Part shown: one piece after another, positions 1 through 64,000 of the stretch
How the letters are laid out: the number at the start of each line of letters is the position of its first letter
Numbering within the stretch: position 1 is the first letter of the stretch
Assembly: GCF_900105055.1 (NCBI RefSeq)
Contig: NZ_FNTA01000004.1
Coordinates: 6,603,501 to 6,667,500, forward strand
Direction: 5' to 3'
Origin: Amycolatopsis lurida
GTDB lineage: Bacteria > Actinomycetota > Actinomycetes > Mycobacteriales > Pseudonocardiaceae
Length of the DNA stretch: 64,000 nucleotides
Notes under the pieces: model-generated
The model's database searches: none
Seen by the model: only the letters and a program-made list of their open reading frames with translations
What the model was told of the DNA's origin: nothing
Translations under genes and position numbers: made by a program

Positions 1-31
1 CGCCACCTTCGCCATCCGGCGCCGTTCCTAG
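1..31 (+). CDS. C-terminal tail of a truncated gene, probably an ABC-type permease
   Basis: In frame 2 the first bases read to a TAG stop at 29-31 and encode only ATFAIRRRS. A hydrophobic residue run followed by Arg-Arg-Arg is a common end for a membrane protein whose tail stays in the cytoplasm. The next gene is itself a permease-like membrane protein beginning 14 bases later, so a paired gene of the same kind is plausible. The rest lies outside the window and nothing more can be said. Confidence 0.4.
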   Translation, partial: ATFAIRRRS

Positions 32-45
32 AAAGGCACAGCTTC

Positions 46-966
46 TTGCTTTGGCTCACCTGGCGGCAGCACCGCACCCAGCTGCTCGTCACCCTCGGAT
101 TCCTCACCGTGCTCGGCGGGATCCTGTTCCTGACCGGGCGGGTCGCGCTCGGCGCCGCGAGCGGCGAGATCGTCTCCCACTGCTACGGAGGCGGCGTGCC
201 CTGCCGCGAATTCGACGCGGGATTGGAGGACCTCTACCAGAAGATCTACCCGCTGATCGTGACGATACCGTTCGTCCCCCTGCTGGCCGGGGTCTTCTGG
301 GGTGCTCCGCTGCTCGCCAGGGAACACGAACGCGGAACCTGCCAGCTCGCGTGGACCCAATCGGTGAGCCGCGGGCACTGGCTGGGCGTCAAGTTCGGTG
401 TCCTCGGCGTGGCCGCGACGCTGGCAGGCCTCGCTTCGGGACAGATGTTCGGCAAGTGGCTGGAGATCTTCCCCGGCAAAGCGGAGACACTGCGCGAGAC
501 GTCGTACTTCGGCGCCGTCGGGATCGCGCCCGCCGCGTGGTGGCTGTTCGCCTTCGCCCTCGGCGCCGCGGCTGGGGTGCTGGTGCGCAAGACCTTGCCC
601 GCCATCGCGATCACGGTCGCGGTGTTCGTCGCGGCCGCGGTCACGCTGATGCTCCTGCGGCCGCACTACGCCGAACCGGTCCGCTCGCTCGGTGCCGACC
701 CGGCCACGAAGGGCGCCTTGATCGTCCAGTCGGGCAGAATCGCCCCGGACGGCACGGAGCTGCGCCTGATCGACGAGATGCCCGAATGCCCGCCCGGCAA
801 GGGGATGAACGCCTGTGCTCAGGCAGCGGGGTATCAGGACTTCACCGTCTACCAGCCCACCGATCGGTTCTGGCGATTCCAGTGGACCGAGGCGGGCATC
901 CTGCTCGCCGCGACCGCGGTGCTCGGGGGCGTCGTGGTCGGGGGCACGGTCCGCCGCCGTCGCTGA
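46..966 (+). CDS. ABC-transporter permease-like membrane protein
   Basis: A 306-residue protein with about six hydrophobic segments: near residues 12-34, 68-92, 113-134, 155-180, 182-203 and 280-300. A motif LAREHERGTCQLAWTQSVSR follows the second segment. This motif is familiar from actinobacterial ABC-2-like permeases in which a short conserved cytoplasmic loop meets the ATPase; that link is from family knowledge. The start is a TTG at 46, preceded by GAAAGG at 31-36. The frame is open back to the window edge, but the upstream stop at 29-31 and the Shine-Dalgarno-like stretch favour this start. No ATPase gene is visible; it would have to lie upstream. The substrate is unknown. Confidence 0.7.
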   Translation: MLWLTWRQHRTQLLVTLGFLTVLGGILFLTGRVALGAASGEIVSHCYGGGVPCREFDAGLEDLYQKIYPLIVTIPFVPLLAGVFWGAPLLAREHERGTCQLAWTQSVSRGHWLGVKFGVLGVAATLAGLASGQMFGKWLEIFPGKAETLRETSYFGAVGIAPAAWWLFAFALGAAAGVLVRKTLPAIAITVAVFVAAAVTLMLLRPHYAEPVRSLGADPATKGALIVQSGRIAPDGTELRLIDEMPECPPGKGMNACAQAAGYQDFTVYQPTDRFWRFQWTEAGILLAATAVLGGVVVGGTVRRRR

Positions 967-987
967 GACGGCGGCGGACCGGGTACT

Positions 988-2820
988 TCAGTCGAGCTGG
1001 AGTTCGGGCCGGTACAGATCGAACCAGTGGTAGAGGTCCAGCGCCCGGTCGATCCCGGAGCGCTGGGCCGACGACATCGTGGCCGGGTCCACTTCGGACA
1101 CCTGGTGCAGCCAGTCGCGGTCCACCAGCTCGAACACCGGGTTTTCCCGTTCGGTCAAGGCCTCCTTGGCCTGCTGCTGCAACGCGGCCGCGTAGCCGGG
1201 GTCCTGAGTGGACGGATACGGGCTCTTGACCCTGTCCCGCACGGACGCCGGCAGCACGTGTTCGGTCGCGTGCCGCAGCAGGCTCTTTTCCCTGCCGTCG
1301 AAGGTCTTCAACGACCACGGCGTGTTGTAGACGTACTCGACGAGGCGGTGGTCGCAGAAGGGCACACGCACCTCGAGCCCGACGGCCATCGACGCCCGGT
1401 CCTTGCGGTCCAGCAGCATCCGCACGAACCGGCTCAGGTGCAGGTTGCAGACCGTGCGCATCTTGCGGTCCTGCTCGCTCTCCCCGTCGAGGTGCTCGAC
1501 CTGGGCGACGGCGGTGGCGTACTGGTCGGCGATGTAGCCCGGCAGGTCGAGCTTCGCTTGGACCTCCCCGCGCAGCAGGGCGCCCCGCTCGCTGGTGAGG
1601 CCCATCCGGAAGGCGAGCCAGGGGAACGTCCCCGAGTTCACCGCGGCTTCGTCGTGGAACCAGCGGTACCCGCCGAAGACCTCGTCGGCGGACTCGCCGG
1701 ACAACGCCACCGTCGACTCGGCGCGGATCGCCTTGAACAGCAGGTAAAGCGAGGTGTCCATGTCCCCGAGCCCCGCCGGGATGTCCCGCGCGGTCAGCAC
1801 CTTGCGGCGCACCTCGGGGTCGCTGAGCTCGGCCGGGTTCAGCACGACGTCCTTGTGGTCGGAGCCGACCAGCCGCGCGACGTCACGGATGTAGGGCGAG
1901 TCCGGGGTGTCCCGCACCTCGTCCGGCTGGAAGTTCTCCTCCTGACCCTGGAAATCGACCGAGAACGTGCGCAGGCGCTCGCCCTGTTCGGCGAGCCGCG
2001 CGGCGGCGAGACCGGTGACGGCGCTGGAATCGAGCCCGCCCGACAGCAGGACGCAACGGGGGACATCGGCGATCAGCTGACGGTGCACGATGTCGGTCAT
2101 CAGCTCGCGCACGCGCTCGACCGTGGTCTCCTGGTCGTCCGTGTGCTGTTTCGCGTCGAGCTTCCAGTACGTCCGCGTGCGGATTCCGGAACGGTCGACG
2201 GTGACGATCGTGCCCGGCCCGACCTCGTGCATTCCCTTCCACAGCGACCAGCCCGGGGTCTTGGTCATGGCCATCAGCTCACGCAGGCCGTCGGTGTCGA
2301 CCACCTTGCGTGCCAAGGGATTCGCGAGGATCGCCTTCGGCTCGGAACCGAAGAGGACTCCGTCCGGGGTGGGGTAGTAGTAGAACGGCTTGATACCCAT
2401 GCGGTCGCGGATCATCACGAGCTTCTCGTCGCGCTCGTCCCAGATCGCGAACGCGTACATGCCGTTGAGGTGGTCGACGACCTCGTCGCCCCACTCCAGG
2501 TAGCCGTGGAGCACGACCTCGGTGTCGCTGTCGGTCTCGAACTTGTGCCCGCGCTTGAGAAGTTCTTCGCGCAGCTCGGTGAAATTGTACGCCTCACCGC
2601 TGTAGACCATCGCGGCCAGCCCGGCTTCGGCCATCGGCTGCCTGCCGCCCGGCAGATCGATGATCGCCAGCCGCCGGTGGCCCAGCGCCACGTTCGGCCG
2701 GACCCAGGTGCCCGAGTCGTCCGGTCCGCGGCACGCCATGGTCGCGGTCATCGCGTCGACGACCTCATGGCGTTGGGTCAGGTTCGTGTCGAAGGAGACC
2801 CACCCTGCGATTCCGCACAT
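988..2820 (-). CDS. asnB: Asparagine synthase (glutamine-hydrolysing)
   Basis: A 610-residue class II glutamine amidotransferase/asparagine synthetase that makes asparagine from aspartate, ATP and glutamine. The start is set at 2820 so that the protein begins MCGIAGW, which makes Cys2 the N-terminal nucleophile after Met removal. An AGGAGG stretch lies just upstream. A start at 2853 would bury this Cys and is rejected. The N-terminal half carries the Ntn-type glutaminase features (RLAIIDL, YSGEAYN). The C-terminal half has the ATP pyrophosphatase loop LLSGGLDSS. The length is close to other actinobacterial AsnB proteins. The gene stands alone between a permease and the divergent kdp operon. 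A specialised-metabolite role is possible for such enzymes, but no biosynthetic genes are nearby. Confidence 0.93.
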   Translation of the reverse strand: MCGIAGWVSFDTNLTQRHEVVDAMTATMACRGPDDSGTWVRPNVALGHRRLAIIDLPGGRQPMAEAGLAAMVYSGEAYNFTELREELLKRGHKFETDSDTEVVLHGYLEWGDEVVDHLNGMYAFAIWDERDEKLVMIRDRMGIKPFYYYPTPDGVLFGSEPKAILANPLARKVVDTDGLRELMAMTKTPGWSLWKGMHEVGPGTIVTVDRSGIRTRTYWKLDAKQHTDDQETTVERVRELMTDIVHRQLIADVPRCVLLSGGLDSSAVTGLAAARLAEQGERLRTFSVDFQGQEENFQPDEVRDTPDSPYIRDVARLVGSDHKDVVLNPAELSDPEVRRKVLTARDIPAGLGDMDTSLYLLFKAIRAESTVALSGESADEVFGGYRWFHDEAAVNSGTFPWLAFRMGLTSERGALLRGEVQAKLDLPGYIADQYATAVAQVEHLDGESEQDRKMRTVCNLHLSRFVRMLLDRKDRASMAVGLEVRVPFCDHRLVEYVYNTPWSLKTFDGREKSLLRHATEHVLPASVRDRVKSPYPSTQDPGYAAALQQQAKEALTERENPVFELVDRDWLHQVSEVDPATMSSAQRSGIDRALDLYHWFDLYRPELQLD

Positions 2821-2949
2821 CGCTACCTCCTGGTGATTAGTTAGCGCATACAACTATCCGTAACACCGGTGTAACACGCTTTGGCGGGCTTGTCTGCCCG
2901 AATTGCACGCTCCGTCCGCAGTGCGTCACGGTCTGTGGGGCACGTCACC

Positions 2950-2992
2950 GGGCATCAAGAAGTCGTAAAGGCACCCGATCGGGGCATCAAGA
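2950..2992 (+). promoter_or_regulatory. Two direct repeats GGGCATCAAGA upstream of kdp
   Basis: GGGCATCAAGA occurs at 2950-2960 and again at 2982-2992, 32 bases apart, about three helical turns. Direct repeats on one face of the helix suit an OmpR-type response regulator such as KdpE, encoded at the end of this operon. The assignment is inference from position and spacing only. The region also holds a hairpin GGTCACC-5nt-GGTGACC at 3048-3066, close to the first start codon. Confidence 0.35.
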
Positions 2993-3084
2993 GGCCGTCA
3001 GGCCGCGGTCGCGATGGTCTGTACCAGGCGCAGTGTTGCGGGGTCCTGGTCACCGATGGGGTGACCTGTCCTGAGAGGTGCCTA

Positions 3085-3168
3085 GTGGCCGACTTGCTCT
3101 ACGCCGTGCTCCTGATCGGCGTATTCGTGGTTCTCGCCCTGACCCTTCGCGGTCTGGAAAAGCTGTGA
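3085..3168 (+). CDS. Small single-span membrane protein at the head of the kdp operon
   Basis: A 27-residue protein with a GTG start at 3085, preceded by GAGAGG with six bases of spacing. Residues 4-20 form one hydrophobic helix and the tail is basic, RGLEKL. Its stop overlaps the kdpF start (GTGA at 3165-3168), so the two are translationally coupled. The pattern recalls short proteins seen in front of kdpF in other actinomycetes, from memory and not checked. It may be a second small stabilising subunit like KdpF, or a leader peptide. Confidence 0.6.
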   Translation: MADLLYAVLLIGVFVVLALTLRGLEKL

Positions 3169-3266
3169 CCGGCACGGGAGCCGTGGCCAACGTCGTCGGC
3201 GGACTGCTGGCGCTGGGGCTGATCGTCTATTTGTTCATCGCACTGGTCAGGCCGGAGAAATTCTGA
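3165..3266 (+). CDS. kdpF: K+-transporting ATPase small subunit KdpF
   Basis: A 33-residue protein (27 residues if it begins at the internal GTG at 3183) consisting mainly of one membrane helix with the ending LVRPEKF. This matches the KdpF pattern of a single helix followed by a short polar tail. KdpF stabilises the KdpABC complex in the membrane. The gene overlaps its upstream neighbour by four bases, and its stop overlaps the kdpA start (TGATG). It is too short for many gene finders. The position directly in front of kdpA makes the call firm. Confidence 0.8.
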
Positions 3267-4927
3267 TGTCAGACACGATGGCCGGTCTCCTGCAGGCCGG
3301 CCTCTTACTCGTCGCGCTCGCCGTGGTCTACCGGCCACTGGGCGACTACATGGCGCGGGTCTTCTCGACCGGGAAACACACCAAGGCCGAACGCGGCCTG
3401 TACCGCCTGTTCCGGGTGAACCCCGGATCGGAACAGCACTGGAAGACCTACGCGTCCGCCGTGATCGGCTTCTCGTTCGTCTCCGTCGTCTTCCTGTACC
3501 TGCTTCAGCGGCTTCAGGCGATCCTGCCGTGGAGCCTCGGCAAGGAACCGGTCTCGCCGGCGGTCGCCTTCAACACCGCCGTCAGCTTCGTGACCAACAC
3601 GAACTGGCAGTCCTACAGCCCCGAGGCGACCATGGGTCACTTCGTGCAGATGGCCGGCCTGACCGTGCAGAACTTCCTGTCCGCGGCCGTCGGGCTCGCG
3701 GTCGCCATCGCGGTGGTCCGCGGTTTCGTCCGCTCGAAGACCGACCGTCTCGGCAACTTCTGGGTGGATCTGACGCGCGGCACGATCCGGATCCTGCTGC
3801 CGATCGCGTTCGTGGCGGCGATCGCGCTGATCGCGCTCGGCGTCGTACAGAGCCTCAAGAGCGGTGTCGACGTCCTCAACCCCGACGGCAGCACGAGCAA
3901 GATCGCGCTCGCCCCGGCCGCGAGCCAGGAAGCCATCAAGGAGCTCGGGACCAACGGCGGCGGCATCTTCAACGCCAACTCCTCGCACCCGTTCGAGAAC
4001 CCGAACGCCTGGACCAACCTGATCGAGATCTTCCTGATCCTGGTCATCCCGGTCTCGCTCACCCGGACGTTCGGCAAGCTCGTCGGCAACACGCGCCAGG
4101 GTTACGTCCTGCTTTCGGTGATGGCCGGGCTGTTCACCGCGATGCTCGCGGTCACGTGGCTGTCCGAAGCCAACGCGAGCGGGCCCGCGTCGCTGGCCGC
4201 CGGGGCGAACCTGGAAGGCAAGGAACAGCGGTTCGGCATCGGCCTGAGCTCGCTGTTCGCCAACGCCACCACCGGCACGTCGACCGGCGCCGTCAACGGC
4301 GCGCACGACAGCTACAGCGGGCTCGGCGGTGGCGGAGCGCTGCTCAACATGCTGCTCGGCGAGATCTCGCCGGGCGGGGTGGGCACCGGTCTCTACGGCA
4401 TCCTCGTGATGGCCGTGATCGCGATGTTCCTCGCCGGGCTGATGGTCGGCCGGACGCCGGAGTACCTGGGCAAGAAGCTCGGCAAACGCGAGGTCACCTG
4501 CGCGGCCGTCTCCATGCTCGCGATGCCGACCGTGGTGCTGCTCGGTTCCGGTGTCGCGCTGATGCTGGCCGACACTCCGGCCGCCATGACGAACTCGGGC
4601 GCGCACGGCCTCTCCGAAGTCCTGTACGCCTACGCCTCGGCGGGCAACAACAACGGCAGCGCGTTCGGCGGGCTGACCGTGACGAACGACTGGTTCCAGT
4701 CTTCGCTGTCGGTGGCCATGCTGCTCGGCCGGTTCATCCCGATCCTTGCCGTGCTGTGCCTGGCCGGATCCCTTGCCTCCCAACGGAAGGTTCCGGAGAC
4801 CGCCGGCACGCTGCCCACCACCGGACCGCTCTTCGGCACGATGCTCGCGGGCACGATCGTGCTCGTCGCGGCCCTCACCTTCATCCCGGCGCTCGCGCTC
4901 GGGCCCATCGCAGAGGCATTGGCATGA
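3266..4927 (+). CDS. kdpA: K+-transporting ATPase subunit KdpA
   Basis: A 553-residue potassium-binding, channel-like subunit of the high-affinity KdpFABC pump. It has multiple membrane segments and the repeated selectivity-filter-like loops of this superfamily, for example [32 protein letters not shown] and [12 protein letters not shown]. The length matches KdpA (about 550-560). The ATG at 3266 overlaps the kdpF stop, and the kdpB start overlaps the kdpA stop (ATGA at 4924-4927). It lies in the cytoplasmic membrane with KdpB and KdpC and is probably induced by potassium limitation through KdpDE. Confidence 0.97.
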
Positions 4928-7017
4928 CCGTCACCCAGGAACGCACTCCCGAAGAAACGACACAGCACCACGTCGAGAACACCGGCCGGGTCGGCGCGGG
5001 GATCTTCAGCCCGCGTCAGCTCCTGACCTCCTTGCCGGAGGCGCTGCGCAAGCTGAATCCCCAGCACCAGCTCGCCAACCCGGTCATGTTCGTGGTGTGG
5101 ATCGGCTCGGCGCTGACCACGGTCTTCGCGATCACCGACCCGAGCGTGTTCACCATCCTCATCACCATCTGGCTGTGGTTCACCGTCCTGTTCGCGAACC
5201 TCGCCGAGGCCGTCGCGGAGGGCCGGGGCAAGGCGCAGGCGGAAACCCTGCGGCGCAGCAAGAAGGAGACCGTCGCGCGCCGCCTCACCGAGGACGGCGA
5301 CGAGGAGACCGTGCCGGGTGCCGACCTGCGCGTCGGCGACCTCGTCGTGGTCGAGGCGGGGCAGGTCATCCCGGGTGACGGCGACGTCGTCGAGGGCATC
5401 GCGACCGTCGACGAATCGGCCATCACCGGCGAGTCGGCTCCGGTCATCCGCGAATCGGGCGGCGACCGGTGCGCGGTCACCGGCGGCACCACGGTGCTCT
5501 CGGACCGCATCGTCGTGAAGATCACCACCAAACCCGGTGAGTCCTTTGTGGACCGCATGATCGCCTTGGTGGAAGGCGCTTCCCGGCAGAAGACGCCGAA
5601 CGAGATCGCGCTGACGATCCTGCTCTCGACGCTCACGATCATCTTCCTGCTCGCCGTCGTGGCGTTGCAGCCGATGGCGGGCTACTCCGGCAGCCAGCAG
5701 TCCGTGATCGTGCTGACCGCGTTGCTGGTCTGCCTGATCCCGACGACGATCGGCGCGCTGCTGTCCGCGATCGGTATCGCCGGGATGGACCGGTTGGTGC
5801 AGCGCAACGTCCTCGCCACGAGCGGTCGCGCGGTCGAGGCCGCCGGCGACGTTTCGACGCTGTTGCTGGACAAGACCGGCACGATCACCTTCGGCAACCG
5901 CAAGGCCACCGAGCTGATCCCGGTCGGTGACTCCACCATGGGCGACATCGCCAAGGCGGCCCGCCTGTCCAGCCTCGCCGACGGCACCCCCGAAGGCCGC
6001 AGCATCGTCGAACTCGTCGCGAGGGAGCACGGGCTCGCCGAGACGGCGTCCGGCGACGAGAAGCTCGCGGACTTCGTCGAGTTCACCGCGCAGACCCGGA
6101 TGAGCGGCATCGACATCGGCGAACGCCAGGTCCGCAAGGGGGCCACCGCCGCGGTGCGGGAGTGGGTCCGCGAACGCGGCGGCGACATGCCGGACGAGAC
6201 CGAACGCGTCGTCGACGAGATCAGCGGGCAGGGCGGCACGCCACTGGTGGTCGCGGAGTACGACGGCGCGAAGGCGTTCGTGCGCGGCGTGATCCGGCTG
6301 TCCGATGTGGTCAAACCGGGAATGAAGGAGCGGTTCGTCCAGCTCCGCGCCATGGGCATCAAGACCGTCATGATCACCGGGGACAACCCGCTCACCGCGA
6401 AGGCCATCGCGCAGGACGCGGGCGTCGACGACTACCTCGCCGAGGCCAAGCCCGAAGACAAGATGGCACTCATCAAGAAGGAGCAGGAGGGCGGGCGGCT
6501 GGTCGCGATGACCGGCGACGGCACCAACGACGCCCCGGCGCTCGCGCAGTCCGACGTCGGCGTCGCGATGAACACCGGGACCTCCGCCGCCAAGGAGGCG
6601 GGGAACATGGTGGACCTCGACTCGGACCCGACGAAGCTGATCGAGATCGTGGAGATCGGCAAGCAGCTGCTGATCACCCGCGGCGCGCTGACCACCTTCA
6701 GCGTCGCCAACGACCTCGCGAAGTACTTCGCCATCCTGCCCGCGATGTTCACCGGCATCTTCGCCCAGCTCGGCGCGCTCAACATCATGCAGCTGGCGAC
6801 GCCGAAGTCGGCGATCCTGTCGGCGGTCATCTTCAACGCCCTGATCATCGTCGGGCTGATCCCGCTCGCCCTGCGCGGCGTCCGCTACAAGCCGTCGTCG
6901 GCCTCGGCGTTGCTGCGCCGGAACCTGCTGGTCTACGGCCTCGGCGGGATCGTCAGCCCGTTCCTCGGGATCTGGCTGATCGACCTGCTCGTCCGTCTCA
7001 TCCCTGGAATCGGATAA
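4924..7017 (+). CDS. kdpB: K+-transporting P-type ATPase subunit KdpB
   Basis: A 697-residue P-type ATPase that energises potassium uptake. It has the phosphorylation motif DKTGTIT with Asp at residue 316, the TGES actuator motif (ITGESAPVI), the hinge motif [14 protein letters not shown] and the [12 protein letters not shown] segment. The start at 4924 overlaps the kdpA stop by four bases. The open frame runs back to 3529, but that stretch is an out-of-frame shadow of kdpA. All catalytic motifs are intact. Confidence 0.97.
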
Positions 7018-7020
7018 CCC

Positions 7021-7632
7021 ATGAACGCACTGCTGAAGCAGACCCTCGCCGGGCTGCGTGTCCTGCTCGTCTTCACGGTCCTGCTGGGTGTGGTCTATCC
7101 CCTGGGCGTCTGGGCGATCTCCCGGATCCCCGGCCTCGAAGGCAACGCGGAAGGCTCGATCATCACCCAGGACGGGCAGGCCGTCGGCTCGTCCCTGATC
7201 GGCGTCGACCCGGTCGCGGCAGACCCGGCCAAGGACCCCTGGTTCCACAACCGCCCGTCCGCGGGCTCGAAGGACCCTCTCGGCCCCGGCGACCCGTCCT
7301 CGTCCGGCGCGTCGAACAAGGGCCCGTACAACGAGGACCTGGTCGCCGCGATCGGTGAGCGCAAGAAGCTCATCGCCGCCCGCGAGGGTGTCCAGGAGTC
7401 GCAGGTGCCCGCCGACGCGGTGACGGCGTCGAGCTCCGGGATGGACCCGGCGATCAGCGTCGCCTACGCGGACCTGCAGATTCCGCGTGTGGCCAGGAAC
7501 ACGGGCCTGTCCGACGAGAAGGTCCGGCAGCTCGTGGCGGAGAACACGAGTGGCGCCGGGATCGGTGTGCCGGGCGTCAATGTGCTGAAGGTCAACTTGG
7601 CCGTGCGCGACGCGGCCGGAGGAGCACACTGA
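7021..7632 (+). CDS. kdpC: K+-transporting ATPase subunit KdpC
   Basis: A 203-residue protein with one N-terminal membrane helix (residues 12-33, LRVLLVFTVLLGVVYPLGVW) and a soluble domain. Typical KdpC features are visible: WFHNRPSA, SSGASNKGPYN, VTASSSGMDPAIS and the final AxxQxPRVARNTGL-type stretch. KdpC assists ATP binding by the pump. It begins three bases after the kdpB stop. Length is normal for the family. Confidence 0.95.
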   Translation: MNALLKQTLAGLRVLLVFTVLLGVVYPLGVWAISRIPGLEGNAEGSIITQDGQAVGSSLIGVDPVAADPAKDPWFHNRPSAGSKDPLGPGDPSSSGASNKGPYNEDLVAAIGERKKLIAAREGVQESQVPADAVTASSSGMDPAISVAYADLQIPRVARNTGLSDEKVRQLVAENTSGAGIGVPGVNVLKVNLAVRDAAGGAH

Positions 7633-7637
7633 CAGAC

Positions 7638-10223
7638 GTGGACGAGAACACGACCAAGCCGCGCCGGGGTGAGCTGAGGATCTACCTCGGCGCGGCCCCC
7701 GGCGTCGGCAAGACCTACGCGATGCTCGGCGAGGCGCGGCGACGCCTCGACCGGGGCACCGACGTGGTCATCGGCCTGGTCGAGACGCACGGGCGGAAGA
7801 AGACCGCGGAGCTCGTCGAAGGTCTGGAGACCGTGCCGCGCCGCCGGTCGGCGCACCGGGAGCACGAGTTCGAGGAGATGGACCTTGACGCGCTGCTCGC
7901 CCGCGCGCCCGAGGTCGCCGTGGTCGACGAACTCGCGCACACCAACGTGCCCGGTTCGCGCAACGAGAAGCGCTGGCAGGACATCGACGAACTGCTCGCC
8001 GCCGGGATCGACGTCCTGTCCACGGTCAACGTGCAGCATCTGCAGAGCCTCAACGACGTCGTCGAGCGGATCACCGGCGTCGTCCAGCAGGAGACGGTGC
8101 CCGACGAGGTCGTGCGGCGGGCCGAGCAGCTGGAGCTGGTCGACATAACGCCTGAAGCGCTCCGGCGGCGGCTGGCGCACGGGAACGTCTATCCGGCCGA
8201 GCGCATCGACGCGGCGCTGGGCAACTACTTCCGTCCCGGCAACCTCACCGCGCTGCGGGAACTCGCGCTGCTGTGGGTCGCCGACCAGGTGGATGTCGCC
8301 CTGCAGCGGTACCGGGCCGAGCAGAAGATCACCGACACGTGGGAAGCACGCGAACGGGTGGTCGTGTCCATCACCGGCGGTCCGGAGAGCGAGACGCTCA
8401 TCCGCCGCGCGAGCCGCATCGCGAACCGCGCGGGCGCCGAACTGCAGGTGCTACACATCCTGCGCGGCGACGGGCTCGCCGGGATGGGGCCGACGGCGGT
8501 CGGCAAGTACCGGAAGCTGGCCGAAGAGGTCGGCGCGACCTTCCACACCGTCGTCGGCGACGACGTGCCGACGGCACTGCTCGACTTCGCCCGCGGGGTC
8601 AACGCGACCCAGCTGGTGGTCGGGACCTCCCGGCGGTCACGCGTGGCGAGGCTGTTCGACGAGGGCATCGGCGCGGCCGTGGTCCAGCGGTCCGGCCCGA
8701 TCGACGTCCACATGGTCACGCACGCCGAAGCGGGCGGACGGCTGCGCGCCCGCTTCGGCCGGAGCCCGCTGCCCTCCTCGCGGCGGCTGGCGGGCTGGGC
8801 ACTCGCCTTCGTCCTGCCCGTACTGGCGACCTTGCTCGGCGTCCTGCTGGAGGAGCAGCTCGACTTCTCGACCGACATGGTCGCCTACATGCTGGCGACG
8901 GTGCTCGTCGCGCTCGCGGGCGGGCTCGGGCCCGCGCTCCTGGCCGCGGTGCTTTCGGCGGGGTTGCTCAACTTCTTCTTCACCCCGCCGCTGTACACCC
9001 TCACCGTCCACGAGCCGCGCAACGTGATCACGCTGATCGCGATGGTGCTCGTGGCGATCCTCGTCGCGGCGGTCGTCGACACCGCCGCCCGGCGCGCGAC
9101 ACAGGCCGCCCGAGCGCGGACCGAGGCGGCGTTGCTGGCGTCGTACGCGCGGACGGTGCTCACGCACGCCAACCCGATCGAGCGGTTACTGGAGAAGGTC
9201 CGCGAGAACTTCGGCCTGACTTCGGTGACCCTGCTGGAAAAGCGGGACGGGAAGTGGAAACGGGTGGCGAACGCCGGCACGGATCCGTGCGCCGACCCGG
9301 ATCAGGCCGACGCCGACATCGCGGTCACCGCCGACGTCCACCTGACGCTGCGGGGCCGCGCGTTGCCCGCGTCGGATCGGGGAGTGCTGGAAGCCGTCGC
9401 GGGACAGGCGTTGCTGGCCCTGCGGCAGCAGCGGACGGCGAAGGCGGCCGTCCGCGCCGAGCGCAAGGCCGAAGCGACGGAACTCCGTACCGCCCTGCTG
9501 TCGGCCGTCGGCCACGACCTCCGGACGCCGCTGACGTCGATCAAGGCGGCGATCGGCAGCCTGCGCGCGACCGACATCTCACTGTCCGAAGAGGACACCG
9601 ACGAATTGCTCGAAGCGATCGAGGAATCGGCGGACCGGCTGGCCGGGCTGATCGACAACCTGCTCGACTCGTCCCGGCTGGCGACCGGTGCGGTGCGCCC
9701 GCACCTGCGCCCGGTCGGCTACGACGAGGTGGTCTCGCATGCTCTGTCCAATGTGGACAACTCGGCTTCGGTCGTCGTCGCGATCGACTCGCGGCTGCCG
9801 TCGGTCTGCGCCGATCCCGGCCTGCTGGAACGGGTCGTGGCGAACGTGATCGACAACGCGCTGCGGCACGGCGCGTCCGGCGAGCCGGTGTCCGCCCGCG
9901 CCAGCACGCATTCGGACCACGTCGAACTGCGTATCGTCGACCACGGGCGCGGGCTGAAGAAGGGCACCGCTGACTCGGCGTTCGCGCCGTTCCAGCGGCT
10001 CGGGGGAGACCGGGACAGCGTGCCCGGCGTGGGACTGGGGCTGTCGGTCGCCAAGGGGTTCACCGAGGCGATGGGCGGGCGGATCCGGGCGGAGGACACG
10101 CCCGGCGGCGGGCTCACCGTCGTCATCTCGCTGCCCGCATATGTTGGTCAGGATCCGGAAAAGAGCCTCCTCGCGTTCGACGACGAGGGTCTGGAGAACG
10201 AAGAGGAGGAGCGAGTGCGATGA
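7638..10223 (+). CDS. kdpD: Potassium-sensing histidine kinase KdpD
   Basis: An 861-residue membrane sensor kinase. In order: the N-terminal KdpD domain with Walker A GAAPGVGKTYAML and VDELAHTNVPGSRN; a universal-stress-like domain (about 235-370); four membrane helices (about 385-490, DUF4118); a GAF-like linker; a HisKA domain with His626 in SAVGHDLRTPLTSIK; and the ATPase domain with DNALRHG and GLGLSVAKGF. The GTG start at 7638 gives the usual N-terminus. Its stop overlaps the kdpE start by four bases. It should sense potassium or osmotic state and phosphorylate KdpE. Confidence 0.96.
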   Translation: MDENTTKPRRGELRIYLGAAPGVGKTYAMLGEARRRLDRGTDVVIGLVETHGRKKTAELVEGLETVPRRRSAHREHEFEEMDLDALLARAPEVAVVDELAHTNVPGSRNEKRWQDIDELLAAGIDVLSTVNVQHLQSLNDVVERITGVVQQETVPDEVVRRAEQLELVDITPEALRRRLAHGNVYPAERIDAALGNYFRPGNLTALRELALLWVADQVDVALQRYRAEQKITDTWEARERVVVSITGGPESETLIRRASRIANRAGAELQVLHILRGDGLAGMGPTAVGKYRKLAEEVGATFHTVVGDDVPTALLDFARGVNATQLVVGTSRRSRVARLFDEGIGAAVVQRSGPIDVHMVTHAEAGGRLRARFGRSPLPSSRRLAGWALAFVLPVLATLLGVLLEEQLDFSTDMVAYMLATVLVALAGGLGPALLAAVLSAGLLNFFFTPPLYTLTVHEPRNVITLIAMVLVAILVAAVVDTAARRATQAARARTEAALLASYARTVLTHANPIERLLEKVRENFGLTSVTLLEKRDGKWKRVANAGTDPCADPDQADADIAVTADVHLTLRGRALPASDRGVLEAVAGQALLALRQQRTAKAAVRAERKAEATELRTALLSAVGHDLRTPLTSIKAAIGSLRATDISLSEEDTDELLEAIEESADRLAGLIDNLLDSSRLATGAVRPHLRPVGYDEVVSHALSNVDNSASVVVAIDSRLPSVCADPGLLERVVANVIDNALRHGASGEPVSARASTHSDHVELRIVDHGRGLKKGTADSAFAPFQRLGGDRDSVPGVGLGLSVAKGFTEAMGGRIRAEDTPGGGLTVVISLPAYVGQDPEKSLLAFDDEGLENEEEERVR

Positions 10224-10921
10224 GCGCAGACACCGCGTCGGCGACCGTGCTGGTCGTCGACGACGAACCGCAGATCGTGCGAGCCCTGCGGATCAACCTG
10301 TCCGCCCGCGGCTACAAGGTGATCACCGCGCACGACGGGACGGCCGCGCTGAAGGCCGTCGCCGAGACCAAACCCGACGTCGTCGTGCTCGACCTCGGCC
10401 TGCCCGATCTCGACGGCACGGAGGTGATCGCCGGGCTGCGCGGCTGGACGACCGTGCCGATCATCGTGCTGTCCGCGCGCGGCGACTCGGCCGACAAGGT
10501 GCAGGCCCTCGACGCCGGCGCCGACGACTACGTCACCAAACCCTTCGGCATGGACGAACTGCTGGCGCGGCTGCGGGCCGCCGTGCGCCGCTCGGCGTCG
10601 TCCGGTGTGGACGGTGCGGACGCGGTGGTGGACACGGGATCGTTCCGGATCGACCTCGCGGCGAAGAAGGTGCGCCGGGACGGCAAGGAAGTGCACCTCA
10701 CCAAGACCGAATGGGGGGTGCTGGAACTGCTGGTGCGCAACCGCGGCCGCCTGGTGGCACAGAAGCAGCTGCTGCACGAGGTGTGGGGCCCGACCTATGA
10801 GACCGAGTCGCACTATCTGCGGGTGTATCTGGCGCAACTGCGGCGGAAACTGGAACCGGAACCCTCGCGGCCGCGGCACCTGCTGACGGAGCCGGGGATG
10901 GGATACCGCTTCGAAATGTGA
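10220..10921 (+). CDS. kdpE: Response regulator KdpE
   Basis: A 233-residue OmpR/PhoB-type regulator. The receiver domain has the acidic pair in LVVDDEP, the phospho-acceptor Asp58 in VVVLDLGLPDLDG, and the Thr/Lys positions in VLSARGD and YVTKPF. The C-terminal winged helix covers roughly residues 130-232 and ends LLTEPGMGYRFEM. It is the last gene of the operon and is followed by strong hairpins. It should activate the kdp promoter under low potassium. Confidence 0.96.
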   Translation: MSADTASATVLVVDDEPQIVRALRINLSARGYKVITAHDGTAALKAVAETKPDVVVLDLGLPDLDGTEVIAGLRGWTTVPIIVLSARGDSADKVQALDAGADDYVTKPFGMDELLARLRAAVRRSASSGVDGADAVVDTGSFRIDLAAKKVRRDGKEVHLTKTEWGVLELLVRNRGRLVAQKQLLHEVWGPTYETESHYLRVYLAQLRRKLEPEPSRPRHLLTEPGMGYRFEM

Positions 10922-10979
10922 GGCTTGCTCGGTGCGGCGGACCGGATTCGCGGTCGCGTTGCCACCGAAGCCTGGCAGG

Positions 10980-11013
10980 AGATGCGTTGCGAAAGCCACT
11001 TTCGCAACCTCCT
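10980..11013 (+). terminator. Hairpin downstream of kdpE
   Basis: GTTGCGAAAG (10986-10995) pairs perfectly with CTTTCGCAAC (10999-11008) around a three-base loop. CAGGAG and CTCCTG add outer arms at 10978-10983 and 11009-11014. It lacks a T tract, as is usual for terminators in high-GC actinomycetes. It lies 58 bases after the kdpE stop. Confidence 0.6.
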
Positions 11014-11030
11014 GTCGCCCAGCACCCCAT

Positions 11031-11052
11031 CGCAATTAGTCGCCTGATTGCG
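11031..11052. repeat. 22-bp near-palindrome, copy 1
   Basis: CGCAATTAG at 11031-11039 and CTGATTGCG at 11044-11052 are inverted with one mismatch around TCGC. The same element occurs at 30373-30394. The AT-rich core is unusual in this GC-rich DNA. It could be a protein-binding site or part of a dispersed repeat family; the sequence alone does not decide. Confidence 0.5.
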
Positions 11053-11078
11053 GCGGATCCGATGCGGACCCGGACGTA

Positions 11079-11125
11079 GTGAAGGCCTCCTTCCCTACCC
11101 TCAAGGTAGGCAAGGAGGCCTTCAC
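11079..11125. terminator. Bidirectional terminator hairpin (GTGAAGGCCTCC family)
   Basis: A 21-base arm starting GTGAAGGCCTCCTT at 11079 pairs with 11105-11125 with a single mismatch around a five-base loop. It lies between the converging kdpE and the surface-protein gene. The same outer sequence forms the hairpin at 40903-40938. Confidence 0.75.
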
Positions 11126-11136
11126 GGACTCAAGTC

Positions 11137-11775
11137 TTACTGGATGCTGCTCGTGGACGTGTCGGTGCCCGAGGTGCTGGACCGGCCCGGCGACGATTCC
11201 GGTGCGCCACTGGAGCTGGAGCCACCGCCGGTGGTTGTCGTTGTCGGAGGGTTTTCCGTCGTCGAGGGTTTGGGCGTCGTGCTCGGCGACGGTGTGCTGG
11301 TGGACGGGTCTGACGACGGCGTCTTCGACGGGGAAGGATCAGGGTTCGGCCCGGGACCGGGGCCCGGATTCGGGTTCGGCGGCACCACCGGCGGGGGCGG
11401 GGTGACGACGCTTGTCGTCTCCTTGCCGTCCGCCCCGACCGAGGTCACCGTGGTCGGCGGCGGCGTCGAGCTGGAGGGCGCGCCCGGGGTCGGCGAGCCG
11501 CTGACCGTCATCGGGCCGCCGGGGACGGCGTTGCCCGGGACCAGCTGGACGCCGGCGGGGGCGATGCCCTGTCCGCCGCCGGGGACTCCGGTGCCGCCCG
11601 CGGTGGCGGAGACGCCGGGGCTCGCGAGTTCGGCGATCGCGGCGAAGGCCGTCGCCACCACGAGGCCGCTGACGCCGAGTACGGCGTAGCCTGCGCGGTT
11701 GAGCTTGCCGGTGGCGCCGCGCGGGGGTGCCACGGACACGCGTGCGCTCGGATCAGACCCGTCGGGACGGGGCAT
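11137..11775 (-). CDS. Membrane-anchored Ser/Pro/Thr-rich extracytoplasmic protein
   Basis: A 212-residue protein that I cannot assign to a function. A short basic N-terminus (about residues 1-28) is followed by one hydrophobic helix (AGYAVLGVSGLVVATAFAAI). After this comes a long low-complexity tail rich in Pro, Ser, Thr and Gly, including GPGPGPNPDP and repeated TTTT/SSSS runs. This architecture suggests a type II anchor with an extended cell-wall-spanning stalk. The start at 11775 (MPRPDGSDP) has GAGGAG upstream; the extra 20 residues from 11835 lack such support. It converges on kdpE across two hairpins. Confidence 0.65.
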   Translation of the reverse strand: MPRPDGSDPSARVSVAPPRGATGKLNRAGYAVLGVSGLVVATAFAAIAELASPGVSATAGGTGVPGGGQGIAPAGVQLVPGNAVPGGPMTVSGSPTPGAPSSSTPPPTTVTSVGADGKETTSVVTPPPPVVPPNPNPGPGPGPNPDPSPSKTPSSDPSTSTPSPSTTPKPSTTENPPTTTTTGGGSSSSGAPESSPGRSSTSGTDTSTSSIQ

Positions 11776-11942
11776 GTGCTGGCTCCTCGGATGGGGGACT
11801 TCGGGGAGTGCGGCTACCCGGGCGAGGTAGCCCAAAGTGGGGACCCGGCGCGGAGATTATCACCGCCGCCTCACCGTCTGCGAACTACAGCGAACGTCCC
11901 GCTCACCCTCCGCGTTCATCCGCATGGTGCACGATAGGGAGC

Positions 11943-12230
11943 GTGAGTGAAGAAGTAACGCACATCAGGCTGACCGCGTGGGTGCACGGCCGGGTGCAGG
12001 GGGTCGGTTTCCGCTGGTGGACCCGCAGCAGGGCGCTTGAGCTGGGGTTGGTCGGCAGCGCGGCCAATCTGGCGGACGGACGTGTCGAGGTGATAGCGGA
12101 GGGTGATCGCGAACACTGTGAGCGGCTTTTGGCCGCCTTGCGATCCGGCGAATCACCCGGAAGTGTGGATCACGTCGTCGAGCGGTGGTCGCCGGCGAAA
12201 GGCGGGCTTCGCGGGTTCGTGGAGCGCTGA
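11943..12230 (+). CDS. acyP: Acylphosphatase
   Basis: A 95-residue small enzyme that hydrolyses acyl phosphates. The diagnostic motif GRVQGVGFRWW contains the phosphate-binding Arg, and the catalytic Asn lies in GSAANLADGRVEV. The GTG start at 11943 is preceded by AGGGA; longer frames reaching back to 11727 run into the promoter of the divergent gene. In mycobacteria acyP also lies directly before smc, and here it ends 88 bases before smc. Confidence 0.92.
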   Translation: MSEEVTHIRLTAWVHGRVQGVGFRWWTRSRALELGLVGSAANLADGRVEVIAEGDREHCERLLAALRSGESPGSVDHVVERWSPAKGGLRGFVER

Positions 12231-12318
12231 GGCCCCGCGTCCCACGCTCACCGTGAGCACACAGGTAGCCTGGGTCGATTGAAAGACCGGTTCCCGCAGC
12301 CAGAGGGGTCAGCACGAC

Positions 12319-15300
12319 GTGCACCTGAAGAGCCTGACGCTCAAGGGCTTCAAGTCCTTCGCCTCGGCGACGACGTTGCGTTTCGAGCCGGGCATCACCT
12401 GCGTGGTCGGACCGAACGGGTCCGGCAAGTCGAACGTCCTCGACGCGCTCCGCTGGGTCATGGGCACCCAGGGCGCGAAGGACCTGCGCGGCGGCAAAAT
12501 GGAGGACGTCATCTTCGCCGGGACCGCCGGCCGTGCCCCGCTCGGGCGCGCCGAGGTCACCCTGACCATCGACAACGCCGACGGCGCGCTGCCCATCGAG
12601 TACTCCGAGGTCTCGATCACCCGCCGGATGTTCCGCGACGGCGCGAGCGAGTACGAGATCAACGGCGACCGCTGCCGCCTGATGGACGTGCAGGAACTGC
12701 TGTCGGACTCCGGTATCGGCCGTGAGATGCACGTCATCGTCGGCCAGGGCCAGCTTTCGGCCATCCTCGAATCGAAGCCCGAGGAGCGCCGCGCCTTCAT
12801 CGAAGAGGCCGCCGGCGTCCTCAAGCACCGCAAGCGCAAGGAACAGACCCTGCGCAAGCTCGCGAACATGCAGGGCAACCTCGACCGCCTCGGCGACCTC
12901 ACCACCGAGCTCCGCCGCCAGCTCAAACCGCTGGGCAAGCAGGCCGAGATCGCCCGCAAGGCGCAGTGGGTGCAGTCCGAACTGCGCGACGCGCGGCTGC
13001 GCTTGTTCGCCCACGACCTGGTCACCCAGCGCGAAGGCATCGCCAAGGAAGAGGCCGACGAGCGCGTCGCCCGTCAGCGGCGTGCCGAAGTCGAGCAGGC
13101 CTTGGAGATCGTCGCCGCCGAGGAGGCCGAGCTCGAAGCTTCGCTCGCCGAGGACGCGCCGAAGCTGGCCGCCGCACAGGAGACTTGGTACAAGCTTTCC
13201 GCGTTGACGGAGCGGTTGCGCGGCACCGTGCGGCTCGCACTGGAGCGTCAGCGGCACCTGTCGTCCGACGTGCAGCAGGCGAGCACCGGCCGCGACCCCG
13301 ACGAGCTGCTCGCCGAGGCCGAGCAGGTCGCCGAACGGGAGCAGGAGCTCAACGAGGCCGTCGCTGAAGCGCGCATGGTGCTGTCGGAGACCGTCCAGCG
13401 GCGTGAGCAGCTCGAACATCTCGTCCAGGCCGCCGAGCGCGCGCATATGGCCGCCGTCCGCGCGATCGCCGACCGCCGGGAAGGGCTCGCGAAGCTCTCC
13501 GGTCAGGTCGAGGCGCTGCGCAGCAAGAACGGCGCCACCTCCGACGAGATCGACAGGCTCACCGTGTCGCTCGAAGAGGCCGCCGAGCGGGCGGAGATCG
13601 CGGTCGAGGAGCTCGAAGAGGCCAAGGCCGCGGGTGGCGTCGAGGAATCCGACGATTCCGACCTCCAGGCCCACCACGACCGCGCGGTGGAGGCCAACAA
13701 CGCCGCCAAGGCGCGCGTCGAGGAGCTGGTCAAGGCCGAACGGGCCGCCGAACGCGAGATCGCGTCGGAGAAGGCCCGTGTCGAAGCGCTGTCGATGGGG
13801 TTGCGCCGCAAGGACGGCGCCGGCGCGCTGCTCGGCGCGCAGCACGAACTGCCGGGTCTGCTCGGTTCGGTCGCCGCGCTGCTCACCGTCGAAGCGGGCC
13901 ACGAGGTCGCGCTGGCCGCGGCGCTCGGCCCGGTCGCCGACGCGGTCGCGGTCAACGGTGGCGAAGACGCGCTCGCCGCGCTGAAGTTCTTGAAGGACAA
14001 CGATTCCGGGCGCGCGGGCATTCTGCTCGGCGGTCTGGAATCCACTGTGGACACCAGTGCCTGGCCGTCGCTGCCCGAGGGCGCGCGCTGGGCACGCGAG
14101 GTCGTCACGGCGCCGCCCGCGTTGCGGTCCGCCGTCGAGCACGCGCTCGACCGGGTGGCCATTGTGGACGGTCTGGAGTCCGCGCGGCGGCTCGTCGAGG
14201 TGTATCCCGAAGTCAGCACTGTCACGCCCGAAGGCGACGTCTTCGGCGCACGCTGGGCGGTCGGCGGGTCCGCCCGCAGTGAGAGCGTCATCGAGGTACA
14301 GGCCGCGGTCGACGAGGCGAGCGATCGGCTCAGCGCCGCCGAGCGCGCGCTGGAACGCACCGCCGCGGAACTCGAAGGCGCCCGCGCGGGACAGGCCGCC
14401 CGGCGCGAAGAGGTCGGCAGGGCCAAGGAAGCGCTTGGGGACGCGAAGGTCCGCAAGGCTCGCTCGTCCGAGCGGCTGAACCGGATGCAGCAGGCCGCGC
14501 GTGCCGCGCAGGCCGAAATGGACCGGCTGAGCAACCAGCGCGCGAAGGTCGAGCAGAGCCGCGAAGAAGCGCTGCGGCAGCTCGCCGAACTCGAAGAGCG
14601 GCTGGCCGCCGTCGCCGACCAGGAGGTCGACGAGGATCCGGACACCGCCGAGCGTGACCAGGCCGCCGAAGACCTCGGCACGGTCCGCCAGGAGGAGATG
14701 GAATCCCGGCTCGCGTTGCGCACCGCCGAGGAGCGCGCGCGGAGCATCCAGGGCAAGGCCGAATCGCTCCGCCGGGCCGCACACGCCGAGCGGCAGGCGC
14801 GCGAACGCGCCGAAAAGTCGAGGGCCGCGCGGAAACGTGGCGCCGAGATCGCCAACGCGGTGGTCAACGGCGGCGAGATCGCGCTGGAGCGCATCGAGGT
14901 CTCCGTGCAGCGCGCCGCCCACGAACGGGACGAGGCGCAGGCGCAGCGGCAGTCTCGGGAGACCGCGCTGACCCAGGTCCGCAGTAAGGTCCGCGAGCTG
15001 ACCGGCGAGCTGGAGAAGCTCACCGACGCCGTCCACCGTGACGAGGTGCTCCGCGCCGAGCAGCGGCTGCGGCTGGAACAACTCGAAACCAAGATCGCCG
15101 AAGACTTCGGCATCGGTCTCGAGGACCTCGTCTCCGAGTACGGCCCGGATGTCCCCGTGCCGCCGAGCGCGGGGGAGATGGCCGAGTACGAGGCCGCCAA
15201 GGAACGCGGCGAGGACGTCACCCCGCCACCGCCGATGCCGTTCGACCGCGACACCCAGGCGCGCCGGGCGAAGCGCGCGGAGAAGGACCTGAGCCTGCTG

Positions 15301-15918
15301 GGCAAGGTCAACCCGCTGGCGCTGGAGGAGTTCGCGGCGCTGGAGGAGCGGTACAAGTTCCTCTCGACCCAGCTCGAAGACCTCAAGGACACCCGCAAGG
15401 ACCTCGAAGCCGTCATCAAGCAGGTCGACGAAAAGATCCTCGAGGTCTTCGCGTCCGCCTACGAGGATGTCGCGCGCGAGTTCGAGACGGTGTTCAGCGT
15501 GCTGTTCCCGGGCGGTGAGGGGCGCATGGTGCTCACTCAGCCCAATGATCTGCTTTCCACCGGTGTCGACGTCGAAGCGCGTCCGCCGGGCAAGAAGGTC
15601 AAGCGGCTCTCGCTGCTCTCCGGTGGCGAGAAGTCGCTCGTCGCCGTCGGCATGCTGGTGGCGATCTTCCGCGCCCGGCCCTCGCCCTTCTACGTCATGG
15701 ACGAGGTCGAGGCCGCGCTCGACGACACCAACATGCGACGGCTGATCGGGTTGCTGGAGCAGCTGCGGGACTCTTCGCAGCTGATCATCATCACCCACCA
15801 GAAGCCGACCATGGAGATCGCCGACGCCCTGTACGGCGTTTCGATGCAGGGCGACGGCATCACGAAGGTGATCTCGCAGCGATTGCGTACGTCCGAAGAG
15901 GAGCTCGTCACCTCGTGA
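12319..15918 (+). CDS. smc: Chromosome segregation protein SMC
   Basis: A 1199-residue SMC ATPase that organises and segregates the chromosome with ScpA and ScpB. The head has Walker A GPNGSGKSN at residues 31-39, long coiled coils follow on both sides (about 165-500 and 680-1030), and a hinge lies near residues 510-640. The second half of the head carries the signature LSGGEKSL (about residue 1100) and Walker B FYVMDEVEAALDD (about 1127). The GTG start gives the standard N-terminus MHLKSLTLKGFKSF. Length is normal. Its stop codon lies inside a long perfect inverted repeat. Confidence 0.97.
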   Translation: MHLKSLTLKGFKSFASATTLRFEPGITCVVGPNGSGKSNVLDALRWVMGTQGAKDLRGGKMEDVIFAGTAGRAPLGRAEVTLTIDNADGALPIEYSEVSITRRMFRDGASEYEINGDRCRLMDVQELLSDSGIGREMHVIVGQGQLSAILESKPEERRAFIEEAAGVLKHRKRKEQTLRKLANMQGNLDRLGDLTTELRRQLKPLGKQAEIARKAQWVQSELRDARLRLFAHDLVTQREGIAKEEADERVARQRRAEVEQALEIVAAEEAELEASLAEDAPKLAAAQETWYKLSALTERLRGTVRLALERQRHLSSDVQQASTGRDPDELLAEAEQVAEREQELNEAVAEARMVLSETVQRREQLEHLVQAAERAHMAAVRAIADRREGLAKLSGQVEALRSKNGATSDEIDRLTVSLEEAAERAEIAVEELEEAKAAGGVEESDDSDLQAHHDRAVEANNAAKARVEELVKAERAAEREIASEKARVEALSMGLRRKDGAGALLGAQHELPGLLGSVAALLTVEAGHEVALAAALGPVADAVAVNGGEDALAALKFLKDNDSGRAGILLGGLESTVDTSAWPSLPEGARWAREVVTAPPALRSAVEHALDRVAIVDGLESARRLVEVYPEVSTVTPEGDVFGARWAVGGSARSESVIEVQAAVDEASDRLSAAERALERTAAELEGARAGQAARREEVGRAKEALGDAKVRKARSSERLNRMQQAARAAQAEMDRLSNQRAKVEQSREEALRQLAELEERLAAVADQEVDEDPDTAERDQAAEDLGTVRQEEMESRLALRTAEERARSIQGKAESLRRAAHAERQARERAEKSRAARKRGAEIANAVVNGGEIALERIEVSVQRAAHERDEAQAQRQSRETALTQVRSKVRELTGELEKLTDAVHRDEVLRAEQRLRLEQLETKIAEDFGIGLEDLVSEYGPDVPVPPSAGEMAEYEAAKERGEDVTPPPPMPFDRDTQARRAKRAEKDLSLLGKVNPLALEEFAALEERYKFLSTQLEDLKDTRKDLEAVIKQVDEKILEVFASAYEDVAREFETVFSVLFPGGEGRMVLTQPNDLLSTGVDVEARPPGKKVKRLSLLSGGEKSLVAVGMLVAIFRARPSPFYVMDEVEAALDDTNMRRLIGLLEQLRDSSQLIIITHQKPTMEIADALYGVSMQGDGITKVISQRLRTSEEELVTS

Positions 15919-15958
15919 GTGGTAAGGACGGTTCTAACCGTCCTTACCACTCACGAGG
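15911..15958. terminator. Perfect 23-bp inverted repeat spanning the smc stop
   Basis: CCTCGTGAGTGGTAAGGACG plus three more bases at 15911-15933 pair perfectly with 15936-15958 around two bases. The arm includes the last smc codons and its TGA (15916-15918), and the repeat ends two bases before the stop of the converging symporter gene. It can terminate transcription from both sides. Confidence 0.8.
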
Positions 15959-15960
15959 CG

Positions 15961-17544
15961 CTAAACGGGGGTGGACTCCTTCACGTCCGGCTCCGCCAGC
16001 GGGTCCACGCTTCCGTGCCGCAGCGAGAGCAACCCGCCCACCACGAGCGTGATCACCACACCGCACAACGTGTACCAGGGCCACGCCAGTGCCACGGTGT
16101 TCCCGGAAGCCTTGCTGAAGTCGACGCCGATCAGGCTGCCGTCCGGTTTGTTGAACTTGACGCCCAGGATGATGAAGGCCATCACGATCACCGTCGACAC
16201 GAACGCCACGATCGCGTCGACCTGCCTCGCCCGCTTGAACAGCAGGCCCAACAGGAACGCGCCGAGCAGCGCGCCGTAGGTGTACCCGGTGATGCCGAGT
16301 GCCTGCACCACGATCGGGTCGGCCGAGGTCTTGTTGGAGGAGGCGAAGAAACCCGCGCACAGGATCAGCGCGCCCGCCCAGACGATCGTCCAGATCCGGC
16401 CGTGCTTCAGCCGGTCGGCTTCCGGGAGTTCCCGGCCGATCACCCGTTCGTAGACGTCGGTCACCGTGGACGATGCCAGCGCGCCGAGCGACGAACTCAG
16501 TGCGGCGGCGAGGATCCCGGCGATCACGAATCCGGACAGGCCGCTCGGCAGGTCGTTCACGATGAAGTTCGCGAACAGTTCGTCCTTGTTGGCCAGCCCC
16601 AGTCCTTCCGGCTTCGGCTTCGTCGGGGCGAGACCGTTGTACAGCGCCCACAGCAGCACGCCGATGAACAGGAACAGCGCGAACTGCAGGAACACCACGA
16701 AACCGCTGGCCACCAAGGCCTTCCGCGCCGCGCGCAGATCGTTGGTCGCCTGGAGGCGCTGCACGATCAGCTGGTCCGAGCCGTGCGAGGCCATCGAGAG
16801 CACGGCGCCACCGATCAGCGCGGTGAAGAACGCGTACTGCCCGGTGAGCATGTTCGAGGAGAAGTCGAAGATCTGGAACTTGTTCGCGTCCACGGCCTTG
16901 CCGAACCAGCCGTCGGGCAGCCTGCCGGAGATCGCCCAGATCACCACGACCGCGCCGAGGACGTACCAGAGCATCTGGATCGCGTCGACCCAGACGACCG
17001 CGCGGACCCCGCCGAAGAAGCTGTAGAGCACCATCGCGATGCCGAGGCCGATCACGATGGTCCAGTACGAGACGTTCAGGCCGTAGGCCGCCATCACCAC
17101 CTTGATCGGGATCGCGGTGGCGAACAGCCGGATGCCGTCGGCCAGCGTCCGGGTGAGCAGGAAGGTCACCGACGCGGTGCCCTGCAGCCCGCTGCCGAAG
17201 CGTTTGCCGAGGAAGGCGTACGCGGTGACCAGGTTGCCCGCCACGTAGCGCGGCAACAGCACCATCGACACCACGATCCGGCCGGCGATGTACCCGATCG
17301 CCAGTGCCAGGTACGTCATCCCGCCGTCACCGGGGGTGGCGATGTAGGCCACCGTCGGTACGGAAAGGACGGTGAGGGTGGACGTCTCCGCGGAGACCAC
17401 CGAGAGGCAGGCCACCCACCAGGAGATCTTGCCTTCGCCGACGAAGTAGTCCGAGCCGGATTTCTGTTTGCCGCCGATCCAGACGCCCAGCAAGGGCATG
17501 CCGACCAGAAAAAGCCCGATGATCGCGAGGTCAAGTGCGCGCAT
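15961..17544 (-). CDS. Sodium:solute symporter (SSS family)
   Basis: A 527-residue membrane protein with about 13 hydrophobic helices, starting MRALDLAIIGLFLVGMPLLG. Family features include GGKQKSGSDYFVGEGKISWW, SAETSTLTVLSVP and GGVRAVVWVDAIQ. It is nine bases downstream of anmK in the same direction, so the pair is probably one operon. The context suggests import of a cell-wall amino sugar such as anhydro-N-acetylmuramic acid; the transported solute is not visible in the sequence. Other members carry sialic acid, sugars or proline. Confidence 0.88.
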   Translation of the reverse strand: MRALDLAIIGLFLVGMPLLGVWIGGKQKSGSDYFVGEGKISWWVACLSVVSAETSTLTVLSVPTVAYIATPGDGGMTYLALAIGYIAGRIVVSMVLLPRYVAGNLVTAYAFLGKRFGSGLQGTASVTFLLTRTLADGIRLFATAIPIKVVMAAYGLNVSYWTIVIGLGIAMVLYSFFGGVRAVVWVDAIQMLWYVLGAVVVIWAISGRLPDGWFGKAVDANKFQIFDFSSNMLTGQYAFFTALIGGAVLSMASHGSDQLIVQRLQATNDLRAARKALVASGFVVFLQFALFLFIGVLLWALYNGLAPTKPKPEGLGLANKDELFANFIVNDLPSGLSGFVIAGILAAALSSSLGALASSTVTDVYERVIGRELPEADRLKHGRIWTIVWAGALILCAGFFASSNKTSADPIVVQALGITGYTYGALLGAFLLGLLFKRARQVDAIVAFVSTVIVMAFIILGVKFNKPDGSLIGVDFSKASGNTVALAWPWYTLCGVVITLVVGGLLSLRHGSVDPLAEPDVKESTPV

Positions 17545-17553
17545 CCGTATCTC

Positions 17554-18762
17554 CTATCGCTCGCCGGTCTTCGCCGCTACCCGTAACCGGGTCACGGTTG
17601 AGCTGTGCGGCGCGGGAAGCCGCAGGGGGCCCGCGCCCGGGGTGATGCTGCCGAGCAGCCGGTCGCCGCGGGCACCGGTCGCCGACGGGAGGTTCCCCGG
17701 GACGCCGGACCACGTCAGCCAGCCGAGCAGAATGGTCAGGTATGCCTCTTTGCCCGCGCGGGGCAGCCCGTGGTCGTCGCTGGTCTTCAGCGCCGTATCC
17801 GGCAGGTTCCTGGCGAGCGCGGCCATCAGCGCCGGGTTGTCCGCGCCGCCACCGGAGACGATCACCGTGGCGATGGAGTGGCGACGGCATTCCGCGGCGA
17901 TGGTCACCGCGGTCAGTTCGGTCAGCGTCGCCAGGAGGTCTTCCGCGCCGATCGGCGGGAGCCCGTCGAGCGCCGCGTCGAGATAGGTGCCGTGGAACAG
18001 TTCCTTGCCGGTCGACTTCGGCGGCGCGGCCGCGTAGTAGGGATCGAGCAGGAGCTTCGCCAGCAGGTCGGGCCGCACGTCGCCGCGGAGGGCGAGCGCT
18101 CCGTCGATGTCGGCGCGCAGCCCGGTGACGCGGTGCGCGGCGATGTCCATCAGCGCGTTGCCCGGCCCGGTGTCGTAGGCCAGAACATCACCGTGCGAAG
18201 GCACCACGGTGATGTTCGCGATCCCGCCGATGTTCAGCGCCGCGACCGGGCCGGAAGCGGCCATTTCCCGTAGCCACAACGCGTCCAGCGTGCTGGCCAG
18301 CGGCGCGCCGTGCCCACCGGCGGCGACGTCGCGCACACGCAGGTCGGCGACCACCGGCAGCCCGGTGCGCTCGGCGATCCACGCCGGGTTCCCCACTTGC
18401 AGCGTGCCGCGGGCGGTGCCGTCCTCGACCCAGTGGAACACCGTCTGGCCCAGCGAGGCGACGACGTGCGCGTCACCGCCGGCCAGTTCCTCGACCCCGC
18501 GCGCGGCGGCCTCGGCGAAGGCCTGGCCCACCAGGGTGTCGAGTTTTGTGAGCTGCTCGGCGTCGCAGGGATTCGGTGGCAGGGCGGCGAGCAAGGCGTC
18601 ACGGAGCGCTGCGGGATAAGGGACTTCCAGTTGGCCGAGCGGGGAGAGCACCACGGTGTCCCCTTCGGCGCGCAGGTCGGCGGCCGCCACGTCGATCCCG
18701 TCGATCGATGTGCCGGAGATGAGTCCGATCACCCGGACCCCAGTGCCGGAGAAAACCGTCAT
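17554..18762 (-). CDS. anmK: Anhydro-N-acetylmuramic acid kinase
   Basis: A 402-residue sugar kinase of the actin/hexokinase fold that opens and phosphorylates 1,6-anhydro-MurNAc to MurNAc-6-phosphate during cell-wall recycling. Visible motifs are the N-terminal phosphate loop GLISGTSIDGIDVA, GNPAWIAERTGLPVVADLR, GGIANITVV, AYDTGPGNALMD and VSGGGADNPALM. Length fits AnmK (about 370-400). It is the first gene of a pair with a sodium symporter and diverges from ftsY. Confidence 0.93.
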   Translation of the reverse strand: MTVFSGTGVRVIGLISGTSIDGIDVAAADLRAEGDTVVLSPLGQLEVPYPAALRDALLAALPPNPCDAEQLTKLDTLVGQAFAEAAARGVEELAGGDAHVVASLGQTVFHWVEDGTARGTLQVGNPAWIAERTGLPVVADLRVRDVAAGGHGAPLASTLDALWLREMAASGPVAALNIGGIANITVVPSHGDVLAYDTGPGNALMDIAAHRVTGLRADIDGALALRGDVRPDLLAKLLLDPYYAAAPPKSTGKELFHGTYLDAALDGLPPIGAEDLLATLTELTAVTIAAECRRHSIATVIVSGGGADNPALMAALARNLPDTALKTSDDHGLPRAGKEAYLTILLGWLTWSGVPGNLPSATGARGDRLLGSITPGAGPLRLPAPHSSTVTRLRVAAKTGER

Positions 18763-18914
18763 TCGGAGTGGTTTATCCGTCGTTCCGGAGAGCGCGCAAG
18801 CCGGACCGTTTCTTCTTGTCCGAAATGAGTCCTATTCAGTGGGTGTTTGACAAGATCGGCTTGCTTCCCGTGGGGCGTCTGAGCGCGACGGGGTGCGGAT
18901 GCGAGGATGGCGCC

Positions 18915-20231
18915 GTGTCGAGTACCCCCTGGTTCTGGATCGTTGTCGTTGCCGTCGTGGTCCTGGTCGCCGTTCTGGTGACCGGGCTGCTCATCGCGCG
19001 CCGCCGCCGGATCAGCCTGGACGAGTCCAAGGCTGCCGACGTCGTCGAGAAGCCGAAGGGCGGCGGCTATACCGCGACAGGCGGGATCGCGCTCGCCCCT
19101 GGTGGAGAGAAGACCGAGGAAGAACCGGAGCACCCGGTCGAGGATCGCCCGGAGACCGATGGGCAGCCCGCCGTCGGGGACGACGCCTCGGTACCGAGGG
19201 ATTCCGCGCAGCGCACGGTGCGCGACGTCGAACTTCCCGAACCCGCCGAAGCCATCGAGGAAGCGGCCCCCGAGCCCGCTCCGGCCGAGGAGATCGCCCC
19301 GGCCACAGGGCGTCTGGAGCGGCTGCGAGGCAGGCTGGGCAAGTCCCGGTCGGTGTTCGGGCAGAGCCTGCTCGGCCTGCTGGGCGCCGGTGACCTGGAC
19401 GAGGATTCCTGGCAGGACGTCGAAGACACGCTGCTCATGGCGGACCTGGGTGCCGCGACGACCACCGAGATCGTCGAGCGCCTTCGTGACGAGCTGAAGC
19501 GCCGCGCCGTGCGGACGTCGGAGGAGGCGCGCGCGGTCCTGCAGGAGGTGCTGACCGCCGCCCTGTCGACCGACGCGGTCCGGGCCGTCCGCGCGCTGCC
19601 GCACGTCGTCGACGGCGTGAAGCAGCCCGCCGTCGTGCTGGTCGCCGGGGTCAACGGCACCGGCAAGACCACCACCACCGGCAAGCTCGCCCGCGTGCTC
19701 GTCGCGCAGGGGAGCACCGTGGTGCTCGGCGCGGCCGACACCTTCCGCGCCGCGGCGGCGGACCAGCTCCAGACGTGGGCCGAGCGGGTCGGCGCGGAGG
19801 TCGTGCGCGGCAAGGAGGGCGCGGACCCGGCGGCGGTCGCCTTCGACGCCGTCAAACGCGGCTCCGAAGCGGGCGTGGACGCGGTCCTGATCGACACCGC
19901 CGGCCGTCTGCACACGAAGACCGGCCTGATGGACGAGCTGGGCAAGGTGAAGCGAGTCGTCGAGAAGCAGGCGAAGGTCGACGAGGTGCTGCTGGTGCTC
20001 GACGCCACCACCGGGCAGAACGGGCTGATGCAGGCTCGCGTGTTCTCGGAGGTCATCGACGTCACCGGCATCGTCCTGACCAAACTGGACGGCACCGCGA
20101 AGGGCGGCATCGTCTTCCAGGTGCAGCGCGAACTCGGGGTGCCGGTCAAGCTGGTCGGCCTCGGGGAGGGGCCGGACGATCTGGCACCGTTCGAGCCGGG
20201 TGCGTTCGTCGAGGCCCTGCTCGGCAGCTAG
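18915..20231 (+). CDS. ftsY: Signal recognition particle receptor FtsY
   Basis: A 438-residue SRP receptor GTPase that docks ribosomes at the membrane. The N-terminal helix (WFWIVVVAVVVLVAVLVTGL) is a membrane anchor typical of actinobacterial FtsY, followed by an acidic linker (about 60-130) and the NG domain. G motifs visible are GVNGTGKTTTTGKLAR (near 245), DTFRAAAADQL, DTAGRLHTK and TKLDGTAKGG. The GTG at 18915 is chosen because GAGG lies upstream and the anchor then sits at the very N-terminus. The extension to 18768 overlaps the promoter of anmK. Confidence 0.94.
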   Translation: MSSTPWFWIVVVAVVVLVAVLVTGLLIARRRRISLDESKAADVVEKPKGGGYTATGGIALAPGGEKTEEEPEHPVEDRPETDGQPAVGDDASVPRDSAQRTVRDVELPEPAEAIEEAAPEPAPAEEIAPATGRLERLRGRLGKSRSVFGQSLLGLLGAGDLDEDSWQDVEDTLLMADLGAATTTEIVERLRDELKRRAVRTSEEARAVLQEVLTAALSTDAVRAVRALPHVVDGVKQPAVVLVAGVNGTGKTTTTGKLARVLVAQGSTVVLGAADTFRAAAADQLQTWAERVGAEVVRGKEGADPAAVAFDAVKRGSEAGVDAVLIDTAGRLHTKTGLMDELGKVKRVVEKQAKVDEVLLVLDATTGQNGLMQARVFSEVIDVTGIVLTKLDGTAKGGIVFQVQRELGVPVKLVGLGEGPDDLAPFEPGAFVEALLGS

Positions 20232-20242
20232 CGGACTGCGAT

Positions 20243-20285
20243 GAAAGGCCCCTTCATGGCAAGTTTCGCCATGAAGGGGCCTTTC
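20243..20285. terminator. Bidirectional terminator between ftsY and the MFS gene
   Basis: An 18-base perfect inverted repeat: GAAAGGCCCCTTCATGGC at 20243-20260 and its complement at 20268-20285, loop seven bases. It lies 11 bases after the ftsY stop and 10 bases before the stop of the converging efflux gene. Confidence 0.8.
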
Positions 20286-20295
20286 CTGTCACCCG

Positions 20296-21792
20296 TCAGG
20301 TCGTGACAGGGACGTTCTCGTCGGCCGGAACCGGTGCGGTCTTCTTGTCCCGCATCACCAGGAACGCGAGCACCGCCGCGGCCAGTACACCGACCGCGCT
20401 CACCAGGAACGTCATCGACATCGCCGAGGTGAACGACTCGCGGGCCGCGGTGATGAGGCCGCCGTCGCCGGTCGCGAAGGCGTCACCGATCGAAAGCCGG
20501 GCCTGCGCCGGGGCGGACTCGGGCATGTTCGACGTGAACAGGCTCGACACGACACTGCCCAGGATCGCGATGCCGAGCGCGGCGCCCAGCTGCTGGATGG
20601 TGTCGTTGAGCGCGGAGCCGACACCGGCCTGCTCCTCCGGCACCTCGCCCATCAGCGCCGCGATCGCCGCCGGCATCGCCAGCCCGCCGCCCGTGCCGAG
20701 CAGGAACAGCGCGGCCGCGGGCAGCAGGAAGCCCTCGTTCGCCGACAGTGTCGCGAGCAGGCCGAAACCGCCTGCCATCACGATCATCCCGCCCGCGGCC
20801 AGCGCGCGGTTGCCGATCTTCTGGCCCAGCGTGGCGCCGAGGGCGTTGGACAGCAGCGACGCGATGGCCATCGGGATGAACGCGAGACCCGCCTCGGTCG
20901 GGGTGTAGCCGAGCACGAACTGCAGGTACTGCGTCAGGAGCAGCAGCAGACCGCCGTTGCCGATCTGCACCAGCGTGAGCGACAGGCTGCCGCCGCTGAA
21001 GTTGCGCTTGCGGAACAGCTTGAGCGGGACCATCGGCGACGGCGTGTGGCGCTCCCAGAACACGAAACCGGTCAGGCTCACCACCGCGATCGCCAGCGGG
21101 ATCAGCGTCCCGGCCTCGGTGATGCCGTGCTTGGGCAGTTCGATGATCGTCCAGACCAGCGCGACCATGCCGGCCGCGGAGAGGATCGCGCCGAGCGGGT
21201 CGGGCTTCTGCCACGGGCCCTTGGATTCCGGCATCAGGGTCAGCGCGGCGAGCACGGCGATGACGACGATCGGCACGTTGATCAGGAACACCGCGCCCCA
21301 CCAGAACCACGCGATCAGCACGCCGCCCAGCACCGGGCCGCCGATCAGGCCGATCATCGCGACCGCGCTCCAGGCCGCCATCGCCTTGCGGCGCTCTTCG
21401 TCGTCGAAGACGGTGATCAGGATCGAGAGCGTGCTCGGCATGATCAGCGCGCCGCCGACGCCCATGACCGCGCGGGAAACGATCAGTTCGAGCGGATTCG
21501 CGGCGAACGCGGCGACGAGTGAGGCCACCCCGAACAGGGCGAGCCCGATGAGCATCACCTTCCGGCGCCCGAACCGGTCGCCGAGACTTCCCGACGTGAG
21601 CAGCAGGCCGGCGAACACGAGGATGTAGGAGTCCAGGATCCACTGGGTGTCCTGGGCGCTGGCGCCGAGGTCTTCGGCCAGTGGCGGGACGGCGACCGTC
21701 AGCACCATGTTGTCGACGACCAGTACGAGCGTGCTCAGGCACAACACGATCAGGATCCACCAGCGGCGTGGATCACGGACGGGTTCGTTCAT
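20296..21792 (-). CDS. Drug efflux permease, DHA2-type major facilitator
   Basis: A 498-residue protein with 14 predicted membrane helices. Motif A is GSLGDRFGRRKVMLIGLALFG, split here as GSLGDRFGRR then KVMLIG; motif C-like GPVLGG follows helix five, and the N-terminal motif VVDNMVLTVAVPPLAEDL is typical of the EmrB/QacA group. It should export a toxic compound using the proton gradient. It diverges from a TetR regulator at 21900, a classic efflux-repressor pair. The substrate cannot be told from sequence. Confidence 0.9.
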   Translation of the reverse strand: MNEPVRDPRRWWILIVLCLSTLVLVVDNMVLTVAVPPLAEDLGASAQDTQWILDSYILVFAGLLLTSGSLGDRFGRRKVMLIGLALFGVASLVAAFAANPLELIVSRAVMGVGGALIMPSTLSILITVFDDEERRKAMAAWSAVAMIGLIGGPVLGGVLIAWFWWGAVFLINVPIVVIAVLAALTLMPESKGPWQKPDPLGAILSAAGMVALVWTIIELPKHGITEAGTLIPLAIAVVSLTGFVFWERHTPSPMVPLKLFRKRNFSGGSLSLTLVQIGNGGLLLLLTQYLQFVLGYTPTEAGLAFIPMAIASLLSNALGATLGQKIGNRALAAGGMIVMAGGFGLLATLSANEGFLLPAAALFLLGTGGGLAMPAAIAALMGEVPEEQAGVGSALNDTIQQLGAALGIAILGSVVSSLFTSNMPESAPAQARLSIGDAFATGDGGLITAARESFTSAMSMTFLVSAVGVLAAAVLAFLVMRDKKTAPVPADENVPVTT

Positions 21793-21813
21793 CGGGATAC
21801 CCCCAGAAGTGGT

Positions 21814-21867
21814 GCGTACGTTGTTCGGCTGATGCGCACACTGTACGCAGAACGAAACGGCGTACGC
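21814..21867. promoter_or_regulatory. Candidate operators between MFS and TetR genes
   Basis: GCGTACG occurs at 21814-21820, GTACGC at 21843-21848 and the palindrome GCGTACGC at 21860-21867, all in the 107-base divergent promoter. GTACGC and GCGTAC are in inverted order. Repeated palindromic half-sites here suit binding by the adjacent TetR protein. No footprint-type evidence is available. Confidence 0.4.
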
Positions 21868-21899
21868 AAGTGGGGTACTTCGTGCGCTAAGGTGGGGGC

Positions 21900-22631
21900 A
21901 TGTCGATCGAGGAACAACCGATCCAGTCGGTGTGGACCCGTCCTCGCCGGAAACGGGATCAACCCGCGTTGAGCCAGGCGCAGATCGTGGCCGAGGCCGT
22001 CCGGCTCCTGGACGTCGAGGGTGTCGACGCGCTGAGCATGCGCAGGCTGGGTACCGCGCTGAACGCGGGCGCGACCTCGCTCTACCGGCACGTGGCCAAC
22101 CGCGACGAGCTGATCGAACTGGTCGTCGACGAGGTCTACGGCGAGATCACCGTGCCGGACGGCGACGATCCGGCGCGGTGGCGTGAAGCGGCCGTCGTGG
22201 GAGCGGAAAGCGTCCGCGCGATGATCCTGCGGCACCCGTGGGTCGCTTCACTGCTCGGCTCGGTCGGCCTGTCGTACCTGGGGCCGAACGTCATGCGGCT
22301 CAACGAGCGGCTGCTGGGCGTCTTCGTGGCCGCGGGATTCCCCGGTGACGAGGCTGATCAGGCGATCAGCGCGGTCATCTCCTACGTCATCGGCATGGGG
22401 ACGACCGAGGCGGCCTGGCTCACGACCGTCGCCAGGAGCGGCCGGAGTGAAAGCGACTGGGCGGAGCGGCTGCGGCCCGCCGTCGAAGAGGCGGTGCAGG
22501 GGCATCCGCATCAGCGGGAAATGCTCGTCAGGGCCGTCGCCGGAACCGATCCGGTCCGGCTCCGTGACGAGAAGTTCCGCTACGGGCTGGACCGGATGCT
22601 GGACGGCCTGGAGGCCAGGCTCAAACGGTGA
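21900..22631 (+). CDS. TetR-family regulator, TetR_C-like ligand domain
   Basis: A 243-residue repressor. The helix-turn-helix lies at about residues 25-70 (ALSQAQIVAEAVRLLD ... SMRRLGTALNAGATSLYRHVANRDELIELVVDEV), as in the tetracycline-repressor subfamily. The C-terminal ligand domain contains RHPWVASLLG and YVIGMGTTEAAW. It diverges from the efflux gene and probably represses it until a drug ligand binds. GGTGGGGG precedes the ATG. Its 3' end overlaps the converging IclR gene by 11 bases. Confidence 0.9.
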   Translation: MSIEEQPIQSVWTRPRRKRDQPALSQAQIVAEAVRLLDVEGVDALSMRRLGTALNAGATSLYRHVANRDELIELVVDEVYGEITVPDGDDPARWREAAVVGAESVRAMILRHPWVASLLGSVGLSYLGPNVMRLNERLLGVFVAAGFPGDEADQAISAVISYVIGMGTTEAAWLTTVARSGRSESDWAERLRPAVEEAVQGHPHQREMLVRAVAGTDPVRLRDEKFRYGLDRMLDGLEARLKR

Positions 22632-23397
22632 CCCCGTCCTTCGAAAGGGTCGAACCGAGCGAGTTCGCGATCCGCTGGACGACGGGCGCGATCCGCTCGA
22701 CGGCCTCCATCGTCAGCCGTCCCGACGGTCCGGACACCGAGACGGCCGCCGGCACCGGCGCGCCCGGGACCGCGACGGCCACGCAACGGACGCCCAGTTC
22801 CTGCTCCGCTTCGTCGAGCGCGTAACCCTGCTTGGCGATTTTCGCCAGCTCGCGCAGGAGCGCGTCCTGGTCGGTGAAGGTGTGCTCGGTGTAGGAGGGC
22901 ATGCCCGTCCTGGCGAGCAGCGCCGTGACGTCGTCGGACGGCAGATGCGCCAGCATCGCCTTCCCCACGCCGGTGCCGTGCGGCAGGAGACGCCGTCCGA
23001 CCTCGGTGAACATCCGCATCGAGTGCTTCGAGGGCACCTGGGCGACGTAGACGACCTCGTCGCGCTCCAGGACGGCGAGGTTCGCGGTCTCGCCGACCTC
23101 GTCGACCAGCTCCGCGAGCAGCGGCCGCGCCCACGAGCCGAACTGCATGCTGGCGTTCTCGCCCAGCCGGATGAGGCGGGCGCCCAGCGCGTACCGGCGG
23201 TTGGTGTTCTGCCGGACGTAGCCCAGGTCCACCAGTGTCCTGATCAGCCGGTGGATGGTCGGCATCGGCAACCCGGACAGGGTCGCCAGCTCCGAAAGGC
23301 TGGCCTCCCCGCCGGTGTCTGCGAGATGCTCGAGGAGCTCGAAGGCTCGCTGAAGGGACTGGACGCCGCCGTCGCGCCCGTTCTTCTCCGCTGCCAC
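22621..23397 (-). CDS. IclR-family regulator, likely of glyoxylate/allantoin genes
   Basis: A 258-residue IclR protein: an N-terminal winged helix (about 12-75, SLSELATLSGLPMPTIHRLIRTL) and an effector domain with GETANLAVLERDEVVYV, RLLPHGTGVGKAMLA and RCVAVAVPGAPVPAAVSVSGP. The GTG start has AAGGAG seven bases upstream. It diverges from malate synthase. IclR relatives such as AllR repress allantoin and glyoxylate genes in E. coli and Streptomyces and respond to glyoxylate or allantoate. A shared operator at 23426 and 46545 supports that role here. Confidence 0.9.
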   Translation of the reverse strand: MAAEKNGRDGGVQSLQRAFELLEHLADTGGEASLSELATLSGLPMPTIHRLIRTLVDLGYVRQNTNRRYALGARLIRLGENASMQFGSWARPLLAELVDEVGETANLAVLERDEVVYVAQVPSKHSMRMFTEVGRRLLPHGTGVGKAMLAHLPSDDVTALLARTGMPSYTEHTFTDQDALLRELAKIAKQGYALDEAEQELGVRCVAVAVPGAPVPAAVSVSGPSGRLTMEAVERIAPVVQRIANSLGSTLSKDGVTV

Positions 23398-23425
23398 CGT
23401 GGTACTCCTTACGTCGGCGTTGATG

Positions 23426-23440
23426 TTCCGCTATGCAGAA
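23426..23440. promoter_or_regulatory. Putative IclR operator, malate synthase promoter
   Basis: TTCCGCTATGCAGAA, a 6-3-6 inverted repeat with one mismatch, lies between the divergent IclR and malate synthase genes. It matches the perfect repeat TTCCACTCAGTGGAA at 46545-46559 in front of allantoinase at ten of fifteen positions, including both outer TTCC/GAA ends. Confidence 0.5.
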
Positions 23441-23500
23441 ACTATAGTCCGTCATGTAAAACCGTAGGGACGTTATCTTTCCGAACTCGGGGTGTTACTC

Positions 23501-25078
23501 ATGTCTGAAGCTCAGGTGCTCGGCGATCCGGTCGAGCGCGGGGACGAAATCCTCACGCCGGAGGCGCTCGCCTTCCTCGCCGGCCTGCACGAGGCCTTCG
23601 CCGCCCGCCGCGACGAGCTGCTGCAGGCCAGGGGCAAGTGCCGCGAGGAGGCCAGGACCACCGGCAAACTCGACTTCCTGCCGGAGACCAAGGAGATCCG
23701 CGAGGGCGACTGGAAGGTCGCCGAGGCCCCGCCCGCGCTGCGTGACCGCCGCGTCGAGATCACCGGCCCCACCGACCGCAAGATGACCATCAACGCGCTG
23801 AACTCCGGCGCCAAGGTCTGGCTCGCCGACCTCGAGGACGCCAACACGCCGCACTGGGCGAACGTCGTCTCCGGTCAGGTCAACCTGTACGACGCGGTCC
23901 GCGAGACCATCACGCTGGAGAGCGGCGGCAAGAGCTACGCGCTGAAGGACGACGTCGAGCACGCGACCATCGTCGTCCGCCCGCGCGGCTGGCATCTCGA
24001 CGAGCGCGGCCTCTCCTTCGGCGGGCGTCAGGCCGTCGGCGCGCTGGTCGACTTCGGCCTGCACTTCTTCCACAACGCGCAGGAACTGCTCAACCGTGGC
24101 AAGGGACCGTACTTCTACCTGCCGAAGATGGAGAGCCACCTCGAAGCCCGGCTCTGGAACGACGTCTTCACCCACGCGGAGAAGACGCTCGGCATCGAGC
24201 ACGGCACCGTCCGCGCGACCGTGCTGATCGAGACCATCCCGGCCGCGTTCGAGATGGAAGAGATCCTCTACGAACTGCGCGAGCACGCCTCCGGCCTCAA
24301 CGCCGGCCGCTGGGACTACCTGTTCAGCGTCATCAAGTACTTCCGTGACGCGGGCGAGAAGTTCGTCCTGCCGGACCGCAACTCGGTCACCATGACCGCG
24401 CCGTTCATGCGCGCGTACACCGAATTGCTGGTGCGCACCTGCCACAAGCGCGGCGCGTTCGCGATCGGCGGCATGGCCGCGTTCATCCCGAACCGCAAGG
24501 ACCCCGAAGTCACCGCCGCGGCGCTCGACAAGGTCCGCGCCGACAAGAGCCGCGAGGCCGGCGACGGCTTCGACGGCTCCTGGGTCGCTCACCCCGGCAT
24601 GGTGGACATCTGCCGCGAGGAGTTCGACAAGGTCCTCGGTGACAAGCCGAACCAGCTCGACCGCACCCGCGACGAGGTGTCCGTCACCGCCGACCAGCTG
24701 CTCGACGCGGCTTCGACGCCGGGCGGCGCCACCGCGGCCGGGCTGCGCGCCGCCGTCGACGTCGGCATCCGCTACATCGCCTCCTGGCTGGGCGGGAACG
24801 GCGCGGCCGCCATCCACAACCTGATGGAGGACGCGGCCACCGCGGAGATCTCGCGTTCGCAGGTGTGGCAGTGGGTGCGCAACGGCACGCAGCTCGACAC
24901 CGGCGACAAGGTGACCGAGGAGCTGGTGCGTGGCGTGCTGGCCGAGGTCCGCGGTGAACTCGCGGCCGAGATCAAGCCGGAACTGCTGGAGCCCGCCGTC
25001 GAGCTGTTCGAGCAGGTCGCGCTCGCCGACGAGTTCCCGGACTTCCTGACCCTGCCCGCCTACGAACGGATCAAGTAG
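23501..25078 (+). CDS. aceB: Malate synthase A
   Basis: A 525-residue enzyme that condenses glyoxylate with acetyl-CoA to malate. Visible family motifs: [15 protein letters not shown], the glyoxylate-binding Arg in [60 protein letters not shown] and VAHPGMVDI. The ATG at 23501 is chosen over the in-frame GTG at 23492 because GGGG lies at a better distance. In this window its likely glyoxylate source is the allantoin pathway; no isocitrate lyase gene is present. Confidence 0.95.
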
Positions 25079-25082
25079 ACAG

Positions 25083-26279
25083 ATGGGGAACGGGCGGCTC
25101 ACCGAGGACGTTTACACCGCCGCTGACGCGCGTCTGGCCGAAGCCGACGCGCGCGTAGCGGCCAAATATCCCGGTGAGCCGCCCGGCCGCCAGCCCGTGC
25201 ACACGGTGTACGTGCCCGCGTCGCAGTACAAGACGCGGCTCGTGGCGGACTGGGGCAAGCGGGCGTTGCGGGTCTTCGGTGAGCACGCCGACCACCTGGA
25301 CCTGGACGCGGACATCGCCGACCGGGTCCGGGCCAAACTGCTGACCGAGCCGATCGAGGATCTGCGGATCGACTTCGAGGACGGCCTCGGCAGGCCGGGC
25401 GACGACGAAGAGGACGCCATCGCGCTCGCCGCCGGGCGGACCCTCGCCGTCACGGGTGGCACACCGTTCGTCGGCATCCGGTTCAAGAGCTTCGAGCAGG
25501 CGACTCGCCGCCGCGGCATCCGCACCCTCGATCTCTTCCTGGCCGGTTTGCTGGAGAGCGGTCCGCTGCCGGACGGTTTCGTCGTCACGCTGCCGAAGGT
25601 GACCGCCGTCGAACAGGTCGAAGTGGCGGCGGATGTCTTGGAGCGTCTCGAATCCGCGTACGGCCTGCCCGATGGCGCGCTGCGGTTCGAAGTCCAGATC
25701 GAGACCGCCCAGTCCATTGTGGACACCGACGGAACGGTGGCGGTGCCGCGGATCATCGAAGCCGCGCGCGGCCGGTGTTCGGGCCTGCACTACGGAACCT
25801 ACGATTACAGCGCCGGGCTCGGGATCAGCGCCGAGTACCAGAGCATGGAACATCCTGCCGCCGACTTCGCCAAGCAGCTCATGCAGGTTTCGGCCGCGGG
25901 CACCGGCGTCCGGCTTTCCGACGGCTCGACGAACAAACTGCCCGTCGGCGACGCGATCCTCCCGGCCTGGCGCGAACATCTGCGGCTCGTGCGGCGATCG
26001 CTCGAACGTGGCTTCTATCAGGGCTGGGATTTGCACCCGCATCAGCTGCCGACCCGCTTCGCCGCCACCTACGCGTTCTTCCGTGAGGGTTTTCCGGCCG
26101 CGCTGGGCCGGTTGCGGGACTACGCGGACCAGACCGGGCGCGGGGTGCTGGACGAACCGGCGACCGCACAGGCCTTGGCGAACTTCTTGGTGCGCGGCCT
26201 GGATTGCGGAGCCGTGGACGTGGGGGAGCTTTCGTTCTCCCGGGCGGAGTTGGACGGCTACGCGCGACGGACGGTGTGA
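25083..26279 (+). CDS. HpcH/HpaI-aldolase-like protein (DUF6986-type)
   Basis: A 398-residue protein begun four bases after malate synthase. It resembles CitE/HpcH aldolases: IDFEDGLG (acidic metal-binding segment), VGIRFKSF, TLPKVTAVEQVE, RFEVQIETAQSIVD and LHYGTYDYSAG. Conserved acidic residues in IDFEDG and the Glu in EVQIETA are the likely magnesium ligands. The coupling to malate synthase suggests cleavage or formation of a C-C bond involving glyoxylate or a 2-keto acid, but the true reaction is unknown to me. Confidence 0.7.
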   Translation: MGNGRLTEDVYTAADARLAEADARVAAKYPGEPPGRQPVHTVYVPASQYKTRLVADWGKRALRVFGEHADHLDLDADIADRVRAKLLTEPIEDLRIDFEDGLGRPGDDEEDAIALAAGRTLAVTGGTPFVGIRFKSFEQATRRRGIRTLDLFLAGLLESGPLPDGFVVTLPKVTAVEQVEVAADVLERLESAYGLPDGALRFEVQIETAQSIVDTDGTVAVPRIIEAARGRCSGLHYGTYDYSAGLGISAEYQSMEHPAADFAKQLMQVSAAGTGVRLSDGSTNKLPVGDAILPAWREHLRLVRRSLERGFYQGWDLHPHQLPTRFAATYAFFREGFPAALGRLRDYADQTGRGVLDEPATAQALANFLVRGLDCGAVDVGELSFSRAELDGYARRTV

Positions 26280-26343
26280 GGAGCGGCTGAGCGAGCGCCT
26301 TTCGTGGCAGGCGCTCGCTCAGCCGCTGCTCGCCCGGGCGGCG

Positions 26344-26688
26344 TCAGACGGAGGAGCCGCGGCCGGGTGTCTCCTTAGGGTGCGCGGATTTCGCGACGAG
26401 CACCAGCATGGCGAGCTGGCCTGCGATCGTTCCCGCCGTCGCCCACACCGGAAAGGCGGCCGGAACCACCTGCAGCGTGAGCGCCGGACCGAGTACGGCT
26501 CCGAGCACCAACAAGGTGTTCAAGATCGTCGCGAGGAGCCGGCGGGTTTCGGCGGCGGGCACCGCCGCTTCGGCCTTCAGCTCGGTCGTCTCGATCCTGA
26601 CCCTGGCGAGCGGGGTCGGTGTTTCGGCCCAGCTCGATACTGCTTCCACGGGCGCGGTCTCACCCGGGCCCTCGATTTCGGCAGCCAT
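26344..26688 (-). CDS. Small two-helix membrane protein of unknown function
   Basis: A 114-residue protein with an acidic N-terminal half and two hydrophobic segments in the C-terminal half (around LATILNTLLVLGAVLGPALT and VWATAGTIAGQLAMLVLVA). I do not recognise the family. The ATG at 26688 is eight bases from GGAAGG and is preferred to the ATG two codons upstream. It converges on the aldolase-like gene and stands alone. Confidence 0.55.
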   Translation of the reverse strand: MAAEIEGPGETAPVEAVSSWAETPTPLARVRIETTELKAEAAVPAAETRRLLATILNTLLVLGAVLGPALTLQVVPAAFPVWATAGTIAGQLAMLVLVAKSAHPKETPGRGSSV

Positions 26689-27039
26689 GCGCATGCCCTT
26701 CCGACCCAGTCAGGCGAGCCCGGATTGGCACGTCAAGCTGGGGACCACTTTGTCCGGAGACGACCCCGACGTCCGCCTCCGTTTCCCCTCAGATCGGCGG
26801 CTTGCGAGCGCCACCCTTGCTCGCCTGCCGCGTTCCCTCCTGCCGGATCGACGAAGTGGTGGTCGCACTTCTCATCCGCCGCATGGGACGAACGTCGGTC
26901 TGGCGAGGCCCACTGTAGGCCCGCCACGAGTGACGCCGCAACCCATCTCGCACATTTTTACTGCGGAAAATGTGGTTAATGCGCACTTCCTGTGTCAGCA
27001 TGGACAGGCGGCTCTTCGCCGCAGGGGAAGGGAGCGGGT
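26689..27039. other. Gene-free stretch of about 350 bases
   Basis: No frame here has a convincing start, codon use or family motif. It holds the promoter of the small membrane gene on the minus strand and, at its right end, an AT-rich segment with a 24-base inverted repeat in front of the ribbon-helix-helix gene. Confidence 0.5.
26951..26974. promoter_or_regulatory. Perfect inverted repeat, possible RHH operator
   Basis: CACATTTT (26951-26958) and AAAATGTG (26967-26974) are perfectly inverted around eight bases. It is AT-rich against a GC-rich background and lies 65 bases before the ribbon-helix-helix gene, as expected for an autoregulatory operator or a promoter overlapped by one. Confidence 0.5.
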
Positions 27040-27285
27040 ATGCCATCGGTCGAGGAGACCACGACCGGCCGCCCCGCGGTGGTCGATCGCGTCAACGTCG
27101 CGTTGATCGCCGAGGCGGTCGACGCGCTGGGCAAACTGCAGGAGCGCACCGGGTTGAAGAAGGTCGACCTGGTCAACCGCGCGCTGCTGATCTACGAGTT
27201 CGTCGACGCGGAACTCCGCGCGGGCAAGCAGGTCGTGCTGCGGGATCCGGACGGACAGGATCAGCTGGTCAAGATCTTTCTTTGA
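27040..27285 (+). CDS. Ribbon-helix-helix (CopG-like) DNA-binding protein
   Basis: An 81-residue protein. Residues 16-60 (VDRVNVALIAEAVDALGKLQ, then ERTGLKKVDLVNRALLIYEF) fit a ribbon-helix-helix fold: one beta strand followed by two helices with the GLKKVDLVNRAL second helix. The ATG at 27040 has GGGAAGGGA upstream. There is no toxin gene beside it. Its last 25 bases overlap the converging ABC ATPase gene. Possible roles are local repressor or antitoxin-like orphan. Confidence 0.65.
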   Translation: MPSVEETTTGRPAVVDRVNVALIAEAVDALGKLQERTGLKKVDLVNRALLIYEFVDAELRAGKQVVLRDPDGQDQLVKIFL

Positions 27286-28016
27286 TCGCCGTGGTAGGTC
27301 GCGAGAACCTCGTCGAGTGAGCCGTGTGCGCGAATGCGGCCCTCGTCCATCCAAAGAGCCGTTGAGCACAGTTCCCGCAGCAGTTCGTCCGAGTGCGAAG
27401 CGAACACCAGAACGCCGGAGCGGCGGGCGAGGTCGACCAGGCGTTCGCGGGCCTTGGCGAGGAACGCGGCGTCGATCGCACCGAGCCCCTCGTCGAGGAT
27501 GAGGATCTCCGGATCGATGGTGGTCACCACGCCGAGCGCGAGCCGCACCCGCATGCCGGCCGAGTAGGTGCGCAAGGGCAAGTGCAGATAGTCGCCCAGT
27601 TCGGTGAACTCGGCGATGTCGTCGATCCGTTTCGCCATCTGCTTGCGGCTCATGCCGAGGAACAGCCCCCGGATCAGGATGTTCTCGTGGCCGGAGACCT
27701 CGGGATCCAGCCCCACGCCGAGGTCGAACACCGGCGCGATCCGTCCGACGACTCGAGTGCTGCCCCTGGTCGGCTCGTGGATACCGGACAGCAACCGCAG
27801 GAGCGTGGACTTCCCCGCGCCGTTGTGCCCGACCAGGCCGACTCGGTCGCCTTCGTTCAGGGACAGGGAGATGTCCCGCAACGCCTCGATGATCGGAACC
27901 TTCGCGTCGGTGCCGATCCTGCCGCCGACCTTGCCGAGCACCCGCTTCTTCAGTGACCGGGTTTTGGCGTCGAAGATCGGGAAATCGACGTAGGCGCCTC
28001 GCACCTCGATGCTCAC
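27261..28016 (-). CDS. Polysaccharide-export ABC ATPase (Wzt/RfbE/TagH type)
   Basis: A 251-residue ATPase with Walker A GHNGAGKSTLL, signature YSAGMRVRL, Walker B EILILDEGLGAIDAAF and the switch region FASHSDELLREL. The N-terminal segment DFPIFDAKTRSLKKRVLGK is characteristic of ATPases exporting galactan, O-antigen or teichoic acid in actinobacteria. No matching permease or glycosyltransferase gene lies in the window, so it is an orphan here. The GTG at 28016 follows AGGAGG; the longer frame to 28214 covers the divergent TetR gene. Confidence 0.88.
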   Translation of the reverse strand: MSIEVRGAYVDFPIFDAKTRSLKKRVLGKVGGRIGTDAKVPIIEALRDISLSLNEGDRVGLVGHNGAGKSTLLRLLSGIHEPTRGSTRVVGRIAPVFDLGVGLDPEVSGHENILIRGLFLGMSRKQMAKRIDDIAEFTELGDYLHLPLRTYSAGMRVRLALGVVTTIDPEILILDEGLGAIDAAFLAKARERLVDLARRSGVLVFASHSDELLRELCSTALWMDEGRIRAHGSLDEVLATYHGDQRKILTS

Positions 28017-28042
28017 CACGGCGGACCTCCTCGTGCTCGCTA

Positions 28043-28070
28043 AATGCGAACGGAAGTTATCATTCGCATT
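28043..28070. promoter_or_regulatory. Inverted repeat between ABC ATPase and TetR genes
   Basis: AATGCGAA (28043-28050) and TTCGCATT (28063-28070) are perfectly inverted around 12 bases in the 76-base divergent promoter. This suits an operator for the TetR protein encoded next to it, controlling both directions. Confidence 0.55.
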
Positions 28071-28092
28071 GTGGTGCGGTAACGTGCGGCTG

Positions 28093-28740
28093 GTGAGTTC
28101 CTCCGTCGAGCAGGGCTTCCGACCGCCGCAGCAGGCCCGCAGCCGGGAGTCGTTGCAGAAGGTGCTGGCCGCGGCCGAACATGTTCTGGCAGGCCAGGGC
28201 TTCGCGGAGTTCACCGTCGCGGCGGTCGCCGAGCGGGCGGGAATGTCGGTGGGCGCGATCTACCGCCGGTTCGACGGCAAGAGCCAGCTGCTCTACGCCG
28301 TGAAAGACCAGCTGCTCGGACAGCTGGAGGCCGGCGTCAACAAAGCGCTTCGTTCCGCGGAGCCCGGATTGAGCGGCGTCGTCGGCGCGTTCACCCAGGC
28401 GTTGGCGGGGACGTTCGCCCGTCACGACCGGATCTTCTCCGAACTGCTCGACAGCCAGCGCACCGAAGGACGCGACCGCGGCCTCCGCGCGTTGGACACG
28501 ATTCAGCGCGATCTCGTGGAGGCCGCCCGGCCTTGCTACGGCGAGATCCGGCGGGCGGACGAGGAACGGGCGATCCGGATGGCGAGTCGGACCATCATCG
28601 GTTCCTGTGTGCACCGGGCCGCCAGTGGCCGGTTCTGGTCCGACGGCCTCGGCTGGGATGCTTGGGCGAGTGAGACGACCGAGATGGCGTTGGCGTATCT
28701 GGGTTCGGCTCCTCGCGATGAAGTGGAGCCCGCTCAGTGA
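28093..28740 (+). CDS. TetR-family regulator
   Basis: A 215-residue repressor with the helix-turn-helix around residues 15-65 (SRESLQKVLAAAEHVLAG, TVAAVAERAGMSVGAIYRRF, DGKSQLLYAVKDQLL). The C-terminal ligand domain is not assignable to a known ligand. The start is uncertain: GTG at 28093 is used, GTG at 28084 is possible, and neither has a clear Shine-Dalgarno sequence. It diverges from the export ATPase across a good inverted repeat and probably controls it and itself. Confidence 0.85.
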   Translation: MSSSVEQGFRPPQQARSRESLQKVLAAAEHVLAGQGFAEFTVAAVAERAGMSVGAIYRRFDGKSQLLYAVKDQLLGQLEAGVNKALRSAEPGLSGVVGAFTQALAGTFARHDRIFSELLDSQRTEGRDRGLRALDTIQRDLVEAARPCYGEIRRADEERAIRMASRTIIGSCVHRAASGRFWSDGLGWDAWASETTEMALAYLGSAPRDEVEPAQ

Positions 28741-28910
28741 GCTTTGGGAGGTCCGAGCGGCGGCAGCAGCTGATGGCCCAGGGTTGTGAGCGCGTGTATG
28801 TCGAGCGCAGGAACTGCGGGCACGCGTAGCGGCGGTCTCGTCGCTGGTCCTGGCCGATGTCGGGCATGCCGAGGGGCCCGTCGCCGGTGTGGCTGGCGGG
28901 CTCCTCGGGT

Positions 28911-30194
28911 TCAGACGTGATGCAGGGTGTTGCGGCGGGGTCTTCGGAGCGGGTCCCGGTATTGGGGCGGGATGAATTCCGGTAACCCGTCGGCGGCCAT
29001 GCGGACTTCCCAGTCACCGTGATGGATCAGCCGGTGATGGAACCCGCACAGCAGAACCAGATTCCGAAGATCGGTGGGTCCGCCGTCTGCCCAGTGATGA
29101 ATGTGGTGAGCGTGGCAATTCTTGGGTTTCCGATGACAGCCAGGGAACGCGCAGCCACCGTCGCGGATGTTCAACGCCCGTCTCTGGCCTGGGGTGACGA
29201 AGCGTCTGAGTCGCCCCACGTCGAGGGGTTCACCCGCGGCGCTCAGCACGACCGGCAGCATCAGGCAGTCGCAGGCAGCGAGCCGGGCTTCCCTCGCGGT
29301 CATCGTCCCAACGAAATCCAAGCACGCGGTCCCGAGACCGGACTTCAACTCCTCAAGCCCGATGGTGACGTGCACCAACGTCCGATACCCGCTGGTGCCG
29401 GGCTGGTCGGGGCAGGCGATGGCCAGGTCGAGGAGGTCGACCCAGGCGTCGCCCATGCGTTCGCATTTCATCCGCAGGTCCGCTTGGCCGAACTCGTCCA
29501 CCGGCCGGGGCTGGGCGTAGGCCTCCAGCGCGGCGGCGGTGCGGGCACCGGTCTCGTCATCGAGAAGACCGGTCAGCTTCCAGAACCCGTCTTTCCGGCG
29601 CTCCAGCGTGATCTCGCGACGCGGCTCAGCAGGTTCCGGGTCTTTGGGCTCGTTCCCGTCCGGGTCCAGCAAGGCGAGGAGGTTCGCTTCGGCGTCCGCC
29701 AACTGGCGAGGGCCAGCGTCCCGAGCAAGGGTGGCGAGAATCTTCTCTGCATTCTCGCGGTCCTCAGTGGAGGTGTCGGCGGGGAGTCTCTTCAAGATCT
29801 CCAGGATCTGATCGATCCTCTCGTCCCCGACCAAGCCCTCGGCCGCCACCGCAGCGGTCGTGGGCAGCGCGGCCGGAACCTCGGTGCCGTCCAACGCGCG
29901 GGTCGGGTTTAACGCGATGGCCCGCTTCACCACCGCACCCGCTTCACCGACCGACAACCCCGCGACATCGGCGAACCATGCAGCCGTACGGCCATACCCG
30001 TACAAGTCCTTGACACCCCGAGACTCGATCTCCGCCAGGTACCGCCCCAAACCCGCGGTGGCCATGCGAATCACCCGCAGAGACTGCTGCACGCCATGGG
30101 CAAGCTCCAGCTTGCCAGCGCGCCACAGCTCCTGCGGCAGTTCGGGAAGGAAGGTCTCGGACACACCCCCAGAATACCGCAATTCATCGAACAT
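28911..30194 (-). CDS. DUF222 / HNH endonuclease protein (13E12-repeat family)
   Basis: A 427-residue protein: DUF222 over about residues 30-290 and an HNH nuclease at about 330-390, with RRALNIRDGGCAFPGCHR, then HAHHIHHWADGGPTDLRNLV and LLCGFHHRLIHHGDW. The paired Cys residues and His cluster form the zinc/metal site. Relatives are the M. tuberculosis 13E12 proteins, several of which are LexA-controlled. The promoter here contains a near-consensus LexA site with a TAAAAT -10 element beside it, so transcription would begin within a few bases of the ATG and the mRNA may be nearly leaderless. The alternative GTG start at 30164 would remove ten residues. Confidence 0.88.
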   Translation of the reverse strand: MFDELRYSGGVSETFLPELPQELWRAGKLELAHGVQQSLRVIRMATAGLGRYLAEIESRGVKDLYGYGRTAAWFADVAGLSVGEAGAVVKRAIALNPTRALDGTEVPAALPTTAAVAAEGLVGDERIDQILEILKRLPADTSTEDRENAEKILATLARDAGPRQLADAEANLLALLDPDGNEPKDPEPAEPRREITLERRKDGFWKLTGLLDDETGARTAAALEAYAQPRPVDEFGQADLRMKCERMGDAWVDLLDLAIACPDQPGTSGYRTLVHVTIGLEELKSGLGTACLDFVGTMTAREARLAACDCLMLPVVLSAAGEPLDVGRLRRFVTPGQRRALNIRDGGCAFPGCHRKPKNCHAHHIHHWADGGPTDLRNLVLLCGFHHRLIHHGDWEVRMAADGLPEFIPPQYRDPLRRPRRNTLHHV

Positions 30195-30202
30195 GTGTTC
30201 GT
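30187..30202 (-). promoter_or_regulatory. SOS box (LexA-type) at the DUF222-HNH start
   Basis: TCGAACATGTGTTCGT differs at one base from the actinobacterial LexA consensus TCGAAC-N4-GTTCGA. It overlaps the ATG and the expected transcription start, adjacent to TAAAAT (30204-30209, minus strand). Binding here should block initiation. Confidence 0.75.
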
Positions 30203-30372
30203 AATTTTAAGCGACGAGCGAAACGTGCGAACAACACTGAAGGGTGATCCGCTCGGTGTGGCGCGAACACGCTAGGACAACAAAAGTGCGGCCGGGTCCG
30301 AGGATTCTGTTCCCGTGAAACCGATAACGAGAGATAATTGCCGCCGAAGGCGAAAGTGCGTCCGAAACCCGC

Positions 30373-30394
30373 CGCAATTAGTCGGCTAAATGCG
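30373..30394. repeat. 22-bp near-palindrome, copy 2
   Basis: CGCAATTAG (30373-30381) and CTAAATGCG (30386-30394) are inverted with one mismatch around TCGG. It shares CGCAATTAGTCG and the same overall plan with 11031-11052. It lies six bases beyond the stop of the GNAT gene. Confidence 0.5.
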
Positions 30395-30399
30395 AAGGG

Positions 30400-30882
30400 T
30401 CAAACGGTCTTGACATAACGGCGGCAAGGTACGGAAACCGGCCCCCCTGGACCGGTGACCCGATTGTCGAACTCGCCGTCGTCGACCCATCCGCACCGCT
30501 CGTAAAACCGCCGAGCCCGCGCGTTCCCCGGTGCCACCGCGAGCCAAGCGCGTGCATGCCCACCCGCGCGCACCAGCCGTTCGGCCTCCGCGAGCAGCGC
30601 CCCGGCCACCCCGCTCCCGCGATGGTCCGAAGAAACGTAGACCTGTTCCACCTCGTCGCCGACGACCATCACGAAACCCGCCACCTCGCCGCTCGCCGAA
30701 GCGACGGTCGTGTCGCCGACGCGGTCCGCGGCCCGCTCCCAGAACGATTCGCGGGTGCGGATCCGGACGAGCGAGTCGGGCACGTTGCCGAGATGGCCGT
30801 CCTGCCAGCCGTGGTACCAGATCTTCGCGACGGCGTCGGCGTCCGCGGGCGTCGCCTGGCGCAACATCAAAGAAGGAGACAT
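30400..30882 (-). CDS. GNAT-family N-acetyltransferase
   Basis: A 160-residue acetyltransferase. The acetyl-CoA-binding motif is VSSDHRGSGVAGALL (about residues 82-96), followed by ARAWLAVAPGNARARRFYERCGW, a typical C-terminal block. The substrate is unknown. It ends a minus-strand series (PucR, MarR, DsbA-like, GNAT); the gap to the DsbA-like gene is only ten bases, so co-transcription is likely. Confidence 0.85.
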   Translation of the reverse strand: MSPSLMLRQATPADADAVAKIWYHGWQDGHLGNVPDSLVRIRTRESFWERAADRVGDTTVASASGEVAGFVMVVGDEVEQVYVSSDHRGSGVAGALLAEAERLVRAGGHARAWLAVAPGNARARRFYERCGWVDDGEFDNRVTGPGGPVSVPCRRYVKTV

Positions 30883-30892
30883 GGCGCCGAGT

Positions 30893-31498
30893 TTAGGAAA
30901 CCAGCGCCCCGATCCGCCGCTCCACCTCGTCCGCGCTCGCGTTCCCGGCGACCAGGGTCACCACCTGCTCCGACGGCAAGGAGGCCAAAAGAGTCGGATA
31001 GCCGGTGACACCCAATTCCCGTGCCCGCCGGAAATCGTCCGCGGCGGAAACCCGGTCCAGCGCGCCCTCGACGGCGTCCCCGTCCAGGCCTGCCCGCTGC
31101 GCGACCACGCGATAGGTCGAGACCTCGGACAGGCTCAGCCCGTCGAGGTAGAAAGCCTCCTGCAGCAGCGCCGCGAGTCGTACCGCGCGATCCGGCCCGG
31201 CCTCGCGCAGCGCCGCCATCCCGCAGGCGGCGGCTTCGGAGTCCATGACGAACTCCCCGTCCGCGATGAGCCGTTCGTAGCCTTCCCCGAACGGCGCGCC
31301 GGTCCGGCGGGTGATCTCGGCGTTGGCTCCCTGGAGGTAGCCGAACTGCCGGATCGGGACGCGGCGCCCGCCGAGGAAGAGGCCGCCGGACACCACTTCG
31401 ACCGGCAGGTCCGGATGCCGGTGCGCGACGTCGGCCATGGTGCGGGCGAACCCGTACGACCAGCCGCAGTACGCGTCGAAGACATAGATGAGCTTCAC
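30893..31498 (-). CDS. DsbA-family thioredoxin-fold protein
   Basis: A 201-residue protein starting VKLIYVFDAYCGWSYGF. CGWS is a CxxS variant of the DsbA active site, which favours a glutathione-transferase/isomerase-like or mixed-disulfide role over an oxidase. The cis-Pro loop is GVTGYPTLL. No signal peptide is present, so it is cytoplasmic. The GTG at 31498 is used; TTG at 31510 is an alternative. It lies directly downstream of a MarR regulator, which may control it. Confidence 0.75.
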   Translation of the reverse strand: MKLIYVFDAYCGWSYGFARTMADVAHRHPDLPVEVVSGGLFLGGRRVPIRQFGYLQGANAEITRRTGAPFGEGYERLIADGEFVMDSEAAACGMAALREAGPDRAVRLAALLQEAFYLDGLSLSEVSTYRVVAQRAGLDGDAVEGALDRVSAADDFRRARELGVTGYPTLLASLPSEQVVTLVAGNASADEVERRIGALVS

Positions 31499-31516
31499 GA
31501 CGGGACTCAACGATGC

Positions 31517-31528
31517 CTGACTGGTCAG
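31517..31528. promoter_or_regulatory. Palindrome in the MarR-DsbA gap
   Basis: CTGACTGGTCAG (five-base arms, two-base centre) lies in the 36 bases between the MarR stop and the DsbA-like start. It may be a MarR-protein site for the downstream genes. Evidence is position only. Confidence 0.3.
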
Positions 31529-31534
31529 ATATTC

Positions 31535-32017
31535 CTACCGGAGTTTGGGGAGTGCGTCACGGGCCGAGTGGCTCAGCGTCCGGAGGTCCTGCGCGAACCG
31601 TTCGCGGTGGTCGGCGGGTAGCGGGTCGAGGAAGAGCCGCTGGATGTTCTCGACGTGCACCCGCGCGGCCCGCACGGTCGTCTCCTCGCCTTGCGCGGTC
31701 AGCCGTACGAGCTGCACGCGACGGTCCTGCGGATCGGACGAGCGGAAGACAAGGCCGAGTGTCGTCATCCGGTCGACCAGCCTGGTCGCGCCGCCGGTGG
31801 TCAGCACCTGCTCCTGCGCGATCGCGCGCATGCTCATCCCGGCGTCACCCGACCTGCCGACGATCAACAGGACCTCGAACATCAGGTGCGAGATCCCGCA
31901 TTCGGCCTCCAGCGCGCGGCCGAGCAGGTATTCGAGCCGGTTCGCGGCGCCCATCATCCGGCCGAAGGCGACCACGCGCGGGTCGTAGGCGGCTTCTTTC
32001 GCCGTGGTGATGCCCAT
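31535..32017 (-). CDS. MarR-family regulator
   Basis: A 160-residue winged-helix regulator. The DNA-binding region is at about residues 45-110 (MSMRAIAQEQVLTTGGATRL, VDRMTTLGLVFRSSDPQDRR). The wing Asp-Arg-Arg motif is intact. The ATG has AGGGAG upstream, located inside the end of the PucR gene; only one base separates the PucR stop from this start, so the genes are coupled. It may respond to oxidative or phenolic compounds together with the DsbA-like gene; the ligand is unknown. Confidence 0.87.
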   Translation of the reverse strand: MGITTAKEAAYDPRVVAFGRMMGAANRLEYLLGRALEAECGISHLMFEVLLIVGRSGDAGMSMRAIAQEQVLTTGGATRLVDRMTTLGLVFRSSDPQDRRVQLVRLTAQGEETTVRAARVHVENIQRLFLDPLPADHRERFAQDLRTLSHSARDALPKLR

Positions 32018-32018
32018 T

Positions 32019-33440
32019 TCAGCTCCCTGCCGACAAGGCCAAATAGACGTCGAGCTGTTCGGTGAACTCGGTCAGGTCGGTGCCGAGCAGTTCGCTCGCG
32101 CGCCCGATCCGATACCGCAAGGTGTTGACGTGGATGTGGAGCGCCCGCGCGGCCCGCGTCGGCGAGCCGGAACATTCGAGATAGACGCGCAGGGTGTGCA
32201 CCAGATCGGTGCCCTGTTCGGCGTCGTAGCTCACCAACGGGCCCAGCACCCGCCGTCGCAACGCCGCCCGCAGGTCGTCGGGTGCGCCCGCCAGCAGCAG
32301 CCGGTGCATGCCGATCTCGCCGCCGGGGACGACCTCGATCGTGCCGGGCCGTTCCGCCGCCACGGCCAGCGCGTAGCGCGCGACCTCTTTCGCGCCTCGC
32401 AGCACGGAAACCGGGGAACGGTCGCTGACGCCGATCAGCACCCGGCGGCACGGCAACAGGGATTCCACGCCGGTCAGTGTGTCGGTCACCGTGGCGGGCC
32501 AGTCCTCCGGCCATTCGCCGTCGTCCTCGGCCAGCGCCCAGGTGGTCTCCCCGGCGGGGCCGACGAGCGCGCCGGGCGGCAGGAGTTCGGTCAGGATGCC
32601 GCGTGCCGCATCGGATCCTTCGGTGCGCGCGACGACGACCCGCAGATCCCCGCGCAGCCCGGTCGCGGTCAGCGCCGCGTGCGGATCGCTTCCCTCGTCG
32701 AGTGCGGCGAGCAACGGTTCGAGCACCCTGTCGGTGACGGCGCGGACCTCGTCCGCCCGCGTGCGCGCGAGCCCGATCAGCCCGGCGAGTTCTTCGGCGA
32801 TCTCCGCCTGTGCGGCGGTCAACGTGCCGCCGATCGCGAGCAGCCACGGCAACGCGTGCCTGCCGCCGACGGGCCGGATGGAGACGTCGCCGGCTTCGAG
32901 GGAGCGCCCGCCCGCGGCGACGAACCGGCGTACCAGATCCGACGGGGTGCCGACGGGAACCACCCAGCAGGGGAGGCCGATCTCGCCGCGCGCCCGTTCC
33001 AGGAGGGCCTCGACCGACGAGTCTTCCGTCGCCGCTGAAAGCAAACGTTTGCGAGCGCCTTCCGCGGCTGCGGCCAAGGCCAGGACGACGCGTTCGGTGA
33101 CGACCGAGAACGACAGGTCCGCCGGTACCTCCAGCAAGGGGATCCCATGGCGCGTACAGGCCTCGACGAGGTCTTCGGGAATGCCGTCGGAGTCGGCTCC
33201 GGACGCCGCCAGAGCCGCCGCTCCGGCCTTCGCGAGCGCCGCGACGAAAGCCTCGGAATCACCCGGCCCGCGCCACCACAGCAACCCGCTCAGGACGAGT
33301 TCGCCCGCCGACACGTACCGCCCGGGATCGGACAGTTCCGTGACGTAGATCCGGGACACCGGGCGGTCGAGCAAAGCCGTCCCGGCACGTACGCGCAAGC
33401 GCAACCCGGGGAGCGCGAGCAGAGTTTTCACGGTCGTCAT
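32019..33440 (-). CDS. PucR-family purine-catabolism regulator
   Basis: A 473-residue regulator with an N-terminal PucR domain (about 1-125; VKTLLALPGLRLRVRAG, RYVSAGELVLSGLLWW), a central region, and a C-terminal helix-turn-helix (TRAARALHIHVNTLRYRIGRASELLG, here split as TRAARALHIHVNTL and RYRIGRASELLG). It diverges from the xanthine dehydrogenase operon, the position of PucR in Bacillus and Streptomyces. It should activate or repress purine genes in response to a pathway intermediate. The ATG at 33440 has no Shine-Dalgarno sequence and may be leaderless; the extension to 33491 has weaker support. Confidence 0.88.
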   Translation of the reverse strand: MTTVKTLLALPGLRLRVRAGTALLDRPVSRIYVTELSDPGRYVSAGELVLSGLLWWRGPGDSEAFVAALAKAGAAALAASGADSDGIPEDLVEACTRHGIPLLEVPADLSFSVVTERVVLALAAAAEGARKRLLSAATEDSSVEALLERARGEIGLPCWVVPVGTPSDLVRRFVAAGGRSLEAGDVSIRPVGGRHALPWLLAIGGTLTAAQAEIAEELAGLIGLARTRADEVRAVTDRVLEPLLAALDEGSDPHAALTATGLRGDLRVVVARTEGSDAARGILTELLPPGALVGPAGETTWALAEDDGEWPEDWPATVTDTLTGVESLLPCRRVLIGVSDRSPVSVLRGAKEVARYALAVAAERPGTIEVVPGGEIGMHRLLLAGAPDDLRAALRRRVLGPLVSYDAEQGTDLVHTLRVYLECSGSPTRAARALHIHVNTLRYRIGRASELLGTDLTEFTEQLDVYLALSAGS

Positions 33441-33444
33441 CAGG

Positions 33445-33462
33445 TTTGTAGGAAAGCACAAA
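33445..33462. promoter_or_regulatory. Inverted repeat in the PucR-xdh divergent promoter
   Basis: TTTGT (33445-33449) and ACAAA (33458-33462) are perfectly inverted around eight bases, four bases upstream of the PucR start. It is a candidate site for autoregulation and for control of the divergent xanthine dehydrogenase operon. Inferred from position only. Confidence 0.35.
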
Positions 33463-33576
33463 ACGGCCCGGCCGGGCAGGGGAGATTTCATGCTTCGGCA
33501 CCGTTGCCGCCATACGGGCGCAGGGCGTCTACTGAGTCAGCCGTCACATATCGCCGCCGAACCGAGGAGCCCGAGA

Positions 33577-34446
33577 GTGGATTTCCTGCGCCCCAGCTCG
33601 CTGACCGAGGCGCTCGCCGTCAAGGCCGAGCGGCCCGACGCGGTGCCCATCGCGGGCGGCACGGACGTCATGGTGGAGCTCAACTTCGACCACCGCCGCC
33701 CGGACGCGCTGCTCGATCTCAACCGGGTCACCGAACTCGCCGAATGGACCGAGACCGACGGCAGGATCCGGCTCGGCGCCTCGGTGCCCTACGTCCGGGT
33801 GATCGCTGAGCTGGGTGAAGTTCTGCCCGCGCTGGCCATGGCCTCGCGCACCGTCGGCTCACCGCAGATCCGCAACCGGGGCACCGTCGGCGGCAATCTC
33901 GGCGCCGCCTCGCCCGCCGGGGACACCCATCCCGTCCTCCTCGCGCTCGGCGCCGAGGTCGAGGCCGCGTCCGTCCGCGGTACCCGCCTGATCCCGGCCG
34001 AGGAGTTCTACCTCGGCGTCAAACGCAACGCCCTCGAACCCGACGAGCTGATCACCGCGGTGCATTTGCCCGCCGAGGTCGGCCCGCAGCAGTTCGCCAA
34101 GGTCGGCACGCGCAACGCGATGGTCATCGCGGTCTGCTCGTTCGCGCTGGCGCTGCACCTGGACACTCGCGAGATCCGCGCGGCCGTCGGCTCGGCGGCG
34201 CCGACCCCGCGCCGCGCGACCGCGGCCGAAGAGTTCCTCGGCGACGAACTTCCCTGGTCCACCAAGGCTTCGATCACGGATTCCGTCAAACGCCGGTTCG
34301 GCGAGCTGGTGTCGGAGGCGGCGTCGCCGATCGACGACGTCCGCGGCAGCGCCGACTACCGCAAGCACGCGCTGTCCGTCCTGGCGCGGCGAACGCTGAC
34401 CTGGGCGTGGAACGACTTCCAGAAGGGTGAACGCGAGTGCGCGTGA
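33577..34446 (+). CDS. Xanthine dehydrogenase FAD-binding subunit
   Basis: A 289-residue molybdopterin-dehydrogenase FAD subunit. Motifs: the FAD site IAGGTDVMVELN (about residues 26-37), RIRLGASVPY, and RNRGTVGGNLGAASPAGD, the classic second FAD motif. The GTG start is placed after GAGGAG (33564-33569). It transfers electrons from the 2Fe-2S subunit to NAD+. It leads the operon FAD-FeS-deaminase-Mo subunit; the next gene overlaps it by ten bases. Confidence 0.93.
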   Translation: MDFLRPSSLTEALAVKAERPDAVPIAGGTDVMVELNFDHRRPDALLDLNRVTELAEWTETDGRIRLGASVPYVRVIAELGEVLPALAMASRTVGSPQIRNRGTVGGNLGAASPAGDTHPVLLALGAEVEAASVRGTRLIPAEEFYLGVKRNALEPDELITAVHLPAEVGPQQFAKVGTRNAMVIAVCSFALALHLDTREIRAAVGSAAPTPRRATAAEEFLGDELPWSTKASITDSVKRRFGELVSEAASPIDDVRGSADYRKHALSVLARRTLTWAWNDFQKGERECA

Positions 34447-34907
34447 ACGTGACGATCAACGGCGAGTCCCGCCAGGCCGACGACGTCTGGGAAGGCGAAA
34501 GCCTGCTGTACGTCCTCCGCGAGCGGCTCGGGCTGCCAGGCTCGAAGAACGCCTGTGAACAGGGCGAATGCGGTTCCTGCACGGTGTATCTCGACGACGT
34601 CCCGGTGTGTTCGTGCCTGGTCGCGGCCGGTCAGGTCGAAGGCCGCGAGGTCCGCACGGTCGAAGGGCTCGCCGAAGGCGACAAGCTGGACCGCGTCCAG
34701 CAGTCCTTTGTGGAGGCCGGTGCCGTCCAATGTGGTTTCTGCACCCCCGGCCTCGTGGTGGCCGCGCACGATCTGCTCAACCGCGTCGAAAATCCCGCCG
34801 ACGAGGAGATTCGCGAGGCGCTGGCGGGGAACCTCTGCAGGTGTACCGGATACGAGAAGATCCTCGACGCCGTCCGGTTGGCCGCGACCAGGGGAGAGAC
34901 CACGTGA
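34437..34907 (+). CDS. Xanthine dehydrogenase 2Fe-2S subunit
   Basis: A 156-residue protein with two 2Fe-2S clusters. The plant-ferredoxin-type cluster uses Cys40, Cys45 and Cys48 plus a Cys near 58-60 (NACEQGECGSCTVYLDDVPV). The second cluster is CGFCTPG with CRCTGY. It passes electrons between the molybdenum centre and FAD. Its stop overlaps the next start (GTGA at 34904-34907). Confidence 0.94.
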   Translation: MRVNVTINGESRQADDVWEGESLLYVLRERLGLPGSKNACEQGECGSCTVYLDDVPVCSCLVAAGQVEGREVRTVEGLAEGDKLDRVQQSFVEAGAVQCGFCTPGLVVAAHDLLNRVENPADEEIREALAGNLCRCTGYEKILDAVRLAATRGETT

Positions 34908-36253
34908 AGACCGTCATCGAGAACGCCGCGATCGCCACGGTCGACGGAGCGGGCACCGAGCACGGCTCGGGCCACGTCGTCATCGAGAACGACCGGATCG
35001 CGGCGGTCGGCGCGGGGAAGGCGCCCGACGGCGAGTACGACGAACGCGTCGACGGCTCCGGCTGCCTGGTCACGCCCGGTCTGATCAACACCCACCACCA
35101 CCTTTACCAATGGGCGACGCGCGGCCTCGCCGCCGATCACACGCTCTTCGAGTGGCTGGTCGCGCTGTACCCCATCTGGGGCAGGCTCGACGCCGAGATC
35201 ACGCACGCGGCGGCCACGGCCGGGCTCACCCGGCTCGCGACCACCGGCTGCACCACGGTCGCCGACCACCACTACGTCTTCCCGCGCGACGGCGGCGACC
35301 AGGTCGAGGCCCTCGCCGCCGCCCGGATCCGGGTCGGCGTGCGGCTGCACGTCGTCCGCGGCTCGATGGACCGGGGCGAATCCCAGGGCGGGCTCCCGCC
35401 GGACAACCTCGTCGAGGAGACCGAGGCCGCGTTGCTCGGCACCGAGGCCGCGATCGAGCGGTTCCACGACGCCTCCGCCGGCGCGCATCTGCAGATCGCG
35501 GCCGGCCCGTGTTCGCCGTTCTCGGTGAGCGAGCGGCTGATGACCGGCGCGGCGGAACTGGCGCGCCGCAAGGGCGTCCGGCTCCACACGCATCTCGCCG
35601 AAACGGTCGACGAGGAGAAGCAGTGCCTCGCCGAAGTCGGCTGCACCCCGGCCGAGTACGCCGACAAACTCGGCTGGCTCGCCGACGACGTCTGGCTCGC
35701 GCACTCGATCCATCTCGCCCCGGAGGCGATCCGGCGGATGGGCGCGACCGGGACCGGCGCGGCGCATTGCCCGACGTCCAACGGGCGGATCGGCGCCGGG
35801 ATCGCCCCGGTGCGTCAGCTGCTCGACGCCGGGGTGCCGGTCGGGCTCGGCGCTGACGGCGCGGCGTCCAACGAATCCGGAGGCCTCGGTGAGGAACTGC
35901 ATCAGGCGCTGTTGCAGGCCCGGCAGCGCGGCGGACCCCGTGGGCTGACCACGCGCGAGGCGTTGTGGATGGGCACGATGGGCGGCGCGCGCTGCCTCGG
36001 CCGTCAGAAGGATCTGGGTTCGATCGAGGTGGGCAAACTCGCCGACCTCGCGGTCTGGAATCTGAACGGCCTGAACTACGCCGGGATCACCGACCCGGTC
36101 GCCGCCCTGGTGCTCGGCACGACCCCACCGGTCGAGCGGCTGTACGTCGGCGGCGTGCAAGTCGTCGAGGGCGGAACACTGCGCGAGGAATCCGAAGACG
36201 AGATCGCCCGTGAGCTGGCCGTGGCCAGTGCACGGCTGAGGGAGACGGTATGA
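34904..36253 (+). CDS. 8-oxoguanine deaminase-like amidohydrolase
   Basis: A 449-residue metal-dependent amidohydrolase of the ATZ/TRZ group. The signature NTHHHLYQWATRG at residues 62-74 gives His64 and His66 as metal ligands; later ligands lie in HTHLAETVDEE, LAHSIHL and GLGADGAASNE. This signature is typical of 8-oxoguanine deaminase, which converts 8-oxoguanine to urate; a guanine or hydroxypurine substrate is possible. GTG at 34904 follows GGGGAGA; longer frames back to 34568 shadow the Fe-S gene. Unusually, the gene sits between the Fe-S and molybdenum subunit genes of xanthine dehydrogenase and overlaps both by four bases. Confidence 0.85.
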   Translation: MKTVIENAAIATVDGAGTEHGSGHVVIENDRIAAVGAGKAPDGEYDERVDGSGCLVTPGLINTHHHLYQWATRGLAADHTLFEWLVALYPIWGRLDAEITHAAATAGLTRLATTGCTTVADHHYVFPRDGGDQVEALAAARIRVGVRLHVVRGSMDRGESQGGLPPDNLVEETEAALLGTEAAIERFHDASAGAHLQIAAGPCSPFSVSERLMTGAAELARRKGVRLHTHLAETVDEEKQCLAEVGCTPAEYADKLGWLADDVWLAHSIHLAPEAIRRMGATGTGAAHCPTSNGRIGAGIAPVRQLLDAGVPVGLGADGAASNESGGLGEELHQALLQARQRGGPRGLTTREALWMGTMGGARCLGRQKDLGSIEVGKLADLAVWNLNGLNYAGITDPVAALVLGTTPPVERLYVGGVQVVEGGTLREESEDEIARELAVASARLRETV

Positions 36254-38532
36254 CCACCACTGAAGTCTCCAAGCAGACCACCGGCAACGGAGTGGGGACG
36301 AGCCCGCAGCGGCCCGACGGCACGGTGAAGGTCCGCGGCGAATTCGCCTACTCCTCGGATCTGTGGCACGAGGACATGCTGTGGGGCGCGACGTTGCGCA
36401 GCCCGCATCCCTACGCGCGGATCACCGGCATCGACATCACCGAAGCCCTTGCGGTGCAAGGGGTGTACGCGGTGCTGACGCACGAAGACGTACCCGGCGT
36501 GAACAAGTACGGGCTGGAGCACGCGGATCAGCCGGTGCTCGCCGTCGACGTCGTCCGCTATCAGGGCGAGCCCGTCGCGCTGGTCGCCGCGGACCACCCC
36601 GAGACCGCGCGCCGCGCGATGAAGCGGATCAAGGTCTCCTACGAGGTCCTCGAACCGGTGACGGATTCCGAGAAGGCCGCCGCCGGCGAGGGAGCCGAGC
36701 TGCACCCCGGCGGGAACGTCGTGCGGCACGCGAAGATCCGGCACGGTGACCAGTCGGTGAAGGCCGACGTCGTGGTGTCCGGGGTTTACGAGGTCGGTAT
36801 GCAGGACCAGGCCTTCCTCGGGCCGGAGTCGGGTATGGCGATCCCGGACACCGAAGGCGGCGTCGACCTTTACGTGGCCACGCAATGGCTTCACGTCGAC
36901 CAGCAGCAGATCGTCGCCGCGCTGGGCCTGCCCAAGGACAAGGTGCGGCTGACACTGGGCGGGGTCGGCGGCGCGTTCGGCGGCCGCGAGGACCTCTCGA
37001 TCCAGGTCCACGCGTGCCTGCTGGCGCTGCACACCGGCAAGCCGGTCAAGATGGTCTACAACCGCGAGGAGTCCTTCTACGGCCACGTGCACCGCCACCC
37101 GGCGAAGATGTACTACGAGCACGGCGCGGACAAGGACGGTCGCCTCGTCTACGTCCGGGCGAAGCTGTACCTGGACGGCGGTGCGTACGCCTCGTCCACC
37201 GGTGCGGTGGTCGCGAACGCCGCCACGCTCGGCGTCGGTCCGTACAATGTGGACAGTGCTTCGGTCGACTGCTGGGGCGTGTACACCAACAACCCACCAT
37301 GTGGCGCGATGCGTGGTTTCGGCGCGGTGCAGGCGGGTTTCGCCTACGAATCGCAGATGGACAAGCTCGCCGAGGCGTGCGGGATCGACCCGGTCGACAT
37401 CCGGATCCGCAACGCGATGGCCGAAGGCAGCGTGATGCCGACCGGGCAGATCGTCGACTCGGCGGCCCCGGTCGCCGAGCTGCTGGAACGCCTGCGCGCC
37501 AAGCCGTTGCCGGTCACGCACGAAGAACTCGACCTGCGCCGCATGCCCGGCGGCGTCTCCAACACCACCCACGGCGAAGGCGTCGTCCGCGGTGTCGGGT
37601 ACGCGGTCGGCATCAAGAACATCTGCTTCTCCGAAGGCTTCGACGACTACTCGACCGCCCGCGTGCGGCTGCAACTCGTCGGCGGCGAACCCGCGGCGAC
37701 CGTGCACACCGCCGCCTGCGAGGTCGGCCAGGGCCTCGTCACGATCATGCAGCAGATCGTCCGGACCGAACTCGGCATCGACCAGGTGACCATCCTGCCG
37801 ATGGACACGAACATCGGCAACGGCGGCTCGACGTCGGCCTCCCGGCAAAGTTATGTCACCGGTGGCGCCGTCCAGGCCGCGTGCGTCGCGGTGCGTTCGG
37901 GGCTGCACAAGCACTTGGCGGGCAAACTCGCCGCGGACGGGAAGCTGAGCGTCGTCGCGAACAAGGTCGTCTCCGCCGACGGAAGCGTGCTCGCGGATCT
38001 CGCCGACGTCCTCGGCGACGAGGTCTTCGACGAGACCGTGGAATGGCGTCACCGGCCCACGGTGCCCATCGATCCCGAGACAGGGCAAGGGAACGCGCAC
38101 GTCCAGTACGGTTTCGCGGCACACCGCGCGGTCGTGGACGTCGACACCGAACTCGGCCTGATCAAGGTCGTCGCGCTCGACTGCGCACAGGACGTCGGCA
38201 AGGCGCTCAACCCGCAGGCGGTGCTCGGCCAGATCCAGGGCGGCTCCGCGCAGGGTCTCGGGCTCGCGGTGATGGAGGAGATCCAGACCGACGGCGGGAA
38301 GATCCGCAATCCGTCGTTCACCGACTACCTGATCCCGACCGTGCTGGACATGCCGCCGATGGACATCGACGTCCTGGAACGGCCCGACCCCAACGCGCCG
38401 TATGGTCTGCGCGGGGTCGGGGAACCGCCGACGATCTCGTCCACCCCGGCGATCGTCGCGGCCATCCGCGCGGCCACCGGGCTCGCGCTGCCTCGCGTGC
38501 CCGTGCGCCCGGAGCACCTCACCGGCACCTGA
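36250..38532 (+). CDS. Xanthine dehydrogenase molybdenum-binding subunit
   Basis: A 760-residue catalytic subunit that oxidises hypoxanthine and xanthine to urate at a molybdopterin centre. Motifs include GGVGGAFGGRED, NPPCGAMRGFGAVQ, CEVGQGLVTIMQQI, GGSAQGLGLAVMEEI and the C-terminal GLRGVGEPP, whose Glu is the catalytic base. The start overlaps the deaminase stop (ATGA). Genes for molybdenum-cofactor insertion (XdhC-like) are not in the window. Confidence 0.95.
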   Translation: MTTTEVSKQTTGNGVGTSPQRPDGTVKVRGEFAYSSDLWHEDMLWGATLRSPHPYARITGIDITEALAVQGVYAVLTHEDVPGVNKYGLEHADQPVLAVDVVRYQGEPVALVAADHPETARRAMKRIKVSYEVLEPVTDSEKAAAGEGAELHPGGNVVRHAKIRHGDQSVKADVVVSGVYEVGMQDQAFLGPESGMAIPDTEGGVDLYVATQWLHVDQQQIVAALGLPKDKVRLTLGGVGGAFGGREDLSIQVHACLLALHTGKPVKMVYNREESFYGHVHRHPAKMYYEHGADKDGRLVYVRAKLYLDGGAYASSTGAVVANAATLGVGPYNVDSASVDCWGVYTNNPPCGAMRGFGAVQAGFAYESQMDKLAEACGIDPVDIRIRNAMAEGSVMPTGQIVDSAAPVAELLERLRAKPLPVTHEELDLRRMPGGVSNTTHGEGVVRGVGYAVGIKNICFSEGFDDYSTARVRLQLVGGEPAATVHTAACEVGQGLVTIMQQIVRTELGIDQVTILPMDTNIGNGGSTSASRQSYVTGGAVQAACVAVRSGLHKHLAGKLAADGKLSVVANKVVSADGSVLADLADVLGDEVFDETVEWRHRPTVPIDPETGQGNAHVQYGFAAHRAVVDVDTELGLIKVVALDCAQDVGKALNPQAVLGQIQGGSAQGLGLAVMEEIQTDGGKIRNPSFTDYLIPTVLDMPPMDIDVLERPDPNAPYGLRGVGEPPTISSTPAIVAAIRAATGLALPRVPVRPEHLTGT

Positions 38533-38564
38533 TATCCGTACTTTTTCGAGCTAGGAGCACATCC

Positions 38565-39059
38565 GTGGGTACCCGTCTGTCCATTTCGGAGTCCGATGAG
38601 CAGAAATGGCTCGCCGAAGCCGTTCAGCTGGCCACCGCGAACGTCGAGCGCGGCGGCGGCCCGTTCGGCGCGATGATCGTCCGGGACGGTTCGGTGCTGG
38701 CCACCGGGACCAACCAGGTGACCCCGACGCTGGACCCGACGGCGCACGCCGAGGTGGTCGCGATCCGCGCGGCCTGCCAGGCGATCGGCGACTACAAACT
38801 CGACGGCTGCGTCCTCGTGACCTCCTGCGAGCCTTGCCCGCTCTGCCTTTCCGCCGCGCTCTGGGCGCGTGTCGGCAAGGTCGTCTACGCCGCGGACCGC
38901 CATGACGCGGCCGAGGCGGGCTTCGACGACCGCGAGTTCTACGACCTCTTTTCCCGCCCGCGCGAGACCTGGTCGCTACCCGTCGGCCAACTGTCCCTTC
39001 CGGACTCCTTCGCGCCTTTCCAGGCCTGGCTGTCGAAACCCGACAAGAAGGCCTACTAG
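38565..39059 (+). CDS. guaD: Guanine deaminase (cytidine-deaminase fold)
   Basis: A 164-residue zinc deaminase. Zinc ligands and catalytic Glu are in PTAHAEVVAIRAA and CEPCPLC. Features near the C-terminus (DDREFYDLFSRPR) are those of Bacillus-type guanine deaminase, in which a C-terminal segment closes over the partner's active site. It converts guanine to xanthine, feeding xanthine dehydrogenase directly upstream. The GTG at 38565 has AGGAG seven bases before it. Confidence 0.88.
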   Translation: MGTRLSISESDEQKWLAEAVQLATANVERGGGPFGAMIVRDGSVLATGTNQVTPTLDPTAHAEVVAIRAACQAIGDYKLDGCVLVTSCEPCPLCLSAALWARVGKVVYAADRHDAAEAGFDDREFYDLFSRPRETWSLPVGQLSLPDSFAPFQAWLSKPDKKAY

Positions 39060-39073
39060 AAACTCTTCCCGCC

Positions 39074-39087
39074 CCACAACGTTGTGG
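39074..39087. promoter_or_regulatory. 14-bp palindrome before the purine permease
   Basis: CCACAACGTTGTGG is a perfect palindrome in the 35-base gap between guanine deaminase and the permease. Its right edge overlaps the GGAG Shine-Dalgarno sequence. It could be an operator or a small RNA hairpin masking the ribosome site. Confidence 0.35.
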
Positions 39088-39094
39088 AGTAGGC

Positions 39095-40537
39095 ATGACC
39101 CAATTAGGTACAGAGCGTCCCCCGCTGCCCTCGTCCGAGCCGAGGCGGCTGTCCGGGCTCGACCGCTGGTTCAAGATCTCCCACCGCGGCAGCACGATCG
39201 GCCGCGAGGTGCGCGGCGGGATCACCACGTTCGTCGCGATGTGCTACATCGTGCTGCTCAACCCGCTCATCCTCGGCGCGTCGGCGGACATCACCGGCGC
39301 CCGGCTGAGTACCGAGGCGATCACGACCGCGACCGCGCTGGCGGCGGGGGTCACCACGATCCTGATGGGACTGGTCGGCAACGCGCCGCTGGCGCTCGCG
39401 GCCGGTCTCGGCGTCAACGGTGTCGTCGCCTTCCAGATGGCTCCGGCGATGACGTGGGCGCAGGCCTTCGGGCTCGTCGTCCTCGAAGGTTTCTGCATCG
39501 TGCTGATGGCGGTTTCCGGTGTCCGGGAACGGATCATCAACGCGATCCCGATGGCGCTCAAGGTCGCGATCACCGTCGGCATCGGCCTCTACATCGCGCT
39601 GGTCGGCCTGGTCAGCGCGGGGTTCGTGACCAGGACACCGGATTCGGCGCAGTCGACGGTGCCGGTGCGGATGGGGATCGCGGGCCATCTCGAAGGCTGG
39701 CCGATCGCGATCTTCTGCCTCGGGCTGTTGCTGATGATCGTGCTCGTGAGCCGCGGCGTGCCGGGCGCGGTGCTGATCAGCATCGCGGTGGCGACCGGGC
39801 TCGCGGTGCTGGTCAACAGCGTGTTCCACGTCGAAGGCTGGGGGCTGGTCGAACCCAAGGTGCCCGACCAGGTCGTGGCGCATCCCGATTTCAGCCTGCT
39901 GGGCGACATCGATCTCTTCGGCGGCTTCGGGTCGGCGGGCGCGGTGACGGCGGCGGTGTTCCTGTTCACGCTGGTGCTGTCCGGTTTCTTCGACGCGATG
40001 GGCACGATCACGTCCGTCTCGGAGGAGGCGGGCCTGGTCAAGAACGGCAAGGTCGAGGGGATGGGCCGCATCCTGCTGGTCGACGGCGCGGGCGCGCTGG
40101 CGGGCGGCGTCACCGGATCGGCGCCGAACACCGTGTTCCTCGAATCGGCCGCCGGCGTCGGGGAGGGCGCGCGGACGGGACTGGCGAGCATCGTCACCGG
40201 CGGGCTGTTCACCGCCACGCTGTTCCTGACGCCGATCGCGGCCATCGTCCCGGCGCAGGCCGCGGCGCCCGCGCTGGTGGTCATCGGCGGGATGATGATG
40301 GCGCAATGCGCGCGGATCCCTTGGCGGGACCTGGATTTCGCGATCCCGGTGTTCCTGACCATCGCGCTGATCCCGTTCACCTACTCGATCACCAACGGGA
40401 TCGGCGCCGGGCTGGTCGCCTACGTGCTGATCAAGATCTGCAAGGGCAAGATCCGCGAGATCGGCTGGATCCTCGGGATCCTGGCCGCGGTGTTCGGGGT
40501 GTACTTCGGGATCGAAGGGATCATGTCGTGGTTCTGA
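39095..40537 (+). CDS. NCS2/AzgA-type purine permease
   Basis: A 480-residue membrane protein with about 12-14 helices. AzgA-type motifs: GITTFVAMCYIVLLNPLIL, TALAAGVTTILMGLVGNAP, ALAAGLGVNGVVAF, LSGFFDAMGTITSVSEEAG and GSAPNTVFLESAAGVGEGAR. This subgroup takes up hypoxanthine, guanine or adenine. It supplies substrate to the deaminases and dehydrogenase encoded before it. The ATG has GGAG five bases upstream. Confidence 0.93.
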   Translation: MTQLGTERPPLPSSEPRRLSGLDRWFKISHRGSTIGREVRGGITTFVAMCYIVLLNPLILGASADITGARLSTEAITTATALAAGVTTILMGLVGNAPLALAAGLGVNGVVAFQMAPAMTWAQAFGLVVLEGFCIVLMAVSGVRERIINAIPMALKVAITVGIGLYIALVGLVSAGFVTRTPDSAQSTVPVRMGIAGHLEGWPIAIFCLGLLLMIVLVSRGVPGAVLISIAVATGLAVLVNSVFHVEGWGLVEPKVPDQVVAHPDFSLLGDIDLFGGFGSAGAVTAAVFLFTLVLSGFFDAMGTITSVSEEAGLVKNGKVEGMGRILLVDGAGALAGGVTGSAPNTVFLESAAGVGEGARTGLASIVTGGLFTATLFLTPIAAIVPAQAAAPALVVIGGMMMAQCARIPWRDLDFAIPVFLTIALIPFTYSITNGIGAGLVAYVLIKICKGKIREIGWILGILAAVFGVYFGIEGIMSWF

Positions 40538-40899
40538 TGTTCCTCAACGGCGGCGGGATGCGCGGCGGACCGCTGCACGAACAGTTGCAGGGCGCGCCGT
40601 TGTGCTGCGTGGCCCGATCCGCGCCCAAGTACCACTACTTCTCGGTGGGCGACCGGTTCCCGGCGATGCACGAGGGCGGTTCCGCGACCGTCGTGGGCGA
40701 GGTCTACGACCTGCCGCTCACGGTGCTGCGGGACCATCTCGTCCCGGCGGAACCGCCGGAACTGGAGCTGGGCGTCATCGAACTGGAGGACGGCGCCGCC
40801 TGCCTCGCCACCATCCTGCGTTCGTCCTATGTGGACTCTCCGGAGCTGACGGACATCTCCGCGATGGGGGACTGGCGGGCGTATCTCGCGTCCCGCTAG
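40528..40899 (+). CDS. Stand-alone AtzF-C / gamma-glutamylcyclotransferase-like protein
   Basis: A 123-residue protein starting VVLMFLNGGGMRGGPLHEQL, the pattern of the C-terminal domain of allophanate hydrolases and related glutamylcyclotransferase-like folds. Further support is APKYHYFSVGDRFPAM and the stretch VVGEVYDLPLTVLRDHLVP. The GTG at 40528 lies eight bases after GAAGGG and overlaps the end of the permease gene; the ATG at 40537 is an alternative. In a purine operon it may bind or process a urea-like or ureido intermediate, but this is inference; no amidase domain is attached. Confidence 0.68.
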   Translation: MVLMFLNGGGMRGGPLHEQLQGAPLCCVARSAPKYHYFSVGDRFPAMHEGGSATVVGEVYDLPLTVLRDHLVPAEPPELELGVIELEDGAACLATILRSSYVDSPELTDISAMGDWRAYLASR

Positions 40900-40902
40900 T
40901 GG

Positions 40903-40938
40903 TCCGTGAAGGCCTCCCGGCGGGGAGGCCTTCACGGA
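40903..40938. terminator. Bidirectional terminator (GTGAAGGCCTCC family)
   Basis: TCCGTGAAGGCCTCCC at 40903-40918 pairs perfectly with 40923-40938 around four bases. It lies between the converging AtzF-C-like and secreted-protein genes and shares its arm with the hairpin at 11079. Confidence 0.8.
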
Positions 40939-40941
40939 ACG

Positions 40942-41631
40942 TCAGAGCACGAAGACGAGGTCGCTCGCCGCCGCGTGGAACATCTCGGGCGCGCCCGCGT
41001 AGAAGGCCCGCCAGGCGCCGGGCTTGCGGTGCTCGGCCGAAGCCGCGAAGGCCCAGGTGGTGCCGTTCCAGGTGGCGGTGACCGTCGCCGCCGTGGTCCA
41101 GCGGTAGGTGCTGAACGAGAAGTACTGGAGTTCGACCGGGATCGGGTTCGCGGTGTACCGGCCGGGGAACTCGATGGTGCCGGACGCGGTGACGGCCTTG
41201 GCCGCGTCCCGGCCCGCCGCGAACGACGTGATCTTCGCCGGGTGAAGCACGACGATCTTCGCGGTGTCGGCGCCCGAGTTCGCGATCGACGGGTTGGTGG
41301 AGAAGAAGTCGGCGCGGTAGCTGCCGGTGCGGATCGGGGTCAGCGTCGCGCTGTACGCGCCGGCGGCGTCGGTGACCGGCTTGGCCTGCGCCTCACCGCA
41401 GAAGCCGTTGAAGCAGAACGAGATGCCGACCTCGGCGCCCGCGATCGGGGTGGCGTCGGCCTTGGTGAGCTTCCCGGAGATCGTGACGCTCTGTCCGGCG
41501 TCGATCTTGGTGCTGCTGGTGGTCGCGGTGAGGGTGGACGGCTGGACCTCGGCGGCGGTCGCGGGTACCGCGCCCGCGGTGAGCAGCGCGGCCGCGGCGA
41601 TGGTGCCGATCACGAGCTTCCTGATGATCAT
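40942..41631 (-). CDS. Secreted protein of unknown function
   Basis: A 229-residue protein with a clear signal peptide: basic MIIRKL, a hydrophobic core and a cleavage site after PATAA. The mature part begins with an Ig-like beta-rich region (SSTKIDAGQSVTISGKLTKA) containing a Cys pair in SFCFNGFCGE. A second Thr/Ala-rich beta region follows. It resembles actinobacterial secreted Ig-like proteins; no catalytic motif is visible. GGGGAGA precedes the start. It is out of keeping with the purine genes around it. Confidence 0.7.
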   Translation of the reverse strand: MIIRKLVIGTIAAAALLTAGAVPATAAEVQPSTLTATTSSTKIDAGQSVTISGKLTKADATPIAGAEVGISFCFNGFCGEAQAKPVTDAAGAYSATLTPIRTGSYRADFFSTNPSIANSGADTAKIVVLHPAKITSFAAGRDAAKAVTASGTIEFPGRYTANPIPVELQYFSFSTYRWTTAATVTATWNGTTWAFAASAEHRKPGAWRAFYAGAPEMFHAAASDLVFVL

Positions 41632-41733
41632 GGTCTCCCCAAACGGATTCCGGTGTTGGCGACGGCTAGGTCGGCCGGAAGCCGTTGTCCGTTGCGGGGA
41701 AATCCCGGTGTTCAGAAGCCTGCCGTCGGTGCT

Positions 41734-42309
41734 TCACGCAGCAGGGAGCAACGTGCGTGCGAAGGCCACCGACGAGGCGCCCGCGACCTCGAGTGCTTCG
41801 GTGTTACGCAGCGAACGGCTCAACACGAACGCTCCTTCGAGGCTGTTCACCAAGGCGATGGTGAGGCGCCGCGCGGCTTCCGGCTCGAGCCCGTACTTGC
41901 CCAGCTTCTCGGAGCCGGTCTCGATCCACGCCGTGAAGACGTCGGCCGTCGCGATCCGCAGCTTCTCGTTGGTGCTGGCGACCTCCAGCGCGACCGTCGC
42001 GATGGGGCAGGCGTCGGCGTAGTCGGTCGCCTTCAGCGTCTCGGCGGCGCTGGCGAAGCAGGCCTCGATACCGTGGACGAGGTCCGGTTCGTCGGCGAAG
42101 AAGATCTCGAACAGCGCGAGGTACATCATCCCCGAGGTGCGGATGACCTCCTCGCCGAGCTGTTCCTTGCCGCCGGGGAAGAAGTGGTACAGCGAGCCGA
42201 ACGGCGCGTTCGCCGCCTCGACGATCTGCTTCACCCCGGTGCCGGTGTACCCGTTGCGCCGGAGCAGCTCGGCGCCGGCGTTCACGATGCGTTCCCGCGT
42301 TCCAGTCAC
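41734..42309 (-). CDS. TetR-family regulator
   Basis: A 191-residue repressor beginning VTGTRERIVNAGAELLRRNG. The recognition segment is TGVKQIVEAANAPFGSLYHFF, and the C-terminal domain contains CPIATVALEVAS, seen in the LmrA/YxaF-like subgroup. The start is set at GTG 42309; the longer start at 42342 would place the operator palindrome inside the gene. No partner gene remains on the other side, where only a broken lipase fragment is found. Confidence 0.85.
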   Translation of the reverse strand: MTGTRERIVNAGAELLRRNGYTGTGVKQIVEAANAPFGSLYHFFPGGKEQLGEEVIRTSGMMYLALFEIFFADEPDLVHGIEACFASAAETLKATDYADACPIATVALEVASTNEKLRIATADVFTAWIETGSEKLGKYGLEPEAARRLTIALVNSLEGAFVLSRSLRNTEALEVAGASSVAFARTLLPAA

Positions 42310-42317
42310 TCCGCCAT

Positions 42318-42333
42318 GATAGAGCGTTCTATC
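42318..42333. promoter_or_regulatory. TetR-type operator
   Basis: GATAGAGCGTTCTATC: six-base perfect arms around GCGT, nine bases upstream of the TetR start. This resembles the TAGA...TCTA operators of LmrA/YxaF-like regulators and suggests autoregulation. Confidence 0.6.
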
Positions 42334-42370
42334 CAACCGCAAACGTGAAAGATGCTCACTTCTATTGGGG

Positions 42371-42515
42371 GCGGCAGGCGCCGGCTACGTCGACACCTAC
42401 GGGCCGAGCCTCGGGCACGACGCCTGTTCCGGGCGGTGGCCTACCACCCGTATGCGGCGGGCATGAAGGCCGAAGCCGACCTGATCTTCAAGGCGCTGGG
42501 CGGAACCGCCGCGGT
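42371..42515 (+). pseudogene. Remnant of a secreted SGNH/GDSL hydrolase C-terminus
   Basis: In one frame (42371-42430) the sequence reads AAGAGYVDTYGPSLGHDAC, the characteristic late block of secreted SGNH lipases containing the conserved GHD. One base frame away it continues FRAVAYHPYAAGMKAEADLI, matching the catalytic HP-N/Y-G end of the family. A frameshift near 42428 separates the parts and no N-terminal half or start is present. It is probably a decayed fragment. The remaining gap (to 42720) shows no gene. Confidence 0.5.
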
Positions 42516-42720
42516 GTCCACGAAGCCCCGGACGCGCGGAACGCGGCCACCGCGGACGAAACTCCGGCGCACGGCCACCGCGGCGGGACTTGTGCCTCGG
42601 TCCTAGCCATCCCTCGTTCCTTGGTTCACCTTCCGGCGCTACCTGCGGTCGATGTTCGCCCGGTGTGCCCGGCCCTAGCGTCGTGAGCCGTTGGGAAACC
42701 AAGGAAGAAGGGGGAAGTAC

Positions 42721-44226
42721 ATGAAGCGGTTCTTGGCCGCCGGGTTGCTCCCGGTGATCGTGGGCGGGCTGCTCGCCGGAGCCACACCGGCTTCGGCGAG
42801 CGTCCCGGCTCACTACGCCGACCAGAAGCTGGATTGGCATCCCTGCGCGGCGGAGGAACTGGTCACGTTGCCGCCGGGCACCGACATCAGCGGGCTCGAA
42901 TGCTCGACGTTCCGCACACCCCGGGACTGGGATCGTGCGGGCGAGCGGCAGGACCTGACCATCGCCGTCAGCAGGCTGAAGGCCACCGGCACCTCGACGG
43001 CCTCGTTGCTCACCAACCCGGGCGGGCCGGGCGGTCCTGGGCGCTGGTTCCCGGTGACGTTCCGCGGGCAGGAGAAACTGCGCGAGCACCAGGACATCAT
43101 CGGCATCGACGTGCGCGGGACCGGCAAAAGCACCAACGTCACCTGCCGGGGCACGGCCGACCTCATCCGGCAGCTGGATCCACGTGACCGGGATCCGCGC
43201 AATCTGAACCAGATCCTGGCCAACGCCGAGCACGTGGCCAGGTCCTGCCAGAGCGCCGGCGGCGAACTCGGGCCGTTGATCACCACCCACCAGACGATCC
43301 GGGACTTCGATCTGCTCCGCGACCTGCTCGGCCGCGAGAAGATCAACTGGGTCGGGTATTCGGGCGGCACCTGGCTGGGAGCGCACTACGCGCAGCAGTT
43401 CCCGCAGCGGACCGGGCGGTTCGTCCTGGACTCCGCGACAGAGTTCACCACGGACTGGCAGAAGACGTTCGACCGGCAGCCGGTCGGCTTCGAACGGCGC
43501 TGGCGGCAGGACTTCCTGCCGTGGATGGCGCGGTACGACGCCAAGTACCACTTCGGCACCAACGGTGAAGAGGTCCGGCAGAACTACGAGCGGGTCCGCT
43601 ACGCCTTGTCCCGCAAGCCGCTGAACGGGAGCGGGCCGATGGAGCTCGACATGGCCATCATCTACATGCTGTACAAGAAGGCGACCTTCCCGGCGCTGGC
43701 CGACCTGCTGGTCAAGATCCGGGACGCGATGGAGAACCCGGCGGCCGTGGCCGAGGCGAAGGCCGCCGTCGAGGCGGTGGGTGACCACCCCGACGCGCAG
43801 GACGCCACCTTCTGGAACACCCTCTGTGGTGAGGGGCGTTTCACCGGCACCCGTGAGTCGCTGATCCGCGCTTCGCAGCGGAACCTGGACCGCGGTCTGC
43901 TCCTGGCGGGTGGCGGCACGCTGAACGCCTCGGTCTGCCTGTTCTGGGACAAGGAACCCCGTCCGCTGCCGAAAATGGACGGCAAGGGGGTTCCGCCGGT
44001 GCTGATCGTGCACTCGGAGCACGACCCCGCCACGGCGATCGAGGGTGCCCGGAAGGCGCACGCGGGGTTCGCGAACTCGCGCATGCTGACCGTGACCGGT
44101 GAGGGCGACCACGGGCTCTACGCGGACGGGAACCCCGCGGTGGACAAGATCGTGAACGCCTTCCTGGTCGACGGGGTCGTCCCCGCCGACCAGAGCGTCC
44201 CGGGCATGCCGCTGCCGGTGCCCTAG
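42721..44226 (+). CDS. Secreted alpha/beta-hydrolase peptidase (tripeptidyl aminopeptidase type)
   Basis: A 501-residue secreted enzyme. A signal peptide (MKRFLAAGLLPVIVGGLLAG, cleavage near PASAS) is followed by an alpha/beta-hydrolase fold with oxyanion segment LLTNPGGPGGPG, IGIDVRGTGKS, nucleophile Ser in WVGYSGGTW, and a likely catalytic Asp and His in HSEHDPATA and GEGDHGLY. These match Streptomyces tripeptidyl aminopeptidases (S33). A GGAAGAAGGGGGAAG stretch precedes the ATG. Its stop overlaps the uricase stop on the other strand by three bases (CTAG). Confidence 0.88.
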   Translation: MKRFLAAGLLPVIVGGLLAGATPASASVPAHYADQKLDWHPCAAEELVTLPPGTDISGLECSTFRTPRDWDRAGERQDLTIAVSRLKATGTSTASLLTNPGGPGGPGRWFPVTFRGQEKLREHQDIIGIDVRGTGKSTNVTCRGTADLIRQLDPRDRDPRNLNQILANAEHVARSCQSAGGELGPLITTHQTIRDFDLLRDLLGREKINWVGYSGGTWLGAHYAQQFPQRTGRFVLDSATEFTTDWQKTFDRQPVGFERRWRQDFLPWMARYDAKYHFGTNGEEVRQNYERVRYALSRKPLNGSGPMELDMAIIYMLYKKATFPALADLLVKIRDAMENPAAVAEAKAAVEAVGDHPDAQDATFWNTLCGEGRFTGTRESLIRASQRNLDRGLLLAGGGTLNASVCLFWDKEPRPLPKMDGKGVPPVLIVHSEHDPATAIEGARKAHAGFANSRMLTVTGEGDHGLYADGNPAVDKIVNAFLVDGVVPADQSVPGMPLPVP

Positions 44227-45101
44227 AAGGCGGCGAGGGTGTGCCAGGCCAGTCCTGGATCCTCGGCGTCATCGCGGAGGACGACACCCTCGATGAGGCC
44301 GTACGGGCGGTCGGCGGCGTAGAAGACCTCGTTGTCGTTCTTCAGCCCGAACGGTGACAGGTCCACCAGGAAGTGGTGCTTGTTCGGCAGCGAGAGCCGG
44401 ACTTCGGCGACCTCTTCGCGTTCCTTGAGCACAGCCTCTCCCATCGCGTACAGCGTTTGCTGCAGGGAGAGGCTGTGCTTGTCCGCGAAGGTCTCCAGCA
44501 GGATCCGCCGGACCTCGGCGTGGCTCGTGGCCCAGTCGATCCCGTCGCCCTGGTAGCGCCAGCGCGCGGTCACGGCGGTCGCGAGGATGCGGTCGTTCGT
44601 CTCGGCCAGCGTCGTGTACTCGTCGCGCGGGAAGCCGTGGAACTCCGAGCCGGTGGACTTGAGCACCACGAGATCGTCCAAACCGGACACGACCCAGGCC
44701 TGGTCACCCTGAACGGTCACCGCGGTCGTCCGCTTTTCGCTGCCCGCCTGGGAGAACGCGTGGTCGTGGCCGGAGATGCGGTTCCAGCCGTGTTCGTCGA
44801 TGAGGATCCGTGCGCCGGTGATGTGCTCGAACGAGCCGACGAAATGGCGTCCCAGACGCAGGGCGAAGTCCTCGATCTCGCCGACAGGGGCTTCCTTGGC
44901 GAAGGCGTAGACGGTGTTCTTCTGGGTGTCGGTCGCGACGACGTCGGCGTTGTCGCCGGTGAGGTGCGTGGCCGCGAGGTCCCCGCGCAACGACGTCGAA
45001 ACGGTGAGGTCCTTGAGGTGGTGGACGGTGCCTTCGCGCTGGACGGTGACGAGCCGGACTTCGGCCTTGCCGTACTGGTTGGGGCCCAGGGTGATGGCCA
45101 C
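44223..45101 (-). CDS. pucL: Uricase (urate oxidase)
   Basis: A 292-residue cofactor-free urate oxidase forming 5-hydroxyisourate. Motifs: NQYGKAEVRLVTV, TGDNADVVATDTQKNTVY (Thr and Asp of the active site), SGLDDLVVLKSTGSEFHGF, and NKHHFLVDL near the C-terminus. The protein starts at GTG 45101 with GGGAG upstream. No peroxisomal tail, as expected for bacteria. It is last in the operon regulator-OHCU decarboxylase-HIU hydrolase-uricase. Confidence 0.96.
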   Translation of the reverse strand: MAITLGPNQYGKAEVRLVTVQREGTVHHLKDLTVSTSLRGDLAATHLTGDNADVVATDTQKNTVYAFAKEAPVGEIEDFALRLGRHFVGSFEHITGARILIDEHGWNRISGHDHAFSQAGSEKRTTAVTVQGDQAWVVSGLDDLVVLKSTGSEFHGFPRDEYTTLAETNDRILATAVTARWRYQGDGIDWATSHAEVRRILLETFADKHSLSLQQTLYAMGEAVLKEREEVAEVRLSLPNKHHFLVDLSPFGLKNDNEVFYAADRPYGLIEGVVLRDDAEDPGLAWHTLAAF

Positions 45102-45107
45102 GGGCGA

Positions 45108-45425
45108 TCAGCTCCCTCGATAGGTGGAATAGGCGAACGGGCTCAGCAGCAACGGCACGTGGTGGTGCTCGGTCCCGTCGGCGATGCGGAAGGTCAAGGT
45201 GACTTCGGGGAAGAAGGAGTCCGGGCCGAGGTGGGCGCCGGTGTCGAAGACCAGCCGGTAGACCCCGGGTTCCAGGGTGTCCGGGCCGAGATCGCGGATC
45301 CGGCCGTCGGCGTCGGTCCGGCCTTCGGCGACGGGTTCGCCCGCGCCGGTCTCGAGCCGGACCCCGACGCCGGCCGCCGGCCGTCCCGCGGCGGTGTCGA
45401 GGATGTGCGTGGTCACGAGGCTCAT
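45108..45425 (-). CDS. pucM: 5-hydroxyisourate hydrolase (transthyretin-like)
   Basis: A 105-residue enzyme converting 5-hydroxyisourate to OHCU. The active-site motifs are the N-terminal HILDTAAGRPAAGV, the Arg-bearing strand near residue 45, HHHVPLLLSPFAYSTYRGS and the terminal YRGS tetrapeptide that marks HIU hydrolases apart from transthyretin. It overlaps the OHCU decarboxylase stop (ATGA) and ends six bases before uricase. Confidence 0.95.
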   Translation of the reverse strand: MSLVTTHILDTAAGRPAAGVGVRLETGAGEPVAEGRTDADGRIRDLGPDTLEPGVYRLVFDTGAHLGPDSFFPEVTLTFRIADGTEHHHVPLLLSPFAYSTYRGS

Positions 45426-45913
45426 GCCGTCACCGCCTTCTCCAGCCGCAACGCGGCGATCTTGGCCAGCTCTTGACCGGCCACTTCGAGTTCCGTCTCA
45501 GGGTCGTTCGAGAGCCTCGAACGCAGGTTTTCCAGCAGTTCGGCGCCGCTCCGGCCGCTCGCGCAGACCAGGAAGACATGTCCGAACGTCGCTTCGTATT
45601 CGGCGTTGGCGGCGGCGAACTCGCGTGCCGCGTCACCGTCCACACCGGACTGTTCCGAGCGGGACCAGCCCGCTTCGGTGCTTTTCCCGTCCGCTTTCTC
45701 CCCGATCCGGGGATGGGCGGCCATGGCTCGCCGGACCTCTTCGGGGCGCAACGGGGTGAGCGCCTCGGAAGCGGCGAGCAACGCGGCGACATCGGCGTAT
45801 GGGCGCCTGGCCAGCAGGGTTTCCACCCAGCGCGGGACGTCGAGGCAGGCGGTCAGCGCCGGCCGGACGTCCTGAGCGGGAGCCTCGTTGAACTCTCGAA
45901 TGGTGAGCGGCAC
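45422..45913 (-). CDS. uraD: OHCU decarboxylase
   Basis: A 163-residue 2-oxo-4-hydroxy-4-carboxy-5-ureidoimidazoline decarboxylase, giving (S)-allantoin. Motifs: catalytic His in MAAHPRIGEK, Glu/Gln region RSEQSGV, and NAEYEATFGHVFLVCASGRS. The GTG at 45913 gives the usual N-terminus VPLTIREFNEA; longer frames to 46234 overlap the upstream regulator. No good Shine-Dalgarno sequence is visible, so translation may depend on the upstream gene 58 bases away. Confidence 0.93.
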   Translation of the reverse strand: MPLTIREFNEAPAQDVRPALTACLDVPRWVETLLARRPYADVAALLAASEALTPLRPEEVRRAMAAHPRIGEKADGKSTEAGWSRSEQSGVDGDAAREFAAANAEYEATFGHVFLVCASGRSGAELLENLRSRLSNDPETELEVAGQELAKIAALRLEKAVTA

Positions 45914-45971
45914 GGGAACCGACGGTACGGCGACGCTTCCGCCGCCGTCAACATTTTGTTGAATCTGCTCT

Positions 45972-46469
45972 TCAGTCTTGGTCTCGGTTGAGGTAGTTGT
46001 AGACCGTGAACCTCGTGACCCCCAGTGCCTCGGCGACGGTCGACACCGATTTGCGGAGGCCGAACGCGCCGCGTTCCTTGAGCAGTCGCACCGCGCGCTG
46101 CTTGGCGGCGCGGTCGAGCGTGTCGAGTCTGCCGCCGAGCTCGCGTTCGACGTCGCCGATGAGCCGGGCCAGCGCGTTATGCAGTTCGAGGGCACTGCGC
46201 AGTTCGGCGGCGGGTTCGTCCGTCTTGTCGTCACCGACCTGTCGCAACTGGAGGGTCACGCGCGTGGCGCCACCGTCCAGCGCCGCCCTGGCGATGGCGG
46301 GAAGCGCGTCGAGCAGGGTGTCGGCGTCGCCGCGGACCAGGGTGCCGAGCGGGCCGAAGTCGGCGGACAGGCCCGCGTCCTCCGCGGTGTCGCGAGCTTT
46401 GACGGCGTGTTCGGGTGGCGGGCCCTCGCCGTGGAACGGTTCGCTGGTGAACTCGGCTTCTAACTGCAC
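45972..46469 (-). CDS. Thiamine-binding-like (MTH1187/DUF77) domain fused to HTH
   Basis: A 165-residue protein of two parts. Residues 1-80 (LEAEFTSEPFHGEG, AGLSADFGPLGTLVRGDAD, ALDGGATRVTLQLRQVG) match the YqgV/MTH1187 thiamine-binding-like fold. Residues 105-162 form a helix-turn-helix of the YheO/HTH_22 type (KQRAVRLLKERGAFGLRKSV, VAEALGVTRFTVYNYLNR). It heads the urate-degrading operon, so it is probably its local regulator with a small-molecule sensor. GTG at 46469 is used; the longer frame to 46550 runs over the allantoinase operator. Confidence 0.7.
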   Translation of the reverse strand: MQLEAEFTSEPFHGEGPPPEHAVKARDTAEDAGLSADFGPLGTLVRGDADTLLDALPAIARAALDGGATRVTLQLRQVGDDKTDEPAAELRSALELHNALARLIGDVERELGGRLDTLDRAAKQRAVRLLKERGAFGLRKSVSTVAEALGVTRFTVYNYLNRDQD

Positions 46470-46544
46470 CCAGCGAAGGTAGCGCCGCCCGCGCTCGTTG
46501 ACGAGCAGGGTGGCCGGAGTTAATGTCGGAGTGCGAAACCTCGA

Positions 46545-46559
46545 TTCCACTCAGTGGAA
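46545..46559. promoter_or_regulatory. Putative IclR operator, allantoinase promoter
   Basis: TTCCACTCAGTGGAA: perfect six-base arms around TCA, 14 bases upstream of the allantoinase start and overlapping the region where RNA polymerase or the ribosome would bind. It corresponds to 23426-23440 beside the IclR gene. Confidence 0.6.
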
Positions 46560-46573
46560 ATTGGAGGCTTGAG

Positions 46574-47902
46574 ATGGACTTGGTGATCAAGGCCGCCCGG
46601 GCTGTGACAGCCGCCGGGGAAGTACCCGCGACCGTCGGTGTCGACGAGGGCCGCATCGTCGCGGTGGAGCCCGCCGGAGCCGATCTGGACGGCGATCGGG
46701 TGCTCGAACTCGGCGAGGACGTCGTCCTGCTGCCGGGACTCGTCGACACGCATGTGCACGTCAACGATCCGGGCCGCACCGAATGGGAGGGGTTCGCCTC
46801 GGCGACCCGCGCGGCCGCGGCGGGCGGGGTCACCACGATCGTGGACATGCCGCTGAACAGCCTGCCGCCGACGGTCGACGTCGCGTCGCTGGAGGTGAAG
46901 CGCAAGACCGCCGAGGGCCGGGTGCACGTCGACGTCGGGTTCTGGGGCGGCGCGATCCCCGGAAATCTCGCGGAGCTGCGCGGCTTGCACGAGGCCGGAG
47001 TGTTCGGCTTCAAGTCGTTCCTGCTGCATTCCGGGGTCGACGAGTTCCCACCGCTGGACGCGCGCGGGCTCGAAGAGGCGATGACCGAGCTGCGGACCTT
47101 CGACGGCATGATCATCGTGCACGCGGAGGACTCCGACGCGATCGACCACGCGCCCGACCCGCACGGCGAGAAATACGAAGACTTCCTGCACTCGCGGCCG
47201 CGCGGCGCGGAGAACGTGGCGATCGCGCAGGTCATCGAGCTGGCAAGGAAGACCGGCGTCCGCGCGCACATCCTGCACCTGTCCTCCTCGGACGCGCTGC
47301 CGATGGTCGAGAGCGCGCGGCGCGACGGCGTCCGGCTGACCGCCGAGACCTGCCCGCACTACCTGAGCTTCACCGCGGAGGAGATCGGCGACGGCGCCAC
47401 ACAGTTCAAATGCTGCCCGCCGATCCGCGAGGCCGGGAACCGCGAACTGCTGTGGAAGGGGCTCGCGGACGGTGTCATCGACTGCGTGGTGACCGACCAT
47501 TCGCCGTGCACACCCGAGCTGAAACGGTTCGACAGCGGCGATTTCGGGCTCGCGTGGGGCGGGATCGCCGGCCTGCAACTCGGCCTGCCCGCCGTCTGGA
47601 CACAGGCGAGGCAGCGCGGATTCGCCCTCACCGACGTCGTCCGTTGGATGGCCGAACATCCGGCCGCTCAGGCGGGGATGCGGCGCAAGGGACATCTCGC
47701 GCCGGGCTACGACGCCGACTTCAGCGTGTTCGCGCCCGACGAGGCCTTCGTCGTCGACGTCGCGAAATTGAAGCACCGCAACCCGGTCAGCGCCTACCAC
47801 GGACGGCCGCTCGCCGGTGTCGTCCGGAGCACGTGGTTGCGCGGCGAGGAGATCACCGGTGAAGACCCGGCAGGCGTCCTGCTGACCCGGGGTGACTGCT
47901 GA
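46574..47902 (+). CDS. allB: Allantoinase
   Basis: A 442-residue dihydroorotase-like amidohydrolase opening allantoin to allantoate. Metal ligands: HVHVNDPGR (HxH), the carbamylated Lys in [23 protein letters not shown] and the Asp in [19 protein letters not shown] is typical of allantoinase as opposed to dihydroorotase. The ATG at 46574 has GGAGG upstream. It forms an operon with allantoicase 13 bases downstream. Confidence 0.95.
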
Positions 47903-47915
47903 GATGGAGGAAGCC

Positions 47916-48920
47916 GTGAACGACCGTCCTGAGTGGACAGCCCGGCCCGACCTGGCCTCGCGCAAGTTCGGCGGGACCGTGATGTGGGCGACGGACGAGT
48001 TGTTCGCCGAGAAGGAGAACCTGGTCAATCCCTGGGCGCCAGCGCATCAGACGGAGACCTTCGGCCCCAAGGGCCAGGTCTACGACGGCTGGGAGACGCG
48101 GCGGCACCGGGAACCGGGCGACGACCAGGCCATCGTCCGGCTCGGTCTGGCGGGCGCGATCACCGGCGTCATCGTGGACACCGCGTTCTTCAAGGGAAAC
48201 TACCCGCCCTTCGTCTCGGTCGAGGCCTGTGCCGTCGACGGTTATCCCAACGCCGCCGAACTGGCCGAAGCGGACTGGGACGTGCTGGTGAAACGCGGCG
48301 CGGCGGCGGGGCACACGGAGAACTTCTTCGAGATCGGCGGGAGCAAGCGCTACACGCACGTCCGGCTGACCATGCACCCGGACGGCGGGGTGGCCCGGCT
48401 GCGGGTGCACGGCACGCCGATCCCGGATCCGCGGCTGCTCGACCTCGGCGCGCTCGACCTCGCCGCGCTGGAGAACGGCGCGGTGGTCACCGGCTGCAGC
48501 AACATGTTCTATTCCTCGCCCAACAACCTCTTCTCGCCGGGGCTCGCCGCGCATCAGGCCGAGGGCTGGGAGACCGCGCGGCGCCGGGACGACGGGAACG
48601 ACTGGGTCACGGTGCGCCTCGCCGGCGCGGGCGTCGTCCGGTTCGCCGAACTGGACAACAGCAACCTCAAGGGCAACGCGCCGGGCTGGGCGTCGCTCAG
48701 TGGCCGGGACGGCGACGGCGAATGGGTCGAACTCCTGCCGAAGACGCGGTTGCAGCCCGACACCCGGCACCGGTTCGCCCTCGCGGAGGGGCTCGAGGTG
48801 ACCGAGGTCCGTCTCGACATCTATCCCGACGGCGGGATGGCGCGCCTACGGCTTTTCGGGGCGCTTTCCGAGCGAGGCCGCGCGGAGCTCGCTTCGCGTT
48901 TCGAGGCCGCTCAGGGCTGA
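47916..48920 (+). CDS. alc: Allantoicase
   Basis: A 334-residue enzyme converting allantoate to urea and ureidoglycolate. It has the two tandem jelly-roll halves of the family: residues 1-165 (RKFGGTVMWATDELFAEKEN, GNYPPFVSVEA, THVRLTMHPDGGVARLRVHG) and 170-330 (SNMFYSSPNNLFSPG, VRLDIYPDGGMARLRLFG). The repeated PDGGxARLR marks the duplication. GTG at 47916 has GGAGG five bases before it; ATG at 47904 is less well placed. The ureidoglycolate lyase gene is not in the window. Confidence 0.95.
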   Translation: MNDRPEWTARPDLASRKFGGTVMWATDELFAEKENLVNPWAPAHQTETFGPKGQVYDGWETRRHREPGDDQAIVRLGLAGAITGVIVDTAFFKGNYPPFVSVEACAVDGYPNAAELAEADWDVLVKRGAAAGHTENFFEIGGSKRYTHVRLTMHPDGGVARLRVHGTPIPDPRLLDLGALDLAALENGAVVTGCSNMFYSSPNNLFSPGLAAHQAEGWETARRRDDGNDWVTVRLAGAGVVRFAELDNSNLKGNAPGWASLSGRDGDGEWVELLPKTRLQPDTRHRFALAEGLEVTEVRLDIYPDGGMARLRLFGALSERGRAELASRFEAAQG

Positions 48921-49087
48921 GCGCCGGGCCGGTTCAGGTACGCGGAGAGCAGCGAGAGGACGGTGCCGATCGAGAAGATCGCGGTGAGCCACCAAGCGCC
49001 GCCGATCGACAGATTCCACACCAGGGCACCCACCATGAGCACCGCCATGACGATGTTCCTGATCTGCAGCGGTGTCGGTTTGGCCAT
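48911..49087 (-). CDS. Small two-helix membrane protein
   Basis: A 58-residue protein starting MAKPTPLQIRNIVMAVLMVG, with a first helix at about 11-28 and a second at 31-50 (GAWWLTAIFSIGTVLSLLSA), ending NRPGAQP. GAGGGTGG precedes the ATG at 49087. The last ten bases overlap the end of allantoicase on the other strand. The organised hydrophobicity and ribosome site make it a real gene in my judgement. Function unknown. Confidence 0.65.
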   Translation of the reverse strand: MAKPTPLQIRNIVMAVLMVGALVWNLSIGGAWWLTAIFSIGTVLSLLSAYLNRPGAQP

Positions 49088-49121
49088 GCCGCCACCCTCT
49101 CACGGGCGGCGGTCACGCTGG

Positions 49122-49598
49122 TCAGGGGGCGGACTGGCGACGGGAGCTGATCACACCGGTGTCGAACCCGGCGAGGTGGAGCCCTCCGGCGAACCGGGCG
49201 TGCTCGATCTTGACGCAGCGATTCATCACCACGTCCAGCCCCGCCTCCTTCGCGCGGTCGGCGACGGGCTCGTGCCACAGGCCCAGCTGCAACCAGAACG
49301 TGCGCGCCCCGGCCTTGACGACCTCCTCGGCGACGCCGGGGAGGTCGTCGTGCTTGCGGAAGACGCTGACCAGGTCGACCTCGCCGGGCACGTCCGCCAG
49401 GGACGGGTACACCGGGCGCCCGAGGAGCTCGTCCAGCCTCGGGTTCACGAAGTTGACCTCGTACTTGCTGGAGGAAAGCAGGTACGTCGCGACGAAATAG
49501 CTCGGCCGCGCCGGGTTGCCCGAGGCACCGACGATCGTCACCGACCTCGTCCGCGAAAGGATGCGGCGGCGTTCGACCGCGCCGACGTCGTAGGTCAT
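49122..49598 (-). CDS. CoA-binding protein (YccU-like)
   Basis: A 158-residue Rossmann protein with the CoA-binding pattern: SVTIVGASGNPARPSYFVATYL (shown here as VTIVGASGNPARPSYF), VNFVNPRLDELLGRPVYPSL, VDLVSVFRKHDDLPGVAEEV and TFWLQLGLWHEPVADRA. It begins inside the MetY stop (ATGA at 49595-49598), an arrangement implying coupled expression. A role with MetY in sulfur or methyl-donor metabolism is possible but unproven. Confidence 0.88.
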   Translation of the reverse strand: MTYDVGAVERRRILSRTRSVTIVGASGNPARPSYFVATYLLSSSKYEVNFVNPRLDELLGRPVYPSLADVPGEVDLVSVFRKHDDLPGVAEEVVKAGARTFWLQLGLWHEPVADRAKEAGLDVVMNRCVKIEHARFAGGLHLAGFDTGVISSRRQSAP

Positions 49599-50884
49599 CC
49601 CGCCACCGCCTTGCCGAGTGCCTGATCGAGATCCCACAGGATGTCGTCGACGTCCTCCAGCCCGACCGACAGGCGGATCAGATCCGCGCCCACGCCCGCC
49701 GCGCGCAACCGGTCTTCGGAGAGCTGCTGGTGCGTGGTGGACGCCGGATGGATGACCAGGGTCCGCGCGTCCCCGACGTTCGCCAGATGCGACAGCAGCT
49801 CGACGGAGTTCACGAACGTTTCCCCGGCCGCGCGGCCGCCGTCGACGCCGAAGGAGAACACGGCGCCAGGACCGGCGGGCAGGTACTTCTTCGCGCGGTC
49901 GTGGTGGGGATGATCCGGCAGTCCCGCGTAGTTCACCCACGCCACCCGGCTGTCGTTGACGAGATACCCCGCGACGGCTCGCGCGTTGGCGACGTGGGCG
50001 TCCATCCGTTGCGGCAGCGTCTCGACCCCCTGTAGCAGGAGGAAGGCCGAATGCGGGGAAAGGACCGCGCCAATGTCGCGCAACTGCTCGGCGCGAAGCC
50101 GGGTGCAGAAGGCGTATTCGCCGAAGTTCTCCCAGTACTTCAGGCCACCGTAACTCTCGACGACCTCGGTCATCCGCGGGAACTTCCCGTTGCCCCAGTC
50201 GAACTTCCCGGACTCGACGACCACGCCGCCCAGCGTGGTCCCGTGCCCGCCGAGGAACTTCGTGGCCGAATGCAGCACGATGTCCGCGCCGTGCTCGATC
50301 GGACGGCACAGGTACGGCGTCGCCAGCGTGGCGTCGACGACCAAGGGGATGTCGTGCGCGTGCGCGAGTTCGGCCAGCCCGGCGATGTCGGCGATCCCGC
50401 CGCCGGGATTGCCGATGACCTCGGTGAAGATCAGCTTCGTCCGGTCGGTGACGGCGGCCGCGTAGTCCTCGATGCGATCTCCGTCGACGAAGGTGGTCTC
50501 GATACCGAAGCGGCGCAGCGTCCCGGTGAGTTGTGTGACCGTCCCGCCGTAGAGCCCGCCCGCCGACACGATGTGGTCTCCGGCCTCGGCGAGAGCGGAG
50601 AAGGTCAGGAACTCCGCGGCCTGACCACTGCTGGTCGCGACCCCGCCGATCGCGCCTTCGAGACTGGCCAGCCGCTCCTCGAAGGCCGCGACCGTCGGAT
50701 TGCCGATCCGGCTGTAGATGTTGCCGTACTTCTGCAGCGCGAACAGGTTCGCCGCGTCGGCCGCGTCTTCGAAGACGAAGCTCGTGGTCTGGTAGATGGG
50801 CACGGCGCGGGCGCCGGTCGCCGGGTCGGGCGTCCCGCCCGCGTGCAGGGCGCGGGTGCGGAAGCCCCAGGTGCGTTCACTCAT
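49595..50884 (-). CDS. metY: O-acetylhomoserine sulfhydrylase (MetY-type)
   Basis: A 429-residue PLP enzyme of the Cys/Met metabolism family, incorporating sulfide into O-acetylhomoserine. Features: QTTSFVFEDAADAA, YSRIGNPTVAAFEERLASLE, VVDATLATPYLCRP, the PLP-Lys in HSATKFLGGHGTT, and the C-terminal RLSVGLEDVDDILWDL. The length (about 430) favours MetY over cystathionine gamma-synthase (about 385). The ATG at 50884 is taken; nine extra upstream residues are unsupported. Confidence 0.92.
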   Translation of the reverse strand: MSERTWGFRTRALHAGGTPDPATGARAVPIYQTTSFVFEDAADAANLFALQKYGNIYSRIGNPTVAAFEERLASLEGAIGGVATSSGQAAEFLTFSALAEAGDHIVSAGGLYGGTVTQLTGTLRRFGIETTFVDGDRIEDYAAAVTDRTKLIFTEVIGNPGGGIADIAGLAELAHAHDIPLVVDATLATPYLCRPIEHGADIVLHSATKFLGGHGTTLGGVVVESGKFDWGNGKFPRMTEVVESYGGLKYWENFGEYAFCTRLRAEQLRDIGAVLSPHSAFLLLQGVETLPQRMDAHVANARAVAGYLVNDSRVAWVNYAGLPDHPHHDRAKKYLPAGPGAVFSFGVDGGRAAGETFVNSVELLSHLANVGDARTLVIHPASTTHQQLSEDRLRAAGVGADLIRLSVGLEDVDDILWDLDQALGKAVAG

Positions 50885-50938
50885 CGCGCCCGACGCTACC
50901 TCGCGTCCCACCCCGTGGCCATCGTTCCCAGCCCGTGG

Positions 50939-52120
50939 CTACTTGCGGTCCAGGGTGATCACCGCGCCGGGGCGGTGGCCGTTCCGGCGCGGCGTGACCG
51001 GACGTGGCTCGCGGGAGACCGCGACCCCGGCCGGCCGCTGCCGATCGGCGGGCAGGACCTCTCGCGAGTTCGTCCGGTCGGCCAGCCGCAGGGACTGCGC
51101 CGAGGTCAGCCACTCTTCGGCGGGCTCCGCGATTTCGAGCAGCAGCGCCTCGAACTCCGAGCGGGTGGTTTCGAGGATGTGCGGTGCCGCGAGCCAGCGC
51201 AGCACCTGGCGTCCGGTGACCGCCATCCGCTGCCGCGGCGACGACACCAGCCGCTGATCGAAGTAGCGGATCAGCACCTCGTCCACGGTGTCCCACGCGT
51301 TGGCCGCGCCGAACAGATCGAGCACGTCCTCCGAACCGAGGATCTTGAACGCCTCGGTCAGCAGCTGCATGACCTCCACCCGCAGCACGTTCAGATGGCC
51401 GTACGAGGTGAACTTCAGGTTGTTCCGCAGGTCGAGACCGCTGCGCCGGACGACCGCGACGCTGCCGAAGCTCGGGTCGTACGCGCGCTCGCGGACGACG
51501 TCCGAGATCCGCTTGTCCCGCCAGAACAACGCGACCTGGTTGCTGAACTGCGTGAACAGCTGGTGGAAATCGGTGTTCGGCCGCGAGTTCGCCGAACCGA
51601 GCCCCTTGCCGTAGCCGAGCACCCGCCGATACGCGCTGACGCGGTCCCGCCGGGTGTAGCGCAGGACGTCCCGCCGGTCGAACCGGTACAGGCCGAACGC
51701 GCCGGGGCCGTCCGAAAGCCGGATGGCCCCGCCTTGGAACAGCTCCTGCAGCTTCTGCACCACGCGGAACACGCCGATCCGTTCGTGCTGGTACAGGTAG
51801 TACAGGTCGCCGACCGCGATGACCCGCTCCGAAGCGACCGTCTCGTCGTAGGCGTCGACACCCGGCGGCATCGCCGTCGCGCCGAGGTCCGCGGCCGATC
51901 CATCGCCGAGACCTACGAGCTGCGCGATCCCGCCGTCCGCGGGCCCCGGTTTGCCCCGCTGTTCGGCCTCGACCGCGGTGAGCATGTCGTCCAGCTGCTT
52001 GAGGACCGCGTCGCCGAGTTTCGGATCGCTGCCCAGCTCGTTGGCGAGTTTCCCGGCGACCTGGCCGCGCAAGGCCGCGACCCGGTCGAAGAGTTCCCGG
52101 TATTCCTTTTCCGTGCCCAT
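50939..52120 (-). CDS. Unknown protein, last gene of the five-gene operon
   Basis: A 393-residue protein I do not recognise. A helical N-terminus (residues 1-55, RELFDRVAALRGQVAGKLAN) is followed by a short linker and a mixed alpha-beta central domain (about 85-330) rich in aromatic and Arg residues: LYYLYQHERIGVFRVVQKLQ, YRFDRRDVLRYTRRDRVSAY, HQLFTQFSNQVALFWRDKR. The C-terminus is basic and flexible. No signal peptide, membrane helix or catalytic motif is visible. It starts 24 bases after the previous gene's stop and is the end of the operon reading from 56202. Confidence 0.7.
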   Translation of the reverse strand: MGTEKEYRELFDRVAALRGQVAGKLANELGSDPKLGDAVLKQLDDMLTAVEAEQRGKPGPADGGIAQLVGLGDGSAADLGATAMPPGVDAYDETVASERVIAVGDLYYLYQHERIGVFRVVQKLQELFQGGAIRLSDGPGAFGLYRFDRRDVLRYTRRDRVSAYRRVLGYGKGLGSANSRPNTDFHQLFTQFSNQVALFWRDKRISDVVRERAYDPSFGSVAVVRRSGLDLRNNLKFTSYGHLNVLRVEVMQLLTEAFKILGSEDVLDLFGAANAWDTVDEVLIRYFDQRLVSSPRQRMAVTGRQVLRWLAAPHILETTRSEFEALLLEIAEPAEEWLTSAQSLRLADRTNSREVLPADRQRPAGVAVSREPRPVTPRRNGHRPGAVITLDRK

Positions 52121-52144
52121 CGTCTTCCTCCCGTACGGGTCCGG

Positions 52145-53515
52145 CTACTGCCCGGTCCGCTTGCGCGTGGTCCGGGGTTTCGGCGGTTCCTCCGCCTCGG
52201 GTGGTGCCTGCCCTTCCTGGATGCCGTGCCCCTCACGGAGTTCGGCGACCGACGGCACCGGTGGTGTCCGGCCGGGCGGTGGCGTGAGCTGCGGGGTGGG
52301 CGGGGCGGGCGGGTTCGGATCGGCCGGCGACGGCGAGCCTTCCCGGCCGATCGGTTCGGCGATCCGGACGACCTCCTGGAGGTGGTCGTCGAGTTCGTCG
52401 ATGGCCCGCTGCACACGGGAGCTGAAGAAACCAGGGGGAAGCGACGCGCGGAAGTTGCCCGGCACGTCTCCGTTGGGGCCGCCGGTGCTCTGCCGGGGAA
52501 GGTTCGCGACGATCCGCTGGAGCCGCATCGCGATCTGGAGGAACGACGTGCCGACCCCCTCCTTGCCCGCCGACTCGATCAGCTTGCCGCCCTCGAAGGT
52601 GGCGAATTCGCGGATCCAGCGCAGCAACCCGCCGAGCGACATAGTCCCGCCCTGCGGATCGGGGACCCGGAGCACTTCGAGGTCTTCCTGCTGGACGAAC
52701 ACCGACCGCAGCATCGCGACGACCTCGTCGACCTGTGACGCCGTCGCGGACAGCAGCCGGGAGAGGGCGACCACGGCGGGGCCGAAGAACGGCTGACCAC
52801 CGGCAGGCTGGGAGAACGGGTCGATCTTGTCTCGTGCGTCCTGCCAGCCCCTGAACAACGAGACCACCCAATCCGTCAGCGTGATGAAGGAGGTCTGGAT
52901 CCGTTCTTCCTCGATCGTGTTGACCTTGCCCGAGACCAGGCCGAACTCGTCCCGCAGCTGGCCGAGGTGTCCTTGCGTGCGGTCCCCGGCGCCGACCGCG
53001 AGACCACTGTTCCCGAGCAGCAGCAGGAAGAGCTGATCGACCCTGGCCACGCGGATCAGCGGGCTCTCCAGCTCCTGCCGGATCTGTTCGAGATCGTGCC
53101 GGACGAGCGCGCGGAAGCCCTCGGCGTTCTCGGGATCCGCGTCCGTCCTCAGTGGACGGAGTGAGTCGAGGAGTGCCAGCGAATCCTTGACCGCGCTCCT
53201 GGCCCTGGCCGCGAGCGAGGCCTGGCCACCGGTGACGGCGCCGAGATCGGCCTGGATCGCGTACCCGCGCGGAGTCCATTGCGCCTCGGTGCGCCCCTGG
53301 ACCTCTTTCAGCTCGAAGCTCCCGGTGAGCGCGGCCACGAAACCCTTCGTGTCGCCTTCGCGCCACTTCCAGCCGAGCATGTCACTGATCGTTTGTTCGG
53401 CGAGTTCGCCGGGTGCCGCCGCCGGCGGTGGGTACTGCCCGGTCGACAGCGGATACGCGCTGTCGATGTCCTGTGCGCGCGGCAACGTCGCGCCGCGGTC
53501 GTCGTTGATCGTCAT
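52145..53515 (-). CDS. Unknown protein, fourth gene of the operon
   Basis: A 456-residue protein with no family I can name. Residues 1-40 are polar and Pro-rich; a domain with GWKWREGDTKGFVAALTGSF and RGYAIQADLGAVTG follows; the middle is helical (DLEQIRQELESPLIRVARVD, QLFLLLLGNSGLAVG, ASQVDEVVAMLRSVF). The last 90 residues are Pro-rich (PPAPPTPQLTPPPGRTPPVP) and end basic (RTTRKRTGQ). Its start overlaps the previous stop (ATGA at 53512-53515). It looks like a scaffold or structural component, but that is inference. Confidence 0.7.
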   Translation of the reverse strand: MTINDDRGATLPRAQDIDSAYPLSTGQYPPPAAAPGELAEQTISDMLGWKWREGDTKGFVAALTGSFELKEVQGRTEAQWTPRGYAIQADLGAVTGGQASLAARARSAVKDSLALLDSLRPLRTDADPENAEGFRALVRHDLEQIRQELESPLIRVARVDQLFLLLLGNSGLAVGAGDRTQGHLGQLRDEFGLVSGKVNTIEEERIQTSFITLTDWVVSLFRGWQDARDKIDPFSQPAGGQPFFGPAVVALSRLLSATASQVDEVVAMLRSVFVQQEDLEVLRVPDPQGGTMSLGGLLRWIREFATFEGGKLIESAGKEGVGTSFLQIAMRLQRIVANLPRQSTGGPNGDVPGNFRASLPPGFFSSRVQRAIDELDDHLQEVVRIAEPIGREGSPSPADPNPPAPPTPQLTPPPGRTPPVPSVAELREGHGIQEGQAPPEAEEPPKPRTTRKRTGQ

Positions 53516-53976
53516 CGGGTCGCCCCACATCCCTTGAATTCGGCCAGTTCCACTGCTTCACGCCAGCACCGCACCATCACGTCCTCCGCCGAAGACAGGG
53601 CGGCGGCGCATTGGTCCACCCCGGCGTGGAAGCTCTTCGCCCAGCCCCGCCATTCCTGTTCCCGTCCGTGCACCGCGCGCAGCAGCCCGGAGACCGCGTG
53701 GTGCGAACGGCAGTGCCCGTCCACCCGCCGTCGCAGCTTCAGCAGCGACGACGCCGTGGTGTGCAACGATTCGGCGCTCACCGGGCACTGTGTCGCGCGC
53801 GTGGCGGCCTCGACCTCTCCGGTGCCGTCCAGGACGACTTCGGCGAGGTGATCCGCCGCGGCGAGCCCGACACCGGCCGGCCGGTCTTCGGCGACGCTGA
53901 TCTCCAAAGCCCGCCAGCACGCGGCCACCTGGTTCACTTCCATGCCCAGCCGGGAGAATTCGGTGTGGAGCGTCAT
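53512..53976 (-). CDS. Unknown small helical protein, third gene of the operon
   Basis: A 154-residue, mostly helical protein with five Cys residues (ACWRAL, TQCPV, GHCRSHH, DQCAAAL, VRCWREA, some possibly redox or metal-related) and a final GCGATR. No membrane segment or signal peptide. Both ends overlap neighbouring genes by four bases, so it is translationally coupled to the peptidase-like gene before it and the 456-residue gene after it. No family recognised. Confidence 0.65.
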   Translation of the reverse strand: MTLHTEFSRLGMEVNQVAACWRALEISVAEDRPAGVGLAAADHLAEVVLDGTGEVEAATRATQCPVSAESLHTTASSLLKLRRRVDGHCRSHHAVSGLLRAVHGREQEWRGWAKSFHAGVDQCAAALSSAEDVMVRCWREAVELAEFKGCGATR

Positions 53977-55316
53977 CTCGCCCTCCTGCCGAGTTCTTCC
54001 ATGAAGAAACCGGAAAGCCGTTTCGGTGGCGCCATCCGTTGGTCGAGCGCGAACCGCACCGCGCCGATGAGGAACCGCTCCGGCACCACGCCCGGGGACA
54101 CCCCGTCGGCCAGTCTTTCCGCGGCTTCTTCGATCATCGCCTGTTCCTTGGCTTCGAACCGCAGCACCTTCGCCAGCGAACGGTGACCCAGCGAAGGGAA
54201 CGACGTGAAGCACATCGCGTCCACCACCGTGGGAATCGCCTTGTCCGCCGTCTTCAGCAGCGCCGGCGGCGCGTTGACCAGCTTCGCCCGCGGGTACAGC
54301 TTGTGCCACATCGACGCGTAGGACTTCGCGTGCCGGGCGAAACCCATGCGTCGCAACAACTCCACGGAGATCTTCGCGCGAAGGTACGGCACCGGGTGGA
54401 CCGCCCGAGGGGCGAACCCCGTCGTTTCGAGCTCGGTGCGCCCGATGACGTCGAACAGCGAACCGACGACCGCCGGGCCGCCCAGCAACAGCGCGGACAG
54501 GTCGGCGAACGTCTCCCGGTTCCACCTGACCCAGACCGAGGTCACCTCGCGCGGGACCCCCGCCTCGACGAGCCTCGCCGCCACCTGGAGCGGGATCGCC
54601 CTGGCGAGGCCCAGATCGTTCTGCAGGTTGTGACTCACCTCGTGCAGCACCGCGCCGAGCGTCCACGGGTTCACCAGCCGGTGGTACGGAAGCTGGATCA
54701 GCGGGAAGGGATTGAGCCGGTTCCCCAGGCGCCGCAAGGGGATCCCGCGGCGCGAGGTGGCCGGGCCGGACCCGGTGCGCAGGTAGCAGAACGGTGGCGG
54801 GGTCGGGATCGATCGCCAGCGCCCGATCCCGAGGTAGGCGTACTGATAGCAGTCGAGCGCCACCCGGTCGCAGGCCACCAGCCACGGGGCGAACGCGCCC
54901 TGCCGCTGGTTGAACAGGTCGAGGTAGAAGTCCCACACCCGCTCGGTGGTCCTGACCCAGCGCTGGGCGCGGGACTTCGCCTGCAGGAGCCGGGCGAGTT
55001 CGGCCTGTTCCGGCCGTTTCACCGCCTCCTGCGCCGTCCTGCGGGTCACGCGGGTCGCGGTGAACAACGGTCCCCGCAGGGTCGCCATCATGCGGTTGAC
55101 CGCCGCCAGATGGGCCCGGCTCGGCCCGGTCGCCGGATCGCCGAACTCCGACCAGCGGAACGGCCGCAACGCGTCCAGATGCCGTTCCACGTTGGTGGCC
55201 TGGGAGAGGACCCATGCCTCCAGTTCCCTCCCGCCGGATGGCCTCGCCCGCCGCGCTCCGGCAGGAGGGACCGGGGCACCGGATGCCGCGGGGAGCGCCT
55301 TAACGGCGGCGCGCAC
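53973..55316 (-). CDS. Putative zinc metallopeptidase (HEVSH), second gene of the operon
   Basis: A 447-residue protein (from GTG 55316; the start is uncertain). The motif LGAVLHEVSHNLQNDLG gives HExxH at His225-Glu226-His229, and NRETFADLSALLLGG offers Glu267 as a third zinc ligand, a gluzincin-like spacing of 38 residues. Basic residues dominate the first 150 positions. No signal peptide is obvious, so it is probably cytoplasmic. It may cleave its operon partners, such as the acidic/basic protein encoded just upstream, but its substrate is not known. The true N-terminus could lie further inside. Confidence 0.65.
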   Translation of the reverse strand: MRAAVKALPAASGAPVPPAGARRARPSGGRELEAWVLSQATNVERHLDALRPFRWSEFGDPATGPSRAHLAAVNRMMATLRGPLFTATRVTRRTAQEAVKRPEQAELARLLQAKSRAQRWVRTTERVWDFYLDLFNQRQGAFAPWLVACDRVALDCYQYAYLGIGRWRSIPTPPPFCYLRTGSGPATSRRGIPLRRLGNRLNPFPLIQLPYHRLVNPWTLGAVLHEVSHNLQNDLGLARAIPLQVAARLVEAGVPREVTSVWVRWNRETFADLSALLLGGPAVVGSLFDVIGRTELETTGFAPRAVHPVPYLRAKISVELLRRMGFARHAKSYASMWHKLYPRAKLVNAPPALLKTADKAIPTVVDAMCFTSFPSLGHRSLAKVLRFEAKEQAMIEEAAERLADGVSPGVVPERFLIGAVRFALDQRMAPPKRLSGFFMEELGRRAR

Positions 55317-56202
55317 GGCCGCGCGCCCGCTTGCTCTGTGCGGCACGACGCCGGTTGCGCTGTGCGGCGGTCCGTGGCGGGACACGCCGTGTCGTCCGGC
55401 GACGCCGTGCACCCGGGCGCTGTGCCGCCGCACGTCGCCGCGCGGGCTGCTTGCGTCGCGTGTTCTTCTTCTTCGTCCGCTTCAGCAGCTTGTCCGCCCC
55501 GAAGCTGACAGCGCCACCGATCAACGCGTTCGACAGCCAGCCGGGCGTCATCTGCATACCCGTGCGGAGGCCTTTCTTGACCTTCGCCGCGGTGCGTTTG
55601 ACGATCTGCGGGACACGCCGGACGAGGTGTCGCGTGCCCGGATTACGCCAGAGCTTGCGGCCGAGGGTGGTGGCGCCACGGATGATCTTCGGGGCCACCG
55701 AGCGCACGACCGGGGCGAGCCGGGGCAGCGCGCGAACGGCCAGCGCCGCCAGCGGTCCGATGAACGCCTCGGCTTCCTCCTCGGTCTCCGCCTGTTCCGC
55801 CTGGAAGGCCAGCCGGGCCAGCTGATCGGCGTCGGGATAGAGGCGACGCAGCGGATTGACGAAGTCCTCGCCTTCGAACTCGTCCTCGAACTCGAACTCC
55901 TCCTCGAGCTCGCGGACCAGGTTCTCGAACTCTGCCTCGAATTCGTCCTCGTCCTCGAACTCGAACTCGTAGAGCGCTTCGTCCTCGTCTTCGAGTTCGT
56001 CTTCGAGTTCCTGGGCCAGTTCACCCAGCTCGTCTTCGGCCTCGAACTCGTAGAGCGCTTCGTCCTCGTCTTCGAGTTCGTCCTCCAGCTCATAGGCCAG
56101 CTCGCCGAGCGCACCCTCCAGCTCGTCCTCGAACTCGTCCTCGAACTCACGGCTCAGCTCGTCTTCCAACTCGCCGTCCACTGCCGCATAGCCACGGCTC
56201 AT
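55300..56202 (-). CDS. Charge-polarised acidic/basic protein, first gene of the operon
   Basis: A 300-residue protein. Residues 11-115 are almost purely Glu/Asp with regularly spaced Phe, Leu and Tyr (EFEDEFEDELEG), including two 27-residue repeats built on ELEDELEDEDEALYEFE. Residues 145-210 form a conserved-looking helical core (EAFIGPLAALAVRALPRLAP, GRKLWRNPGTRHLVRRVPQI). Residues 205-300 are extremely Arg/Lys-rich. It resembles acidic-repeat proteins in unrelated bacteria seen from memory, none with a known function. GAGGAG precedes the ATG at 56202. Candidate roles: scaffold, condensate former, nucleic-acid binder or protease substrate. Confidence 0.7.
   Translation of the reverse strand: MSRGYAAVDGELEDELSREFEDEFEDELEGALGELAYELEDELEDEDEALYEFEAEDELGELAQELEDELEDEDEALYEFEFEDEDEFEAEFENLVRELEEEFEFEDEFEGEDFVNPLRRLYPDADQLARLAFQAEQAETEEEAEAFIGPLAALAVRALPRLAPVVRSVAPKIIRGATTLGRKLWRNPGTRHLVRRVPQIVKRTAAKVKKGLRTGMQMTPGWLSNALIGGAVSFGADKLLKRTKKKNTRRKQPARRRAAAQRPGARRRRTTRRVPPRTAAQRNRRRAAQSKRARGRARRR
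55960..56121 (-). repeat. Two 81-bp tandem units in the acidic protein gene
   Basis: Two adjacent 81-base units (boundaries approximate) encode the 27-residue repeats ending ALYEFE. The shared core starting at 55960 and again at 56041 is nearly identical at DNA level over about 40 bases, suggesting recent duplication or slippage. Confidence 0.65.
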
Positions 56203-56302
56203 AACCCGTTCTCCTCTGCTCCGGTGAAAATCCCGCGGTCCCCGGCGCGGTGCGTCGGTGAGCACGGACCCGACACTGCCCGCGCACCGGGGCACACCGG
56301 TA

Positions 56303-56351
56303 GTCACACGTTCCTGTGTGACATGAATCGACTAGTTCGGACTTGTCACAC
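56303..56351. promoter_or_regulatory. GTCACAC repeats between LuxR gene and unknown operon
   Basis: GTCACAC at 56303-56309 and GTGTGAC at 56316-56322 form a perfect inverted repeat with a six-base centre, a size fitting a LuxR-type dimer. A third GTCACAC lies at 56345-56351, 42 bases from the first (four helical turns). AATCGAC also recurs beside each. The region separates the two divergent start codons. Confidence 0.55.
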
Positions 56352-56426
56352 AAATCGACGATGCGCTTTTCCTGTCGGAGGGGTTTGCTAGAGAGGGAGG
56401 GAAACCAAGAGGGGGGAGGCCGGTCT

Positions 56427-56852
56427 ATGTCCACGAGCCCGGCGGTGGGATTTCCTGCGGCACCGATACACGATCTCGCGCGGCAGCGGAGGAAGGTCGC
56501 TTCGGAAGACGAAACCGTGCGAAGCCTGGCGAGGTCGCTCGTCCGGCGGGTCACGGAACTGAGCGACGGGGAGGCCGCGACGCGGAGACCGTTGCTGGAC
56601 CTCACCGAGCACGGCGTCAGATGCCTGCTGGTGCCGGTGACACCGGAGGCGCACGACCTGCTCAGCCCGCGCGAGCACGAAGTGGCGCGCATGGTGAGCC
56701 GGGGCTATACGAACAAACAGATCGCCGGCGTACTGGAAATCAGTCTGAACACGGTTTCCGCGCATATGCGGCGGATCTTCACCAAACTGGGGGTCGGCAC
56801 CCGTGCGGCGATGGTCGCCGCGTTGACGGGGGAGAATCTCGCCGCCGTATGA
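56427..56852 (+). CDS. Small LuxR-type transcriptional regulator
   Basis: A 141-residue protein with a C-terminal LuxR helix-turn-helix at about 79-123 (LSPREHEVARMVSRGYTNKQ, IAGVLEISLNTVSAHMRRIF, TKLGV). The N-terminal 75 residues contain no receiver or sensor domain I recognise, so it is a solo regulator or answers to a partner protein. GGGAGG precedes the ATG at 56427. It diverges from the five-gene operon and is the likely controller of it. Confidence 0.85.
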   Translation: MSTSPAVGFPAAPIHDLARQRRKVASEDETVRSLARSLVRRVTELSDGEAATRRPLLDLTEHGVRCLLVPVTPEAHDLLSPREHEVARMVSRGYTNKQIAGVLEISLNTVSAHMRRIFTKLGVGTRAAMVAALTGENLAAV

Positions 56853-57185
56853 GCGGGCCGGGGCCAAGGGGGCTTTCCCGCGTCTGATGTGGTGAAGGGC
56901 GAACATGCCGTGTTGGTGGGCGGGGACAAAGGCTCCTTTCGCGTCGTCTGACGCGGCGAAGGATCCCTTCGGTGCCTGAGGTCGTCATCGGGCCGGTGAG
57001 ACGGGGCTTTGCGGATTCAAGCCATCCCGTGGCCCGCGTCCTTTGCGCGCCGCAGGTGTGTTCGCTCGTGCGGCTGGGTTCAAGGCGGTGATCCGAGGCT
57101 GGTGAGGGGAACTTCGGGGACTCTTGGTCCCTCAAGGGGTCCTTCACGGAATGGCGATCCGGCCTCCTTCACCGAAACCCACGCG
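56853..57185. repeat. Gene-free stretch with tandem degenerate repeats
   Basis: About 330 bases without a convincing gene. Two related segments, 56859-56899 and 56922-56968, each run GGGG-x-CAA(A)GG...CTTTC-GCGTC-GTCTGA...GGCGAAGG and can fold as imperfect hairpins. They look like copies of a short dispersed element and may terminate LuxR-gene transcription. Confidence 0.45.
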
Positions 57186-57800
57186 CTACCCGAGAGCGGC
57201 GCGTAGCCGCCGGTCCCGTTCCTCGGGAGTTTGCCGGGGACAACTGGTGCACTTCGGGTTGCCCGCTTCGTAGATCAGGCAACAGGAAGCACGGCGCACC
57301 ACGGTGTTCCGCCCGATCCGGGAGAACCGCGGCTCCGGCATCCCGAGCCCGATGGCGGCCACGAGCGGCGCCGCCAGTTCGATCGCTCGTTCGGTGTCGC
57401 CGGTCCACATCAGGCGGTTGCCGATCGAATCCGTCGCGATCGCGCCCAGCGCGCGCGGATTCGCCCCCGTGACGGCCGAAATGGTGCCGATCGCCGTGCT
57501 CAGCGCCCCGGCGAACGCGGCACCGAGTTCGGCAAGGCCGCCGTCGAGGAGCCGTGAAGACCGGGCGCCGGTGAAGCGGCCGTCCGGGACGAGGTCGATC
57601 GTGACGGCGTCGAGCGACGGATCCAGCGGCTCACCCCGGACGAGTGACTCGACGGAGGGCGCGACGAGAACGGAGGACAGCGAGTACCACCAGATCGTGC
57701 CGAGCACTTCGGGCCGCGAGCAGCCGTAGAGTTTCGCGGCCCCGCCGATGCGGGCGCTGACCCAGGCGGCGTCGGCGAGCAGGGTCGCGGGTGCCTCCAT
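57186..57800 (-). CDS. FhuF-like 2Fe-2S protein
   Basis: A 204-residue protein whose C-terminus has the FhuF cluster motif: RRASCCLIYEAGNPKCTSCP, giving CC-x10-C-x2-C for a 2Fe-2S cluster. FhuF-type proteins reduce ferric siderophores inside the cell. The rest is a helical FhuF-like domain. It overlaps the RlmA gene stop by one base (TGATG), so both are likely transcribed together. No siderophore genes are nearby. Confidence 0.85.
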   Translation of the reverse strand: MEAPATLLADAAWVSARIGGAAKLYGCSRPEVLGTIWWYSLSSVLVAPSVESLVRGEPLDPSLDAVTIDLVPDGRFTGARSSRLLDGGLAELGAAFAGALSTAIGTISAVTGANPRALGAIATDSIGNRLMWTGDTERAIELAAPLVAAIGLGMPEPRFSRIGRNTVVRRASCCLIYEAGNPKCTSCPRQTPEERDRRLRAALG

Positions 57801-58660
57801 CAGGGCACCGGCCGGTACAGCGTGACGCTGAACGACGTGGTGACGTCCACCGGCGCGTCGATCGCGTCGAGGCGTTCACGGCGGCCGTCGCGGTGGAGGT
57901 GGTGGGCGCTCGGTCCCATCTCGACGATTTGACGGACCTGGGCGGGCGCCAACGTCACCCGCCGGGTGACCTCGTGCCGGTCCGCCCGGGTGAAGCGGTC
58001 GCCGAGGGTGTCCTCCAGCCGCGCGTCCTTCCCGCCGTCGACGGAGATCACCAGGTCGCCCAGTTCCCCGAGGTGACCTGGGTTCGGCGTCGCGACGACC
58101 AGCAGCCCGTCCGCGGACAGGACGCGGTGGAACTGCGAGGCGTTGCGGGGCGCGAAGACGTTGAGGACGAGTGACGCGCTCGAGTCCGCCACCGGCCAGG
58201 GCTCCCACAGATTCCACACGGCCGCGCCCGCGCGCGCGTGCGCGCGAGCGGCCCGACGCAGGGCGACGGCTGAGACGTCGAGCGCCAGTCCGTACGCGGT
58301 GGGGACGGCGTCGAGCACGTGCGCGAGGTAGTACCCAGTGCCCGCCCCGGCGTCGATGACCATCCCGTTCTCGACGTGGTCCGAAGCCACCTTCGCGAGG
58401 GCTTCGGCAAGAGGCAGATAAACACCCGACGAGAGGAGGTCGACGCGAGCCGCGACCATCGGCGCCGTGTCCGCGGTGCCGGCCGGGATGCGCGCGTGCA
58501 GAAGATTGACGTAACCCTGCTTCGCTACGTCGAACGAGTGGCCTCTCCCACAACGCACCGTGCGGTCGCTTAGCCCGACCGGGTCACCGCAGACCGAACA
58601 CCGCAGCGACCGGACGATCTCCGGTGGCAGTGGGTCATGGCCGGATACACGTGCGTTCAT
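57800..58660 (-). CDS. rlmA: 23S rRNA (guanine-N1)-methyltransferase RlmA-type
   Basis: A 286-residue SAM methyltransferase. The N-terminal zinc-binding part is LRCSVCGDPVGLSDRTVRCG, then RGHSFDVAKQGYVNLL (C-x2-C...C-x3-H). The SAM site is VIDAGAGTGYYLAHVL, followed by NVFAPRN. Type I and II enzymes modify G745 or G748 of 23S rRNA, the latter giving tylosin/mycinamicin resistance (TlrB); the sequence alone does not tell which. The start at 58660 gives the normal N-terminus. Confidence 0.88.
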   Translation of the reverse strand: MNARVSGHDPLPPEIVRSLRCSVCGDPVGLSDRTVRCGRGHSFDVAKQGYVNLLHARIPAGTADTAPMVAARVDLLSSGVYLPLAEALAKVASDHVENGMVIDAGAGTGYYLAHVLDAVPTAYGLALDVSAVALRRAARAHARAGAAVWNLWEPWPVADSSASLVLNVFAPRNASQFHRVLSADGLLVVATPNPGHLGELGDLVISVDGGKDARLEDTLGDRFTRADRHEVTRRVTLAPAQVRQIVEMGPSAHHLHRDGRRERLDAIDAPVDVTTSFSVTLYRPVP

Positions 58661-58835
58661 GGACCTATTCGACCATGAGGTTTCGCAACCGGACAGAACG
58701 CACCAGGTCTCGGGAAACCTGGACGTAACAACGCCGCACCGACAGTTCACGCGGGTGAAACCTGAATCGCCGCCCGAGGAAACACCGCGGTCCAAAGATT
58801 CCTGCGCAGTACACCCCAGGCACGGGAGGAAGATT

Positions 58836-60565
<1,730 letters not shown>

Positions 60566-60574
60566 GCGTCACGG

Positions 60575-62890
60575 ATGGCCGACGGGGGTGAACTGGTCAA
60601 GGCCACCGAGCGATTGCTCGAGGGCAGGCACGGGAGGCTGGGGTCGGCCGCGTTGCGGGCGGCCCTGGTCGACCTCTACGAATTCTGGTTGGGCAAGGGC
60701 GCTTCGGCGGCCGGTGTAGACACCGCTGAACCCGGTGTCGCGCTGGCCGCCGTCGGCGGCCTGGGGCGCAGCGAGCTGGTGCCCTTCTCCGATCTCGATC
60801 TCTTGTTGCTGCACAACGGGAATTCGCGGGTCGGCGAGATCGCCGACGCGATCTGGTACCCGTTGTGGGACGCCAAGATCGGCCTCGATCACTCGGTGCG
60901 CACTCCGGGTGAGGCCCTGAAGGTGGCGTCCGAGGATCTGCGGACCGCGATGGGGCTGCTCGACATCCGCCACATCTCCGGGGACGCCGAGATCACCGCC
61001 AGGCTGGCGGCAGCGGCACGGGACCAGTGGCGGCGGACCGCCAGGAAACGGATGGACGAACTGGCGGACGCGGTGCGGCAGCGCTGGGCCCGCAGTGGCG
61101 AGATCGCGCAGTCCGCCGAGCCGGATCTCAAACACGGCCGGGGCGGCCTTCGCGACTTCGCCGTGTTGGAAGCGCTGGCGGCGGCACAGCTGACGGCGAG
61201 ACCCGGTGAGGAGCTGCTGGCGGCCAAGAGCCTGCTGCTCGACGTCCGGACGGAACTGCGCCGGGAACTCCGCCGGGAGCGGGACATCCTCAGCGCGCCG
61301 GAGGCCGAGACGGTCGCCGGTGAGCTCGGGTTCGGCGACCGGTTCACCTTGGCGCGTAAGCTTTCCGGTGTCGGGCGGACGATCGCGTACGCGGTGGACG
61401 TCGCGCTCCGGTCCACTGTGGAACCGCCCAAGACGCGGTTCGGGCGGCGGCCGGCGCGGACTCCGCTCGACGAGGGTGTCGTCCTGCACGGGAACGAGGT
61501 CGCGCTGGCGCGGGACGCGGTGCCCGCCAAGGATCCGGCCCTGCTGCTGAGGGTCGCCGCGGCGTCGGCGCGGATCCGGAAGCCCATCGCGCACGGGACC
61601 CTGCGGGCCCTCGCCGAAACCGCGCCGGAACTGCGCGCACCCTGGCCCGCCGACGCCCTCAAGGCGCTGGTGGAACTGCTCGGCGCGGGCGAGGGACTCG
61701 TCGACGCCGTGGAGGCGCTGGACCGCACTGGCCTGTGGGCGCGCCTGTTCCCCGAATGGGGGGCGGTACGGGATCTCCCGCCGAGGTCGCCGGTGCACTC
61801 GTGGACCGTCGACAGGCATCTCGTGCGTGCCGCGGTCGAGGCGTCGAAACTGACGACCACCGTTTCGCGGCCGGATCTGCTGCTCATCGGCGCGCTGCTG
61901 CACGACATCGGCAAGGGCCGCGACGCGGACCATTCCGAACTCGGCGCGAAGATCAGTGCCCAGGTGGCGGCCCGGCTCGGGCTGACGGACGCCGATTCGG
62001 CGCTGGTCGCGGCGATGGTGCGGCATCATCTGCTGCTGCCGCACACCGCGACGCGGCGGGACATCAGCGATCCCGCCACGATCCAGCGGGTGACGAAGAC
62101 GCTCGACGAGAACCTTGTCCTGCTGGAACTGCTGCACGCCCTGACGACGGCTGATTCGCTGGCCACCGGACCTGGTGTGTGGACGGATTGGAAGGCGCGC
62201 CTGCTCGCCGAACTCGTGTCCGGTTGCGAGGAAGCGTTGCACGGCAAGGGATTCGTGCCGCCGGAGCCGATGGGTGCCGAACAGCGGGAGCTCGTCGCCG
62301 AAGCCGTCGCGTCCGGCCGTGGCGAGGTCCGCATCACCGCCGCGGGCAAGGTCGTGACCGTCGTGCTGGCGGTCCCGGCGCGCGCCGAACTGCTGGCTCC
62401 CGCAGCCGGGGTGCTCGCGCTGAACTCGCTCGAAGTCCACGCGGCGGTGCTGCGCGGGCACGACGGGGGACGCGCGGGCGTGTTCACGGCGTCGCCGAAG
62501 TTCGGCTCGCTGCCCGACGTCACCCTGCTGCGTGAGCAGTTCGCGCGGGCGGTGGCCGGTACGCTGCCGCTCACCCAGCGGCTCGCGGCCAAGGAACGGG
62601 ACTACGGCGGAGGGGAGACGCCGCCGGCCGGAGCGAAGGTGATCTGGTTCGACGACGAGACCAGTGGGCACGACACGGTCGTGGTCGAACTGCGGGCCGC
62701 GAACCGGATCGGGCTGCTGTACCGGGTCGCGGGCGCGTTGCGCCGGTGCGAGGCCGAGGTGCGCTGGGCGAAGGTGGCCACGCTCGGTGGCGCCGTCGTC
62801 GACTCGTTCGCCGTCGCGCCGCGGGCGGGCCGCGTCGACCAGGAGTGGCGGTCGAAGATCGAAGCGGCGCTGCTGGCCGCCGCAGCTTGA
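60575..62890 (+). CDS. glnD: PII nucleotidyltransferase/removing enzyme
   Basis: A 771-residue bifunctional enzyme that modifies and demodifies PII. The transferase site is GGLGRSELVPFSDLDLLLLH (residues about 62-81). The HD domain, ALLHDIGKGRDADHSELGAK (about 445), removes the group. Two C-terminal ACT-like regions (FTASPKFGSLPDVTLL; VVELRAANRIGLLYRVAG) sense glutamine. In actinobacteria the group is usually AMP. It completes amt-glnK-glnD. Confidence 0.94.
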   Translation: MADGGELVKATERLLEGRHGRLGSAALRAALVDLYEFWLGKGASAAGVDTAEPGVALAAVGGLGRSELVPFSDLDLLLLHNGNSRVGEIADAIWYPLWDAKIGLDHSVRTPGEALKVASEDLRTAMGLLDIRHISGDAEITARLAAAARDQWRRTARKRMDELADAVRQRWARSGEIAQSAEPDLKHGRGGLRDFAVLEALAAAQLTARPGEELLAAKSLLLDVRTELRRELRRERDILSAPEAETVAGELGFGDRFTLARKLSGVGRTIAYAVDVALRSTVEPPKTRFGRRPARTPLDEGVVLHGNEVALARDAVPAKDPALLLRVAAASARIRKPIAHGTLRALAETAPELRAPWPADALKALVELLGAGEGLVDAVEALDRTGLWARLFPEWGAVRDLPPRSPVHSWTVDRHLVRAAVEASKLTTTVSRPDLLLIGALLHDIGKGRDADHSELGAKISAQVAARLGLTDADSALVAAMVRHHLLLPHTATRRDISDPATIQRVTKTLDENLVLLELLHALTTADSLATGPGVWTDWKARLLAELVSGCEEALHGKGFVPPEPMGAEQRELVAEAVASGRGEVRITAAGKVVTVVLAVPARAELLAPAAGVLALNSLEVHAAVLRGHDGGRAGVFTASPKFGSLPDVTLLREQFARAVAGTLPLTQRLAAKERDYGGGETPPAGAKVIWFDDETSGHDTVVVELRAANRIGLLYRVAGALRRCEAEVRWAKVATLGGAVVDSFAVAPRAGRVDQEWRSKIEAALLAAAA

Positions 62891-62926
62891 TCGTTTGCCG
62901 ACACCCGGCGCCGGGTAAGCCAATCC

Positions 62927-63769
62927 ATGCCCGATCCCACTCTGCTCGCGCTGGGATCCGCCCTCTGTTACGGATTCGTCGACTTCGCGGGCGGACTCCT
63001 GGCCCGGCGGGCCGACTTCGCCGCCGTCGCGTTCGCCGGCCAGGCGGGCGGTTTCGTGATCATGCTCGGTGCCGTGCTTCTGCTCACGCCGGCGGATCCG
63101 TCGACGCCTGATCTCGTATGGGGCGCTGCCTCCGGCTTCGGCACGGCCGTCGGCATGGTCTTCCTCTACCGCGGTCTGATCGGCGGGGCGATGAGCATCG
63201 TGGTGCCGATCAGCGCGGTGGGCAGCGTGACACTGCCCGTGCTCGTCGGCGTGACCCTGCTGGGCGAGCGTCCCTCGGTGCCGGGATTCGCCGGGATCGG
63301 GCTGGCGGTCCTCGCGCTGGGGGCCGTTTCGCGTTCCGGCGCGGGTGACGCGGAAAGCACGAAGCCCGCGGTCCGGGACGCGCTGATCGCCAGCGCCGGA
63401 TTCGCCGTCCAGTATCTCGCGCTGGCGCAGGCGGCACCGGAAGCCGGTCTCTGGCCGGTCGTGGCGAGCAGGCTGGCGGCGACTTCGGCGATCCTCCCGA
63501 TCGTCGCCCGTAGGGGGAACGGTGTGCGGCTGCCGTGGCGCTTCGCGGTCGGCTCGGTGGCGAACGGCTGCTTCGCCGCGTTGTCTCTGGTCCTGTATCT
63601 CCTCGCCACTCGCCAGGGACTGACCACGATCGCGGTAGTGCTGGCGTCGTTCTATCCGGTCGTGCCGGTCGTCCTCGGCATCGTGGCACTCCGTGAGCGG
63701 CCGGGACCCGTGCGATCCGCGGGGTTGGTCCTGGCGGCGGGCGCGGTGGTCCTGCTCGGTTACGGCTGA
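62927..63769 (+). CDS. EamA-family (DMT) transporter
   Basis: A 280-residue membrane protein with ten hydrophobic helices in two five-helix halves, starting MPDPTLLALGSALCYGFVDF. The EamA ends VVPISAVGSVTLPVLVGVTL and the stretch VLASFYPVVPVVLGIVALRE (family P-x-x-x-x-x-G-x-x-x-L-x-E pattern) are present in each half. The substrate is unknown; relatives export amino acids or metabolites. It starts 36 bases after glnD. Confidence 0.88.
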   Translation: MPDPTLLALGSALCYGFVDFAGGLLARRADFAAVAFAGQAGGFVIMLGAVLLLTPADPSTPDLVWGAASGFGTAVGMVFLYRGLIGGAMSIVVPISAVGSVTLPVLVGVTLLGERPSVPGFAGIGLAVLALGAVSRSGAGDAESTKPAVRDALIASAGFAVQYLALAQAAPEAGLWPVVASRLAATSAILPIVARRGNGVRLPWRFAVGSVANGCFAALSLVLYLLATRQGLTTIAVVLASFYPVVPVVLGIVALRERPGPVRSAGLVLAAGAVVLLGYG

Positions 63770-63861
63770 CCCGGGACCGGGGTGTCGCGCGAATCGCGGA
63801 GGGTAGCGGTGGCAGGATGTGCGCGGTCGAGACCCGAAGGAGCCGGAGGGGCGGTGAGCAC

Positions 63862-64000
63862 GTGCTCGACCACGAGCAGGACTCGCCCGGACCACAGCGG
63901 ATCACGCTTCCGCCGACGGTCGTGGCCTCCCATCTCCGCGCGTGCGCGGACGACCTCGCCGTCTCCCTCACCGCTTCCGGTACCGCCGCGACGGTGCCCG
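63862..64000 (+). CDS. N-terminus of a truncated gene, unknown
   Basis: The window ends inside this gene. From GTG 63862 it reads VLDHEQDSPGPQRITLPPTV and continues VASHLRACADDLAVSLTASG. GGAGG at 63845 and the composition favour this frame. An ATG at 63817 in the same frame is another possible start. No domain can be named from 46 residues. Confidence 0.4.
   Translation, partial: MLDHEQDSPGPQRITLPPTVVASHLRACADDLAVSLTASGTAATVP

Follow-up and report, generated by a model that had tools for sequence, protein, structure and literature searches.

Five minus-strand genes of Amycolatopsis lurida (E1-E5), located in a stretch of 64,000 nucleotides that was analysed as a whole (the window), belong to a gene neighbourhood that recurs in seven phyla, and four of them, E1, E2, E4 and E5, are inherited as a set. 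We propose that a cassette for protein antagonism or effector delivery is shared across phyla and that A. lurida carries one copy of it in these five genes, a reading that we consider plausible and rate a little short of an even chance, and for which we infer both function and export from sequence. The system is compact and directly testable in a culturable Amycolatopsis, and for none of its four co-inherited families, E1, E2, E4 and E5, did the window's copy give a significant family match.

Organisation of the operon and its promoter region

The initial annotation had described five tightly packed minus-strand genes opposite a 141-aa LuxR gene, an arrangement that was confirmed by the coordinates and by a GerE match:

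50939-52120, minus strand: E5, 393 aa, ATG start; most conserved of the five; all-alpha model
52145-53515, minus strand: E4, 456 aa, ATG start; conserved core, Pro-rich C-terminal part
53512-53976, minus strand: E3, 154 aa, ATG start; small accessory protein, poorly conserved
53973-55316, minus strand: E2, 447 aa, GTG start; contains HEVSH; putative zinc metallopeptidase
55300-56202, minus strand: E1, 300 aa, ATG start; acidic/aromatic N-terminal part, ~105-aa E1 core domain, Arg/Lys-rich tail
56303-56352, unstranded: candidate operator, formed by inverted repeats I5 and I3, in the region of the divergent promoters
56427-56852, plus strand: LuxR-type regulator of 141 aa, transcribed away from the E1-E5 operon; GerE/LuxR HTH, E=2.1e-17

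E1 and E2 overlap by 17 bases, E2 and E3 as well as E3 and E4 by 4 bases each, and E5 follows E4 after a gap of 24 bases. The charge-polarised acidic/basic protein noticed earlier is E1, with a net charge of -56 over residues 1-115 and of +30 over residues 216-300, and the long Pro-rich tail is indeed present at the C-terminal part of E4. Since the gene order is repeated in other genera, families and phyla, and since Ka/Ks stayed under 0.5 for each of the genes in all of the 7 strain pairs compared, the arrangement exceeds what chance would give. A gene lying 27 bases after E5, which we take from its sequence to be cystathionine-synthase-like, was rejected as cargo because it is retained in strain L025, whose copy is decayed and has lost most of the cassette.

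The operon may be switched by the divergent LuxR protein. The candidate operator comprises the repeats GTCACAC-6-GTGTGAC and TGTGTGACA-20-TGTCACACA. The TGTCACAC element was present in all 10 aligned Amycolatopsis loci, among which the GTGTGAC arm was exact in five, one base off in three and lost in two, and the pattern TGTCACACRAATNGACGATGCG had a single occurrence genome-wide with up to two mismatches allowed.

Distribution and co-inheritance of the cassette

A scan with E5 yielded 46 loci from seven phyla, the phylum of each locus being taken from its record title, and the cassette ranges from Actinomycetota to Cyanobacteria and Pseudomonadota. E2 adjoins E5 in 43 of the 46 loci, and E2-E5 share one strand across loci. 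The neighbourhood that the initial annotation had proposed to look for in distant genomes was thus found again, and a co-occurrence limited to close relatives is excluded by these cross-phylum loci. The E1 core-domain profile matched upstream of E5 in 42/46 loci, and E4 was matched in 40/46, marginally so in the alphaproteobacteria. A match to the E3 profile was obtained in 25/46 loci; L030, L032 and all cyanobacterial and alphaproteobacterial loci lacked one. A small LuxR profile (E<=1e-8), which could also catch unrelated LuxR proteins, matched within -9.5 to +2.5 kb of E5 in 31/46 loci and slightly further downstream in five additional loci.

Among 60 related genomes (A. lurida included), E1, E2 and full-length E5 were found in exactly the same 12, a 13th genome retains a fragment of E5 that is 34 residues long, and the cassette was present in 0/395 other sampled actinobacteria. 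The E1 domain was found in 20/20 cassette genomes, its 39 matches (1-3 per genome) all lying within cassette regions, and E1-type proteins are confined to this cassette among the genomes searched. Divergence was correlated between the families when representatives only were compared (E5/E2 r=0.84, E2/E4 0.72, E2/E1 0.68, E5/E4 0.65, E5/E1 0.58; 0/999 permutations for each of the five). Covariation of E3 with E5 was unconvincing (60/999 permutations) and E3 is often missing, which counts against the cassette reading.

Between the window and strain L014, Ks was 0.81 for E1, 0.09-0.26 for E2-E5 and 0.37 for the LuxR gene. Positive selection on E1 was rejected, since Ka/Ks was below 0.5 in every pair, so the better reading is that E1 alleles were replaced, probably by exchange between strains.

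Searches of E1-E5 against Pfam, NCBIfam, PHROGs and PADLOC gave no significant match, in agreement with the earlier view that the five proteins fit no described family. PADLOC in particular returned 0 matches at E<=1, and the five genes do not register as known anti-phage defence, a result that weighs against a system for intracellular defence or suicide, with E2 cleaving cell proteins once triggered. Two annotated rhizobial plasmids do carry remote E2-like peptidases close to CHAT-domain proteins, and one of the two has patatin and phospholipase D genes as well; however, the rhizobial E2-like proteins are just 25-28% identical, no E5 match was found in ~25 kb around each of three such genes, and the wall-related domains encoded after E5 in other loci are ill-suited to an intracellular role. 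We consider such a system very improbable.

Putative peptidase, charge-polarised proteins and follow-on genes

The HEVSH protein had been read as a putative peptidase, and the reading is strengthened by the gluzincin-like motif of E2, in which H225, E226, H229, E268 and D272 (HExxH...E...D) are invariant among 33 E2 sequences, the downstream Glu included. Gluzincin-type zinc peptidases carry an HExxH...E motif; E2 resembles them in its invariant HExxH and downstream Glu and Asp, but differs in having no significant family or fold match. In the AF2 model of E2 (pLDDT 85.4) the motif residues lie on helices, and a structure search gave no significant fold match. Since neither the E2 nor the E5 model matched a known fold, the peptidase assignment is made from motif conservation alone. 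Against the sequences of solved structures, E2 by itself gave a best E of 0.79 and its profile a designed protein at E=0.048, both regarded as chance. A Pfam scan of the 33 members, with HMMER filters that discard very weak matches, matched nine families at E<=1, and DUF4157, which we take to be the PVC peptidase family, was not among them. The scattered matches (T6SS_FHA_C in three members, best 0.0034; DUF294_C in one, 0.0013; Zn_peptidase in one, 0.19) were set aside because at most 5/33 members share any one family.

The AF2 model of E5 had a pLDDT of 70.5, and its search against the PDB gave nothing at E<=0.001, which is no proof of a new fold, for E5 or for E2. Profile matches to solved-structure sequences (E5 to a type III antifreeze protein over 41 positions, E=0.0026; E4 to a designed protein, E=0.1) were regarded as chance. 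Relatives of E4 carry PASTA or other added regions, the PASTA match of the Blastococcus copy having E=1.5e-18. A 19-residue hydropathy test found no hydrophobic start in E2, E3, E5 and full-length E4 ORFs.

In many other loci E5 is followed by a varying enzyme gene, of which none was recognised in the window. The follow-on types are M20, M15 or trypsin-like peptidase, DUF2272, PG-binding/OmpA, endonuclease, GIY-YIG and Het-C, the commonest being the M20 peptidase (13/46 loci and a Paraburkholderia plasmid copy). The M20 peptidase is no obvious toxin, and no follow-on cargo was recognised in the Amycolatopsis and Saccharopolyspora copies; both points count against effector delivery. An N-terminal part is common to the follow-on ORFs within two groups (L048/L071; L042, L044, L050, L056 and L060), and the C-terminal parts of L042, L050, L056, L048 and L071 did not match one another. 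Five follow-on ORFs had no Pfam match of any kind (L042, L048, L056, L057 and L066); a GIY-YIG domain read by eye in L042 was dropped, as Pfam does not support it. At least two [DE][FYW][DE] motifs were found in 6/9 cyanobacterial follow-on ORFs, two of the six being E1-type copies, versus 2/47 control ORFs; outside cyanobacteria, two acidic-aromatic motifs occurred in 0/8 follow-on ORFs tested, which again speaks against the delivery reading.

An acidic front and a basic tail were found in 80/80 tabulated E1-type ORFs (48 loci; 75 distinct), and a GxxxGxxxG motif in 48/80, the window's E1 not among them. These features, together with the prevalence of peptidases among the follow-on genes, would also suit E1 as the product itself, a bacteriocin-like proprotein with an acidic half that shields the cationic core and tail until cleavage by E2; E4 and E5 would then assist as chaperones or in export, and the follow-on peptidases would act in further maturation. 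A precedent is Caulobacter Cdz, which comprises two killing proteins of the glycine zipper type, both surface-associated (PMC5380434). However, nuclease, Het-C, OmpA and PG-binding proteins are not obvious maturation enzymes, the conservation of E4 and E5 probably goes beyond the need of a simple chaperone pair, and no transporter gene was noticed when the cassette was read without a profile search, so that we consider a bacteriocin-like E1 rather unlikely.

The fixed stoichiometry, the assembled machine and the protease-controlled scaffold that the initial annotation had suggested are hypothetical. The variable follow-on genes and the exchange of E1 alleles favour effector biology over a housekeeping scaffold. 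A protease-controlled surface or matrix scaffold, assembled on the cell as a condensate or fibre by the opposite-charge arms of E1, with scaffold or wall being remodelled during development by E2 and the enzymes encoded after E5, would draw on the complementary arms, on PASTA in one E4, on wall-related follow-on domains and on hosts that, going by record titles, include filamentous groups. We regard such a scaffold as improbable, since the patchy presence of the cassette (12/60 relatives, 0/395 other actinobacteria), the decayed copy in one strain and the E1 allele exchange better suit an accessory conflict trait, and follow-on nucleases would be left unexplained.

Under effector delivery, E2, E4 and E5, with E3 where present, would form a cytoplasmic complex to which E1 binds, the charges of the two E1 arms cancelling out. 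This complex may load as cargo both E1 and any enzyme encoded downstream; E2 would cut E1 or the cargo, arming or releasing them; E4, which in one relative has peptidoglycan-binding PASTA domains, would touch the outside or the target wall; and release would occur without a signal peptide, possibly through lysis. As no cargo gene was recognised after E5 in this Amycolatopsis, the role of effector or carrier would here fall to E1 itself. In its most specific form, which we advance with considerable doubt, the proposal is of an undescribed, phage-tail-independent protein weapon system in at least seven phyla, in which charge-segregated E1 carriers and interchangeable enzymes are loaded by an assembly of E2, E4 and E5 in the cytoplasm and are armed or freed by the built-in metallopeptidase. 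If effectors are delivered or armed in this way, the cassette would be a machine without a visible tie to phage tails, and the variable follow-on genes, including the Pfam-less ORFs, would mark new effector families.

Comparison with known systems

A literature search, run without locus tags and with subscription papers mostly outside its reach, returned no account of this cassette. Phage origin is unsupported, since no relative of E5 or E2 was found in viral contigs (pattern-based scans) or phage records (tblastn). A contractile sheath gene was present in 12/20 cassette genomes versus 3/14 named control genomes, and the other 8/20, in a set where some genomes are incomplete, had none; 0/23 sheath matches in the 20 genomes lay at the cassette. 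Among the 60 relatives sheath genes and cassette were not associated (7/12 cassette genomes versus 19/48 others, Fisher p=0.33).

Polymorphic toxin systems, including the PVC-metallopeptidase toxins, set constant parts beside variable toxin-like enzymes, and in the latter an HExxH peptidase is involved and immunity genes are often missing (Zhang et al. 2012, PMC3482391). The cassette resembles them in its constant genes beside varying enzymes and in its HExxH peptidase; unlike that of the PVC-metallopeptidase toxins described there, the cassette peptidase E2 is a separate gene without a DUF4157-type Pfam match, and no sheath gene lies near the cassette. The architecture of a shared N-terminus with unmatched C-termini is seen in the follow-on ORFs of some loci only, and not in the window. 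Compared with Cdz, E1-type proteins differ in being charge-polarised and accompanied by E2, E4 and E5, and the window has a single E1 without GxxxGxxxG; the likeness lies in paired proteins and in the glycine zipper motifs of many E1-type proteins. Extracellular contractile injection systems (eCIS) differ from the cassette in their sheath genes, with which the cassette is not associated, but their delivery of toxins by a particle (PMC8213781) is the model that we have borrowed for it.

A cross-phylum gene set without family annotation

The initial annotation had described a tightly coupled minus-strand operon facing a gene for a LuxR-type regulator, and all five open reading frames, with their lengths and overlaps, as well as the divergent gene were confirmed in the window:

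50939..56202, minus strand: operon of E1 (300 aa, charge-polarised), E2 (447 aa, HEVSH protein), E3 (154 aa), E4 (456 aa, Pro-rich tail) and E5 (393 aa, last gene)
56427..56852, plus strand: 141-aa LuxR-type regulator, divergent from E1

E2 starts with GTG and the other four genes with ATG, and a family search showed a clear GerE domain in the LuxR protein. Searches of Pfam, NCBIfam, PHROGs and PADLOC returned no significant match for any of E1 to E5, in agreement with the earlier claim that no described system fits, and profile searches of PDB sequences with E2, E4 and E5 gave no trusted match. We consider it very improbable that the E1-E5 set (the cassette) serves intracellular defence.

Full-length E5 was found in 12 of 60 genomes (the 9.05-Mb host genome and 11 others), with a 34-residue remnant in one more, and E2 and the E1 core domain were present in exactly the same 12. 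It was complete in 9 of 35 same-genus relatives and 2 of 24 genomes from other families of the order, and among 396 actinobacterial genomes drawn evenly, E5 and E1 occurred in the host genome only. Of the named loci, those of Amycolatopsis keratiniphila and A. decaplanina came nearest, with an E5 that is 99% identical. When a collection was scanned for E5 by a pattern-based method, 46 loci were obtained, assigned by record title to Actinomycetota, Cyanobacteria, Chloroflexi and Alphaproteobacteria, plus one metagenome-derived contig each under the titles Acidobacteria, Armatimonadetes and Phycisphaera; a Paraburkholderia plasmid also bears a copy with E1, E2, E3, E4 and E5.

Recurrence of the five genes in distant genomes, proposed earlier as a check, was borne out in these 46 loci: 43 contain E2, 42 have E1-type genes upstream (a pair in 27, a single copy in 15), 40 have E4 and 25 have E3, with E2 to E5 sharing one strand. 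In the three loci that lack E2, the contig breaks off near E5. At the E4 position, alphaproteobacterial loci hold a 620-633-codon ORF whose similarity to E4 is marginal (three of the five loci inspected). A small-LuxR-profile match lay near E5 in 31 of 46 loci by our own distance cut, and slightly further downstream in five more; at the Nocardioides and Mycolicibacterium loci L037, L038 and L041, the LuxR-type gene is downstream past an M20 peptidase gene, not upstream. Divergence between loci was compared on representatives rather than on all 46 loci (L031, L039, L041, L045, L049, L058 and L065, cut contigs or near-duplicates, were left out), giving r=0.84 for E5/E2, 0.68 for E2/E1 and 0.58 for E5/E1 (31 loci each), and 0.72 for E2/E4 and 0.65 for E5/E4 (29 loci each), values reached in 0 of 999 permutations; E5/E3 was weaker (r=0.27, 17 loci, 60/999). 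Overall, E1 to E5 form a genuine gene set that is under selection, crosses phylum boundaries and has no family annotation.

A same-genus strain (L025, 6745-7006) retains a decayed cassette, with only E5, E4 and LuxR gene fragments between the same flanking genes. The window's flanking genes are missing around the cassette in two other Amycolatopsis genomes (L021, L022), which suggests that cassette and LuxR gene travel together as one unit. Within the order of one cyanobacterial host, E5 matched in 7 of 195 genomes; three of these matches were remote and four were of the close form, one of the four with internal stops. A cyanobacterial copy with internal stops lies on G655:C143 (L118), a contig equal in length to that of L058.

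A putative metallopeptidase and a class of charge-polarised proteins

The centre of the cassette is a putative metallopeptidase together with a dedicated class of charge-polarised proteins. The E2 HExxH motif (225-229), E268 and D272 were invariant in 33 sequences, for which Pfam scans gave scattered weak matches only, and the AF2 model was confident (pLDDT 85.4, pTM 0.85), yet it had no significant match among solved folds, for which reason E2 is called a metallopeptidase only putatively. Remote E2-like peptidases were seen on rhizobial plasmids (L074 11755-13176, L075 11737-13125, L076), near CHAT-domain proteins in two annotated cases and, in Bradyrhizobium, also near patatin, phospholipase D and S8/S53 peptidase genes; two such plasmid proteins, inspected by eye, retain the HExxH-type motif and the downstream E..D. 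Two Amycolatopsis genomes carry a second, distant E2-like protein elsewhere (G003:C1:8384889-8385425, E 8e-11; G005:C2:460707-461255, E 5e-12).

The net charge of the window's E1 is -56 over residues 1-115 and +30 over 216-300. The E1 core domain was carried by 80 ORFs, which come from 48 loci and comprise 75 distinct sequences, and every one of them had a negative front and a positive tail (starts were guessed, and 76 ORFs remain without two loci entered twice under different ids). This domain of ~105 residues was found in all 20 cassette genomes searched, many of them draft or metagenome-derived, and all 39 matches fell within the cassette region by coordinate comparison; in two genomes, those of L047 and L052, a third copy follows E5. 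Amycolatopsis E1 forms two allele groups, the window's E1 being 93% alike to that of L017 and 60% to that of L014 over aligned columns. Between the window and L014, Ks was 0.81 for E1 versus 0.09-0.26 for E2-E5 and the neighbouring gene and 0.37 for LuxR, which points to strain-to-strain exchange of E1 and, less so, of its regulator. That E1 is itself a bacteriocin-like product appears rather unlikely.

E5 is the most conserved member (44-90% to the window's E5 in 34 aligned relatives), and its all-alpha model, of middling confidence (pLDDT 70.5), found no solved-fold match in a structure search. In three cyanobacterial genomes and on a Burkholderia pyrrocinia plasmid, a remote E5 form (580-600 residues) is encoded in a separate operon that also contains genes for an S8 peptidase and for several proteins lacking annotation (L114-L116; L073 11236-13041, 16866-17861), the Burkholderia locus having a second E5-like protein of 331 aa. 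E4 relatives vary in added regions: among eight scanned, the Blastococcus protein has two PASTA stretches (E=1.5e-18), two cyanobacterial ones have weak transthyretin-like matches (E=0.002-0.003, below the curated cut-off), and the other five gave nothing better than E 0.01.

The divergent region and the genes following E5

The 224-base divergent region contains the inverted repeats GTCACAC/GTGTGAC and TGTGTGACA/TGTCACACA. All ten Amycolatopsis copies retain the TGTCACAC element. Five have an exact GTGTGAC arm and three an arm that differs by one base; the remaining two, which sit at another chromosomal site, have lost it. The longer repeat core occurs once in the genome, which would, as expected, fit a local switch.

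At other loci, differing enzyme genes follow E5 on the same strand, mostly within ~400 bases. By blastp, 13 of the 46 loci had an M20 peptidase gene, as did the Paraburkholderia plasmid (confirmed by Pfam for L036, L043, L039 and L038); that of L069 is ~0.8 kb downstream and that of L070 comes after an M15 gene.

Other follow-on genes after E5, by locus
Trypsin: L024/L059
M15-type peptidases: L049, L053, L054, L070
DUF2272: L051
PG-binding + OmpA: L046
Het-C: L040
Non-specific endonuclease (just over cut-off): L050
GIY-YIG: L071
E1-type proteins: L047, L052
ORFs without Pfam match: L042, L048, L056, L057, L066

An amidohydrolase gene lies further downstream in five loci of different phyla (L039, L040, L043, L050 (Amidohydro_2) and L069). 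One N-terminal part is common to the L048 and L071 ORFs (79% identical) and another to those of L042, L044, L050, L056 and L060; of six compared, only those of L042 and L044 still match past residue 140. At least two [DE][FYW][DE] motifs occurred in six of nine cyanobacterial follow-on ORFs (two of the six being E1-type copies; the fragmentary L060 ORF was left out) versus 2 of 47 control ORFs, which were taken stop to stop at >=200 codons and are so partly non-coding; none of eight non-cyanobacterial follow-on ORFs had two. The Amycolatopsis gene after E5 was rejected as cargo, being a flanking metabolic gene still there in L025 beside the decayed cassette.

Export signals and comparison with phage-tail devices

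By a 19-residue hydropathy test, no strongly hydrophobic start was found in E2 (31 proteins), E3 (16), E5 (34) or full-length E4 ORFs (46), and a strongly hydrophobic stretch anywhere was present in 3 of 31 E2 proteins and 0 of 80 E1-type ORFs. The printed N-termini of follow-on proteins look hydrophilic by eye. A surface scaffold, as another reading of the cassette, seems improbable to us.

Contractile-sheath genes were present in 12 of 20 cassette genomes. Among relatives they showed no association with the cassette, and searches of viral contigs and phage records revealed neither E5 nor E2, which argues against a phage-tail device. We tentatively read the cassette as an antagonism/delivery system, possible at somewhat less than even chance, whose proteins would assemble, with E2 processing E1 or the follow-on product as cargo; release would be signal-independent and antagonism its outcome.
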